Source of the DNA: Sympetrum striolatum | Lineage: Eukaryota > Arthropoda > Insecta > Odonata > Libellulidae | Direction: 5' to 3' | DNA: 64,000 bases | Assembly (NCBI GenBank): GCA_947579665.1 | Contig: OX388352.1 | Coordinates: 71,710,113 to 71,774,112, forward strand | In this document: one piece after another, positions 1 to 64,000 of the stretch | Numbering within the stretch: position 1 is the stretch's first letter | Layout of the letters: each line of letters starts with the position of its first letter | Made by a program: the position numbers and the translations under genes | Notes under the pieces: generated by a model | Seen by the model: only the letters and a program-made list of their open reading frames with translations | The model's database searches: none | What the model was told of the DNA's origin: nothing

Positions 1-31
1 ATAAAATTACAACAAGCATTTTTTAACCCCA

Positions 32-234
32 GATTTTAAGGTTGGTGACCTTGTAGTCTGCCAGAACCATCCGATAAGTTCTTAACTTAAGGGTAAAACG
101 GCTAAACTAGAACTCTATGGTGTGGACCATTTAAAATTATGAAGTGTATAATGCCCATTACTGTGGCATTAAGAATTAGTCCTCAACAAGAAAAAATATG
201 CCCTGTTTCTCAAATTAAAAAATGTTATTCATGA
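32..234 (+). pseudogene. Gypsy-like integrase C-terminal relic
   Basis: This is a short decayed piece of an LTR-retrotransposon integrase, the enzyme that inserts the cDNA copy into the genome. The readable frame begins DFKVGDLVVCQNHPISS, passes an in-frame stop, then continues KLELYGVDH. The pattern of phi-x-x-GD-x-V followed by a basic stretch and a G-V/P-D/Y motif is the usual C-terminal beta-barrel end of Ty3/gypsy-type integrases. The frame closes at a TGA after CYS. No LTR, RNase H or catalytic core lies inside the window; the rest would be left of position 1. The family assignment rests on a short stretch, so confidence is moderate. Confidence 0.5.
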
Positions 235-261
235 TAGTTATTATTATATATATATTATATT

Positions 262-590
262 ATTCTTGTCTGGTCTCCATTTTATGAAGAAAATACACAA
301 ATTCTGGAGCAAGTTCAACAAAGATTTGTTAGATCCCTTGCTTATCGTTTTAAGTTTGCCCATCTAGGATATGAAGATAGACTGACTATATTAGAAATGG
401 AAACATTAAAGATGAGAAGATCAATGTTCCTCACAGAGCTACTAGAAGTATAGTTCCTTTCCAGATCGCATATCATAAACTAAACTTCAGCTATTTTACA
501 CCATTGTCAAGGTTCATGAGAGATGCAAATGATGTTGATTTCTTCAATTTCTCTATTTTTGAGTTAAAGAAAATACTTCACCAATCTTGA
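262..590 (+). pseudogene. Non-LTR retrotransposon RT C-terminal relic
   Basis: This is the C-terminal end of a non-LTR (LINE) reverse transcriptase ORF. The first segment (262-453) carries the pattern VWSPFY, then QILEQVQQRFVRSL, then GYEDRL and LKMRR, which is the conserved post-RT region (W-x-P, v-Q-r-r-F-x-R, Y-x-x-R-L, L-e-x-R-R) of CR1/jockey-type elements. A stop at 451-453 and a frame change follow. A second segment from about 471 reads on to FNFSIFELKKILHQS and a stop at 588-590, the usual short C-terminal tail of these proteins. The polymerase catalytic part is absent, so this is a 5'-truncated, frameshifted dead copy. Confidence 0.72.
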
Positions 591-769
591 CTCTGATCTG
601 ACCAGAAATGTCTTAGTATAATTAGAAAATATTCATAACACTGAGAATTTGTATGTTTCTATCCTTAATTATATGATTTGAATGCAAAATTTATATAAAT
701 GTTAATATCATATATGGTTTATTATATACTGTTCATTGAAATCCATCATTTGACTTGTTTTTATTTTTG

Positions 770-835
<66 letters not shown>

Positions 836-1002
836 GTTTTATATTTTGTTCTTGACAAACTGTATTTAAAAGTTATATTTTACATGCCTTATATATTGTC
901 ATTAATCTGTTGTGTGATTTGTATTTTTGTATGTGTACTTTTATATATATTGTAAAAGGTAATTGGGTTTACAAGACTCGTAATAAAGTATTATTATTAT
1001 AA
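591..1002 (+). mobile_element. 3' UTR and (TTA)n tail of the LINE relic
   Basis: This is the presumed untranslated 3' end of the preceding LINE relic. It contains a (TA)n microsatellite and ends near 980-1002 with AATAAAG followed by TATTATTATTAT, a short-repeat tail typical of non-LTR elements that lack poly(A). Similar A/T-rich triplet tails end other LINE scraps in this window (36.4, 48.1 and 53.0 kb). The right boundary is inferred from the tail; I did not find a convincing target-site duplication. Confidence 0.5.
775..832. repeat. (TA)n microsatellite
   Basis: About 29 nearly uninterrupted TA dinucleotides. Any reading frame across it (Tyr-Ile repeats) is an artefact of the repeat. Confidence 0.96.
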
Positions 1003-1330
1003 GATATCATTGATCATTTGGTCGAAAAGCAATTTTTATGTAATTAATTATAAGAGTGGTCTATATACAGCCAACATTTGTCAATACCATGAGTGAAACT
1101 TTCTCTCATGATGAGTTTGGCTTATCTAAATATTCTTAACTATGTAAATCACCTGATGTTCTGTTTTTGATCACTTCCAGCTTGAAAGATGGGATTTTGT
1201 AATTTGGCGTAGAAGTTGGAATCTCATAGCCCAGGGAAATTGATTTCCACCCAGTTACCACCTAGCTTTAAAATACTCACCAATGTAGCTTTTAAATCAA
1301 GCTAGTAAAATACTGGTTATCCAACGATAA

Positions 1331-1519
1331 ATGGAAATATTTATGATGAAAAATAACAATTTCTACTTTTTCCACAGTATATATTAAAAACAATAAATGG
1401 AAACAAAACACGACTCGTTTCAATCTCTGAAACTAGTCGTGTTTTGTTTCCATTTATCGTTTTTAATAAATACTGTAGAAAAACTAAAAATTGTTATTTT
1501 TCATCATGACGTATTTCCA
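1331..1519. repeat. 190-bp hairpin (palindromic MITE-like element)
   Basis: The two arms (about 1331-1414 and 1435-1519) are near-perfect reverse complements around a loop of roughly 20 bases. The arm core contains AAATGGAAACAAAACACGAC and its complement. The outermost matched bases are ATGGAAATA on the left against TATTTCCAC on the right. Such long foldbacks without coding capacity are typical of small non-autonomous DNA elements. No clear target-site duplication was identified, so the superfamily is open. Confidence 0.85.
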
Positions 1520-1994
1520 CAAGACATCCCCAGAGACTGTTAATTTTATTGGAATTATTTACTTTGCTATTTATATTTAATTCACTGTTGTGTCAATTTT
1601 GATAATATTCATGACTAAATTTTTTAAGCTTTGAAGGAAAATATTTGTATTTTTCTTTCAAATAGCTATGTGGAATAATTTTATAAAAAAATAGTAATAA
1701 CAAATTCAGCAGCTTTCTTGCATGTGGTAAAGAACTACTCAGAGAAAAATGCAAAAATCCTATCCCTTATGAGATTGATGTTTGCAGTCATTATTACATG
1801 GACAGACATACGAAGGGAGACAAAACTAATTATATATCTTTATATAAACTTTTTAATTTGCTGCATACTTGTCACTCATTAAATATCTTGCAGAAAAATA
1901 TCAAGTTCAACTAAAAGCATTTATGTCTTAAAAAATATAAGTCTGTAACTATTACGAAAGTGTCATTTTCCATTTTTACCTAACAATATGTAGG

Positions 1995-4115
1995 CATGTT
2001 TTGTTTAGGGTAGACATTGATGACATTTTCGATCAGTTTCAGGATTTGATGGGTGATAGAGTGATGTTGAAGAAGCCCATTCGCACGGGTAGTATAATTT
2101 TGTTTTGTTTAACACGTAAGAGGATTTTCTTAAGGATGATCTTCTCGAAAGTTTTAGAAAGTGTGGATAATAGGGTGATTGGTCTGTGGTTACTGATGAT
2201 TATGGGGTCTTTTTGAAGTTTGGGTAAAAGAGTTACTGTACCAATTTTCCAGGAGGAAGGGAAATAGAGGGTGAGAAAGCAGGTATTGAAAAGGTTTACC
2301 AGAAGTGCCGCAAAGTGAGGGCAATTTGCCAGATGTTTAAGAATTTTGTTGGAAAAAGAATTAGGTCCTGGGGCTTTATGGATATTAAGGGATGATAAAA
2401 TTCAAATAATTTAGGAAGAGTTGGTCGAAAGAGGGCGATCAGATGATGGAGTAATAGCAATAAGGTTGTTTAAAACTGTTATGCGTTCGTCGAATGGCTG
2501 TTAAGGGAAGTCATTGGACATAGAGTTGCTCAGGAAGTCCACTGCAAAATCTTCTTTATCTGCTGGGTTGCAATTCAGAGAATTATTCATATGGAGAGGT
2601 TGGATTGATGGTTTGCCTTTGGTGAAAGATTTTCTAATTTTCTAAAGTGAATTATTGTCGAAGGAAAAAGTGGAAACAAATTGATGCCATTTTTTGGAGC
2701 TAAATTCTTTGATCAATTGTTTAATGGAGGCATTTAAGCATTTGAATATGATGAAATCAAGAGGATGACGATAAGTTTGGTATTGCCTTCTAATCCTACT
2801 TCTGGCTGTAATTCGCTGCGTAATATAAGAAGAAAGAGGGATATTATGATGGGGAATAACTGGGGAGGAGAATATAGCAGAGCTTTTGGCAGAAGCAATG
2901 AGATCATTGAGGAGGGAGATGTGTATGTCGATACTTTCCTGAGATGCAGGAAGATCAATGAGAGGATAGTGGAGAATTTTATTAGAGATGAAAGAAAAAA
3001 TTTTTCCAATTAATTTTGTCCACAAATTGAGGTTCAGACGTGGAAGTGAAGCCTTCAACACAGCAAACAATAGAGAAATGATCTGAAAGAATATCATGAT
3101 AAACAATTGATGGAGAAAGATTTTGGAAATTAGAGATAATAGTAAAGTCAAGTAGGTCTTGGTTGGCTTTATTGAAGAAGGTAACTGAGAAGGGCGAATG
3201 TACAACAAGATAAGAACTATGCAGAAACCTATGGAGAGTAATGTTGTTACTATTGGATTGGAAAGAGCCCCAAAGAGGGTGTTTGCAGTTCCAGTCACCT
3301 ATAAAAATAGAAGTAGAATCGAAAGAGGTAAGGATTGAGAGTTCATATTCAATAATTTTTAGTATACTATAGATACAGAAAATATTGACAAGTTCATTAT
3401 TGGCAGTGATCTGTATTCCTAACATAATAAGGCTTTTGCATTTGGGAATAGGAAGGGTTTGATAAGAAATATTTTTATTTATCAACATAGCCAAACCTGG
3501 ATGGCGATTCGACATTCAGTCGGGTGATATTAGGCTGTGGCGAGTAGAACTTAGTAATTGAGTGAAGATGGGTTTCCTGAAGGCAAGCTATATGGATGTT
3601 GGCGTCATTATAAAAATCTAAAAGCTCAGATTCATATCATTTCAAACTGCAACAGTTCTGAGAAAGAAAATTCATTTTTGAATAATCCATTAAAGAAGTT
3701 GAAGTCTTTTGTAAGGAATGATAAAATTTTGGATTGTATGGTCAGGGCAGTGGAAACTTTGCTCCAGGTGTTTATAACAAATTCCAACAAACCACTTCCG
3801 GGGAAGTTAAGGAAAGAGGGGAAACGATCAGAGGGATGGGCAGGGGGAGGAGGAGGAGATGGATGCTGGGTGCGTGCTGTATAGCTGGTAGAGAGGGTAT
3901 GTAAAGTGAGAAAAGCTTTTCGAGAATTTAGGTCTGGAGAAGGATTAGCATTAGGGTTTGCTTTGTCTCTGGTAGCTTGGACTTTGTGAATCATGGTGGT
4001 TCTTATTTCCTTATACATGGGACATCCTTTAAAGGTTGGAGTATGGTTGCCTTTACAGTTAGCGCATTTAAGGGTGGTAAGGTTATGATGAGGGCAGGAT
4101 TGAATGGATTGAAAG
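1995..4115 (-). pseudogene. Jockey-like non-LTR retrotransposon relic (ORF1 end, endonuclease, RT start)
   Basis: On the minus strand, reading from about 4110 downward, the relic shows first the end of ORF1: a Gag zinc-knuckle segment KCANCKGNHTPTFKGCPMYK, typical of jockey-type ORF1. After a frame change near 3600 comes the apurinic endonuclease start with ACLQETHLHS (catalytic ETH). The block 3515-2982 follows, with IFIGDWNCKHPLWGS (GDxNxxHxxWGS), the next conserved block, and DILSDHFSI (SDH) at its end. Further down lie the linker and the RT fingers: HKAPGPNSF, FPSSWKIGTVTLLPK and ITLLSTLSKTFEKIIL. The copy stops near 1995, before the YxDD palm motif. At least four frame breaks make it inactive. 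Confidence 0.87.
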
Positions 4116-4895
4116 ATAGATTATTAGCAAGGTTAGGCCCGTGTGGGCCTCTCTTCCGCCTAACCTCGTATGTCGTTACAATTTTACAAAATAAAATGAA
4201 TTATAAACAAAAAGAAAGAATAGGATGTGGGAAAAAATCTTTGCAACTGAAAGTTGTCAAAGAAAAAACCCACATTGAGGTAAAACAATCACAAAGAAGA
4301 GGGTGAAAAAACCGCAAAAATACATATATAACATTAAGTTAAATATATATGTTATTAAACATACTTAATAAAAAGAAGAAGTTAAAAGTAAAAATAAAAA
4401 GAAACATCAAAAATCATTTCGTTCAGCGGCTTCACCAAGCCGGTTGCGTTATTCTCAGCACAGGAGTCCCGTGTGTTGTTAAAGCCCTGGAAAAAAGTAT
4501 TAAAAACTGAAGATAAGTAAATAAATACTGTAAATTTATGTATAGGTTGTTGGGATGTGGTATTCTTATAAATACTGCGCAAGAGACGAATGCACTCAAT
4601 GTCTATCCATTTATTCTCTAGAAGTTGTTTGCATTGTACAAGCTTTTTGCTGGTAAGTTCATCGCTAACGCCCGTCACACACTTGGCGAATTTTTCCGAG
4701 AGCGGAATATTTACCGCTTCCGCATATAAGAATAGAAGGGTTTACACTCGAAGCAGAGAAATCGCTGCTTCCACCTCGAGGTCACCTTATTCTCACTTGC
4801 ACGGAATCGTGAGAGGAAGTGTGTTTTAAACCTTGTCTTTGATTGCTTAAGTTTCATTCTTTAAAGTGTGTTCATTTGTTTTAAGTATACGCTGC
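4116..4895. other. Gene-free stretch
   Basis: No supported gene. A 30-base inverted repeat (GGTTAGGCC / GGCCTAACC-like, around 4132-4170) lies at the edge of the jockey relic. The short open frames here have no family features and normal AT-rich composition. Confidence 0.6.
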
Positions 4896-5306
4896 GTTAG
4901 GTACCGTTAGAGATGATTAGTTTTTGGAGTAAATCAGTTCACCGGAAGTCGAGGTTAATTTTTCGAAGCTCGTTTCCGTTTTTGCAAAATATCTCCATAA
5001 ATATGATATATAGGTAAAACTATTAAGTACTAAAGTTTCAGAAAATGTAATTTACTATAGCTTTTATTTGAAACATTTTTTGTATCACTGATTGTTTAGG
5101 AGTTATTCGCGAAATACCGATAAACCGGAAGTTGCTGATTATTTACCTTGTGCGCGCTCTAACATGAAAATTGTTTGTCTTAGAAACACTAAAATTCATA
5201 TATAGCTCTTTGGTAGGTGCCTTTAGAGTTGGCCAGTTTTTGGAGAAAATCGGTTCATCGGTAGTCGAGATTTATGTTTCGAAGCTCGTTTCCGTTTTTG
5301 CAAAAT
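4896..5306. repeat. Pair of ~95-bp direct repeats, 316 bp apart
   Basis: Positions 4896-4990 and 5212-5306 are diverged direct copies. They share GTTTTTGGAG, AAATC-GTTCA-CGG, AGTCGAG and a well-conserved end, CGAAGCTCGTTTCCGTTTTT. The DNA between does not align well, apart from a weak third trace near 5110 (ATAAACCGGAAGTTG). Function unknown; probably two copies of a dispersed element or a partial tandem duplication. Confidence 0.7.
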
Positions 5307-7420
5307 TTCTTCTAAAAATCTGTTTTATTTGAAAACAAATCGATAACAACCATCGTTTTGGAGTCGTATTTTAATTAACCAATAATATGGCTATTGTGAC
5401 ATGTTTTCGTTAAAATATCGTTTTCATTCATTCCATTTCATAATAATGTTATTTACAACATGATTACTATATTTCTTCAAAGTTTTATTTGGAAGTTGAT
5501 TTGGAATTTGAAACACGCGTATTTATTTCAAAATAATTGTTCAATTGAAATTGTTTCGTGCCGTTATTGATTACTCTTCACAATAACAATAAAGTTCGTA
5601 ACTATGGGTTTGTTTACATGGCAAACAATGCAATGCAAGGGTCTTTTGCTCACACTCTTGCTGTAGAACCGATTGCTAAGGTTTAAAGGTTTTCTTCTTT
5701 GTTTTCTTTCTCCATTTGTCTTCTTTCTTTGTTTTCTTATGGGTATATTAATGATTTTCGTCATTATCTGTTACTTTTTAAGTTTCCACTGTTTAAATGT
5801 GTGGTCATTATTTTTATTAATCGTTTGTGTTGTTCGTGTGTTATTTTGCTCTTCGTTCGTATTTAGATTTTGAGGAAGAAATACTATATGGAGAGTGTCA
5901 TGTGCTGGCTACATCAGATTTTTAAAAATACAAAAAAGACCGACAAAAAGTTCTTGCCCTATGGCTGTTCCTTCACCGCAGGAACAGAATATGAAAGAAT
6001 CGTATATTTTGGATCCATCCAACCAACCAAAAAAGAGCTGAACTAGGTTCCTTATTTACATTATACGTAGACTTGAGGAATGATGTAATTAAGTTATTGA
6101 ATTATTTTCGAATTTCGATTTCACATTTTTACTAACTGCTAGGAAGGCTGAAAGATAGCATTCAAAGGAAAATTACCAAGTATAGGAATTGCATTGAACC
6201 TGTGGAAATGCTAGCAGTAAAATTGAAGTAAGTTACTCTGGTGTGCAATGGGCACATTTTAAAATAAATTTAATCCCTTAACGCCAGCTTCAGTATAAAT
6301 TACGGACCACTGCCGTTATGTACTGCATTCGTCATATTTATTTAACTATTAATTAGTAAATGAACCCTTGTCGAAGTAACTAAAAAAACGATCTTACGCT
6401 TTAGGAACAACCACTTTCGGATAGGTTAGCACAATGAGGAAATAATTACTGAAATGACAAGAGTTGCAACGAAAAAGTTATTTCGATGAAAGCGAGGCAT
6501 GACCTTTATTGTGAACAGTACGAGAAAAGAACTTCGCACTTACCTGCATAGATATCACTTAATTTACGAATTTGCAAGTTTAGCATAAACCAGCGAATGT
6601 GCTCGAGAAAGACTATCTTACCTTTCTTAGGCGTCCAGATACAACTACAGCGTTGATGACTAAGCATTGGCTCCGGATAGTCACTATGTATTAGAAAATA
6701 GAAAGCTTAGTCAGGATCGTGACAACACCACGGAGACTAATTACATTTTTTCTGAAGACCTCAAGGTCAACTGTTTAGACTTGATAAAAATATTTGAATG
6801 CTTATCACAAAATAAAATAGTAAAAATATCAATGAAGGTAAATTAAAAATCTATTGTCACTAACGAAGAGGTGGAATTTACTGAAAAACTCCTCTGACAC
6901 TTCTCTTCATTGCTGAACTGTAGGAAAGTTTCATTATGTCTGGCAGCTCCTTTTTCAGTATCTAGAGTACTGGAGAAGGACAACAGTTTTGTGTTTCCTT
7001 GTGTTTACGAAATATTTAGGATTGGCTCTTTTTACTTTTTAACCTCCCCAAATCGTGTTGGTGTGTCGGGTCTCGCCGCACCCTTGCTTTCACGCATACT
7101 TTATTCCTCATCACCCTCTTATCCCCTATTATTCAAATCAGGCATTATTTTATTTTATGTTTAATTTCGTAGGCCCGTTAAATACCATATATCACTTTTA
7201 TTTGTGTTCATGAATTTTACCACAGTGGGTCATCACCGCTAAAGGCGCGAACTCCTTGATTGTGCTTAACATTCTTAAGTTAATCTCGATGCATTCTTTA
7301 CCGGGTGTGTTTGATCGAGCGGCATCGAAGCCACTCATATTACGAAGGCGAACGTATTTACTCGGGAAATGATATTGATAAATAATTCTGAGTCTATATA
7401 ATAGGAGTAAAATTTGCTTG
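5307..7420. other. Gene-free AT-rich stretch
   Basis: I see no supported gene. The open frames of 60-85 codons in this stretch have no recognisable motif, no plausible splice continuation and low-complexity composition. Confidence 0.55.
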
Positions 7421-8300
7421 CATTCTGCGAGCATATTGATGATACAAATTTTAAGTCGATATCATATCGAGAAGGTTCTCAAAAGAAAAACAAGGAATGA
7501 GATTTAAAATCTTCTTAAATTTGCCATAATTTATTTTATGTAGGAGAAATTTGTACCCACCTGGCGTCGAACTCAATCACGTTTGATGCCAATTTTATAG
7601 ATGTGAATACAAAAAAACACATTTTCTGAGAAATTAGCGATTTTGAATTCCCTATCCTACCGGAATATAGCTTGTATTTATTACTTTAACTTTAATACTT
7701 TCAAATAGTTGAGACCTCTGGTGTCTAACCCAGAATCTTTTGGAAGATGTGAGTACATAAAACGCCCTGATAGAATCAAAACTTATTTAATTCAAATTTT
7801 GAAGTCGACATCTTAGCGGGAATATCCTAAAATAAGACTTCGTTATCCCCACATGATTGCATTGGGTAATGTAAATGGCACCCTGGGATCAAACATAGAA
7901 CAATCTGGGAAATATTAAACAGCGTATATAAGATTTATTGATGATATCTGTTCATATGCCGGGTTTCAAGTTTCCATGTTATCGGGAAGGGGTACAAAAA
8001 AATTAAATATCGTGGCGATTTTAATTTTAAAGACGCCTGGTGTCGAACCCAGGACTTAATGGCAGATGTAAATACATATTATAACTTTGTCGGACTTGAT
8101 CTTAATTAATGCAAAGTTTGAAGTCTATGTCATACCGGGAAGGAACTAAAATAGGATACCCTTATCCCCATTAGAATTGCATTGAGGAATGTAAATAACT
8201 CTCTGGGATCGAACCAAGGACCACCAGTAAAACGTATGTGTTGCTTTAGCAGAGACCAACGGAGTAACTATAGGTGGTGCAACGTACAACTGCCTGTCAC
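7420..8300 (-). repeat. ~160-bp tandem repeat array with tRNA B-box-like core (copy 1)
   Basis: The motif TGG(T/C)GTCGAACCCAGGA or a variant recurs near 7565, 7722, 7886, 8041 and 8208, spaced 157, 164, 155 and 167 bp. On the minus strand it reads TCCTGGGTTCGACACCA, and its core matches the RNA polymerase III B-box consensus GGTTCGANNCC. Alternate units resemble each other more (compare 7846-7895 with 8160-8215), so the higher-order unit is a ~320-bp dimer. The same family recurs at 29.6-31.7 kb. It may be a tandemly amplified tRNA-derived SINE or a satellite; no intact tRNA fold is seen. Confidence 0.72.
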
Positions 8301-8337
8301 CTCGAGTGATCGTAACTAGGAGTGTAGCCGGAGGTGG

Positions 8338-8530
8338 TGCAACCCAACCCAACCCAAACCCAACCCAAACCCAACCCAACCCAACCCAACCCAACCCAAC
8401 CCAACCCAACCCAACCCAACCCAACCCAAACCCAACCCAACCCAACCCAACCCAACCCAACCCAACCCAAACCCAACCCAAACCCAACCCAACCCAACCC
8501 AACCCAGCCCAACCCAACCCAACCCAACCA
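8338..8530. repeat. (CCCAA)n / (CCCAAA)n simple repeat
   Basis: About 190 bp of CCCAA pentamers with interspersed AAACCC variants, giving strict strand asymmetry (C-rich top strand, GGGTT on the bottom strand). All frames are open only because of the repeat and are not genes. The bottom strand has many G-triplets and could form G-quadruplexes. It differs from the canonical insect telomere repeat (TTAGG). Confidence 0.96.
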
Positions 8531-9998
8531 AGGTCTTGTAGGTCTTCTTTTAAAGGGCGCGTTGGAAGGGGTGGACTCTAAGGGGTAGTTGGAGGTAATA
8601 GTCCCATCGGAATTCCTGCCGTTTACAATCGATGTCAATCAGTCACTATTTTTCTAGAATGACTTGGAGTAGTCAAAATGTCAGTATCATGCGTCTGATT
8701 TATTCCTTCATTTCCGGGCGACTAGTGCGAGGTTTTTTCTCTTTTCAAGATGGCGGATGTGGATGATGCTGAATTTGACTCTGTAGTATTCGGTACGTTC
8801 GAATTTTCGAGAGATATCTGATGTTTTTGAGAGCATTGCCTGAACCCGCACTCCGGCGGGAGAGCGATGGTGGTGAGGTTACGGAAGGGATGGAATCGAC
8901 CCCCCTCCTTAAAGGCCATCACTCAGAATACGGTGATGGACCAAGTGAGGGGAAAACATATTGGGCAATGTAAGTGTACCAGTCAAGTAAAACAAAAAAG
9001 AAGAATAAACTACTTAAAGGAACTACACTACAAGAAGGTATAACTATAATGATAGAAAAAAATAATTGAAGAAAGAATAGAAAAGAAAGGAGAAAGGGAG
9101 GATCTCACCCAAAATCGGGAGTGAACGAAACAAAACCAAACGAAGAAGCCACAGACGAGGAGCACGCAGGAAACACGTCCGAACGCTGCGAAGTCTAAAG
9201 TGTGTGTGTCGCAATTTCTTGTTTTACTTACCTGATGATGAGGCAAGGCCTCGAAACTTAGGTCGTATCATTCCTAAAAAAGTGGTCTAGTAAATGTTTA
9301 AGTTGTTATGGATTTTGACACGTTAATAAGTACCAAGGTATTAATCCTGACTCTGTATCAAATATTATCAAATCTGTACTCGCGAATGATTAAAAGAAAA
9401 GATGAAATATTTTTCACCCATTTCACCTTCGTCACATCAACCTCATCCCACCAAAGATGACATCTTTCTTTAATCAAATTATTTATAAATATTACATTGG
9501 ATAACATGCCTGCAAATAAGTTGCATTGTAATGTAACCTCATCTCAAATCTTTAAAAACTTCAGTAGTTTCAGTATTACCCTACAATTCAGCCAACTTCA
9601 CTAAACACTCCCTTTTACGAGATAAAAAGAACATAATTCAGGTTACTCCAAAAAGTAGAGGGTTTTTAGTTTCGCAGTGGTTCGACAGTATAGTATTATC
9701 TCATTAAAAGGAAACCAAGGCTAAAATATTCCTATAATACATATAAACTGCTCTGAGGGAGCTAACTGGATGAACCACCTCTCAAGTGGCTTCAATATTT
9801 GAAGACTTGCGCAATCGATTGGTTCTCAGGCAATGGAGTGTGAAGCCCCCAGGAGAGGCATTCAACAGGTTCTGCATCGTATCCTAACTGTACTCGAAGA
9901 AGGGAAAGGGATCCGCACCAGTATCTTCAACTATCAAATAAAACACCTTTTTAATTATTATCCATTTAATTTCTAAACATATAAGTACAAATTAGGGA
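8531..9998. other. Gene-free stretch
   Basis: No supported gene. Around 9226-9260 there is a fragment with CCTGATGATGAGG and CCTCGAAAC, resembling the GGTTTCGA-type MITE ends seen at 58.7 and 63.9 kb. Nothing else is recognisable. Confidence 0.5.
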
Positions 9999-12900
9999 TT
10001 AGACCTGCAAATCTTCTGAAGTATTATTAAATTTCAAATCTGTTAAATGGTCGTTTTGAAATCTAATAACAGTTAGCGGTTTTAAATTCAACAGTATACA
10101 TATATTTAAGAGTATTAATGGAAGCCAAATATAATCTCCAATATGATCCCGCATTTGAAAGCCAGAGATTTGCAGTTTCCACAATATGATGCTATTCTGC
10201 TGATAGACTAAAATGACTCCGAATAGTCCAATGAACCACCGCGACGTCTTCTTAGCAACTTCTGCTTTGCTTTCCTCCGTCAATGGTCTACCAGTTGATA
10301 GCTAAGCACCTTTTGGAAGCACTGGTCAAATCCAAATCTGGATTATATTCTCTTTCCACAGTTTTTGTTCTTAATTACTACACTCATCTTCTCACACAAT
10401 TCACTGATTCACAATCATATGTGCCTTACTATAGTATATTTTTGGATATTTATAAACTATTAAACATGGCGCACCTATGTTAAAGGTAAAGCATTAACAA
10501 TCTATCGGACAAAAAAAATAAAATCATTAAGGGAAATGAAAATCTTTAGTTGGTGAAACTCCGTAATCGGGATCATATTGAAAATAACTACGCCATTTCC
10601 ACAAAAACCTTTTGTTAGCAATTTTAGTGGAATTTGCATAGTTTTTTAATATAATTCCAATTAGGGTAAGTTTGGCGAGAATTTTCTTCATTTGGGAAAA
10701 ACTATCTTAAATCAAAGATATAGTTTGAGAGGCATTCTTTTACTTGTTTCCAAAGATTTATCTTCAGTAAAAATACACAATGGAGGAGACTTTTACTCTC
10801 ATTTTTCTCTACTGATTTTAAACTGAAGTTCAATTGATCTTATCAAACATCAAAGCCATTGTATGTTTAATCAATGTATATGTAAAACTTATAGTATTCT
10901 TCTGGGTCAAAATAGCCGATTTAAAACATGTAACTTGGAGGACATTACAAGGCCAAGCTAAAGACTCTATATTTACAGCTTGATTTTTCCAGAATACAGT
11001 TTTAAATAAATAAATGCATAATGTTCTGAAATTATGCTTTTCAATTTGATTTCCATTAAATCATTCGAAAAGTATTCTTTCTATGTTTCTTGTCTAGAAA
11101 ATGTGAAAACCCTGTCGTTGATTGTCCTATGTCGAATGTATGAAATATTCCCTATGAAGTATTATGTAAATGCATGCTCTTATTTTAGAGAAGCATATGT
11201 TTTTAAAAAGCAGATCTACTTTCCTTTTTCTCAAATTTTCTCACATTGTGGAGATACGGGCATACGGTCAAGACTCTGGAAACTAATTCTCTGCTGAAAT
11301 CTCGCTATTGAAAATAATTATTCACACCTTTCCTATTGATCGTTTTGGAAGATTTAATCTTTCTTTCTAATTATAAAATGATTCGACTAATGCGTGCTTG
11401 AGAAGATATGTAGTTGATGACTGAGAGAGAGTGTCAACGTTTACATACGGAAGTCCTTCATTAAGGCACTCGTATTTCACCCAAAAGAGTGATCTTACTT
11501 GCATATCATCGGTACATGAAAGCTTATCGCGTGTATTGTTATTAATGATCAACCAAAAATTTATCGATTTTTAAAAAACGTAAAGAATTATTTTGGATAA
11601 ACTAGATGATGATGACATATATACAGTAATTGATACATAAAAATTGTTTCTATTATGAATTGTGCCAAAAATGCGATATCTTCGGATTTTGAATTAAGAT
11701 ATCAAAACTGAACGCTTTTTGAAAATTAATATGCCCGGAAAGTGGACAAGCAAAGTTTTCACAAATAAGCTTCAATTTTATAATACTGGAATACTAAATA
11801 GCATCGCACAGATAATTGTTGGAGATGTCTTTGTTGATGTAGGATTCGGTGTCGATGAAATGACATAGCCCGAAGCGAAATGAAGGATTATTTAGGAAAT
11901 TAGTAATAATAATGAACCTGTCCTGCTCACTGAAAGTTTTATTCGAGACCTTAAACTGGTAAGTAAACTTGAAACTCATTTTTGACTAATTAATATTCAT
12001 GTTGAACGATTGATAATAAAATTTCGTTATCGAATCGAATGAAATTCCATCAACGCTGGAATTTGTTGTTATTATCAGCGATGACTTTAAATTCTAATCA
12101 TCCGAGTTTTGACTCCTTTCTTGAAAAATATTAAAATGCATGAAAGAGGTTATTTTTAAAAAGTTAACAATGTTTTTATTTATATTATCAAGAATACATG
12201 GAGACATACTTTCTTTGTTTGGTTTTTACTTCCTCTGCTTTTAAGGAGTGTTTTCAAGGACTGAAAGAGGGTTACTTTATTTTCCATAGGCCTTACCTAC
12301 CACTTATCCACCGTCTAAAGAGAATTTTAAGTATTTGAAAATCAAGTTAGTTTGATTAAGCTAGTTAGATTCATTTCAGTTGGAATTGCAACTTCAAACA
12401 ATGGTTGAAACTACACTACATGTAGCGGGGGGACAAATTTTCAAAGAACCTCAATGATATATATCGTACATTTCCCATAATTAAGCTATCTATTTGAAGT
12501 TGATATTAAACTCCAAAAGTTATTCCGAAGAAACGTCCTAGGAATCAATTTAGGCAAAATCATTGATAAAGATTTCTTTTCGAGAATAAATTTCTCTGAC
12601 TTTCCGAAGTCCATAATTTGAGTGTATTAAAGTGCTTTATAATGATGTTTTGCTAATATCTCTCATTAAAACCATCTTTCGATAAAAAAAGGTGAGAACC
12701 AAGCAACATTAAAGTGGATGTGAACCCTTTGCATCTGAATGTAAGAGATTCGAATCTTTATGGGAGGTGAAGCATACAGTTCTTTAGCTAAGCCTTGTTT
12801 TAGCATATTATAAATGACGTCCTTTCCTGGCAATCAGTCTCTTGAAAGGCACGTAGTGAGTTAACTCGCGCTTCTAAGGTAAAAGACCCAGGAACAATCG

Positions 12901-15114
12901 CTGATAGTTTCAATAAATAGGTAAAATAATAAACAGGCAATAATACGAAATTACATCGTTCTTAACATAATAAATATAAAAATATTAAAGATATTAAAGA
13001 GGCTGTAAAATTTATCTGCTTACCGGATAGAATTAAATAAAAGAAATTGAATATGAATGAATAGTATGCGTATAGGAAAAAGAATTAAGGAACATGATTA
13101 AAGGCAATGGGCATGGGACATGGGCAATGTCTAAAACATAATTTATGACCAAGTAGAAGAGGCTGATAGATAATGCAATAATTTTGATTATTAACCTAAT
13201 AGGGACCAGAATCGGACTCTAATGCTCCTAGCAAAAATTAAAGAATATGGTCGGCAACGGATTTTTAAATCAAAGACTTTTGCTTATTACTGCTTCTTGC
13301 AAAAACCGTATATTAGTAAAGTATCAAAAGTCTTAATTATCGGTGCAAACATACATTTTTCAACGCAGTAAATAAATTAGATTTATTTTCTTTGATTTCT
13401 TTCGATTTAATTTTCTCCTCCGTGAATTTTGCATGATTTAATTTTATAAGGAATCGCAAAACAGAACCTCCATTTAGGATGTCTCACAGTTAATAAATTA
13501 CTCCAAATATTATATTAAGGATGATGAACTGGCGATTGCATTCATCTCCTCATTCGAGTATGAATCGTGACAGTGTTTACCCGGTATTTGGCTTAATTGT
13601 GCTCTACAACAAACCTATCCCTGCAAGAACTTGCGAATTCACCTCAGATTGAAGGCTGATTAAATTTTGGACCATCAGTAAATGAATTCCTCTCTAGACT
13701 GCCATTAATAAGTGTTCTTATAAGGTGGACGGAAGATGAGGGTTGAGCAATAAATTGATTTTCATTTCATCAAATGTTGTATACTACTAAGCGTACTAAT
13801 GATATATGTCTGACTCATTTCATAATGAACTCAAAAACAAACACTTTGGGCGGACATGAAGAACACAGAAATCATCGAGTGCAACAAGTTATTTCTTAGA
13901 AAAACTTTGCTTAGTAAGTTGAAGCATAAATTTCCAACTAAACCCTCGTTGTTTATCAAAACAATTAGCAGTTAATTAGACGAGGGCAAAGACCACCATC
14001 TTTCCATCATGACTATTCGGAAACAATTTTTATTTTTTATCATTTTCCACCATCAAAACTGCAGCTTGACATTGCCATTGATGTACAAATTTCACAGTAT
14101 GATTACATTCCCACTAAGTTTGACATCTAGACATTTATCCAGGATCATTTTTTTTATTTTCATCCATAAAAATACAAAATACTATATCAAATCATTTTAT
14201 CAACTAGAAGAGTAGCCTCCTCATACTTCAGCTTTTCCCACAAAATATAATCTAATCACTGAGCTCTCTCAGTTTACTTCTTTTTCCAACAGCTTGCAAT
14301 TATATTCACTATGAAGATTAAGTGATCACAGTTACATGGGATTTAAAACACCGAAAAATATTTTTTCCTTTCAATTCATATTTCTCTACTCCTTAATCCA
14401 CCATGCTTCATCAGTTTACAAAACTACCCCTGTAAAAACATTAACGACTTACGACGACGTAACCAACTCTTTATCCAATGAAATCAGTACATTTTTAAGC
14501 ATACGGTTTTAATTGTTTATGAAAAACATTAAAACATATACGAAATCACATAACACAGAATTAGATGGCTATAATTTCATAGAGCTGATCCTCAGGAATA
14601 ACATTTATAATCGTATAACTACAGAATAATCTACCATACTCGATGCACTCTATAATGAGTATTCTTTCGCTAACAATTATGATTATGGAGGCGTGCAGGA
14701 ATGAAAAATCAGATTTCTTCATACCAAAGTAAAGTATTTTACTACGTTCCCATGTAATTTACCTGTAATTTAAATTACTCCATTTAGGCTACACACATCC
14801 TTTTTGACAATTAAGGGTTTTTCACTACAATAGCATTATAGAAAATCTAGAGAAGGAATCAAATTGTAAAAACTGAAGTTACTTGATGGGAAACATGAAT
14901 TGAAAATTAATGCGAAGATTCTGGATTAATATAACCTTCAGGCTACTTGAAAGGAGTAAAGAAAATGAAGGAAACTCGGGGCTGACACATAGAAAAATAC
15001 TTTGTGACATTTCCAGCTACTCTAATGGACGAGAAATATATAGATATATATGAACTCACGTATCGCAACGGTTATGTTTCAGCAGTTGGTTCGTTTTGAA
15101 CTGTTTGTAAATCT
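9999..15114. other. Long gene-free AT-rich stretch
   Basis: About 5 kb without a supported gene. One 94-codon minus-strand frame (10283-9999) with hydrophobic segments lacks an ATG and family motifs. A tRNA-T-arm-like block (AGAGATTCGAATCTTT near 12750) and a GACCCAGGAACA string near 12886 may be stray traces of the 160-bp B-box repeat. The rest is featureless to my eye. Confidence 0.5.
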
Positions 15115-17001
15115 TTAATCTTCGCTGAGGTCTCTCTCATCCACCGAAGATGACATTCTATCCTCAACTTCTGGAAATCTCTCTCTTCTTTTCTTCCTTC
15201 TCTTGATCCTATCTTTATTTTCTCTCCGTCCTCTATTTCCCGCCGCCCTGATCTTTGTCCTCCGTGGTTTCACATCCTCCTCTTCAGTGTCTTCGTCTGC
15301 GTCGATCCCAGGATTGTGCGAGGCGAAACATGCGTCCGATCTGTGCAGTTCGTTTTCGGGACTGGAGGATTCGCTCTCGCAAAAGCGCGATGGCTCCCAG
15401 GGCATCCTGTCTGCATCGTCCACTTTGACGCCGCCACGCTTCTTCTTCTCCTGTCTCTCTTTACCCTTGAGGATCTGTGATGGAGTGACCAGTTTACTTT
15501 TACAGTCGTGCAAAGATTTTCTGTGCGCATTACCAGGACCTGGCGCACCTTTTAGTACGCTTAAATTGTATTCATTTCTAATAGCAGCTTTGCCTTTCAG
15601 TATTTGGTAAGGAGTGATAAGCCGAGAAATTTTCTTTTTGGTATCTCCTTTACTCTCTCCTGTCGGCTTGTTGTGAATATTTGGCTCCTTCCTTTCCACC
15701 TCTGTTCTTGAGAAACTGGCTTCTTTAACTTCTTTCTGTATTGCGATTTTACTTTTCTCATGGTGTCTCTCCCCGACGGATGAATCACGTAAGTCTTCGT
15801 GATATTTTTTCTCGCTATCAGCCACGGAGGATTTTTGGCCATGTGTTTTGGTCAGAATGATCGAATCATTTGTTTTCTCGGACGTTTCGGCGGTAAATTT
15901 CTCTGTTGTACGTATTTTGTCATTTGATTGTTGCGTTTTTCCACTATTCGATGGATCGTTGTTGTTTGCGTCCTCCCCAAAGCCAGTGTTGTAATTATAC
16001 CCCATAAATAAATACTGTTTGAATTTTTTGTGGTGATTGATTATCGTATACTCTTTTGGTTTGATATCATCGCTAGATTTTGAATTTATGTCCGGTTGAT
16101 TTGCAGAAGAGTCTGTGTTTTCCTTGTTTTTCTGATTTTTGGTTGCATGGTCTAACTGATCATCATGGTCGAAATTTTTCTTTAGTTGAGGCACAGACAT
16201 GGGGCTGGATTTCTTTCCTTTACTTTTACTTTCTTTCATTGCCGGAGGCAATTTGAAGTTTTTTTTTAGATACGCCTTTGATTTTGGTTTAGTCTTTTTG
16301 GGGCTTTTCAAAACGTTTCTCTTCGACCTACGTAAAGAAACTTTGGAGGTTTGCGGTGGAAATCTTTGACACCATGGAACAGAGCGGCTAGAAATCAAGG
16401 TGGACTGACGAAGGGAGTATCTTCTGCTAGTCCCCGGAACTGTTTTCTCATCCGTGCTTTCCTCAGTTTCATGCACTTTACTTCCTTCTCCGTTTTCTTC
16501 GTGCTGATTAACTGCCTTCTTGGAATCTGACAATTTTGTGGAATCTTCCTTCTCAGGTACTTTAGTAGTGGCAGCGTTGTCTTCCATTGTGATCTCTCCA
16601 GTAATGACATTGTTGTCCTCTGGCGGGATCTCTTTTGTGGTGATAATTTTGTCCTCCTCTGGGAGCTCTTTGATAGTGCGGCAATCCGGTGGGGTCTCCG
16701 TTTTCCTATCATCATCTTCAGATGAATTGTTAGATAGCTCCATGTCCACGCTAAGATCTTTTATAGACTCCCACTTAACTTGAGGATCCACCAAATCATC
16801 ACATTCCGTCGATTCCTCTAAATCAAAGCCCTCGATGGAATCCTCCAACCTTTCATCTGTGCTTAATGTCACCCGAAAATCAGTTGACTCTTTTTCCTCA
16901 ATTTGGCCTCCAGAAGTTTGGCTTGACGTAATATTGCCCGCCGTATTGCCGCACTCAGTGACTATCCTTGAGGTATCACCGGTATCTTTACTTCCTGGCA
17001 T
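15115..17001 (-). CDS. Unrecognised intronless gene, disordered acidic/basic protein of 628 aa
   Basis: A single open frame of 628 codons runs from ATG at 17001 (MPGSKD...) to TAA at 15115; a TGA lies in frame just upstream of the ATG. Its length in 60-65% AT DNA and its visibly higher GC argue for a real gene. Residues 1-180 are acidic, rich in E, D, S and T with short imperfect repeats (EEDKIITTKE, EDNNVITGE). Residues about 195-270 are strongly basic (SLRRSKR, KSPKKTKPKSK). Two copies of a (K/R)L(I/V)TP(Y/S)QILKGK motif sit near residues 460 and 505. An acidic EDTEEEDVKP block is followed by a basic tail (RIKRRKKRRE) and an acidic end. No globular domain, signal peptide or membrane segment is visible. 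Several nuclear-localisation-like clusters suggest a nuclear or chromatin-associated protein, but that is inference. It could be a retrogene or a large exon of a longer gene. Confidence 0.65.
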   Translation of the reverse strand: MPGSKDTGDTSRIVTECGNTAGNITSSQTSGGQIEEKESTDFRVTLSTDERLEDSIEGFDLEESTECDDLVDPQVKWESIKDLSVDMELSNNSSEDDDRKTETPPDCRTIKELPEEDKIITTKEIPPEDNNVITGEITMEDNAATTKVPEKEDSTKLSDSKKAVNQHEENGEGSKVHETEESTDEKTVPGTSRRYSLRQSTLISSRSVPWCQRFPPQTSKVSLRRSKRNVLKSPKKTKPKSKAYLKKNFKLPPAMKESKSKGKKSSPMSVPQLKKNFDHDDQLDHATKNQKNKENTDSSANQPDINSKSSDDIKPKEYTIINHHKKFKQYLFMGYNYNTGFGEDANNNDPSNSGKTQQSNDKIRTTEKFTAETSEKTNDSIILTKTHGQKSSVADSEKKYHEDLRDSSVGERHHEKSKIAIQKEVKEASFSRTEVERKEPNIHNKPTGESKGDTKKKISRLITPYQILKGKAAIRNEYNLSVLKGAPGPGNAHRKSLHDCKSKLVTPSQILKGKERQEKKKRGGVKVDDADRMPWEPSRFCESESSSPENELHRSDACFASHNPGIDADEDTEEEDVKPRRTKIRAAGNRGRRENKDRIKRRKKRRERFPEVEDRMSSSVDERDLSED

Positions 17002-20000
17002 CTTTTTGATATGATTCAAAGATGTAACTCAGGATTCAACTATTTAGAAACCAATATTTCTTCGATGGTGGCCAATAGTTGACAACAACTATTTGATTTC
17101 TCCGTACACAATTCTTTGTGAAATGACGGGAGAATCAAAGCTCAAATTCTCTTATGAGTATTTAGCGGGATGTATTTTTACAATCGGTGAAATGAGACTT
17201 ATCCTCGAATTCAATGAAGAAATCTGACAAAAATTTTGAAAAATTACACGCTAAATACACATATACAGATACACAATTGTTTAGGCTTCACAACAATAAC
17301 ATATATACAATAGTAAGGCACGTATTTGTTACATATAAAATTGTGTCACTAGGAAAATATCAATGTCTGTGGAATGAATTATATGTTTTATCTTGACGAT
17401 CTTAGTCTTTTCCTAAGTCATCTCTGCGTCGCGTTTACGCACTCTGCAAAACAAGGAGTTGATTTTTTGCATAAATCGTTTGTTGAATGCTGAACAACCT
17501 CTATATTAGTTATCTCTCGGAATGATGCATATCAAAATAGATTACCGCGCGGTCTAATTCAAATGATTGAGGAAAGATGCACATCAACTCCGAGATTTCA
17601 AAAATGCACTCCCAAGAATACAAGAATCAACTACCCGCACCCAATAAGCAATGACCGTAGAGAAGTTGGAAGTGAGACGCTGCACAAGAATGTTGCTTTT
17701 ACTACGCTAACAAGCAATCTGATACGGGACCATTGTTTTACTTCATTCAATTAAAATCATGAACTAAGGAGATTTACCAATACGATGAGATTTCATGAAA
17801 TGGATATAAGATGCGCATAATGGTGCGGAATATTTACTCCACGAGACATAATTTTCCTGCAATCGGAAGGAACGAGAAAACTTGGTACCCTAGTAAGCCA
17901 TGTTTATTTATCATAGCAGAACATTTTCAAGGCTAATATCACTGTATCTGATGAGAAACAGATTGAGTGAGAATAAGGCGTGACTGTATTTTATTTTGAG
18001 AAATCTTTCACCAAATCCATCGTTCAGTTCCTCTTCTTATAATGTTGATAAATAGAATGATCAAAACCTATAAATTAGTAAATTTTCATCATTGTCACTG
18101 AAACAAAAAATAATGCCGCAGTCAACTCATCGATGATTTTTATTGCGTTGTTCGTTCAAATAATGAGTAATGAGAATGGATTTTTTTATGAAACGCCAGA
18201 TTTTACGCAGCCCAAATTGACTTATTTCTATCTAAATACTATTCAAAGTTGATTTTATACTAAAAACGTAGTATTTTTACATTTCAGCTTATTTTACGAT
18301 ACTTTCACCTTAAATAAGTAATTTACCACATTTTCACCTTAGAATGATCTCTTTGGAAATACGATGTGTCCTAACTTAGAAGACAATTATATTTCTTAAG
18401 AATTGATAGCCAGGGAAAGAGTCAGCAGAACAGTGAAGTCACTCACCACACTGATTCTATGTGGCCATTTTTTTACGTATTGAGATATTAACAAAATATG
18501 ATCTTCGTATCTCCACGTAGGCCCTTATGGGGTCATTTTTTACGAGTGCTGAAAGTCAAGAAGCTTTCAAGACCCACATGGCTCCGAAGTGCACGTTTTC
18601 AAATAGCCAACAAAGCTCCATACCTCTCAGTTCTCCATTCCTACAGTCAAATATATTTTCCTTATTGGAGTACAAACGCCTATAGGGAAATCGTATAAAT
18701 AATGATCTGTAGCAATGGATTCGAGCCTAGGGTTATTCAGGAAAATATCTAAGGCGTTTGTGCTATATATAATCCAAGCCCATGTTCGTCAATACAACTG
18801 TCGATCATTTATCATTTCGAAAAAATAATCTTGAATTTATTAAAAAGTTATTCCGATGGGGAAATTTGGCAATTACCTGGCGTAGAAACTAGGGCCGTTC
18901 CGCGAGAGTTTTTGAGGATTCCGTTACAAAAAAACCACATCAAAATTTCAATTCTCAAATCCTCTGGGAATTAATGCAAAGGTCCAATTTTACCATATAT
19001 TTCTTATTTGATACTATTAAGAGTAAACTAGAACATCATTTTTACGCGCATTAATCTATTAATCGAATTTCAAAGACTTAAGCATTAAAAAACTTTTGCC
19101 AAACAAATCCATGAAAAGTTCTAAGTCCTGAGACCCCCCTAAGATGGGAATTTCGTTCAGTTGGAATCTGTTACTTCCAATACGACTTAAACGTCCAACT
19201 CGATCGCGTAGGAGAGGGAGAGGAGAAAACATTTTATCCATACCCCATTGGTTCATTTATCGACCTAGATTTCAACTCATCGCGGTATCATCAGGTATAA
19301 TCAGGTATAATCTTGTCAAATTGTTAACTCTTTGAGACTTTTAACGATAAATAGATGAACGACGTCTTTCTACAATTCAAGTCAGAGGGAATGTATAGCA
19401 TTACAGGAGTAGCATTAGTATAAATCTGATTTCTTAGAACTGTTATCTCGCTAATTAGATTATAAAAGTTACATTATTTAATTAGATAAAATTATTGGTT
19501 TAAATTAAAATTCAACTTGGCAGTCGACCTGTCTACCTTCACCATATCTATTGTCCTGTCAGATTTATCTACATCAATGAAGAAATCATTTGAAATATTT
19601 CCGTACCACTTCCTTAATACAAATATTTTACTGCAACTCTTTCTTGGCTAACAGTACTTACACGAGTACCAAGTATGTAATAACTAGTAAGCAACGACTT
19701 GACCGAAAAACAGGCTACAATTTAGCATTTACTTAGCTAAATGTTACATGTAAATAATTGGTAAAGTGTCTTCGAGGTCTTCGTTAGCAGTGGACGGGAT
19801 AAATTTTCAATTTGTCTCTCTCCTCACTGTAATCAAATTTATAGCTCATTCGTAGTGGTCTCTCAAAATGATCTAAATATGATAAAAGAGAAGCCTAACC
19901 TATGGAACATGATACACTTTAAAACAGTTTAGAAGTGCTGTTAAATTTAAAGCGATGGGCTCACTGCTATTAATTTGATATGTAGAATGAATAAAGAATG

Positions 20001-21400
20001 TGATTCGGACCGTACGAACAGTATTGTGATTGTTATGGTAAAGGATTTTAATTTAGATATTAAACATCACAATGAAATATTGGAATCCTGTTACTCACAA
20101 GTCATAACGTTGAGAAAATTCTCTCTTTTTCAAAACTGCGTTGACACGTCGATCTCATCAGTGGGTGCTAATAAATCACTATAATTGAAAGAAAAAATTT
20201 CTCTTATGAGGAAAACTTCCTCTCAACAGTCGAGCAACATTTAGTAAACACCACTTTCAACACTTTTGCGAGATCACTACAGTGAATTTTCGGTTGAGAA
20301 ATAAGCATAGAAACTCTGTCTTTGTTCTGTAATAAAGGTGTAGATGCAAAGAATCTCTTCCCATTTCCTGATTCACAATAGTTCGATCTGTGACCTAATA
20401 GTCTCACGATTTAGTCTTCTTCAGCAGCTGCTGTTTGTAAACTGAAGAGTGCAGTGGCAAAAGCAACTAGTGACCTCAAACGGACCTTAGTACTGGTCCA
20501 AGGAAACACCCACTGTCCGCACTAATTCCATCATAAAACTTGCACACGTATGTTTCCCACTAACAGGTTGGATTTTAAACTTCGAAACATGCATCACAAT
20601 CACCACATCGTTATATATTGCTCGCATTCAGCTGAATGAAGAGGAAATCTCTGAATTCTCCGAATTTGCGCATGTGTGACCGGCTGCGGATCAATAATTT
20701 TGGCACATGCGTCAAGAATCTTGGGCGGACTTCTACACACTTCAAAAGCGTACAATTGTAATCCGCAAAACTTTTAATATTCCTAATTACGTGAGTTAAG
20801 TCAAAGAGCTACCTAGTTACTTGTTACCTTATTTTCATATGAATATTTTGAGTCGATTGTCCTGTAAAAGTTTGGAAAGTATATTCATAATTCCATTCAT
20901 TTGAATAATAAGTATGTTTGAAGCACTACGCACACAGCCCTTAATGCACCGTTGTGATTCTCACCATAATAGAAAATGTTGATTTATATGAATTAGCAGA
21001 GATTTTTATAATTTCAGAATGTGTGGAGTGAGATATGTACATACGTCTTAGTAAAAGTGAGATTTAAATTTACAAGTCTCTTCTTCCATCAAACCTTAGG
21101 TGCTCATGTTTAACAAATTAATTTTTGGTGGGGCATAAGCTATGAAAATGTTTCTCTTGTAGCACATAAACAGCTAATAGGGGAAATATTTGCCGGTAAG
21201 GCTAATCAAAGCTATGAGAAGGATAATTATTGCCAATAGCTATACAATACAGGCAAATAGTCTACAAATTCGCGCTCATAGTTGAGAAGATTTTTAAAAT
21301 AAAATTTAATTTCATGTTTGAATGATGTTCCTATGCCCGTTTTTTTTAGATTACATTTCCATTAAATACACACGAATTTATTCATCTCTTTACTTTCCAT
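17002..21400. other. Gene-free AT-rich stretch upstream of the disordered-protein gene
   Basis: No supported gene. The first few hundred bases would hold the promoter and 5' UTR of the minus-strand gene ending at 17001, but no clear core promoter element could be assigned. The remaining frames are short and featureless. Confidence 0.5.
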
Positions 21401-21595
21401 GGAGTAGTCGTGCCAGATCCCCCCTATTACTATCCTCCAGCTACTGAGACTATCTAGCTACGCATGTTTCATCCTGGTTCATATCCCAGGTTAGTCATGG
21501 GTGTTCGCGTAGTAAACCAAAGGTCTAGCACTGAGAGTGATCTCTAAAGTCTCAACTTCGCGCTCATGATGTCGAGATTATTATTATTAAGAATT
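21401..21595 (+). repeat. SINE-like element with (ATT)n tail (candidate)
   Basis: A GC-richer block of about 190 bp contains TCCTGGTTCATATCCCAGG, which resembles a pol III B-box (GGTTCNANNCC) inside a short stem, and ends in GAGATTATTATTATTAAG. A block of higher GC, an internal B-box-like site and a simple-repeat tail is the usual layout of tRNA-derived SINEs. I could not identify a convincing A-box or target-site duplication. Confidence 0.35.
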
Positions 21596-22074
21596 AATAA
21601 TACTTTCCTGCTAGACTACCTGAACCTGAAATTAACTTCACTAGGTATGTTTTGGACCTAAGAGGGTGGGTTACTAATAGAATAACTTCGGATTCGAGAG
21701 GTTGCAAGAATCCGCAAAACTTTAAATATGTTTCCACGTAGCATTCTTTCAATTTTCCCTTTTCATAGTTACATATTCATAAGAATGCCAAGATATGTAA
21801 TTTAATGGATTATTTTTCAAAATAAATCAGTGGTGACTTGTACTTAAACCCGAAACATGGTCTTTTCTACCGTTTAAGTATAAGTTTTGCAAGGATTCTC
21901 GATTCTTCCCGAAGATCAAGTGGTAAACTCATTACAGTTATCAAAGAGAGTAAACTATTCAAGGTAATTACTCACCGAGTAAAGTGTCCTGTATTGTAAA
22001 ACGGAATCCTGGCACACATAAGTTCTCTACGATTTAGTAGATTCATGTTCCCTTAAGTCCACATTTCATTCGCT

Positions 22075-22250
22075 TCTTGGTACATTATCACGTCCTGAAT
22101 ATCATCTAATATCTTCTACCTTCGTCTTCTCCTCTAACTTTTCCACTATATTCTCTCTTCCATTACTTGACTTAGCAATCTATTTCCAACATTTAACTAA
22201 CTCTCTATTACTTCAATCTAAATCACATCTTCTCCCATTATCATTCCCTT
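22075..22250 (-). pseudogene. LINE ORF2 C-terminal scrap
   Basis: On the minus strand the sequence reads, with in-frame stops, VMEERI-WKS-RRRRR-KILDDIQDV. This resembles the G-(K/R)-R-x-R-G-R-x-x-x-x-L-D-D-I region found at the extreme C-terminus of many insect endonuclease-reverse transcriptase ORFs. The match is short and heavily decayed. Confidence 0.4.
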
Positions 22251-23009
22251 CTTCATATTGTATTGTAATCCACTGCCATCAGCTCCTACTTCAACTTGTA
22301 GTGATATGTATAGTAATTAAGGATGAGTCGGTTCCTAAACTTTTCCGACTCTCGGTACTTGTTTGTTTCTTACCCTTCGGTTCTCTAGGGAATTAGTATT
22401 TACTTATCATGCACGAGGCAATTTAGACATTACATATGCGTAGCAATTGAAAATGAAACTTTCATAAGACAAGCAGTATACGATGAGGAAATAAAAAAGC
22501 GTGAGGGAAGTATATACGCCACTGTAATTGTATTTGCCATAGAGAGTACCATTGGTTAAATCAGGTAAGCTGCTTAGTTCTGGATACACTGACTAAGGAA
22601 GAGTTAGAGAAAGTGGATGGGTTATCCGTTGTCCTTCAGCAAAGTAAAAGAAATTTCACTTATGGTAATTGCAAAGGCAAGCCAGAACATACTACCGTAT
22701 CTCTTCATCATTAGGACCTATTCAACATACAATACTGATGATACCATTCATCTAAGAAATTCTTAAAAGTAACTCCACAAATAAAGTATGTTTAAGAATT
22801 ATTAGAAAACATTGCAATATACGTTCTGAATTACTGTTCACAGTTGTCAAAATAATACTTGAACAGCTCAAGAAATACAAAAATTTATCCAAAATAATTA
22901 AAACATTAAGAAATGATATGCAATGGTATTATAGCACAAATGCACTCAGAAAGTACAATCATAATAATACTCAGTCAAGACCTTAAAAGAAAATCTCGGG
23001 CAAATGTGA

Positions 23010-23300
23010 TGTACAGTCCCTTACAAAAAGAAGTTACCACTACAGGGGCAACTCGTCCAACAGACACCACGTTTCGAGTGAGCGAGCCTCCACAAAAGAG
23101 AAAGAGAGAATATAACGATGGAGGACATAGTATGCTATGCAGATCCACGTTGAGCGTTTGGAACGATTTGTTTTCGTTATTGTTATTCAAATCACTTACT
23201 TAAATCGACTTTGAGTGGCGTTAACATGGAAGAGTAATATTATAGCAAAACGGAGGACGGAATGCATAGATTTGGGTGGTTTAAAAGTTGTTTCATTTAT
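23010..23300 (+). repeat. 285-bp direct repeat, copy A
   Basis: This segment (from TACAGTCCCTTACA through GGCAACTCGTCCAACAGAC, AACGATGGAGGACATAGTAT and GGTTTAAAAG) recurs with few changes and the same orientation at 27737-28022. The two copies frame the mariner inverted duplication. It has no coding potential that I can support and is either a dispersed repeat family or part of a segmental duplication. Confidence 0.85.
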
Positions 23301-23305
23301 AGTTT

Positions 23306-23470
23306 CATTAGGGGGCATCCATTAATTACGTGAGGTGATTTCTGCGATTTTTTGACCCCACCTCCCCCCCCCCCTCAGTGAGTTATCGTGAGATTTGGCT
23401 CGACCACCTCCTCCCTCCTCTAATCTCACGTGAGAATGTTCAAAATGCGTTTTTTCAGTGTAAATATGTC
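23306..23470 (+). repeat. Non-autonomous DNA element end (GGGGGCATCCATTAATTACG)
   Basis: The block starts GGGGGCATCCATTAATTACG, has a C-rich tract (CCCC run at 23360-23376), then GTGAGATTT and AATCTCACGTGAGA. Inverted TCTCAC/GTGAGA motifs flank C-rich sequence. This resembles the ends of a repeat type common in arthropod genomes. It lies between copy A of the 285-bp repeat and the start of the mariner inverted duplication, a place where the copy B side has no counterpart, so it is probably a separate insertion. Confidence 0.4.
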
Positions 23471-23971
23471 AATCTATTTTTCATTGTATTGGATTTATCC
23501 AAAAAAACTCGTACGTCGCAGCGTTCGTCGAATCGTGTGTTCGGTAAGCCGGTGGTTAAACAATCGACGGGCTACTATGCTACTTTGTGGCGCTCGCATA
23601 ACCTTGATAAATATTATTGTGCAAAATTTAGTCATATTTTAGTAGAGACTAGTATTGCGATTATTTTGGGCTAAGTATATATATTCCAAATGGTGTACCT
23701 TTCACGTAACGTATCTATCCGTAAGTAAAAGAGCCACCTATCTAATAGTGAACCATTATCTTAGAAAGTATTTCAACAGGATCTGTTCGTAGGTTTTCAT
23801 TCTAAGATAACTTTATTAGATTATGAGTAGGTTCAGGCGTGCATCAGAACATACTAATATTAATGTCAATAGATAAAAGTTTTAAGTTGAGTCCCCCAAT
23901 GGATTTCTATTATATTTTCCTCTGATTAATTTGTTTTGATGAAGAAGGCTACGGATTTGAAACAAGAGGTT

Positions 23972-25229
23972 GTACGAGGATGGTCTGAAAGGTTTCCGAC
24001 CAAACAAGGACACAAGATATTTTTTAAATATTTTTTTACTTTTCAACGTAGTCTCCTTGTAACTCTACACACTTCTCCCAGCGATGTTCCCATCTCTGTA
24101 ACCCGTCCAAATAGTACTCGGCGTTTTTCTCGGCAAAACAATTGTTCACCAAGGTGATTGCCTCTTCAGCTGACAAAAATCTCTGTCCTCCGAGAGCAAT
24201 TTTTAGATGAGGGAACAAAAAGAAGTCGCTTGATCTGGTGAGTAAGGCGGATGGTCAAGCAGTTCAAACCGTAATTCGTGGATTTTCGCCATGGCAACCG
24301 CTGAGGTGTGAGACGGAGGTCTAGGTGTAACAGGATTTTCTTTTTTTGCAAATGTGGCCGTTTTTCCGCAAGTTCTGCCTTCAGCTTGTCAATTAATGAT
24401 GCGTAGTATGCTCCTGTAATTGTTTTTCCTTTTTGAAGATAATCGATTAAAATAACTCCATGACTTAACCAAAAAAAAGTCGCCATCACTTTCCCAGCCG
24501 AAAAAACAGTTTTTGTTTTCTTTGGAGCCGGTTCCTCCTGTGCAGTCCGCTGTTTTAGACTGTATTTTTGTTTCGGGCGTATGGTGTATCCAAGTTTCAT
24601 CTACAGTAACTAAACAGCGCCAAAACTCAGATTTATTTCGCCTAAACTGCGCCAACAAAGCGTTGAAAATGTTCATTCGAACACGTTTATGGTCAAACTT
24701 AAGCAAACGCAGCACCCAACGCGCGGACAGCTTTCTCATGCCAAAATGTTGATTTAATATGTGACAAACACGTTCTTCTGACGAGTTCATATTCTCTGCT
24801 ATCTCTCCTACTTTAATTAGGCGGTCGTATAGCACCGTTTGGTGAACTTTGGCGATGTGTTCGCGGGTAGTTACAGTTTTTGGACGTCCAAGCTCTTACG
24901 GCCACGTTTAAATTTAGCTGCACAAAATTTCACTGTGATAAATGATGGTGCAGAGTCCCTATGCACAGAATCCAACTTATCCTTTATTTGCGTAGAAGTA
25001 TTACATTTCAAAAACAAATATTTAATGACAGCTCGATACTCGATTTTGACAATTTTCACAAAAACACATCAACTCACTCAAACAACTGTTACATAACAAC
25101 TGCACGTCCAAAATAGCTGAAACTTTGGTGAGTAACTGTCAACAGATGAACAACTAAATTCACTAGCTTTTATTTACGAGTGCTGCCATCTTCACGTTGA
25201 AGTCGGACACTTTTCAGAGCACCCTCGTA
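23972..25229 (-). mobile_element. Full-length mariner transposon, copy 1
   Basis: A 1.26-kb element is bounded by mariner inverted repeats: TACGAGGATGGTCTGAAAGG on the left and, on the minus strand, TACGAGGGTGCTCTGAAAAG on the right, each starting at a TA target dinucleotide. The length matches the family (about 1.3 kb). It contains a broken transposase gene on the minus strand. Confidence 0.92.
24036..25059 (-). pseudogene. Mariner transposase, frameshifted
   Basis: This D,D34D-type transposase cuts and pastes the element at TA sites. Starting at 25059 it shows the N-terminal helix-turn-helix segment (EYRAVIKYLFLKCN...SAPSFITVKF), then after a frame change the second DNA-binding helix region (LIKVGEIAENMNSSEERVCH) and the first catalytic motif TVDETWIHH. 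After further shifts come GVILIDYLQKGKTITGAYY, the second catalytic Asp in LLHLD, and the C-terminal end GGQRFLSAEEAITLVN...WEKCVELQGDYVEK. A 4-bp deletion right after the second Asp and another shift before the FPHLKIAL segment are shared with copy 2. Not functional. Confidence 0.92.
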
Positions 25230-25249
25230 TTAGAGATAGTTAGGTTTTT

Positions 25250-26119
25250 TTGGATTACCCACGGTCGCGTGCTACCGTCCCAACCTCTAACCACCCCGCT
25301 GCCGACCCAAACTCAACCACACCCGCTCCCGTCCCACCCAAATCGCCACCCACTCCGGTCCCACCCTCTACCAAACCATATTTTGTCCCACCCTCTAACC
25401 CACTCACTACAAACCAACCCTTTAACCCTCCCGCTCCTGTCCTACCCTCTACCCCACCAGCTAACGTCCCATCCTCTTCGCCACCCAATCCGGAACCACC
25501 CTCTCCCCAATACATTACCGTCCCACCCTTTACCCAAACCTCTACCCCACCCGCTCCAGTACCACCCTCTACCCCAACCGCTCCCATTCCACCCTCTACC
25601 CCAACCGCTCCCGTCCCACCCTCTACCCCACCAGCTAACGTCCCATCCTCTTCGCCACCCAATCCGGAACCACCCTCTCCCCAATACTTTACCGTCCCAT
25701 CCTTTACCCAAACCTCTACCCCACCCGCTCCAGTACCACCCTCTACCCCAACCGCTCCGGTCCCACCCTCTACCCATCCGCTCCCGTCACACCCTCTAAC
25801 CCACTCTCTGACGTCCCACCCTCCGATGTCCCACCCTCTAACCCACCTGGTCCCCTCCCACTCTCTACCCCGCCAGCTAACGTCCCACCCTCTTCGCCTC
25901 CCGATCCGTTCCCACCCTCTCCCGTCCCCCCCTCTACCTACCCCACTCCCGTCCCTCCCCCGACTCCTTTCCCACCTTCTACCCCAACCATTCGAACCCT
26001 CCCTCTACCCCAATCACTCCCACAATTTCCACCCAATGCTCCGCCTAGACACCACACAATCTCAACCCTCTGTTCTACCCTATACCTTCACTTTCTCTTA
26101 TTATAGTGATTTACATTGA
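25250..26119 (+). repeat. Proline-coding minisatellite (27-bp units, 174-bp higher-order repeat)
   Basis: About 870 bp of C-rich tandem repeats with a basic unit near 27 bp (coding PPSTPTAPV-like in one frame) and a 174-bp higher-order unit: the block with CCAGCTAACGTCCCATCCTC occurs at 25457 and again at 25631. Two other frames, including minus-strand ones, are also open over hundreds of bases because the repeat lacks T-A-R combinations. It has no start context, splice partner or non-repetitive domain, so I call it a minisatellite and not a gene. It directly abuts the mariner copy 1 end. Confidence 0.85.
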
Positions 26120-26494
26120 CTTAAGCGTATTATAGTGACTTATGACACAGACACTGCTGAGACTGTCAATGTTGCCATCAACGTAAACTTTGAACAAATA
26201 TGCTGCAATCTGATTGGTTGAATTCGATTTCTCCCTCTCTCACGCCCACCTCACAATTTGAACATTTCGATTAATTATAATAATAAGGAAAAAGTTATTA
26301 AATTGTATGGAGTATAACCTCAATCGTAATTTTAATTACCTGGATCGTTAATTATCATTAAATATTAACTTATTTCTACATCGCGTTAACTTGGCTTCAT
26401 CATAGAAGGGATTGCTCGAAATATCCTAGTTATTATGAATGTTGTAAGTTTAACGATTGCAAATTATTTTATCATATTTCTCGCAAATAAAACT

Positions 26495-27219
26495 CTCGCA
26501 AAACGTGTTCGAATGAACATTTCCAACGCTCTGTTGGCGCAGTTTAGGCGCAATAAATCCGACTTTTTGCGCCGATTAATTACTGTAGATGAAACTTGGA
26601 TACACCATTATGCGCCCGAAACAAAAATACAGTCCAAACAGTGGACTGCACAGGAGGAACCGGCTCCAAAGAAAACAATAACTGGTTTTTCGGCTGGGAA
26701 AGGGATGGCGACTGTTTTTTGGTTAAGTCATGGAGTTATTTTAATCGATTATCTTCAAAAAGGAAAAACAATTACAGGAGCATACTACGCATCATTAATT
26801 GACAAGCTGAAGGCAGAACTTGCGGAAAAACGGCCACATTTGCAAAAAAAGAAAATCCTGTTACACCTAGACCTCCGTCTCACACCTCAGCGGTTGCCAT
26901 GGCGAAAATCCACGAATTACGGTTTGAACTGCTTGACCATCCGCCTTACTCACCAGATCAAGCGACTTCTTTTTGTTCCCTCATCTAAAAATTGCCCTCG
27001 GAGGACAGAGATTTTTGTCAGCTGAAGAGGCAATCACCTTGGTGAACAATTATTTTGCCGAGAAAAACGCCGAGTACTATTTGGACGGGTTACAGAGATG
27101 GGAGCATCGCTGGGAGAAGTGTGTAGAGTTACAAGGAGACTACGTTGAAAAGTAAAAAAAATATTAAAAAAATATCTTGTGTCCTTGTTTGGTCGGAAAC
27201 CTTTCAGACCATCCTCGTA
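26495..27219 (+). mobile_element. 5'-truncated mariner copy 2 with broken transposase
   Basis: The right end matches the mariner 3' terminus, finishing in CCTCGTA at 27219; the 5' half is missing. The transposase remnant (about 26500-27155) reads KRVRMNISNALLAQFRRN, TVDETWIHHYAPETK, GVILIDYLQKGKTITGAYY and LLHLD. It then carries the same 4-bp deletion and second frameshift as copy 1 before GGQRFLSAEEAITLVNNYF and GDYVEK. Around HHYAPETK this copy is better preserved than copy 1. It lies in inverted orientation to copy 1 and is part of the inverted duplication. Confidence 0.9.
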
Positions 27220-27736
27220 CAACCTCTTGTTTCAAATCCGTAGCCTTCTTCATCAAAACAAATTAATCAGAGGAAAATATAATAGAAATCCATTGGGGGA
27301 CTCAACTTAAAACTTTTATCTTTTGACATTAATATTAGTATGTTCTGATGCATTCCTGAACCTACTCATAATCTAATAAAGTCATCTTAGAATGAAAACC
27401 TACGAACAGATCCTATTGAAATACTTTCTAAGATATTGGTTCACTATTAGATAGGTGGCTCTTTTACTTACAGATAGATACGTTGGGTGAAAGGTACACC
27501 ATTTGGAATAGAAATACTTAGCCCAAAATAATCGCAATATTAGTCTGGAAGAATTAAGAGTGTGATAGATTTTGAATGAAGGTAACTGCATTTGGTGAAT
27601 GTCAATCAGTTATGGGTTTACGGTAATCTAAAAGGTTAACAAAAACATAATCGACGTCGATATAAAATGAAGAAGAAAAAAAACTTGCTAACAAAATATC
27701 TGAAATCTAATGTAGTTAGGAAACGGATGTTTAGTA

Positions 27737-28022
27737 TAGTCCCTTACAGATAAAGTTACCACTTACAGGGGCAACTCGTCCAACAGACCACAAGTTTCGA
27801 GCGTGTGAGCCTCCATAAAAGAGAGAGAGAATATAACGATGGAGGACATAGTATGCTATGCAGATCCATGTTGAGCGTTTGGAACGATTTGTTTTCGTTA
27901 TTGTTATTCAAATCACTTACTTAAATCGACTTTGAGTGGTGTTAGCATGGAAAAGTTATATTATAGCAAAGCAGAGGTCAGAATGCATTGATTTGGTGGT
28001 TTAAAAGTGGTTTCTTTGATAT
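27737..28022 (+). repeat. 285-bp direct repeat, copy B
   Basis: Second copy of the segment at 23010-23300, same orientation. It has small indels (AGAGAGAGAGAAT instead of AGAAAGAGAGAAT) and a few substitutions. Confidence 0.85.
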
Positions 28023-28610
28023 AGATTACCATAGATTTTTTCCCTCTAGTATTGCAGTTGTGGACAATGCCCATTCCTAAGGAATTTGAATATTGCCGGT
28101 TTACACTTGCTGTATTCAGAGTTGCCGAATTATTGCAGATAGAGTGATTTCAGTTAGTTCTCACGTAATCCGCACTCGGATGCCAACTGGTGTTGCAATA
28201 ATTCATTCCCCCATGGTACATTTATGGATACCGTAATTTTTCTTCCGATAAAATAGAGCTGGGGAATTGATGTTGCCTCATTATTTTGGTTCGACTTTTA
28301 CGTTGAACATAGGATAAAATCTGAAAGTCACCTCAAAATTTTAGGGGTCAACTTATACGCCGGCATATACGGTAATTAATTATCTGAAAGGTCTAAGAAA
28401 AATCATCAATACAATGAATTTTAACATTCGGACGATATAAGGAACAAAAGTATCTTACTTCAGTTTTGTCTTTGAATCGAACACCAAATCATTTCTCTTG
28501 ATCACCTGACATTTTCTACTCTCTTTGCCTTCTTGTGTATTTGCAATGTGTCTAAAAATCTCAATAACTTCACTTCATATCCAGTTTTTCATTCGCTATT
28601 TAGTACATAA

Positions 28611-28979
28611 CAGGGGCGTAGCTACCGCCGTATCTGCCGTATCAATTATACGGGGGCCCCCAACGTGCGTAAGCAAAAATTAATAAAAACTTCCCAAATT
28701 TGTCTATATAGGCAGAAACTTTAGAAAAACTAAAGCCATCATCAGCTATAAATGATTTAATAAATCAGTTTGCCGAAAAAAGGCAAGGAGAGTGTATATT
28801 TAATTTGAATTGTTTATAAAAATTTTAGAAAAAGTGACAGATAGATAATTATGATGAATAAATATTTCTTTTAATTTTATACAAACATTTTTTTTTCTTT
28901 TGTGAGAAATCTTTACCCTTCCTAAGGGCCCCCAAACAAATTTTTATACGGGGCCCCGCCAAGGCACGCTATGCCACTG
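28611..28979. mobile_element. 369-bp hAT-type MITE with perfect 8-bp target duplication
   Basis: The element runs from CAGGGGCGTAGC to GCTATGCCACTG (12-bp terminal inverted repeats, 10 of 12 matching) and is flanked on both sides by GTACATAA (28603-28610 and 28980-28987), an exact 8-bp duplication diagnostic of hAT insertion. Subterminal ATACGGGGGCCCCC and GGGGCCCCGTAT form a second inverted pair. There is no coding capacity, so transposition would need a transposase in trans. The perfect duplication points to fairly recent insertion. Confidence 0.9.
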
Positions 28980-29639
28980 GTACATAATTATATCAAACTT
29001 ATGCAAATCTTATTGCAAGACATAGCTTGGACTGCTATTCGTAAAAGATAGCCATTCACATACATTATTCTTGTGTTCCTTTCATTGTACTGCTAGTTTT
29101 GTTTGTATTATATCATCCTTTATTTTATCTCAGGCATTATCCTAGTTTGAAGATACCTTTTGGTTCAAGAACAAAACGTTCATCTATAAATCGTCTTAAT
29201 CCAATTTTATATGTATTAATTTCAAATCCTGGTAAAAAGTTAGTTTTCCCTTTAATGAAAAAGTTAGAAAAGATAAGAAGATGTGTAATATATACAAAAG
29301 ATATGCACGATAACATAATTTTTCAGGAGGAGTGAAATGGTTGAAATAGCTTATCACAATATGCCTCATAATCCCCATTCAGCTTCAAAACCTCTGCTAT
29401 ATAGTTTTGACTTTGCATCTATAGAAAGCTAACAATATCTATGAACATATTTTCTGATTCATACATAAGAATCACCAATATCTTATACTTGATAGTGTTT
29501 GGTTTTGAGAACACTTGTGCAGTTGTCCTAAGTTTTTGGTGATACCTTGTCAACTACAATAAGGTATGTATATCTAATGATAATATATATCATATAGAAT
29601 CAAATAGGAATTCTATGGCCAGGCATGTGAGCAGAAGGA

Positions 29640-30040
29640 ATAAATTTTTCATAAACACAGTTTATTTTATTGTGATGACAGGGGCAAAATTACAGCCATT
29701 ATACAGAGATTTTTTTTATAATTTAAGCAAAATCCCAGTAGGATAGAGAATTCAAAATCACAGAGTTATTAGAAAATGTGCTCTTCTATATTAATATCTA
29801 CAAAATTGTCACCAAATGTGTGTGAGTTTGATGCCAGGTGGGTGCAAAATTCCTGTTTAAAATATATTGCGGCGATATTTTAGAATTATTTAAATCCATT
29901 CCCAATAACATGAAAACGTAAAATGCGGCAAGTGAACAGAAGTCATAAATACATTTCATGTAAGTTTTTACCATTTACCAACTGATCCTTGGTTCGATTC
30001 CAGAGCACCATTTACCTTCCTCCCTGAATTTTAAGTAGGG
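29640..30040 (+). repeat. 160-bp B-box repeat, opposite orientation (copy 2)
   Basis: Positions 29740-29860 are the reverse complement of 7535-7665 (CCCAGTAGGATAGAGAATTC, AAAATGTGCTCTT, TTTGATGCCAGGTGGGT). The next core at about 29990, TTGGTTCGATTCC, matches the pol III B-box exactly on the plus strand. The spacing between cores is about 164 bp, the same period as in the first array. Confidence 0.7.
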
Positions 30041-30564
30041 ATAATGGTCACTTTAGTCTATCTGCATAGTGTTGCTACCAAACGGCCAAGGTTTTTAGCA
30101 TAAGACACCAACCCATTGAGTTTTAATGACAGAAATTAAATACAATAAAATTTTTTTTCTTTTGCTCATATAATTTCAACTTGTCAGCACACCTTTCACC
30201 ACTTTCTAAAATTCTTCATAAACCCTTTTCTCCTCCTGACTTCAAAAAGATTCTTTTTGATGCATTTTAAACAGAACAATAACTGTCCCAGAATAGACAA
30301 GATATCAGAGACTTGGACTTCATTGAGAGCATGTCCTTATCAAATGCATGATATAGTTTTCAAGCAATATTAAAAACTGGGGAAAAAATATGTACTAATT
30401 GATGGGGATCCAGTGGACTAGAAAAGTAAATGAGGCTACATTATAAGTAGTTGTGATTCCCTTATTAGGTATGAAGAACTCACAAGAAGGGAACAGCTGC
30501 GTGAATTTGAGAAAAAGTGACTGGAGTCCAATCAATGCACACAAATATCTTACAGATAAGGTAT

Positions 30565-30812
30565 GAAGTATGCTTTGATGAAGCATTCGATACAACTAAC
30601 TTCATGTCCTTTCAATTAAGAAATCATTGGAAGAAAACTGCAAGATATATATACATATATCTCTTGCAATTTTCTTCCAATGATTTCTTAATTGAAAGGA
30701 CATGAAGTTAGTTGTATCGAATATATACATATATCTCTTGCAATTTTCTTCCAATGATTTCTTAATTGAAAGGACATGAAGTTAGTTGTATCGAATGCTT
30801 CATCAAAGTATA
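30565..30812. repeat. Triplicated hairpin segment
   Basis: A segment of about 80 bp (ATGAAGCATTCGATACAACT through AAACTGCAAGATATATATAC) at 30569-30650 is followed by its reverse complement at about 30655-30722 and again, more completely, at about 30735-30810. The copies are nearly identical, so the third pairs with the first as a long palindrome and with the second as a tandem duplicate. This pattern suggests replication template switching or foldback duplication and not transposition. Confidence 0.88.
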
Positions 30813-30894
30813 TATATTATATATAGATGCTTCTCCGGATTCATTCATGTATTCATATACATATTCAAATATATATACGAGTAAAATGTTGCTT

Positions 30895-31690
30895 GCAGTC
30901 TGCAAGCATGTTGATAATACAAATTTCAATCGCTATCAAATTGTGAAGGTCCTCAAAAGTAGAAAAACTATTGAAAATATTCTTAAAATTCTCACTGCAA
31001 TGTATTCGTCCAGCATCGAATCCAGGACTTCTTGGTCATACTTACTATGCAGCACAACAGAAGATCACCGTCTCTAACTGTGTGTGAAAACTCAAGCAGA
31101 AATATTGGCTGCAAGTGCATCAAACAACATCCTATTTTCCCTTATATTCCTTGTGTGAGAAATTTTGAGGTAATTTGGCATCGAACCCAGGAACAGCATG
31201 GTCTTATCTATTTTTTTTCTTAAACCAAGTCTAAATATACATCTACCCAAGCAAAAACTTCCTATCATTTCTATAAGTGCATGAAAAAAATAATGAAAAC
31301 TACCCCAATGTGTTTTGTATGGGAAATATATTTACGGCATCGAACCCGGGTCTTCCTGGTGATGCCTTCTACACAGAACAACAGAAGATCACCATCTCTA
31401 ACTATGTGTGAAAATTCAAGCTGAAATATTGGCTACAACTGCCTCAAACTATGTCCTACCCTTATATTCTTTATGAGAGAAAATTTAATGTGCTCTGGCA
31501 TCGAACCCAGGAACAGCATGGTCTTATCTAATTCTTTTTCTTAAACCAATTCTTAATATACATCTTCTAGCAATGCAAGAACTTCCTATCATCTCGATAT
31601 GTGCATCAAAAAAAATAATGAAAAACTACCTCAATGTATTTAAAAGGGCAGATTTTAGTATCACCCTAACATCGAACCCAGAATTATTTC
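30895..31690 (-). repeat. ~160-bp B-box tandem repeat array (copy 3)
   Basis: The core CATCGAACCCAGGAAC and variants occur near 31014, 31179, 31338, 31499 and 31671 (spacing 165, 159, 161, 172 bp). Successive ~320-bp dimers align closely: 31050-31200 with CAGAAGATCACC, AGAAATATTGGCT and CAGGAACAGCATGGTCTTAT matches 31380-31530. The 5' part (TGCAAGCATGTTGATAATAC at 30900) matches 7427-7450 of the first array. The minus strand carries the B-box-like GGGTTCGATGCC. It abuts the hAT transposase relic. Confidence 0.8.
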
Positions 31691-31756
31691 CGTGAAAGTC
31701 ATTTATGTTTTCCATAGATCATGACCACATATATAGGCTCCTTGAGTTTTGATTCT

Positions 31757-33307
31757 CTACGTATCCGGGAAGTATTTTATAAAAACTACAATATCATAAA
31801 CAGAAGCCCTTCTTCCTAAATTTGATCTATCTAATATAGGAATAAATGATTTAATTCTAAATTTATCTCTTGAAGGGTGTTTGTCTAAGGGATCAGGGTC
31901 AGATGGATTTCCATTATTCCCTTGCCTTTTACTTCTTATTATACTTTTGGCAGTTCTATATTCAGTATTTGACAACGTGTTTTTTGCTTGTTGCTCAAGT
32001 ATATCAAAATCTTCCCTAATCCCACATAAAATATCCAAAAGTAACCTGTACCAATCTTCACAACTACTAAGTAAAATATTAGGGCTTTGAAGAGTTTTAT
32101 TTACTTTTGAAAAATGTTTCGGTATTCGATTCCAGAAATGGAACATGAACATGAATTCAAATTCTTCCATTTTCACTAAAAGACTATTGGCCCTCAATCT
32201 AGTATCACCCTTTGTATTATTATCTGAATTTAAATAACTGAGTGCATCGGTGATATCATTGTAGTTTTCTAAAATAGCTTCAGTAGCTTTTGCATGTGCC
32301 TCCCACCTAGTGTCTGATAAATATTAAGGCACTTTAGAATGAGGTTTCAAACGTGATTTCAGAACTGCCCATCTTTTTGTGGAAGACAAAAAAAAGATAT
32401 AAACTTTGTTCACAACACCAAAAAAAATAACAGCATCAAGGCGACAATCAACAGCTGAACAACCTACTAAATTTAAATAGAGACCAGCGCATGGAACAAA
32501 TCTTGCAAACTTGTATTTTTCGATAATTCTTTGCTGCATACCATTGTATCTACCAGCCATATTGGCTGCATTATCATAAGACTGTCCTCGGCATTTTCTG
32601 AAATCAATTTCAAGTTCAGTAGTGATGTAGTTAAATACTAAATCAGCTATGCTTTCCCCTGAGTGATCATTTAGCTCAAGGAAAGTTAAAAATTTCTCAG
32701 ATGGCAAACCATCTTTAGGTGACACATATCTAATAATTAAGGTCAACTGATCAGTATGAGATATGTGAGGAGTGGAATCTACTGAAAAGCTAAAATAGCT
32801 AGCCTTCTTCACTTCGACCACAATTGTGTCTTTCACTTTATTTGCCATAAGTTGAATAATTTCCTCACATATAGTTTTGGACAGATATGAAGGTTTTCCT
32901 GAGCTAGTATTTCCATATCAATCAATATGATCTCTTAAAAATGGATCATATTTTGCTACTAGTTCTAGAAGACCAAAGTAATTGCCGTTATTTGGAATTC
33001 CAAACTTTCCATTGTCTCCTCTATTTGGTAAGCCTTGCTCTGCAAGAGTGCAAATTATAGCGAAAACTCTTTCTATAACGTAAGGCCAGTATTGCTGCTC
33101 TTTTCTAATTTCTTCCTCTAGCTTTGAAGTTAAAGTTTTCCCTTTTGCTCTCGTTAAGTACGTTAACATAGCATTCCTATGATTTTCCCAATTTTCATGA
33201 GTTTGAATGATAGTAGGGTTTTTCCAATCATTAAACCCTGTTGCAGAAGATGCAATATTTGGAAAGAGTTTACAAACAAAGCTAAAAACAAAAAATATTA
33301 ATAACAA
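31757..33307 (-). pseudogene. hAT transposase relic (ZMYM1-like), two stops
   Basis: One reading frame runs 517 codons on the minus strand and is interrupted only by two in-frame stop codons, just after PFLRDHID and after HSKVP. It shows the N-terminal NHR-type block (IICTLAEQGLPNRGDN...LLELVAKYDPF), the first DDE block (SVDSTPHISHTDQLTLIIRYV), CRGQSYDNAANMAGRYNGMQ and SDTRWEAHAKA. These are typical of the hAT proteins often annotated as zinc finger MYM-type 1-like. No ATG is visible at the 5' end, and the C-terminal hATC dimerisation domain is missing where the frame meets the 160-bp repeat. At 33315-33360 a CTTGATCTTGAGGCCCTAGG block may be near the element end. A quite young dead copy. Confidence 0.88.
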
Positions 33308-33360
33308 TTTGAATATAGGCCCGTCTTGATCTTGAGGCCCTAGGCTGAAGCCTATTTAGC

Positions 33361-34826
33361 TTATTAGACATCCGGCCTTGGGCACTCCCTGTCAAAGATG
33401 AACTAGCTCATAAACTGTGGTTTTACTTATCTCCCTGCATTACCTAAACTTTTGAGTTCATCATACATAGAAACGCCTTTACTGTTCCACATTAATAGAA
33501 TTTTTTTATTTAGCGAATGTGTTGTCAAGAAAATAGTAATGAATGATCAAAATTGTATACTTTACCTTAATTAAAGAACAATTTTATTTGTTTGGGAGGA
33601 GTGCATAAACATTAAGAACCCATAAAATAACTATTTCCACGGCAAATAAGAGAACAAAATGTTAACACATGGAGATATAAAGAACTTTTTTATTAAATAC
33701 AAAAAATTATTATTGCTAAATATATGATTTAGGAGTAATATCGAACTCTACTTATCAAATGTCCATCAGCAGGTTCTCAAACAAACTTGATCACTCGTAC
33801 CGTTAAATATTGATTGCAATTGATATGCATCACCAGCAACATATCTCCCTTTCAATATTTAGAGAGACTCTTAAAGTGAAAGATCACTATCAAATATTAA
33901 CCTAAATACTGCAGGAGTTCTAGAGATGGTGAGCTAACTAACGTTTTGATTCTTTGAAAATCTGTAGCTAGCAATGATTTACAGCATTAAATTTTATGTA
34001 TGAAGGGAATATTTTGTATTATACATATATAATTCTGCAATTATACTATTGTTGGAAAAATTCTCCAGAAATGCTGTGAAATAGATGAATGACAGACTTG
34101 TCAAACTCCCTTCATAATCTTGAATTCAATGGTTTCTTCATCCATCATTATAGAAGCTGTGGTATTCCTATAGATGCTCCAATAGAGATAAATGTACTCA
34201 GGATCTATCCCTTGATTCTTCAGAGCTTCCAGAATATAGGGGGTAATTACCAAGATGAAGGTTTCCTCTTAGTCTACAAAGCAGTATATGAGTAGCATCT
34301 CATACTCTTTGTTCATTCACCTAAGTGCAATGTGCTGTCCATTTGGTTATCTAGGAGACCTATTGATATTTGAACTGCTTCTTAAAATGATTAGGTATAT
34401 ATTTTTTCTTTTTGAACATTATATTTTTATGCATACAAATGCATATCAAAAAGTGTGATAAAATAGTGTCCTTTACACCTACTAAAAAACACTGCATTCA
34501 TTTGTCATTGCAGGAGACTGAAAGAGTTGAGACCACATGCCTTTCCTTTAAGCCTCGAGTACTCGCGTCCCAAATCGTCTTGTCAGTACTCATGTTGGGT
34601 GGAATCGACCTGACATCTTCCAAAGGGGTAAATTGTCTCAAAATGTAGTGAATAAATTTTTAATTCATTAGAGATGATGTCATATTGATTAATGGTTAAC
34701 CTGGTTATTAAAATAAAATCAAAGAAATATTTTCAAATAATTTTAATATTCAGTAAAAATTTGATATCCTTGACTCCGAGTATATGGCTGATGAATTTGG
34801 AATATTGCATATAGAGCGTAAACTGT
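33361..34826. other. Gene-free stretch
   Basis: No supported gene. Small open frames at 34089-34295 and 34412-34648 have no family features. Around 34550-34610 the string CCTCGAGTACTCGCGTCCCA followed by GGGTGGAATCGACC resembles sequence outside the other end of the 14.7-kb unit (GGGTTGATTCGACCCAGATG near 49790), suggesting a repeat family there. Confidence 0.45.
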
Positions 34827-35838
34827 TTAACACTAGAAGGACGGAGGTGGTCATTTGACCACTTTTCAGAGTTTGACATCAAATTTTTTTCGTAAAATAC
34901 CTCACATTTTTTTGAAACTTTTTGACTTAGTTTATTACCATCCCAAAATTTGTTTTAAGTATTAAAATATTTTACTTCACTTTTAGGTTAAATTTTATAT
35001 CAAAATATACCTAGAAGGATGGGAGGTCGTCATTTGACCACCTACTTTTAAAATTCGTAATTCAATACTTTTATGATTTTCAAATACCTGAATTTTGCAT
35101 AACTTCTAAGTTTGACCATTACACAAATGCTGATAAGGTGTTTTATCTTATATTTTGTTTCAATTTTAATTAATTAAACAAAATTTTGACCGGTGTCCTA
35201 AATCTGCAGAATTTCATATTCTAGATTATTTTATCTATTCACACTGGACCAATGAAACTCATATTTAGGGAATAAGTTGAAAAAAGTCCGAATTGTTGAT
35301 AAAAGTCAGTCATGTCACACCAAGATTGTTATGCCCTCTGACGGAAACCATATAAAACCACTCGTTCGTGCCTCGGAAAAAACCTCCATCAAATACGATG
35401 GCAGAAGAATTTTTCGAATTTCATCGTGAAAATTTCCAATCTGTGGTTTTCGTCAGTGCCAAATCATTATATAACATTCAAAAATTCATAAAAAAAATTT
35501 TAGCAGGGTTGCCAACATATTAGTTTTATCATTACAAAATGTTCTTCCAATGTTTTTCTCAAGTAAATCTCAAACTGATATCTCAAGTTTACATTCAATC
35601 ACCTTTCTTGAACAATTAGAATTAATGTCAAGGGTACTAACTTTATAAATCAGGGCTACCGACGGAAGAACAGATCTCTAAACAGAGAGTTATGCATTCG
35701 CAGAATAAATAACTAAAGAGATATTTTGAGCACAGATGTGTTTCATGTGATTTGTCGAAACTCTTGGGGATCCCGAATAAGTTTAGAAACTATAAAGAAG
35801 CAGGGTTACTAAAATTTTCGGTTGTTAAGTGAATTCAC

Positions 35839-35864
35839 TGATCACTGCCTTAAGGCAGTGATCA
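35839..35864. repeat. Perfect 26-bp palindrome
   Basis: TGATCACTGCC followed by its exact complement. The corresponding place in the right arm (about 48648-48672) has only half of it, so about 20 bases were inserted as an inverted copy in the left arm after the arms formed. Confidence 0.85.
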
Positions 35865-36144
35865 GACCTTCATGGAAAACCTAGCAATTAATCATGCATT
35901 TATCGAGAATTGCCTTTTCTTACTAATATCTCATTCTGTGCTTATCCACTCTGGTGTTAGTTTTATTACCTTGATTTTTATTTTAGACTTACCATAATAC
36001 TTACATCATTCTTAAAATGTTATTTCCTTCCATCATTCGCTAGTTTACAATAAATCCAAGTCATTATAGTAACACTTCATCATCTTCACAATTTAAGGTT
36101 TGAAATCAAAATAAAGCTTCGCTATTGTTCCTACAAATTAATAT

Positions 36145-37450
36145 TTATTCCTTATTAATTAATGGATTAAAATTTTTACATATTTTTTTACCGCAGATTC
36201 TGCACATTGCCACTTTTACAGAGCATATTCCACTGTATATTTTCCCACATTTTAGGCACAAATTACTGGATTTGTTATAACATCCAGGTGAGATCTGACA
36301 CTTTCTTCTTTTCTGCGGTCTTATTGGCGCACTTGCTTCCCCTGATGAAATTCCCGACATTGCAAAGGAACATGAAAGCAGTGGCTCTATTATTATTATT
36401 ATTATTAGGGGTCTTTATTAGGCGAGATTGAGGATTGAGACTAAAAAGTCTCCTCTTCCATCTAACCTGTAAAGTAAAGCTCTATCTATAATGAGGTTCC
36501 AATAATTTCTAATACAAGTCTTTGAATTTACTCCTTCCGGCTGAGTTTACCCCCAGTGGTTTCTTTGAATAGAACCCTGCTGTTTATTGAGGCCAGGTCC
36601 AATATGTTAAAAAAATACATGCACTGGTCATCTCCTTGCAGCCGAATGAGTTACACATTTCCGGCACATGCTATCCATTATATCTACTCCTACTTTGTTG
36701 TTGTTGTAAAACAAAACTGTATCCGGTTTCTTTTTCTGAGTCAGAAATCATCACGTCCTGATGCATTGTACTGATTAAAAGCAAATTTTTATATTTTTTG
36801 CTTGGTAATTTGTTAAGCTATGGCCTAGTCTATTTTTATTAACTCTAGTTGAGTATATTTCAATGCTGTGATGAACCAAAACAGGTAATTCTCTTCTATT
36901 TTTTCTTATTGCTCCAACCAATGAGATTTTGTCTCTTTTTTAGTTTTTCAGCGAGGCTGATTGAAGAGAAGTAATTGTTGCAAGCTATGTTGATACCAGA
37001 GTTTTTGAACGGCTCTGCCAACCATAGCACAACACATTCTCCAAGAGACTGCCTTGGTCCCCTAGCATCATTTTTTCCACAATAAAGAAATGCATTTAGG
37101 CAATATTTAGACTTCACATCTGCTAATATACAGTACTTGATCCCAAACTTATCTAGCTTATTCGGCATGTATTGGATGAATGGGCATCGGCACTTCGTAG
37201 GATATAATTGTTCATTGGCCGTAACACTCTTATCATTGTTGTAGCAGGCTCGGGAGTTAGTTATAAATGTATTCCAAGGCTCAGAACCCAAAGCAATTTT
37301 TTTTCTCTCAGAGCTTGACTCCGAGTTTCTCTGTGATCAAACCGTAAATGTTTCATTATGCTTACGAATCGATCCTTATTCTTAGTTAGTGCTGGAGAAT
37401 ATTTTAGATACCTATGAGTAGATACAAAAAGTCTCTCCCAGCGCGTTACA
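36145..37450 (-). pseudogene. piggyBac transposase relic, left arm
   Basis: Reading downward from about 37450, a frame with KHLRFDHRETRS precedes the block 37291-36896. That block has TANEQLYPTKCRCPFIQYMP, DKFGIK, ADVKSKYCLNAF, QSLGECVVLWLAEPFKNSG and IACNNYFSSISLAEKLKKR, all hallmark piggyBac DDE-domain segments. After several frame breaks and a LINE-tail insertion, the C-terminal cysteine-rich domain follows (GYCNK-type CYNK, CLKCGK, CRICGKKICK), ending at 36145. In active relatives the motifs read T-x-DEQL and C-DNFFxS; here both Asp positions are Asn, so two catalytic residues are lost in addition to the frameshifts. The N-terminal part is absent. Confidence 0.9.
36403..36475 (-). mobile_element. 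LINE 3' tail inserted in piggyBac relic, left arm
   Basis: On the minus strand: GGTTAGATGGAAGAGGAGAC, CTCAATCCTCAATC, CCTAATAAAG and then (TAA)n. It resembles the LINE tail at 52950-53027. The same insertion sits at the same place in the right arm (48047-48125), so it predates the inverted duplication. Confidence 0.6.
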
Positions 37451-38724
37451 AGGTCATTCTACTAAAACAATGTTTAAAAGCAATTCCCGTGCTCCCTCGC
37501 GCGTCACCGCTTGCCCCGCCGCTTACCCCCGCCCGCTAGTACTTTCCCCTCCGCATTTTTAGAGAGAATTATAAAAATGTTCACACTTCTTTAAAAATTA
37601 ATTATCAAATGATTATCTTAAATGCTAGAATTGCTTATTTAAGAATTGCATGTTTCCAAAATATTCTTTTTTATTTCCTTGTAGTAATCTTTGATTTTCC
37701 TTCTTATAAAATTTCATCAAAAGTTTTCCATAAATTTATTCCTATCAGCTTGAAAATATTATTTACTAGGGCAAGTAATGCTTACATAGGTCTTAACAGA
37801 CACTTTTTATTTAGTTGAAAATATTTTCAATACTAGTTTTTGCGTTCTCCAATTCACCACTTTCAGATTCACAAAAAATTGTCAATATATCTACTCTGTT
37901 TAAAATATTTTTTGCTTTTTCACAAGAGTACGCTGAGTTATTGGTATGAATTTTAGAATATTTGAAAGTAATATTGCATTTTATCAATCAGCAAGGTTAT
38001 GAAAAACGAGAAAAAATTCTGAATTACTAGAGATAGTACGCTCATTTTATGTTGATAATTTGTGAACAGTTCTTCCGAATTCTTTAACTCATTTTTAAAA
38101 ATACACACAAGTGCAAATATGATGGATCTTGGTCTCTTATAGATAAACTTATTCACTGATAGAAATGATTAAGTGGAATAAGGGATTCTCTTTTGAAATA
38201 ATCTTTCAACATGCACGCGCTCCTAGAATCCGCTGATTATGCAGTACTTGTAACTTCTGCTGACCAAAGACGATATCAAATGCTCTCCTCGAAACAAATT
38301 CTCATGAAAATGATGTAAAAGAATACCTTATAATGAGTTGGTGAGAAAATTTACCTAGGGGATGAGTTAGAGTAAGGAAACTAGGGGTAGCGTTTATACT
38401 CCCTCTAACGCGTTGAAATTATGCTTGAATAGGAAGAAACGTTTGTAATGAAGCGGTAGTGGGGGTGAATAATTTAAATAGAACTAAATGAGGGGAACTT
38501 TCTCTTTTACTCCTATGCTTTGTCATTGAAGACTTGGTGTGACTTTGCTTCATTCTTCCATTTCAAGGTTTTGGAGTTATTCTTCCTGTTTGGAATTATT
38601 TCCTCTAAGAAGAAATACAGTAAAGTATTAACAGTTTAAACAGAAATCTGAGTAAGTATCAGTTTATATACTTTTGAGTTATTCCCTAGTATTATTTTTT
38701 AACAATTTTTTCAAAAATTTTAGG
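37451..38724. other. Unassigned stretch between piggyBac and polymerase relics
   Basis: No supported gene. A GC-rich patch (GCGCGTCACCGCTTGCCCCG, 37495-37555) stands out in AT-rich surroundings. Just upstream of the polymerase relic (38640-38720) the sequence is AT-rich and could hold its former promoter; nothing definite is visible. Confidence 0.45.
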
Positions 38725-40425
38725 ATGGAGTACAATCAGTTGAACCCTCAAGTAGGCGGTGACCTTTCGATCATTGAGATTGACAGGGCCATTAAGGGTC
38801 GACTGAAAACCTACTGAGTGGTGAGTGAAGCGCATAAAGACCTTATATCATTTCTAAATTATACTTCCGATCTTTTAATTCCGAGGATAAGGGATGAGCT
38901 AAGTAATTCTGCCCTTAAAATTAATATTGTGGTTAAGGCAAACTTTGAGAGGGGTGAGGAGACGATAGAACGAGCATTCAAAACGAGAAACGTTAGGTTT
39001 TGCTAGCCGATGACGTTGGGGAAATTTTAGAAAGTTTATTTGGAAAATTACTTAAGGAAAAATCCGAGATGTAGGTGAAGGGATCAGGGTGGGCACTGAG
39101 TAAAATCTTGGGTTTAGAGCTCCGAAGTAATCGTTACACTCCGTCACGCGGATCAACCTTTATTGAGCTACCACCCAAGATCGCAAGCAGAGAATCCGTT
39201 GTAAATGTTAGGAATGACGATCACTTTTGTTTTAAATACGCAGTTTGGGGAAAGAACATACATAAAGACCCTCAACGAGTCTACAAAGATAATACGGATG
39301 AATTCGACAATGAGTACGATTGAGATTGTATTGAATACCCAATCAAACTCTCCGATATTCCTAAATTCGAGCGAACAAATAAAATTTCTATTAAAGTTTT
39401 CGGGCTAGACGAAAAAAACAATGTATATCCAATAAAAATTGTAAATACCGATCTCGCAGAACATCGTGACCTATTATATATAACAAATGACAACACGGCT
39501 CATTATTGCTGGATTAAAAACTTTGAGAGTCTAATCCACCTTCAGATAACAAAAATGTCGTAGAATTTACATTTGCAAAGGATGCTTCATGCATTATCAT
39601 GACGGAAAAAATTAGAGAAACATACAACAAACTGTAATAGTAAAAAAAACCGCGAGAATTGAGCTAACTATCGAGGGGGATTAGATATTAAAATTTACCA
39701 AACTCGGGCATTCATTTCCAGTTCTGTATGTAATATATGCAGACTTTGAATGTATTCTCCAAGGTATCAGCACTTGTGAATCTTTACCTAACGCATCCTA
39801 CACGCACGCTATTCAGAAACACGAACCATTCAGCTTTTGCTATGTTCTCATAACGCCCAAGGGATTTGAGACACCACAGCTTCCCGAGGTCATAATACCG
39901 CACAGGTCTTTATGCAGAAAATGAAAGAGGAAGCAGAGAGAGTATTCCAGTTGTATAAAAACGTTGTGCCAATGGAATCGCTTAACCCGGAAGAAGAGGC
40001 AAATTTTAAGAATACTTGTCATGTCATATGTGTGGTAAAGAGTTGAAGTCAGATGCCGTTAGAGATCACAATCACTTGACAGGTAAGTATTGAGGGCCCG
40101 CACATTCGTTTTGCAACCTGCAGTACAAAATGCCAAATTTTCTACCTGTGTTTATTCATAATCTTTCATGGTATGACGGTCATTTCTTGGCTTGGGAGTT
40201 AGACTATGATGATAAAATAATTAATGTGATTCCCAACACCGAGGAAAAGTATATTTCATTCGCAAAGTCAATCGAAAATAATTTCACCATTAGATTTCTC
40301 GACACATGTCGCTTCATGTCAGCGTCATTAGCTTCACTGGAAACAACTTTAAAACCATTTAAAAATACTATTACTAATCATATGTCATAGTCGAAAACTG
40401 CTAAACTCTAAGTTTCATAAAAAAA
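38725..40425 (+). pseudogene. Polinton/Maverick-type DNA polymerase B relic (N-terminal and exonuclease part)
   Basis: From ATG at 38725 the relic reads through at least five stops or frame changes. Segments in order are RAIKGRLKTY, a region ending TIERAFKTRNVRF, SGWALSKILGLEL and GSTFIELPPKI, then FERTNKISIKVFGLD and HYCWIKNFESL. Next comes the Exo I region with YADFEC (Asp at 39742), a zinc-cluster-like CHMCGKEL...VRDHNHLTG segment (40020-40090), and the Exo II region HNLSWYD (Asp at 40175), then EEKYISFAKSI and IRFLDTCRFM. This order is characteristic of protein-primed family B polymerases of Polintons/Mavericks and related adintovirus-like elements in arthropod genomes. The polymerase palm with its DTD motif is missing, and no capsid, protease, ATPase or Polinton integrase gene is present nearby. 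Non-functional. Confidence 0.87.
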
Positions 40426-40782
40426 TGGAAAAATTATTTATGCGCCATATTTTGACTTTTTTTCGAAAGGATTAAATTAATTTTCATTGTTTTCCTACAG
40501 CATTTGCAACATAGAGTGACTTCGTTATTAAAAATCAATATAATAAACCCTTTTTACATACTCCAAAAGTTTTAAACTGTTAGGTTACTTATAAATAGGA
40601 AAAATATCAAAGTTAATGCAATATTGGTACATAAATGTTTAAGCATTTTTTAATTATTATAAATAGAAAAAGATATTTGGTTAAAAAAGTTAACATTTAT
40701 TTTTTTAACCCGCCTTCCTAGGTAAAGTAGACTTTTGCTAAATATAGTATGATACTGAATTATATTTCAACTTATGGTAATG

Positions 40783-40822
40783 TTACAGTTTACTTAGGGA
40801 TATATCCCTAAGTAAACTGTAA
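40783..40822. repeat. 40-bp perfect palindrome, left arm
   Basis: TTACAGTTTACTTAGGG, ATATAT centre, then the exact complement. The counterpart in the right arm (46883-46924) has two extra bases. It looks like two short termini abutted head to head, or a conserved cruciform. Confidence 0.88.
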
Positions 40823-40861
40823 TATATAACTAAAAATATATTTTTATTTTTTAGTTAAAAA

Positions 40862-41110
40862 AAGTTCACATTTTTCTGGAGATGTAGCATTAATATCAAT
40901 GTTTAATAACGAAAGTAACAATTTTCCTCAAGAGATGGCATTAGTGGCCAAGTTTATAAACAAAAGTTCAAATTTCCCTCAATAGATGGCATTAGTGGCG
41001 AAGTTTATAACCAAAAGTTCATATTTCCCTCAAGGGATGGCATTAGTGGCGAAGCTTATAAACAAAGGTTCCAATTTTCCTCAAAAGATGGCATTAGTGT
41101 CGAAGTTTAT
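40862..41110 (+). repeat. 57-bp tandem repeat, left arm (about 4 copies)
   Basis: The unit contains TTTCCCTCAAGAGATGGCAT, TAGTGGCGAAGTTTATAAAC and AAAAGTTC, repeated at about 57-60 bp. The period is a multiple of three and some copies read NFPQEMALVAKFINKSS-like in one frame, but no start or stable ORF exists on this side. Confidence 0.88.
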
Positions 41111-42297
41111 TATATAGTACACTTAATGTATCGAATGTCAATTCAATTATGGCTATCGGTATGGACAATACACGGAGATCGTGACAATTTGACTTTATTT
41201 GAGATTTGACAAGAGAGAAAAGAGATATAAAGATTCCTTCGATAGAAAGAGGAGATATAATAATTATAAAATATTAACCCTAGTAGCACAATTTGTGATC
41301 GCAACATGCTTGAAGCATTTCAGTGAAACATTTTAGGAATTTTAAAAATGCGCGTAGCACATTTTGGGTATGAAATTTTTGCCCGGTAAAAATGCGCCAG
41401 AAATGTGCAGTCAACATTTCGTCAACAAAATAGCTCGAAAATTCGCTATACACATTTTAATGTAAATCTTTCGAGCGGTCATTATATTCCAGATAATACT
41501 GAGTTTTTCATAAAATAATCGACGAAAACACAGGATATTATACAAGGTTTCAAATAAAATAAAGTTCTCATTAGTAAAAGAAATCAATGGCTACGTAATA
41601 ATTGTATGTTAATGAAGTATAATTTGAAATTTATTTAACATATATGTATGATATACCTCCAGTTTTCGTTGATTAATTTGGAAAATACCAGGTTGCATTG
41701 GAAATTTATCAAGTCTTCATTAGCCCTTTCTTTTAATTAAACTAGGTAAATATGAATTCTCTTTTCAGCTGAATGAAACATTATTAACAATAAAACTTTT
41801 CGATCACACATCAAATTTCCCTACGGACAAACAAACAAACGTTTTCATAATCCCTTACTTTTAATTAAACAGCTATCCACATAGCAGAATCACATCTCAG
41901 AGATATCTCGAATGTCTAACAAGATGTCTTGGAGATGCCCTAGTGACCTTTCGTGACATCTCCAAGGTATTTGAAAACACGATGAATATTAATAAAAGGA
42001 AACATTCTAAATCACTTATCAGCTGAATGACTATATTATTAATAATACTCGATCAAGCATTTCACACACATCACATTCCATCACTCTCTTCAGCAGGAAA
42101 ACAAAGTAAAACAGGAGATTAAGCTATGGTATTTTTTGTTTATTAAAACAAAAACATGTTCAACAAAAATTGTCACAAATCATGCGAGCTGTCAAACGTC
42201 ACGAAAACAACTACATTCAGAAAATTTTAAAATTATATACATGCTATTTTATAGTTTAACACGAATACACACATGGAATCGCAAAACGTTCCCACTA

Positions 42298-44659
42298 CAG
42301 TAAAACCTCGATAACACGTACTCTTTTAACACGAACCTCTCGATAACGCGAACAGTATCACGGTCCCGGCAGGGATGTATAGTGTCTTACGGGGTTTTGT
42401 TCGTTTAACACGAATTTCGGTTAAGACGAATTTCGAACAGTTTCCTCAATCCCTTGAATCATATAGTTCGCTTAAGGCGAACTGCCTGGCAGAATAAGAA
42501 CCATGACTTTGAGGATAATACGTTGTCTTGGTCCCTAGTTTTGAAACGATAACCAAATACAATGTAAGACTCCCAAGGAAATGCAAGGAATCCAATGAGA
42601 TAGTGTGACTTGTAGGCAAGGAGTGAGTCAGGGAGTAAGTTTGGATGAATTTTCTCAGTCTCCTCGTGTCGACGACTGTGAGTGAGTCTTTACTGAACAA
42701 CTGTAGCTACAGGAACAAAATATCTTTTTGCAATGAGCAAACGAAAGCAAATGAGTATTGATCTTCAAACGAAGCTTAAAATATTAAGTGAGGTGGAACG
42801 CGGAGCACGGAAGAAAACTCAGATTGCCCACGATTTTTGTATTCCAAAATCTCCTCATTGGTTTGTCAACGATAATCAAAAATCACGAAAAAATTGACGA
42901 AGCGGCTTCATTAGGAGGTTTTGAGCTGAAAGGAAATCGTATGCTTGAATCACATCTTAAGGACCTCGAAGATGAATTAATGGAATGGTTTAATCACGTC
43001 CGAGCAGCAGACGTGCCTATAAGTGGACCCGTTATACAGCAAAAGGCATTGTCAATTGCATCCAGTTTGGGAATGAACGACTTTAAGTGCTCCAGTGGCT
43101 GGCTGTGGCGATTTCGAAAACGCCGGGGAATCTCTTCGCAAGTGATATGTGGGGAAGCAAATAAAGTGAAAGAAGGAAGTGTCAATGAGTGGCTGGCTGA
43201 TTTTAAACTTATTCGAGAAAAGTACTCTCCTCGAGACGTTTTTAACATGGACGAAGCTGCTCTATTTTATAACCTCTTGCCAAGCCGCACTCTGAGCATT
43301 AAGGGAGAGAAATGCCATGGAGGCAGCCACAGTAAGCAGCGATTGACCGTTGTTCTCACTTGCAACTCGGACTGAAGCGAGAAGTTACGAGGGTAGATGA
43401 TTGGAAAATCAAAGAGCCCCCGATGCTTAAAGCACATCGAACTTTCAAAGCTGCCCTGCGATTACACCCACCACAAGAAGGCATGGATTGACGGCACTGC
43501 ATTTCGTGAATGGGTCGTGCGAACGTATGGCTGCTCAGAATCGTCATGTGTTACTCACGATGGACAACTGAGCTGCCCACAACCTAAGAAAAATGGAGTT
43601 GATTAACATCAAGGTTTGGTTTTTTCCGCCAAACACAACCAGTCGTTTGCAGCCGATGCATCAGGGAATCATCGCTCTACTGAAAAGGTATTATCGGACT
43701 CATCTGGTAGCAGCAGCGATCCTCGCAGCGGAAGGAAGTGTTAAATTAAGTTGGACTCTTTTGGATGCTATTAGAGCTATTGGAGCAGCTTGGGAATCTG
43801 TTTCCGCAAAGCATATTAAAAGTTGCTTCGATAAGGCTTGGACCCATAGTAATGTCGATTATGCTGTTGGACAAGGAGCGGCTACTGAAAAGGACACACC
43901 TGAGGAATGGGAGCTGTTGCAAACACTTTCGTCGACAAAGGTAAGTATCGTGAGAATATCTCCGCAGTTTGAGCGTTGATTGTATCTTCTTTAAAACATG
44001 TTTAAATTGAGTTTTTGCTTAAAATTACCAGGTTGAGTAAACGTTTGAAGAATATTTGGAGTTTGACAATGATTTGGCCGTATGTTCCTTTCCTGACGAG
44101 TAAGTAAACGCGAATAGCAAAGAATCATCTTCGGATGAAAGTGAGGAGGAGTCGCTTAAGCCTCCAACCCGTGGAGAAGTCACAACGGATCTAAATGTGC
44201 TCCAAAGATATGCAGCAACGGCAAATGTTTCCAGGACCTTTTCCGATAACTTAGATCGGATTAGACTTGACTGTATGAACCATTAGCGCCCTACTCTTCG
44301 GCAAAAGAATTTACAAGATTTCGTTAAACCTAATAAAAGCTAAAATGTTGACTTTAAAGACTGGTTATTTTTTTAAATTTATGTAATGCCTGACTGTGAT
44401 GTAAAATAAAAAAAAATTACCAATTTATTTTAAGTTTATCGCAAAAATTAAACTACGGAATATATTTACCTACCAATTGGTAAAGGAAGATTTAATAGAG
44501 ATTTTTGTGATCGTTACTTATACGTCAACATCATAATAGACGTCAGTATATCAGCAAGTATAATCGCACTTTTTTGCCGCGATACGGTTAACACGAATTT
44601 TTTCATAACGCGAACACTTTGCCCGGTCCCTTGAGATTCGTGTTAGCGAGGGTTTACTG
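42298..44659 (+). mobile_element. Tigger/pogo element 1 (2.36 kb, TA duplication)
   Basis: Bounded by CAGTAAAACCTCGATAACAC on the left and, on the minus strand, CAGTAAACCCTCGCTAACAC on the right, with TA on both sides. Near the right end, GATACGGTTAACACGAATTT and TTTCATAACGCGAACAC mirror the left subterminal AACACGAAC and GATAACGCGAACA. Length and termini fit the Tigger branch of pogo elements. Confidence 0.92.
42733..44345 (+). pseudogene. Tigger transposase 1 (CENP-B/jerky-like), broken, with one intron
   Basis: ATG at 42733 opens the CENP-B N-terminal HTH (MSKRKQMSIDLQTKLKIL...KKTQIAHDFCIPKS). After a frameshift near 42855 the frame 42860-43375 has the second HTH (WLWRFRKRRGISSQ) and the first catalytic block VFNMDEAALFYNLLPSRTLS. 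The second block (TMDN then AAH, near 43560) is split by a stop. WFFPPNTTSRLQPMHQGI follows, with His in place of the usual Asp. A GTAAGT donor at 43940 and a TTACCAG acceptor at 44031 suggest a short intron. The last part is acidic (SSSDESEEES) and ends near LQDFVKPNKS at about 44340. Inactive. Confidence 0.9.
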
Positions 44660-45317
44660 TATTCACACAAACCGCCAAACAGCACTTAAATTGTTAAACC
44701 ACACGATTTTTACACAAATTCGATTTTCAAACATTGACATCTATATCTAAATCCTTATTGATATGAAAATTCTCACTTCCACTGAGGAAATTACGGGTAT
44801 ACACTAAAATAAGTGAAGCCAAGCTACGCTGACGACATCAACTACCAAGGAAACACGCCACCACAATTCGTTCTTCAACTGTTATAGCTAGCTGCATTGG
44901 CTGCATTTACGCAGCACGCACGCTTTTAAATTCACCCATCAGATGATTTATGGTCTGCATCGATGATCTTTGTCTGATTACTTCGATAGATTATCAATTC
45001 TTGATGAGTTTAAGAATAGTCCGCTGGTTTTTCTGCTGTTTGACAAGACGGCTACTGTTGCATTTAAAACTTGTTCCATCTCCATAATTCTTTAACCTCG
45101 AGTTGAATTCAACAGATCTGTCGAAACGTAAATCATTGCATCGTTTTTGTTCATTGATTGTTGCATTATAAATACGTTATATTTCCCATTGTAAGTTGAT
45201 ATTTACTGGCTTTTATGAGGTTATTGATATTAACATTTGAATGATCCGCTACTGTCATCAGAACCATATATTATATATTGACTCTTCATCGCGAATTAAT
45301 TATCTCCATGAAAGCGA

Positions 45318-45422
45318 TGGACATCGGTGGAAAGCATCGTAAATCCATCGGTGAATAAAGAAACGGTTGATGGATCCATCGATGACTTTAAAAACGGATT
45401 GATGGATTTACGATTCCATGGA
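45318..45422. repeat. ~100-bp imperfect hairpin
   Basis: GGTGGAAAGCATCGTAAATCC is mirrored by GGATTTACGATTCCATGG around a GATGGATCCATC centre. It has no coding content. Confidence 0.7.
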
Positions 45423-46469
45423 TGAATTTTAAAAAGTGCCTATTGCTGAATAAGAATTTTTATTTCATTTACTTTCTTTAAGCCCTTGTCTCTATTACAA
45501 ACGACCACTTTCTAATTTTAGTTGGCAAAAAGAAAGAAAAGCTGTATTCAATCAAAAATTTTTATAATTATTAGTTATAGAAGGAAGTGGAATGAAATTT
45601 TGCACAAACATATGCTTGTAACATGTTCAGAAAAACGTGCGCTCTAAAATCACCTTAAAACATTTTTAGCACATGCTCACGTTGTGATTCTGATATATTT
45701 GAGCTAAAATGACTAAAATTCCCTGAGCACATGCTCAGCATCTTCTGTGCTACTAGGGTATAATCGCTTCTTGTCTGGCAATGGGGTATGACTTAGTGGA
45801 AACATCAGAGACGATAACAGGAATGAGGGATCACGGTGCGTTCTGTTTTACATACCACTTTTGGATTATAAAGCCGATACATTAAATGTAAAAATGATCA
45901 TCAAAAAAATTGCGCATTGCTGGAAAAAATTACTCATGTACAAAGGGTAGATTATGATACAATTTGATGTAAATATCATTGCCACAAGTTGCAATGTATT
46001 GGAGGTATTACATGATTAAATTTAATGTGACTTCACCATTCAGCCGGTTGCATACTCAATTTTCGTTTTGCATCGCTGCAAGTGCAATTGAAAATACTTG
46101 GAAGAAATAAATAAATAGGAAGTTAGTGCATAAAATTGACAACAAACTGTGTTAAAAACCGTTTCTACGTAGCAAAGTTACGAATAAAAAAATTAATATA
46201 GTTCTCCATCGCTGAAGTACTCCTTTGATAACATCAACATAATTCAGACGTTTTTTTTATATAAAAGTTATTTGTATTAAATTATTTACTTTAATCAATT
46301 AATTTTTATATTGTTTATTGATATTGTATTAATTACTGATATATTTTAGAAGTAAACGTCACAAAAAAGATTCGATTCCCATGAATACATCGAAAATGGC
46401 AAAGGTCTATTTACTGATTGAACTTTTTAAATTAAACAATTACATTAAAGCTATATTTTAAAACATACA

Positions 46470-46830
46470 TGGAAAATTGGAACTTTTGGTTATAAACGTC
46501 GACACTAATGCCATCTCTCGAGGAAAATTGGAACTTTTGTTTATAAGCTTCGCCACTAATGCCATCTCTTGAGGGAAATAGGAACTTTTTGGTTATAAAC
46601 ATCGGCGCTAATGCCATCTCTTGAGGGAAATAGGAACTTTTGGTTATAAATTTCAACACTAATTCCATCTCTTGAGGAAAATTGGAACTTCTGTTTATAA
46701 ACTTTGCCACTAGTCCCATCTCTTGAGGAAAATTGGAACTTTGGTTTATAAACTTTGCCACTAATGCCATCTCTCGAGGAAAATTGGTACTTTCGTTATT
46801 AAACATTGACATTAATGCTGCATCTCCAGA
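46470..46830 (-). repeat. 57-bp tandem repeat, right arm (about 6 copies)
   Basis: Inverted counterpart of 40862-41110 with more copies. On the minus strand the units encode NFPQEMALVAKFINKSS-like 19-residue repeats over about 126 codons, with frame drift. Copy number differs between arms, as expected for a tandem repeat evolving after duplication. Confidence 0.88.
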
Positions 46831-46882
46831 AAAATGTGAACTTTTTTTAACTAAAAAACAAAAATATATTTTTAGTTATATA

Positions 46883-46924
46883 TTACAGTTTATACTTAGG
46901 GATATATCCCTAAGTAAACTGTAA
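46883..46924. repeat. Palindrome, right-arm counterpart
   Basis: Inverted copy of 40783-40822 with a TA insertion in one half (TTTATACTTAGGG against CCCTAAGTAAA). Confidence 0.85.
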
Positions 46925-47234
46925 CATTACCATAAGTTGAAATATAATTCAGTATCATACTATATTTAGCAAAAGTCTACTTTACCTAGGAAGGTGGGTT
47001 AAAAAAATAAATGTTAACTTTTTTAACCAAATATCTTTTTCTATTTATAATAATTAAAAAAATGTTTAAACATATATATACCAATATTGCATTAACTTTG
47101 ATATTTTTCCTATTTATAAGTAACCTAACAGTTTCAAACTTTTGGAGTATGTAAAAAGGGTTCACTATATTAATTTTTAATAACGAAGTCACTCTATGTT
47201 TTAAATGCCATAGGAAAATAATGAAAATTGTTTT

Positions 47235-47511
47235 CATTCCTTTCGAAAAAAAGTCAAAATATAGCGCAAAAATAATTTTTCCATTTTTTTATGAAACTTA
47301 GAGTTTAGCAGTTTTCGACTATGACATATGATTAGTATATTAGTATATTTAAATGGTTTTAAATTTGTTACCAGTGAAGCTAATGACGCTGGCATGAAGC
47401 GACATGTGTCGAGAAATCTAATGGTGAAATAATATTTGATTGACTTTGCGAATGAAATATACTTTTCCTCGGTGTTCAGAATCACATTAATTTTTTTATC
47501 ATCATAGTCTA
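47235..47511 (-). pseudogene. DNA polymerase B relic, right arm
   Basis: The minus strand reads LDYDDKKINVILNTEEKYIS, FAKSI and IRFLDTCRFMPASLASL, matching 40199-40450 in the left arm. It starts abruptly at 47511, where the sequence switches to piggyBac. The exonuclease I and II motifs present in the left arm lie in the portion lost here. Confidence 0.85.
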
Positions 47512-48368
47512 ACAATTACTTCTCTTCAATCAGCCTCACTGAAAAACTAAAAAAAAACAAAATCTCATTGGTTAGAGCAATAAGAAAAAATAGAAGAGAA
47601 TTACCTGTTTTAGTTCATCACAGCGATGAAATATACTCAACTAGAGTTTATTAAAATAGACTAGGCCATAGCTTGACAAATTACCAAGCAAAAAATATAA
47701 AAATTTGCTTTTTATCAGTACAATGGATAAGGACGTGATGATTTCTGACTCAGAAAAAGAAACTGGCGGTTTCTTTTTCGGAGTCTGTTTTCTGATATAG
47801 CTTTGTTTTACAACAACAACAAAGTAGGAGTAGATATAATGGATAGCATGTGCCGGAAATATGTAACTCATTCGGCTGCAAGGAGATGGCCAGTGCATGT
47901 ATTTTTTTAACATATTGGACCTGGCCTCAATAAATAGCTGGGTTCTATTTAAAGAAACCACTGGGCGTAAACTAAGCCGGAAGGAGTAAATTCAAAGTCT
48001 TGTATTTAGAAATTATTGGAAACTTATTATAGATAGAGCTTTACTTTACAGGTTAGATGGAAGAGGAGATTTTTTAGTCTCAATCCTCAATCTTGCCTAA
48101 TAAAGACCCCTAATAATAATAATAGAGCCACCTCCCTCATGTTCCTTTGCAATGTCGGGAATTTCATCAGGGGAAGCAAGTGCCCCAATTAGACCGCAGA
48201 AAAGAAGAAAGTGTCAGATCTCACCTGGATGTTATAACAAATCCAGTAATTTGTGCCAAAAAATGTAGGAAAATATACATTGGTATATGCTCTGTAAAAG
48301 TGGCAATGTGCAGAATCTGCGTTAAAAAAATATGTAAAAATTTTAATCCATTACTTAATAAGGAATAA
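47512..48368 (+). pseudogene. piggyBac transposase relic, right arm
   Basis: It begins within the segment NNYFSSISLTEKLKK (again Asn at the catalytic Asp position). Through frame breaks it includes LPVLVHH and the same LINE tail as the left arm, and ends in the cysteine-rich C-terminal domain (ICSVKVAMCRICVKKICKNF) with a stop at 48368. The upstream DDE part present in the left arm is missing. Confidence 0.87.
48047..48125 (+). mobile_element. LINE 3' tail inserted in piggyBac relic, right arm
   Basis: GTTAGATGGAAGAGGAGATT, CTCAATCCTCAATC, GCCTAATAAAGACCCC and (TAA)n. This is the inverted-arm partner of 36403-36475, with a shorter triplet tail. Confidence 0.6.
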
Positions 48369-49513
48369 ATATTAATTTGTAGGAACAATAGCAAAGCTTT
48401 ATTATGATTTCAAAGCTTACATTGTGAAGATGATAAAGTGTTACTATAATGACTTGGATTTATTGTAAACTAGCGAATGATGGAAGGAAATAACATTTTA
48501 AGAATAATGTAAGTATTATGGTAAGTCTAAGATAAAAATCAACGTAATAAAACTAGCTCCAGAGTGGATAAGCACAGAATTAGATATGAGTAAGGAAAGG
48601 CCATTCTCGATAAATGTATGATTAATTGCTAGGTTTTCCATGAAGGTCTGATCACTGCCTTCACTTTACAACCGAAAATTTTAGTAACCCTGCTTCTTTA
48701 TAGTTTCTAAACTTATTCGGGATCCCCAAGAGTTTCGACAAATCACATGAAACACATCTGTGCTCAAAATATCTCTTTAGTTATTTATTCTGCGAATGCA
48801 TAACTCTCTGTTTAGAGATCTGTTCTTCCGTCGGTAGCCCTGATTTATAAAGTTAGTACCCTTGACATTAATTCTAATTGTTCAAGAAAGGTGATTGAAT
48901 GTAAACTTGAGATATCAGTTTGAGATTTACTTGAGAAAAACATTGGAAGAACATTTTGTAATGATAAAACTAATATGTTGGCAACCCTGCTAAAAATTTT
49001 TTTATGAATTTTTGAATGTTATATAATGATTTGGCACTGACGAAAACCACAGATTGGAAATTTTCACGATGAAATTCGAAAAATTCTTCTGCCATCGTAT
49101 TTGATGGAGGTTTTTTCCGAGGCACAAACGAGTGGTTTTATATGGTTTCCGTCAGAGGGCATAACAATCTTGGTGTGACATGACTGACTTTTATCAACAA
49201 TTCGGACTTTTTTCAACTTATTCCCTAAATATGAGTTTCATTGGTCCAGTGTGAATAGATAAAATAATCTAGAATATGAAATTCTGCAGATTTAGGACAT
49301 CGGTCAACATTTTGTTTAATTAATTAAGATTTAAACAAAATACGAGATAAAACACCTTATCAGCATATGCGTAATGGTCAAACCTAGAAGTTATGCAAAA
49401 TTCAAGTATTTGAAAATCATAAAATATTTAATTACGAATTTTAAAAGTAGGTGGTCAAATGACCACCTCCTGTCCTTCTAGGTAGGCCGAAACTGCCGTC
49501 CTCCTAGTGTTAA

Positions 49514-52423
49514 AAGTAAAACAACATTTAAAATACTAATGATAATTATTAATCATATGAAATTTATCCAATATCTTAAAAAATTAAGGAGGAAACAAGG
49601 TCAAAAATACCATATTTTACTGAAAGGTCTTTCATCTACCGCTAAAAAAAATATGTTTAAATAATTAAACTTCCATTTTGGACCTGGCAAAAATACATGG
49701 CTGGTTCAGAACAATATAAAACTCAGCTACTATGAGAAAGAAGATGTAAAAAGTACTAATAAAAAGTTTCGGAATTTTAGAATTGACATGGGTTGATTCG
49801 ACCCAGATGCGAGTTTCTCGAGGGTTAAACAGCTCATATTATACATGTGCCTGTACTTGAGAATTTAGCTAACTTTACTACTGAATTTAGCTAACTAGCT
49901 AAACTAAAGCCATACTTAATATACACATGATACAATTCCTACTTTTCTGTGTATTGTACGACTGGTCCTGAGTCGGCAAACTTCCAGTCAGGTGTGGTCC
50001 ACCAATCCATCATCTGGAATACACATTGCTCATATACAGTGAATGATATCAGAAGTATGAACTTTCAGATCAGATATTTTATGAAGTTTTTTATCATTGT
50101 CTGTGACTTCAGAGAACTTCCTTTAAAAATACACTACTGAAAGAACAAGTCTGGGTCTATTGATTTGTTCTTGTAGTTATATTTATGTTGCTGCATCTTT
50201 CATCTGATTTATGTTGACTATTTCTATAGAATATCACCAATCTTATTCTACTACCCATTCTGTTATCATTACTCCTTGCTTCACCTATTTCCAGAATAAC
50301 AGTGACTTAATATAAACCTCTTGTTTTTATGTATAAGTATCTATGGATCAAATGCTGAAAATTTACCTATGTCTTGCATTATTTTCTCTTGTTTTGTGTA
50401 GCAATAATTTACAGGAATGAGATTACTTTTACTAAGTTATTTCTACTATATTAATTTGGTCTTCAAGTATCTTCATGCTTCTATCTATTCTTTCCCAGAG
50501 CAGTGAATGGTAGTATTATTGTTAACCCTTTCTATGCAGACCGATTTTCGAACTTTGCGAACAAAAACAGAAATCAATGTTAAAATTCAACTGATGGCTA
50601 AAATGCTATCCAAACATATGGCATATTCCATCTTAAAATGAATGTTGGAATGGGATCACCAGAACAGCTGTCCGCCCACAGATGTTGTCCATGCAAACCA
50701 CTCCATTGACCCTCCTCACTCAATGTATTAAGGGAATTTATTAGCTCAAGTTAATAAGGAGAAATGAAAAACTCAAATTGACTCATGCTCAATATTATTT
50801 CATAATTGGTAAAAGAAATATTCTATGGATTTGACTGAATATATACTCTTACCTTTTGTATGTAAACAAAAAAAAATATTTTCTACATAGTCTTCATTAA
50901 CTACTTCATAGCTAGATTGCATTTAAAATTCCATCTTATAATTTTTGTACATTCCATCTTTTTCTGAGGAATATATTATTGTCTGTAAGATATCATGGCA
51001 TTTAATTAAGAGCTTCTTTGACATGCAGAAAAAATTATTGCATGATTTGACGACAAAAATTACTTATGGTAATGAAGTAATGGGTAGTTCACTGTTGGAA
51101 ATTAAGATAGATATGAATAAAAACTGAAATTGGAAATCAAAAATCATAAAATGAATTTTTAATACAATTAAGATTAATAGTAATGAGATATAAAATTATC
51201 ACATTACTTAGATGAGTATCCCACAGCAAGAATAGAGGATAAATAATCCAATGATTGCTGGTAAGACAAATAATAATATAATTACAAATATCCATATGTA
51301 TTTTCCATTGATCTAACTTCTGGCATATTTAAAAAATATGCGATTTTAATAGCTCATCAAAATATATCACCTTTTAAAATGGAGTGGCAGATTGAAAGAT
51401 GTTACTAAGAATATAATTCTCAAATTATTAATATCTTCTATAAACACAACATACTGATTCATCTATCTGATGCATAAAAATGAATCAAAAAACAAATTTC
51501 AAAATAGAGGTGTGATCTTCACCAGAGAATACTTTAAATATAATGCACAGGGAAGAAATGAAACTTAAAAATACAAAATTATAAAGGTATAATAATAGTC
51601 ATACAAGTGCAAATAAATAATTCTTATACGATAATGTTTTCATATAACTCAATAAATATCAGTAAAACATAAAGGATAAAATTTATTGAAACCAATAACA
51701 ACAACAACAGTAAAAGAAACTTTACAGAACTCAAAAAATTATAGTAAAATATATGCTATACAGAACATTATCACACACAAATATTATTCCTACATAAAAT
51801 CAACTGATTATGAATGGAGTGACCAGAATTACATTCCTCGTGTTAACACAGAATTTTCATGACTAAAATACTACGACTTTATTTAATGAATCGAATTTTC
51901 CATAGGATGTGGATGTAGTTTCTCTACATGGAGTGAGAACTATAAATTATCTTACAACAAACCATATTAACTTCAAGTAACATGAGCTAGCTGGAAACTC
52001 ATTTTCATGAAAAGTCAGAATATTCAAAGAAATTCATCTCACTGTATTCACTGGAGATTAAGTATGTTGGTATTTATAAATGCACATTCAGTTTTAAAAC
52101 TTAAGACAAGCATTTCTTTAAAAGAATGGTGATATGTTAATTTTCCTTCAATCTTTTAATATTGGAAACATATTTTGATATACATTTAAAGCTGTACATT
52201 TTTCTTTAATATTAGTGGCTAGGGAATAACATTTCCATAAAATTGCCATCACACACTCATTTTTAACTCAGGTCATAACCAGAAGCATACAATGTAGAGA
52301 TATATACTATTTAAGGAGAAAGGAAGTGGGATTTTCTGAAATTTCTACCTCTGGTCACCCAAGTCAGGCTGTTCTTAACAAACTCTTGAGGCTGACTAAA
52401 TTTCCAAGATTTCAGATCCATTC
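49514..52423. other. Gene-free stretch 3' of the lipase gene
   Basis: No supported gene. It should include the 3' UTR of the minus-strand lipase. The first upstream TTTATT (AATAAA on the minus strand) candidates lie at about 51878 and 51681; neither can be chosen with confidence. The rest is AT-rich with short frames only. Confidence 0.5.
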
Positions 52424-52528
52424 TTAAGATGACACCCTTTTTGTTATCCAATTTATGGTATCCTTTAAAGCCATTTCTCTGATATCTTTGGTTTCCAGGT
52501 ATAAATGATGCAAGGCATCAGGATACAT
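52424..52528 (-). CDS. MGLL: Lipase last coding exon (catalytic His, stop)
   Basis: 105 bp, 34 codons plus TAA at 52426-52424. The acceptor is TTGTTTCCCAG before ATGTATCCTG. It encodes MYPDALHHLYLE (triad His) and finishes INWITKRVSS. Phase 0 joins it to KELK of the previous exon, matching the K-x-Y-x-x-A-x-H region of the family. Confidence 0.88.
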   Translation of the reverse strand: MYPDALHHLYLETKDIREMALKDTINWITKRVSS

Positions 52529-55500
52529 CTGGGAAACAACAGAGTATATATCACATTCACATCTTCAACATGAATCAGTTAATGCTAAGAAGTAGAGTTT
52601 CATTCATTTTCACTCATGTTTAAAATTATCAATTTATGTCAAAATTTCAATTTTAGTACTAAAAAGATTGAAATTACTTCTGTAAAATTTTAAACTATGA
52701 AGGAGACTACATGTTTAGTAGGTTAACTTATCACCGAGTTCTGATTAAAATAATCCCTTGTACAACTGTGAGTGCTCATGTATATATATATTAGCAAATA
52801 CAGATCCAGGTTTTTACTTTCCCCTCATATTTACTTAAATATGTAATACCATAAAAATAGTTCATTTATTGATAGATTTCATAAAAAGTTTCAAACACCC
52901 TCAAAATTATTATTTTTACTTGAATATCCATCACATAAGATTAATTTAATAATTAATATGGGTTGGGTGGAAGAAGAGACTTTTATTCTTAATCTTGCCC
53001 AAATAAAGGCAATTATTATTATTATAAGATCAATTTCATTAGCTTCATATTTACAAAGGAATTTTTACTTCCATGTACAGTGGGGGAAACAATTTTTCCA
53101 ACACCTATTGGCATCAGACTGTGGATTACATGGGAACTAACTGAAACCACTCTACTCCAGCAATTCAACAACTCTTTTGAAATGAGCAACAAGCCAGACT
53201 ATTGCTATGCCTGGCACATTTCTGGATCTAGCTCAACTCCGGGATTCACCCTAATGGGCAACATCAGCTTGGGTGAATCCCCTCATCAGATCACTCAGTG
53301 TTTATTGATCTGCATCTTGTTGCACTTGTGAGTTAATTCTTTTTCACATTTAATGTGAACATAATTATTTCACAGTGCCTCCCAAGAAGATTGTTGCCTC
53401 AGATAGTGCAGCAAAGAAAAAGAAGGAAGCCATAGACGTCGAAATTAAGAAAGAAATCATAGATAAACATAAGCGTGGTGTAAGGGTGGCGGAATTGGCA
53501 ATGACTCTTGGCCATTCAACATCGATGATCTGTACCATTCTGAAGAAGAAGGAAGAAATTATGAAAATTGATGTGGCCAAAGGAGTTACCGTTACTTCCA
53601 AGCACCATCAAAAATTCCTAGAAGATGTTGAGAAGCTGTTGTTGGTGTATATTAACGAGAAGCAGTTAAAAGGCGATTTGGTGTTAGAAGCTATCATTTA
53701 CCCTAAGGCTAAGAATCTGTACTTGGACCTTCTCCGAAAACACCTGGTACGTCAACTGAAGATGAGATGGCATTTATGGCAAGCCGTGAATGGTTCGAAA
53801 AAATTAAAGCTTACAAGAACAGGTGTGCACAGTGTTGTGTGGCATGGGGAAGCTGCGAGGTCTGATACAGCTGCTGCTGATAAATGTTTGCCAGAGTTCC
53901 TACAATTTATTACTAGTGAAGGCTTTCTTTACCGGCATCTGTTCAATTGTCACGAAACGGTTCTTTTTTGGAAGAAAATACCAATGAGGACCTACATCAT
54001 GCAAGAGGAGAAATCTTTTCCTGGCCACAAGCCAATGAAGGACTGGCTTACCCTCTTGTTTTGCACCAACGGAAGTGGAGATTGTAAAATCAAGCCGTTG
54101 CTCATCTACCACTAAAAAATTCTTTGAGTTTTCAAGGGTGGGAAGGTGCAGAAGAACCAAATGAATGTGATGTGACAGACCAACAGCAAAGCCTGGGTAA
54201 CACGGCAATTTTTCATCAAGTGCTTCAATGAAGTTTTTGGTCCCTCAGTGAAGAAATACCTCTCGAAAATAAGATGCCTGCAAGCATCCGACATAATGAT
54301 CCTACACATCCTCCAGATCTCGAAGTTGATTTGCTGGAGGAATTTAATTTCATAAAATTCAAGTTTCTTCCTCTCAACACCACTCCACTTCTCCAGCCTA
54401 TGGACCAGCAAGTTATTTCCAACTTTAAGAAGCTGTACACGAAGGCCTTGTTTCGAAGGTGTTTTAAAGCAGGGGATCAAACCGGAGCTGAACCGGTGAA
54501 AAAACAAAACGCTCCATTGGTTTTTTCTGAACCGGTTCGAATGGCGAACCTCCACAGCGGTTCGGAGCCAAGTGGAAAAAATTGCGAAGTGCTCCGGTTC
54601 GGAGTGGAGCGAAGGTCGTAGCGGAGGCTCGGGTCACCTCTCCGCTCCTAACCTTAAGAAGCCCCATGCAACTTCCACACTGGAGTATTCATAGACGAAA
54701 TTGTGGTTTTAATTATGAATCTTGGGTATAATCGTACTAATACCAACAATGATCAATGTAATTACTTCATTAACTTGTTTAATATGCATTTTGGCGACAA
54801 TTTTCCCTACAGTGAATTTTTTTCGTATGCCAAAATTCCCTAAATATAGTAGCAAGTGAATTAGCAAAAATACCGTGCTCGCGATACCCGGAAACTTGAA
54901 TGGAATTCATGCATAGCGAAAGCCAATGCTTCCAATTCCTATCATAATGCCTGAAATAGAAGAATTTCGTATGTTTGTACCCAATTTAAGACTAAGTAGG
55001 AGTAGTATTTTATGAATTAAGTTTAGTTTAGTTTAGCATTGGGATATTATTCTCCGAAATGGAAAAGTCTGATCACCATGTCTATATCAAAGACTTTTAA
55101 GAAATGTGGGCAGCAATGGGTTTGGTTGTCAGTATGAGCTTTTCGGTTGAAATGTAGGTAATGTATTTACGTATGAAAGTGAAGTGTAATATATTAGCTT
55201 CCTCTCTTGTTTGAAAAATGTTTACCTCCGTGAAAACAGAGCGTTTCTTCAAGCGCTCTGCTCCGAACCTGAAAGCTCGCCAAAAAGATTCCACTCCAGA
55301 GCGGAGCGAATGAATGGAATGACGCTTCGGTTCGGAGCGGAAACGGGAAGCTCCGCTCCGGTTCTATTCCCGGTTTTAAAGTGACCAAAAATACAAGCCT
55401 AACTCTCAAAGAATTTTGGAAGCATCACTTCAGTATCCTAAATTGTTTAAACCTCATTGATAAGGCTTAGGAAGAAGTCTCAGTGAGGACCCTGAATTCA

Positions 55501-58500
55501 GCATGGAGAAAACTGTGGCCTAAGATTATTTCTGACTTAGGCTTCGATCCTCAACCTGTGGACAACACAGTGCAACTAGTCGAAGAAATTGTATCTCTGG
55601 AGAAAAGTATGAGTCTGGATGTGGATAGTGCGGATCTGGATGAATTAGTGGAGGAGCAACGTGAAGAGCTTACAACGGACAAACTTAAAGAACTTCACAA
55701 GGAGCAGCAGCAAGAACTTTCGTTAGGGGAGGAGGGAACAGGAGACGAGGCTCTCTCTTTCAGTAAAATGTGTGAAGTGGGAAGAAGTAAAGACTTTTTT
55801 TGAAGAAAATCACTCTAATAAAGCAGAATGTGGGCGCTCCATGAACTTATGAAATGACAATGTAGTGTCGCATTTTAGAGGCATTTTAAAAAGAAGAGAG
55901 AAGCAAGTGTTATTACATAAGTTTTTGGTGAAGCAACCTGCAACTAAAAGAAAGTTAAGTGATTCTGACCCTGAACCTGATTCCAGTGGGGTAAAATTCC
56001 AAGAAGAAAGAGCTTTCCTGAACCAGAAGAGGACTCTCCTTCCCCACAACAACCCGTTTCGTCTTCACCACATCCCTATCGCCAGTCAGGACTCTTCATT
56101 AAAGTAAACTACGGTTATATTAATTAACAGTGATATTTATTAGGAAAATTAACATTCGAGAAATTCGCTATACTCGCTATACTATATTCGCTATACTATA
56201 TTATACTATATACAGCTCGACGCTGGAAAAAATTAAACTCATACGTCGAGGTTCCGCTGTAATATCAATTCAAATTTTAATTGGTTTAAAATGTCATTAA
56301 TTTCATTTTTGTTTCATTTGATTCAAAAATTCTTGTGTTATAAAATAGTAATATATATTTTTCACTGCCATTAAAACATCTTCCGCTATTTTTATGCCTT
56401 AATATTGGTATTAATATAATGTCACCCCTGCTCTTTGGTCCTGTAAACCTTATTCTCTAGCTAACCTTCAGTTCTTTATCCTGATGTTTTGAGACAGTGT
56501 AAAGTTGTTTGGATCCTTCTGGGTTGCAAAGCATATCGTTTTCTCCATGTATTATCAGCATTGGAATATTTATGTTGCCCATAGAAGAAGCCAGTCTCTG
56601 CAAATAAGTATGATAATTGCCTAAAAATGTAGGTACATGCATTTACTTTGTATGATGGATATGTACAGTTTGTTGCAAAAAATTATCACGTTTGATTGCA
56701 CTCCCTTGTGATTCGGCAACCACTCCGACAACAACAAATGTGGTAAACCTGTAAAAGGTGTACCTGAGCCCCCGCCTTCTCCATTCCTTACCCTTTCTTT
56801 GTAGCCAGGGCTGGTGGGTTTCGCTCTGTTTCTGGCAAAGTCGTAAAAAAGAGCAAAAGCTTCGAGCGCATACTCTTGCATACTATGAATGATTTGCAAA
56901 TCTTAGAATGAAAGACCTTTCTGAGTGATATGGAGATACAATATTTTTGAACTGATGAATAATTGCACTCATTGTTAACTGATGCTTTTGGTAGATTTTT
57001 GTAGCACGATTCACAAAAGAAAATATTTTAGCATTATTTGTATGAAGTAGAATCGGAAGCTAAAATTATTATATGCAACAACATGGAAAGTGAAACCACA
57101 ATCTGAAGAATGGTTTCCAAATTCAAATTGTAATTCTTTACGCATTGGAAACAGAAAAAACTATTACCACAGACTTCTCGGCATGTCACTGAATAACTGT
57201 TTTAATTGATATTCTATGATTATGCTTCAAAAGTAGATATTAAATAATAAAGAAGCCACAGAAGCAGGGCTATCATAGTTCGTAGGCTTGGTGCTGTCAT
57301 TCATTTAAATTAAAGGTTTATACAGAACGTTATAAAATTAATCTTATCTTTCTTTTGTGGTGAAAATGATCGATGCAGCTTTCCTGAGATTTGATCGTAA
57401 GAGGAACATGCAGTAGTTATATTTTGTAACTTGCTACCTCCAACAATTTAACAAACACATGTTTGTTCTCCATTTAGGATAAATGATCTCGATCTCTGGA
57501 AACATCGCAACGGCGAACAATAGGTCGGAGGTTAACCTTAAATCTCAAAGTTAACCTTCACGATATTTAATAAGTAGGAGTCCATATCCAAAGTAATGAA
57601 ACCAAGAATAAAGTTCTTTATATTTCCGCAATTCATTATTCTAACTCATAAAAATTATTATCTGGTCCTAATTCTATTTATACAAAGTTAATAATTAAGT
57701 TTCAGAGTAGTTTTCATGATTATCTTTGTCAATTTCATCGATAAAAGATCAGAAATTAACAAATGAGTTAATTAACAGAGAATGAAAACCTTAATAATCA
57801 GAGATAAATTTGTATGTCAATTAATAAAAGTTTTAATAAAAACATAGAATTACTATATATTTCTCACAACATGTGCAAACAAATAAAGTGGAAAGATTTT
57901 GCTACAAATATTCAGCCTACGTGTTCCAAAATTAGAAACTATTTTTTTACATCTAAAAACAACAATTTGTAACACTTACCTATCTGATTCATTTTACAAT
58001 GGGAACCATTTTAAAATACGCTATGAAAAGCATGTCCTCGAAAGTAAAATTGCATAACGTTATTGCTGATCATTTAATACCCCGCTAAGTTCCAGGGTAC
58101 GGCAGGGGGTGTAATAAAACCATCATTACTTAATCTACACTATTAGCCTCTCTAATATCCTGGGGAAATAAAGACCGAAAGTAATAATCTGCTTTTGCGA
58201 TTATATCCCTGTGATGTTTTGTTGATGCTTCTCGAAGAAAGCGATCGTTCTTCCCCGGAACGTAAATTTCATCTGAGACTAAGTCTACTCCATGGGGATC
58301 CCAAATCCCGCAGCGGTATTAGAATAGGTCGAATAAAAGAAAAAAGGGTACTTCTTTTACACTGGATGAGTATCCCCTCAACTTTTTCTCGGGATTGGGG
58401 AAAAATCCCGAGAACGGGCAAGACGGAACACCCAAAGGTCCTATCTACATAAGGAGATACCTAACCTTCCTCATTCACTGATAGATAAGAACTAAAATTT

Positions 58501-61500
58501 CATAAATATTTCCTCTGCAACGCCACCACACGAAAGGCATGAATTTAATGGCGACACTTGAACGTATTGATGAACACCAGAGTGCCGGAAACCTTTCACC
58601 TCCCCAAGCCGCAACCCCTAAATATATATGTATCGTAGAAAAATAATCAGTATGTGACAATGATACAGGATCATATTAAATAAAATTTCAAAATTCCAAA
58701 AACAAAACTTTATTGTGCGACCGGTTTCGAGCTATCCTTTCAATTCGATTTTCAGCTGAGCATTTCTATCCTGTGTCAGATGATGAGCGGTTAGCTCGAA
58801 ACTGCTCGCACAATAAAGTTATTTTGTGGAATTTTGAAAGTTTATTTAATATTATCCCGATTATGGAGTTCCACCAATTTAAGGCTTCTTAGACTGAATT
58901 TTTATAATGATACGTTTAACAAAGAAATAAATTACTGATAGCAGGTTTATTTCAGTTCCTTTACAATGAATATGAAATCAAACTTAACATTACGTCGCAA
59001 ATAATAACTTTGTTGATTTGGTTATTTATTAAAACCTCAAATAAGATCGATATCAAGGGACCCTGACAAAATATTTGCTTACAACAGCTTTTTTTCTGAG
59101 ATAGAGAAAACAAATCGAACCGAATAACAAACATACTTATTGTAATGTTGGTGATAGTAAGAAAACATTACTACTGCATGCTGTTCCCCATTCTTGATGG
59201 ATTTCAAATATCGGTATTTCAGAAACCCTACCTCAGATTGTAGATCCACATTCCATGCTGGAAGTGTCAATTTACTACAAGCGTAGAAATTCATAACTCA
59301 GAAATTCTTTATCCAAATCGTTGAGAAAGGTTTTTATCTATAAAATTTGATTTTAATATCCCAAACCCAATTTCTTTCAGATTGTGGTTCTATTTACCAT
59401 GTGAGTAAATTTCTCTTTCTCCTCCTTTCTACTGTTAATTCAAAACTTACAATATGTGCAGATATTTTGCACCTTAGCCTAACTTAACCCTGAAAATGAT
59501 ATTACTTAGTTGATTTAGTTTCATTTTCTGCCAAAAATAAATAAATCCTTGGACAACTAAGCTTTTGGTGTTCCTTTAGATTTAGATATCCTTTGTTATA
59601 AATGAAGGCAAAAATAAAATTTCTTAACTTCCACACGATTAATTTAAAAATACAAAAAATGACTGGTTTCAGTTAAGGCTTTACCACAGAAAAAGCCGTT
59701 TTTAGACTGTTGCTATTGCCCTCGCAGTGAAGACATTTTAAAACTTACTGAGTTATATTTTCACCAACCGATGCTTAAAAGATGAAGCTACCATACAGCA
59801 GGTTATTTTCATAGATATTGCGTACCGTATTTGTTAAAAACATTAGCAAATATTGCTCATTTTCTCTGAAGTCCCACGTTCCTATAAGATAAGATAGCAA
59901 AAAAGCTCTGGTAGCATGGTAGCTGTATCCTTTATCTTTCGATTGAGACACTACTCAGGTACATGATATTCGTACAAGAAGAGTAATTTGGGAAATCGCA
60001 GGGTATGAAAATTTAGCGAGAAATTGGCGCTGCATACGCCCAGCGGAGCAAGTTCCCATTCCACCGCCTCCCTCCTTCCCCACCCAAGGCCCAAGACTAA
60101 ACATGAGGCCAAAGGGTCCGGACCAGGAGGCAGTTATCCCTTGGGTCGACCTTTTTCCTAACGGTCAGGTCAGCGGTTATTGTTTGGAAATTATGGTTAA
60201 TTTTAAGTATAATGTTTTTAATAAGTAGCTTTAATTGAATAAGCAGTCCACAATAAATTTCCTTGTGGTTTACTGATTAATTTGATACCAAACATTTTGT
60301 AGATATCTTGATATTGTCAATAATTGTTTAACTTTTTCAAGCTTGTGTGGAAACAAACGTGGAACTCGAATTGCAGTCACCTCCTCGCAGTGTTTTCTAG
60401 ACATCATGTGCCAATAATAAATATATAATAATAATAAATTCGGAAAAGATAAGCAAAATGATGTTCTCTGATCAACAATAAATAATAGCTGCGGAATGGA
60501 TAAATTTGAATGAATGTGCTTAGGATAAATAACTATAATATTAGTTTTTTAGACTTTTTTATTAGCATTAACTTTTTCAATTATCAAAATCGTCTATTAC
60601 TGTTGATTGTTTGGAATTAAAACAGCTTTTGTGTATTCTCCCTAAACTGCGGATCTATCTCTTCACAGGGAAATTGTATTCGTCGTAGATTTTTCACTCC
60701 TTTGGCTATTGAACGCGATGGTTACTCGTCATCATCATATTCACTACCGACGAAAGCGTTATCTGTAGATTTTATTAAGTTCGTGTTTTAGGAAGCAGCC
60801 AAAACGCAAAGACAAGTGAAGAAGAATGCACGAGAGGATATATACAAAATTTAGGTTTTCCAGAATTGAGAAGTCCCTTGGTTTCCTCAATCCAGAGCAA
60901 TAGAAAGGAATGAGACACCCTCTTTCAGAGGCAGGACAGTAAAAATGTGAAAGGACTAGTACGAGGAAGAACTAGGAGGGGCCCTCTCCCGTTCTCTAAC
61001 CATATCCCCATTCCATCGGAGGGGTACGAAACCAGTGGGGAACAAACGTGAACTAAGTGAGCCCTAACGGCCGTGGCGAAATTTTCTCGAGGTAAAGAAC
61101 ACCCTTAAATTGGCATTTTCCAGCAATGAAAATGCTATGTGCATTCCTATATTTAATTATAAACTTTCAATACATGCAGAAATTTAGCATTTCCAAATCA
61201 CCTAGAAAAGTCTCTCTCTCTAATTCGTATTCGCACATCACATCCGTTCAGAATATGAGTTCTTTCAAAAAACTAGAAATAGCCTTCCCAATTGCAAAAT
61301 CCACGAACTCATGTTAGCCAAAAGCCAAAGAATCTCCTCACAAAGCGTTTCCCCACTTTGAAGCTTCTCATTTGTTATTCTCATTTACAAAATATTATTA
61401 TTACCTGACTCTGTGAAGGCAAAGGAATAGGGGCTAGAAGGAACGGAGAAGTTCGTGGCCCGGGTGCACCTTTTACAGGGTTGCCACATTTGTTGTCGTC

Positions 61501-63727
61501 GGAGTGGTTGTCATATCACAAAGATAGGATCTTATAGGGCACCCATTCAAAGATGATCATTTTTTGCAATCAACTGTACATATACGAGGGTTCTGAAAAG
61601 TTTCCGACCAAAAGTTTTCAGATATCTTCAGAAAACATGTCGAGAAATGACGAAATGTCGGAAACTTTTCAGATTGATAGAGAAAATGTGTCAATCAAAA
61701 TAGTATGAAATTTCTTATATTATACTTCAATTTCCATATTAACATCCAGTGCAGCATACATAATTATAATATTTAAAACAACATCAGCACAGATCAACAT
61801 ATATATAACAAAATTACCTAAGTACTAATTATTGTTAGAAGTTTTGAAATCACTGTAATTTCTATGCCTGCAGAATGAAAGTATGTTAAATCAAGTTTTA
61901 TTATGAATGTAACAACAAAGTTGATAAAGATTTTGTTAATTATATAAGAACAGTAATTATTATTGTTATGATTCAATATTTCAGTTTTATTATTCTAAAT
62001 TGTCATGAGAAGTTGGTGCAGTTACTTACGTTAATTCCATTCATAAATGCGGCTGCTATTTGAGCAGTGATTCCTCCTTTATACCATAGAGGATCACTTT
62101 GGATCCAGTCTCTCATTTTTGCATCTCCAGTAACATCATTGATGTCTATCTTTCCCACCTGCAATGACACTAGATTCAACTACAAAAATATGGTGATGTT
62201 AAATTAACTCTAAATTATGATGAATGAGAATTGGATGCCTATGAGATTTCTAAAATGGAAGACATAATTTCAAATTCAATATCAACCACATTAACGTCTG
62301 TACAGTGATACCGGACAGGCTCTCTGAAGAAACAAAGAATTAATGGTACAACATGAGCACATTTCCATATGCAGAGTAAGAATTTTCATTTCATGGAAGA
62401 GTAATTATTTTATCAAACATTCTTGTAACGATTAGATTCTTTTCCTTCAAATAGTGAATTCAAGAAGCTTATTAAAGCTATTCTGTTAAATGTTCCAATC
62501 ATTAAATGTTCAATTCATGTTAGATTAATTTTCACAACTGTTGAGACCTTGAGTAGATACGGATTTGAGCTCCATTGAATCATTTCCACAGGAAACCTAT
62601 GCAATTAAATAATTGGTTAGTAGAAGATATCTGGGGGTATTACCATTATTAAGAAATAATAAAGATAATAAATTTTTGCTCATTTGAATTGATTATAACT
62701 TTTTAAATCATATTCTACGCTGTCAGTTTTTTATGGTCCCCCATAATGGGAGTGTCGGGCGCTCAGTAGCTGCGAAGGCGAGCTAAGGGTCCGGATTAGA
62801 ACGGATACCCTTCAAATTTCTACCTGAAAAAAATTAATGATATAACCCCCAGATATCTTCCATTAACCAAACAATTTGAAGCTTTCAGACATAAAAAGCT
62901 CAAAAAAGTAATAAACTTCATTTAAAATCAACTTAAGTAAAACTCCCACCCACTATTCCCACCTAGGTGTACGGCGAGGTAAGGAGGGCCCCAGGTGGTC
63001 AGTTTGCAATTTTGGACCTCGAATATCTTTACTTACTTATTAATATACTTATAATTTCACAGATTTTATTTTTTCACCATAAACTCTGAACCAACCGAGT
63101 TTGAATTAAATCGGACGGTAACACTCCGTTAATGTTCATCGTGAGATGTACTGAGTGCCACGTTATTTCCTGGTTATGTTGAACTTGGTGATCATAATTG
63201 AAAAATCAGAGAACACGAGCAAAATACGGATATCTCGTAGCAAAGTTTTTATTCCTTAATAAGTGCTTTAGGGAATGAAACGCTTTACCTGGTGAAGTAC
63301 TTATATGAAAGCCGAAAACTATTACGAATTTCAAAAAGAAACCAAAATATATGTTTATGAAATACTTTATGTTACCTCATTGTCTTCTCCCATTTTTCTA
63401 AACTCTAATTTTATAATCTATTTTTGTCCCAATTCTTTGTCATTTTTTCTCCATTTAACCAATTTTTGTAAGTATTCGCCTGCGAAAACTACAAATACAA
63501 ACAAATAACGAGCCACCAACATACCGTAAAATAATCCATTGAGTGTATTTACCAGCATGGCTTTACGTTACCTCAAAGTTAGGAATGATTCTACTTAATG
63601 CGATGGCGAGGACCTTCTGAATGGGTAGTGTTACACTCCAATGCATTGAAATAAAAGGTCCAACAAGCACCATTCCTGCGAACATCTCTGGCTCCTCCAA
63701 AACAGTAAGCAGCGTTATCATTCCTCC
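52424..63727 (-). CDS. MGLL: Monoglyceride lipase-type serine hydrolase, 3' part of gene (four exons)
   Basis: The enzyme hydrolyses monoacylglycerols to glycerol and fatty acid in the cytosol or at membranes. Minus-strand exons are 63727-63572, 62158-62030, 56597-56466 and 52528-52424; each begins and ends in phase 0 (52, 43, 44 and 34 codons plus stop). The first starts GGMITLLTVLEEPEMFAGMV, the residues just after the nucleophile elbow GHSM of the family, so the Ser itself is in the preceding exon beyond 64000. The catalytic Asp is in IIHGENDMLCNPEGSK and the catalytic His in YPDALHHLYLE. The order and spacing match vertebrate monoglyceride lipase to the C-terminus, and the protein ends NWITKRVSS. 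The introns are about 1.4, 5.4 and 3.9 kb. The last holds a Tigger relic on the opposite strand. The family is certain (alpha/beta hydrolase, serine aminopeptidase S33-like); the exact substrate is inferred. Confidence 0.9.
52950..53027 (+). mobile_element. LINE 3' tail scrap in lipase intron
   Basis: GGGTTGGGTGGAAGAAGAGA, TTCTTAATCTTGCCCAAATA, then (ATT)n. It resembles the LINE tails in the piggyBac arms and lies immediately left of the Tigger 2 region. Confidence 0.55.
53375..56107 (+). pseudogene. Tigger transposase 2 (TIGD1-like), broken and interrupted
   Basis: The frame begins at 53375 with GTG in place of ATG (codes PPKKIVASDSAAKKKK), then the CENP-B HTH (AELAMTLGHSTSMICTIL). VLEAIIYPKAKNLYLDLL and WHGEAARSDTAAADK follow, then the first catalytic region LFNCHETVLFWKKIPMRTYI, where relatives have N-x-D-E-T: the Asp is His here. 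PGHKPMKDWLTLLFCTN and KIKPLLIYH precede a stop at 54113. Further pieces include LPLNTTPLLQPMDQQVISNF (54370-54430). After the MITE the sequence resumes with LKEFWKHHFSILNCLNLIDK, TLNSAWRKLWP and an acidic tail. Closely similar in layout to human TIGD1-type proteins; inactive. Confidence 0.9.
54470..55373. mobile_element. 904-bp hAT-type MITE nested in Tigger 2
   Basis: Flanked by an exact 8-bp duplication TTTTAAAG (54462-54469 and 55374-55381). The termini CAGGGGATCAAACCGG and, on the minus strand, CCGGGAATAGAACCGG match at 12 of 16 positions. Both subterminal regions carry many GGTTCGGAGC / GCTCCGCTCC repeats, typical transposase-binding arrays of hAT elements. The AT-rich middle codes for nothing I can support. 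Removing it and one duplicate restores continuity of the Tigger reading (RRCFK to VTKN), which confirms the boundaries. Confidence 0.9.
56466..56597 (-). CDS. MGLL: Lipase exon (catalytic Asp)
   Basis: 132 bp, 44 codons. The acceptor is TTATTTGCAG and the donor is CTGAAG|GTTAGC, a weaker but acceptable GT site. It encodes NINIPMLIIHGENDMLC and ends SKHQDKELK. The Asp of GEND is the expected triad acid. Confidence 0.9.
56690..56830 (-). repeat. Dispersed repeat, copy in lipase intron (inverted partner at 61.4 kb)
   Basis: CAACCACTCCGACAACAACA, AATGTGGTAAACCTGTAAAA and GGTGTACC match the reverse complement of 61435-61560 (CAACCACTCCGACGACAACA, AATGTGGCAACCCTGTAAAA, GGTGCACC). GC-richer than its surroundings; no coding sequence. 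Confidence 0.72.
56840..61430. other. Intronic DNA of the lipase gene
   Basis: No supported gene apart from the hairpin element at 58.7 kb. Patches at 58080-58440 and 60030-60170 are GC-richer (for example TTCCACCGCCTCCCTCCTTC) and look like pieces of dispersed elements, but I cannot classify them. Confidence 0.5.
58673..58853. repeat. ~180-bp palindromic MITE with GGTTTCGAGCT core
   Basis: Arms 58673-58733 and 58792-58853 are reverse complements: ATATTAAATAAAATTTCAAA, TTGTGCGACCGGTTTCGAGC on the left and GCTCGAAAC-GCTCGCACAAT, TTTGAAAGTTTATTTAATAT on the right. The loop contains CATTTCTATCCTG and CAGATGATGAG. A partial relative (GATGACCGGTTTCAGCTACA) is at 63925. Typical arthropod foldback repeat. 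Confidence 0.8.
61435..61560 (+). repeat. Dispersed repeat, inverted partner of 56690-56830
   Basis: See the partner at 56690. The two copies lie in opposite orientation in the same intron, about 4.6 kb apart. Confidence 0.72.
61583..61672. mobile_element. 90-bp mariner terminus pair (solo-ITR relic or tiny MITE)
   Basis: TACGAGGGTTCTGAAAAGTT followed by TCCGACC on the left matches the inverted repeat of the mariner elements at 24 and 27 kb. The right side has GTCGGAAACTTTTCAG, an incomplete inverted partner. Only about 45 bp lie between them. It could be a deletion derivative mobilised by a mariner transposase. Confidence 0.7.
62030..62158 (-). CDS. MGLL: Lipase exon (cap region)
   Basis: 129 bp, 43 codons. 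The acceptor is CATTGCAG and the donor is ATTAAC|GTAAGT, a consensus site. It encodes the cap/lid segment with IQSDPLWYKGGI, aligning with the NSDPL-C-x-G region of monoglyceride lipases. Confidence 0.9.
63572..63727 (-). CDS. MGLL: Lipase exon (first in window)
   Basis: 156 bp, 52 codons. The acceptor is TTTCATAG before GGAGGAATG; the donor is TTTGAG|GTAACG at 63571. The encoded segment contains FAGMVLVGPFIS and ALSRIIPNFE, the strand and cap-proximal helix after the nucleophile elbow. Confidence 0.88.
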
Positions 63728-64000
63728 CTATGAAATATAATATAAAATATTAGATACACCGAAATTGAAAAATATAAATAATACGTTTTTCATAACAACC
63801 AATTAATTTAACAGAAAATGTTCATGGTGATTTTACTACGCGAATATTTGTGTTTGTATCGTTAAATCTATAGAAATAGAAATGATAAACAAACTTGGTA
63901 ATTTCCACGCTAAAACTTTCATTGATGACCGGTTTCAGCTACAAGCCATCGCATTGAAGTTCGTATACCCCCGACAGAGAGGAAGGATCCAACATATCTT
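63728..64000. other. Lipase intron, continuing past the window
   Basis: No exon seen. A GATGACCGGTTTCAGCTACA string at 63926 belongs to the foldback repeat family at 58.7 kb. The exon with the nucleophile Ser (GHSM) must lie beyond 64000. Confidence 0.6.

Follow-up and report, generated by a model that had tools for sequence, protein, structure and literature searches.

Foldback-type elements occur in many copies and have long inverted arms that contain tandem repeats; FB and Galileo are foldback elements of another superfamily. Long palindromes are known to be unstable, and Polintons generate a target duplication of 6 bp. For the piggyBac superfamily, the excerpted text of PMC10813416 gives CACTA as one among four terminal motifs. 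In T. ni piggyBac, according to PMC7351741, pairing of LE and RE is required for integration, and the native T. ni transposase excised RE63/RE63 but did not integrate it. Teratorn of fish is described in excerpts of PMC10175614, PMC5822658 and PMC6431247 as an element of 41-182 kb with piggyBac ends, herpesvirus genes and an active transposase.

The 64-kb stretch of DNA analysed here (the window) very probably contains one decayed member of a multicopy family of non-autonomous transposons, which belongs to the piggyBac superfamily and has a long imperfect palindrome as its body. The element is classed as a foldback-type, non-autonomous piggyBac composite; its features are collected in Table 1. 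TTAA followed by CACTAG(A/G)AGGACGG occurs at exactly two sites in the window, whereas 0.02 are expected from shuffling, and these are the inverted termini at both boundaries that the sequence-only reading had described. Between them lie two blocks of inverted arm sequence, about 93% identical. The 40-bp palindrome reported for both arms is perfect in the left one and carries a 2-bp insertion in the right one, and tandem arrays are present in both arms as claimed, but with a unit of 51 bp and not 57 bp. Like FB and Galileo, the element has long inverted arms, tandem repeats of variable number and non-autonomous copies; unlike them, it has piggyBac ends, a TTAA target and a PolB fragment. No report of such an element was found in listings of open-licence papers, where a text query with the terminus led to a single, unrelated article. 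An Rfam search at gathering scores gave no match.

Table 1. Features of the palindromic element and of its insertions in the window
Feature	Position	Strand	Remarks
TTAA target site, left	34827-34830		
LE-type end	34831-34865	+	14-bp terminal repeat; 16-bp palindrome at bp 17-32 (34847-34862)
Second, internal end-like unit within LE side	35006-35041	+	resembles RE from bp 26 onwards; also in L026
Left (full) arm, outer part	35008-36995	+	inverted copy 49484-47497
Gene-conversion tract	35194-35825		2 inter-arm differences in 632 bp
Decayed 3' half of piggyBac transposase	36145-37440	-	first half absent; limits by eye
N-terminal DNA polymerase B fragment	38724-40390	+	frameshifted, polymerase region absent; matches 39000-40370; start by eye
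Left arm, inner part	40198-41110	+	inverted copy 47513-46595
Perfect 40-bp palindrome	40783-40822		left arm
51-bp tandem array	40901-41109	+	4.1 units
Centre, left piece	41111-41277		directly joined to 45760 in 9 other loci
Nested transposon	41277-45759		CCCTAGTAGCACA termini; missing from centre of 9 other loci
Tigger/pogo-like element	42296-44661	+	inside 41277-45759 transposon; HTH_Tnp_Tc5 and DDE_1 pieces, terminal inverted repeats
Centre, right piece	45760-46468		
51-bp tandem array	46471-46818	-	6.8 units
Right arm, inner part	46595-47513	-	with about 176 bp of PolB
Right (deleted) arm, outer part	47497-49484	-	
Junction of 3.2-kb arm deletion	47509-47515	-	common to other copies
RE-type end	49447-49509	-	terminal repeat, its repeat at bp 27-40, palindrome at bp 44-59 (49466-49451)
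TTAA target site, right	49510-49513		

The same piggyBac 3' region had been placed immediately inside both boundaries. Sequence of this kind is indeed found in both arms, but the outermost ends differ, the left one being LE-type and the right one RE-type. Both show terminal repeats with an internal palindrome, the arrangement expected for the piggyBac superfamily. When ends were searched in the fetched loci with TTAA obligatory and at most three mismatches allowed, four LE and six RE were obtained, with the palindrome at bp 17 in 4/4 LE and at bp 44 in 6/6 RE. Like LE35/RE63 of T. ni piggyBac (PMC7351741), the element combines a TTAA target and a terminal repeat with similar LE/RE spacing; the palindrome at LE bp 17-32 corresponds to bp 17-33 in T. 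ni, and an LE-like unit is repeated in RE (RE bp 27-63 resembling LE bp 1-35; in T. ni, RE bp 34-63 resembling LE bp 7-35). It differs from T. ni piggyBac in its CACTAG-type termini, in an extra end-like unit about 177 bp inside the LE side, in the lack of a working transposase and in a palindromic cargo of 8-10 kb, carried despite the known instability of long palindromes.

These ends also bear on how the element was mobilised. According to the sequence-only reading, an inverted dimer may have moved through its paired 3' termini, which would be two identical RE ends. The left outer arm does start with an RE-like unit at 35006, and the excision of RE63/RE63 by the native T. ni enzyme would suit such a dimer, but an LE-type terminus adjoins TTAA in the window copy and, with the same layout, in L015, L021, L026 and L031, and that enzyme did not integrate RE63/RE63 (PMC7351741). 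Both ends could be read in three copies (the window copy, L015/L016 and L028/L031), each having one LE-type and one RE-type end. Mobilisation through two RE ends is therefore highly improbable. The family offers a natural test of whether LE/RE asymmetry is needed outside T. ni piggyBac; these three copies obey it.

Movement as one unit was indicated by empty sites. The flanks of the 8,639-bp copy L015/L016, when joined, are continuous in three empty paralogous repeats (79.5-83.4%), which read TAAA, TGAA and TAAA once where the copy has TTAA; at 17-20% divergence, these sites no longer contain the exact TTAA. Since all three are joined across one TTAA-like tetranucleotide, the L015/L016 palindrome moved as a unit: this copy, bounded by one LE-type and one RE-type end, was inserted whole into a TTAA-type site. 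TTAA flanks, seen at the ends of the window copy, and seamless empty sites, seen for L015/L016, are both as expected for piggyBac. The empty sites found are paralogous ones of this copy; joined flanks of the window copy and of L028/L031 detected none among the fetched loci, so that one of three copies tested was positive. Two independent insertions in opposite orientation, or a heap of unrelated fragments, could also be considered, because transposons abound in the window and one insertion cannot be told from two by TTAA sites alone. But the same palindrome, with the same centre and arm deletion, is seen at several loci, which contradicts this explanation for the family; the empty sites of L015/L016 and the lack of additional TTAA-flanked ends in the window also make it very unlikely.

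Comparison of one arm piece with the 1.35-Gb host assembly yielded 904 candidate sites. Forty of these were scored, and all 40 matched the arm piece with 92-100% identity, two being the window's own arms. Among 16 other loci, facing inverted arms were present in nine, in L025 by a single 315-bp piece only, and the order arm, 51-bp array, 0.88-kb centre, array, inverted arm was found in seven. The remaining seven showed no visible facing arms, but several had been fetched only on one side. The loci C8, C46 and C49 had been chosen since two matches faced each other; without these three, 5/13 loci had both facing arms and the centre. For the C8 copy, the far end was not found, nor did an extended search detect second arms of L025 and L026. 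The right arm of the window copy is without a counterpart of left-arm positions 36980 to about 40200, and this 3.2-kb deletion also occurs in 13/16 other loci. Deleted arms could be read across the junction in 14 cases, 13 of which have the same breakpoint, L018 being different. Thus, arms, centre and arm deletion are common to copies at separate sites. Flanking sequence is common to L021, L027 and L028/L031, and in part of one flank also to L022, so that these probably represent a single insertion duplicated with its surroundings.

The 14.7-kb giant palindrome of the sequence-only reading needs correction in its size. The insert at 41277-45759 is a later insertion than the palindrome; the window copy grew to 14.7 kb because of 4.5 kb of nested transposons, and without these the unit measures about 10.2 kb.

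Pfam detected DDE_Tnp_1_7 at 36896-37336 (E 1.4e-20) as a fragment only, which aligns to residues 247-360 of piggyBac 6x67. The window holds no complete transposase with the catalytic Asp triad (D268, D346, D447): the position of D346 is Asn in the window, L021 and L024, and that of D268 is Asn in the window and Asp in L021. A C-terminal cysteine-rich domain would be expected of an autonomous piggyBac; a Cys-rich frame is seen at 36148-36414, for which Pfam gives no match. With a 3' transposase fragment and a catalytic Asp replaced, the element is non-autonomous. A transposase supplied elsewhere would recognise the terminal repeats and palindromes of LE and RE, excise the whole element and join it to a new TTAA; no autonomous partner was found.

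DNA polymerase B had been assigned to both arms, and PolB-like sequence is present in both; however, it is a truncated, frameshifted N-terminal fragment, of which the right arm retains only about 176 bp because of its deletion. The fragment belongs to the type B organellar/viral family, as judged via relative P0001, and its match to relative L001 ends at residue 202 of 780, while L001 encodes onward. The element shares this PolB family with Polinton/Maverick, but it has only the N-terminal fragment instead of a complete protein-primed PolB, and its ends are of piggyBac type at TTAA instead of Polinton-type termini with their target duplication. The join of piggyBac and PolB is not confined to the window: it is unbroken from the transposase to 37.9 kb in 5/16 other loci, and in L015 and L025 it was lost by deletions of their own. 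The absence of any second copy of this adjacency, named as a refuting condition in the sequence-only reading, thus does not apply. Together with the empty sites of L015/L016, these copies support the earlier proposal that piggyBac and PolB were joined in an ancestor which acquired an inverted form and was mobilised.

L024, with PolB-like frames of 235 and 154 aa, and L021, with one of 177 aa, exceed the window copy in this respect, indicating that the family ancestor had a better frame. They could also point to a fusion as in Teratorn, in which piggyBac captured a virus or Polinton with a working polymerase and a larger, self-replicating parent left these copies as its remains. In Teratorn, the piggyBac ends border long inverted repeats (PMC6431247). 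It resembles the element in having piggyBac ends, internal ends within long inverted repeats and an association with viral genes (PMC10175614, PMC5822658, PMC6431247); the element, from an arthropod, measures only 8-10 kb and has a broken transposase. The PolB frame of L024, however, ends at the same point as that of the window, before the region that L001 encodes. Capsid, ATPase, protease and integrase families, or any viral gene family other than PolB, were not detected among the 17 frames searched out of 32 window frames of at least 68 aa, a weak test with such short, decayed frames, and a herpesvirus gene set was likewise not found in these 17 frames. Scanning a viral contig collection for PolB, piggyBac and the end motifs yielded no relatives, and neither a search of a phage collection nor the N-terminal PolB piece 39324-39560 as query gave a match. 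A self-replicating parent of this kind is considered unlikely.

For the non-autonomous piggyBac composite, the following history may be envisaged. The 3' half of a piggyBac would have been joined to a PolB-bearing segment, and the RE-side arm would then have been copied in inverted orientation beside an LE, the inner breakpoint falling within the 51-bp array. A subsequent 3.2-kb loss from one arm would have preceded the spread of the element. Tentatively, the family could represent a piggyBac branch of foldback type in an arthropod, 8-10 kb in size, with self-converting arms and an extra LE unit of transposase-binding type, which arose from piggyBac fused with a PolB-bearing virus or Polinton and would be a small parallel to Teratorn. 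It provides a natural test of the route by which virus-type polymerase genes enter cut-and-paste transposons.

Inverted arms are a classic artefact, and mis-assembly of inverted (hairpin) reads could produce them. But outside the conversion tract the window arms differ by about 5%, with several insertions/deletions, and contigs of 83 to 128 Mb show the same architecture again, rendering this explanation extremely improbable. The longest identical run between the arms is 328 bp, a length reached in none of 10,000 permutations. In the conversion tract, the left arm differs by 3-9% from 13 arms of other loci, and by 1.5% from the L023 arm over 66 bp only. The two arms of one copy resemble each other, in the window copy through gene conversion; selection as the cause of the low divergence was rejected because other copies differ normally in this region. 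A tree built from 19 arms groups each arm with its partner in all five copies that have both arms long enough (support 0.908-0.998; window copy 0.920); three of these five had been used in a first tree. Plain distances outside the tract speak against the tree, as six other arms are closer to the window left arm than its partner is. The family thus lends itself as a natural test of mutual conversion between arms of one element. A 28-bp palindrome with TTAA at 35838-35865 was considered as a second piggyBac end and rejected; it is absent from 15 other aligned arms and is thus a change private to the window copy.

The element at 34831-49509 carries TTAA-CACTAG(A/G)AGGACGG at both outer edges, and these are the sole two sites in the 64 kb with at most two mismatches, compared with 0.02 expected. 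Its inverted arms, listed below with the transposase remnant, enclose two tandem arrays and a centre of about 0.88 kb, which in the window copy is split by a nested transposon. The array period is 51 bp, correcting the 57 bp of the sequence-only reading; the left array has 4.1 units, the right one 6.8. Left-arm sequence between 36980 and about 40200 has no counterpart in the right arm, where the joint shows a short GTT microhomology. Since a transposase frame and a PolB-like (DNA polymerase B-like) frame of the left arm run continuously across 36980 and 40198, respectively, the left-arm state is presumably older and the right-arm state a deletion. One array unit corresponds to 17 codons, and the array keeps a 147-aa frame open at 46432-46875, for which no Pfam match above the cut-off was obtained. 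Another inverted pair, 96% identical, is located at 23646-24688 and 26501-27546, the second overlying a mariner-type Transposase_1 frame.

Arm pairs and transposase remnant in the window
Feature	Position	Strand	Remarks
Inverted arm pair, outer part	35008-36995 vs 49484-47497		~93% identical
Inverted arm pair, inner part	40198-41110 vs 47513-46595		~93% identical
piggyBac transposase frame	36896-37336	minus	DDE_Tnp_1_7, E 1.4e-20; PDB 6x67 residues 247-360

The host assembly (1,349,600,149 bases, 544 contigs) was searched with window 40198-40450, revealing 904 candidate sites. Forty were scored, the window's two arms included, and all match at 92-100%. Sixteen other loci, three of them picked for two hits facing each other, were compared to the window by BLAST. 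Facing inverted arms are present in nine (in L025 by a 315-bp piece only), facing arms plus the centre in seven, and the arm-deletion junction in 13. The breakpoint is identical in 13 of the 14 deleted arms read across the junction, L018 being the exception. In L015 and L025, the arm without the shared junction has a different deletion eliminating the piggyBac-PolB join. Further copies with this adjacency, for which a BLAST search had been proposed, do exist: the join from transposase to 37.9 kb is unbroken in five of the 16 loci. The transposon nested in the centre of the window copy is missing from the centre in nine other loci. A piece of it lies close to the centre in L023 (1168-2760), and a Tigger-like copy directly beside the array in L026 (1104-2754). 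At L020 (3102-7147), the copy is rearranged: a deleted arm is adjoined on the outside by a second piece, derived from a full arm and running in the opposite orientation.

No mutual similarity at E 1e-5 was detected among the 1.2-kb flanks of the window copy, L010, L015/L016, L017, L025, and L026. Flanks are common to L021, L027, and L028/L031, and L022 has part of one. Among the loci compared, three other repeats (83.4, 79.5, and 83.0% identity) cross the joined flanks of the 8,639-bp L015/L016 copy, with TAAA, TGAA, and TAAA where the copy has TTAA. Since they run through without gain or loss at the joint, the entire L015/L016 palindrome was inserted as a single piece. The suggested search for empty sites was thus successful for this copy, with three paralogous sites, but the same joined-flank test yielded none among the loci compared for the window copy or L028/L031 (9,383 bp). 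Recurrence in other loci and the empty sites of L015/L016 bear out the view of the piggyBac-PolB palindrome as a mobile composite, and we classify the element as a non-autonomous, foldback-type piggyBac family.

Mobilisation through paired 3' termini had been envisaged. The left end contains the palindrome GTGGTCATTTGACCAC at bp 17-32 counted from TTAA; at the right end, GTGGTCATTTGACCAC is found at bp 44-59, where the terminal motif is repeated ahead of it, and bp 27-63 can be aligned to bp 1-35 of the left end. For T. ni piggyBac, PMC7351741 places the palindrome at bp 17-33 of the left end (LE) and describes bp 34-63 of the right end (RE) as similar to LE bp 7-35. Because the layout of palindrome and repeat parallels these ends, the outer ends of the window element form an LE/RE pair and do not represent two 3' ends. 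According to the same source, LE35/RE63 alone both excises and integrates with the native T. ni enzyme, RE63/RE63 is only excised, and the hyperactive enzyme is less strict (PMC7351741). Ten further ends in other loci, four LE and six RE, have every palindrome position true to type; TTAA and at most three mismatches were required, so that more decayed ends were missed. A second end-like unit is located on the left side, at 35006.

The first half of the transposase is missing from the element. Homology extends C-terminally in both arms, interrupted by frameshifts. The D268 position is Asn in the window and Asp in copy L021; the D346 position is Asn in the window, L021, L024, and the relatives P0007 and P0009. 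P0009, from the dragonfly Ladona fulva, is the nearest named relative (70% identity across 54% of the query), in keeping with an arthropod host.

As far as tested, PolB had been given too much weight. Its N-terminal part alone matches. Of the 32 window frames of at least 68 aa, 17 were searched, and none yielded a Polinton hallmark gene. Frame 40094-40390 matched DNA_pol_B_2 only below the cut-off (E 0.021), and five other pieces searched gave nothing notable. The relative P0001 of frame 40094-40390 (52% identical, E 2e-18) is the only one of six relatives above the DNA_pol_B_2 cut-off. A longer PolB-like relative is encoded on L001, a 6.6-kb contig (1-6569) filed under a Gastranaerophilales MAG, two frames of which align with window 39000-40370, at best E-values of 3e-24 and 7e-25. 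Since the match to the second stops at residue 202 of 780, the part beyond, expected to carry the polymerase domain, is absent from the window. The 780-residue frame had no DNA_pol_B_2 match at E 0.01, its polymerase motifs being assigned by eye. L001 resembles a viral genome or a linear plasmid; it also holds Bro-N, along with a VRR_NUC match that is weak and falls short of the cut-off. Within the left arm, 159 bp (38299-38457) are missing in L020, L021, L027, and L028 and apparently kept in L024.

The window's arms differ at 71 of 1,943 columns overall, whereas only two differences occur in the 600 columns of 35194-35793. Their longest identical run, 328 bp, was reached in none of 10,000 permutations. 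A slow-evolving region was ruled out, because 13 arms from other loci differ from the left arm by 3-9% in this tract; the tract is attributed to gene conversion between the window's arms. In a tree of 19 arms built on 35870-36960, outside the conversion tract, both arms of a copy paired in all five cases, with no grouping by arm type; an earlier 16-arm tree paired same-copy arms in three of three. By plain distance the partner is the nearest arm in four of five copies, and for the window it ranks seventh (5.1% versus 3.9% for the nearest). The LE-side arm of L026 is a deleted one, and the RE-side arm of L025 is of the non-deleted type. Such combinations could stem from recombination between arms, which is only a suggestion because no second arm was found on the far sides examined.

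Several smaller features were noted in the arms. A second low-divergence stretch between the arms, 40701-40869 (two differences in 169), surrounds the 40-bp palindrome. Inside the conversion tract, at 35351-35523, TATAAAA, promoter-like by eye, precedes an ATG frame of roughly 41 aa. A 28-bp insertion at 47766-47794, unique to the window's right arm among 16 aligned arms, is an inverted copy of neighbouring sequence, the pattern expected from a template switch. At 35838-35865, 20 extra bp in the left arm, missing from 15 other arms aligned, create a 28-bp palindrome with a central TTAA.
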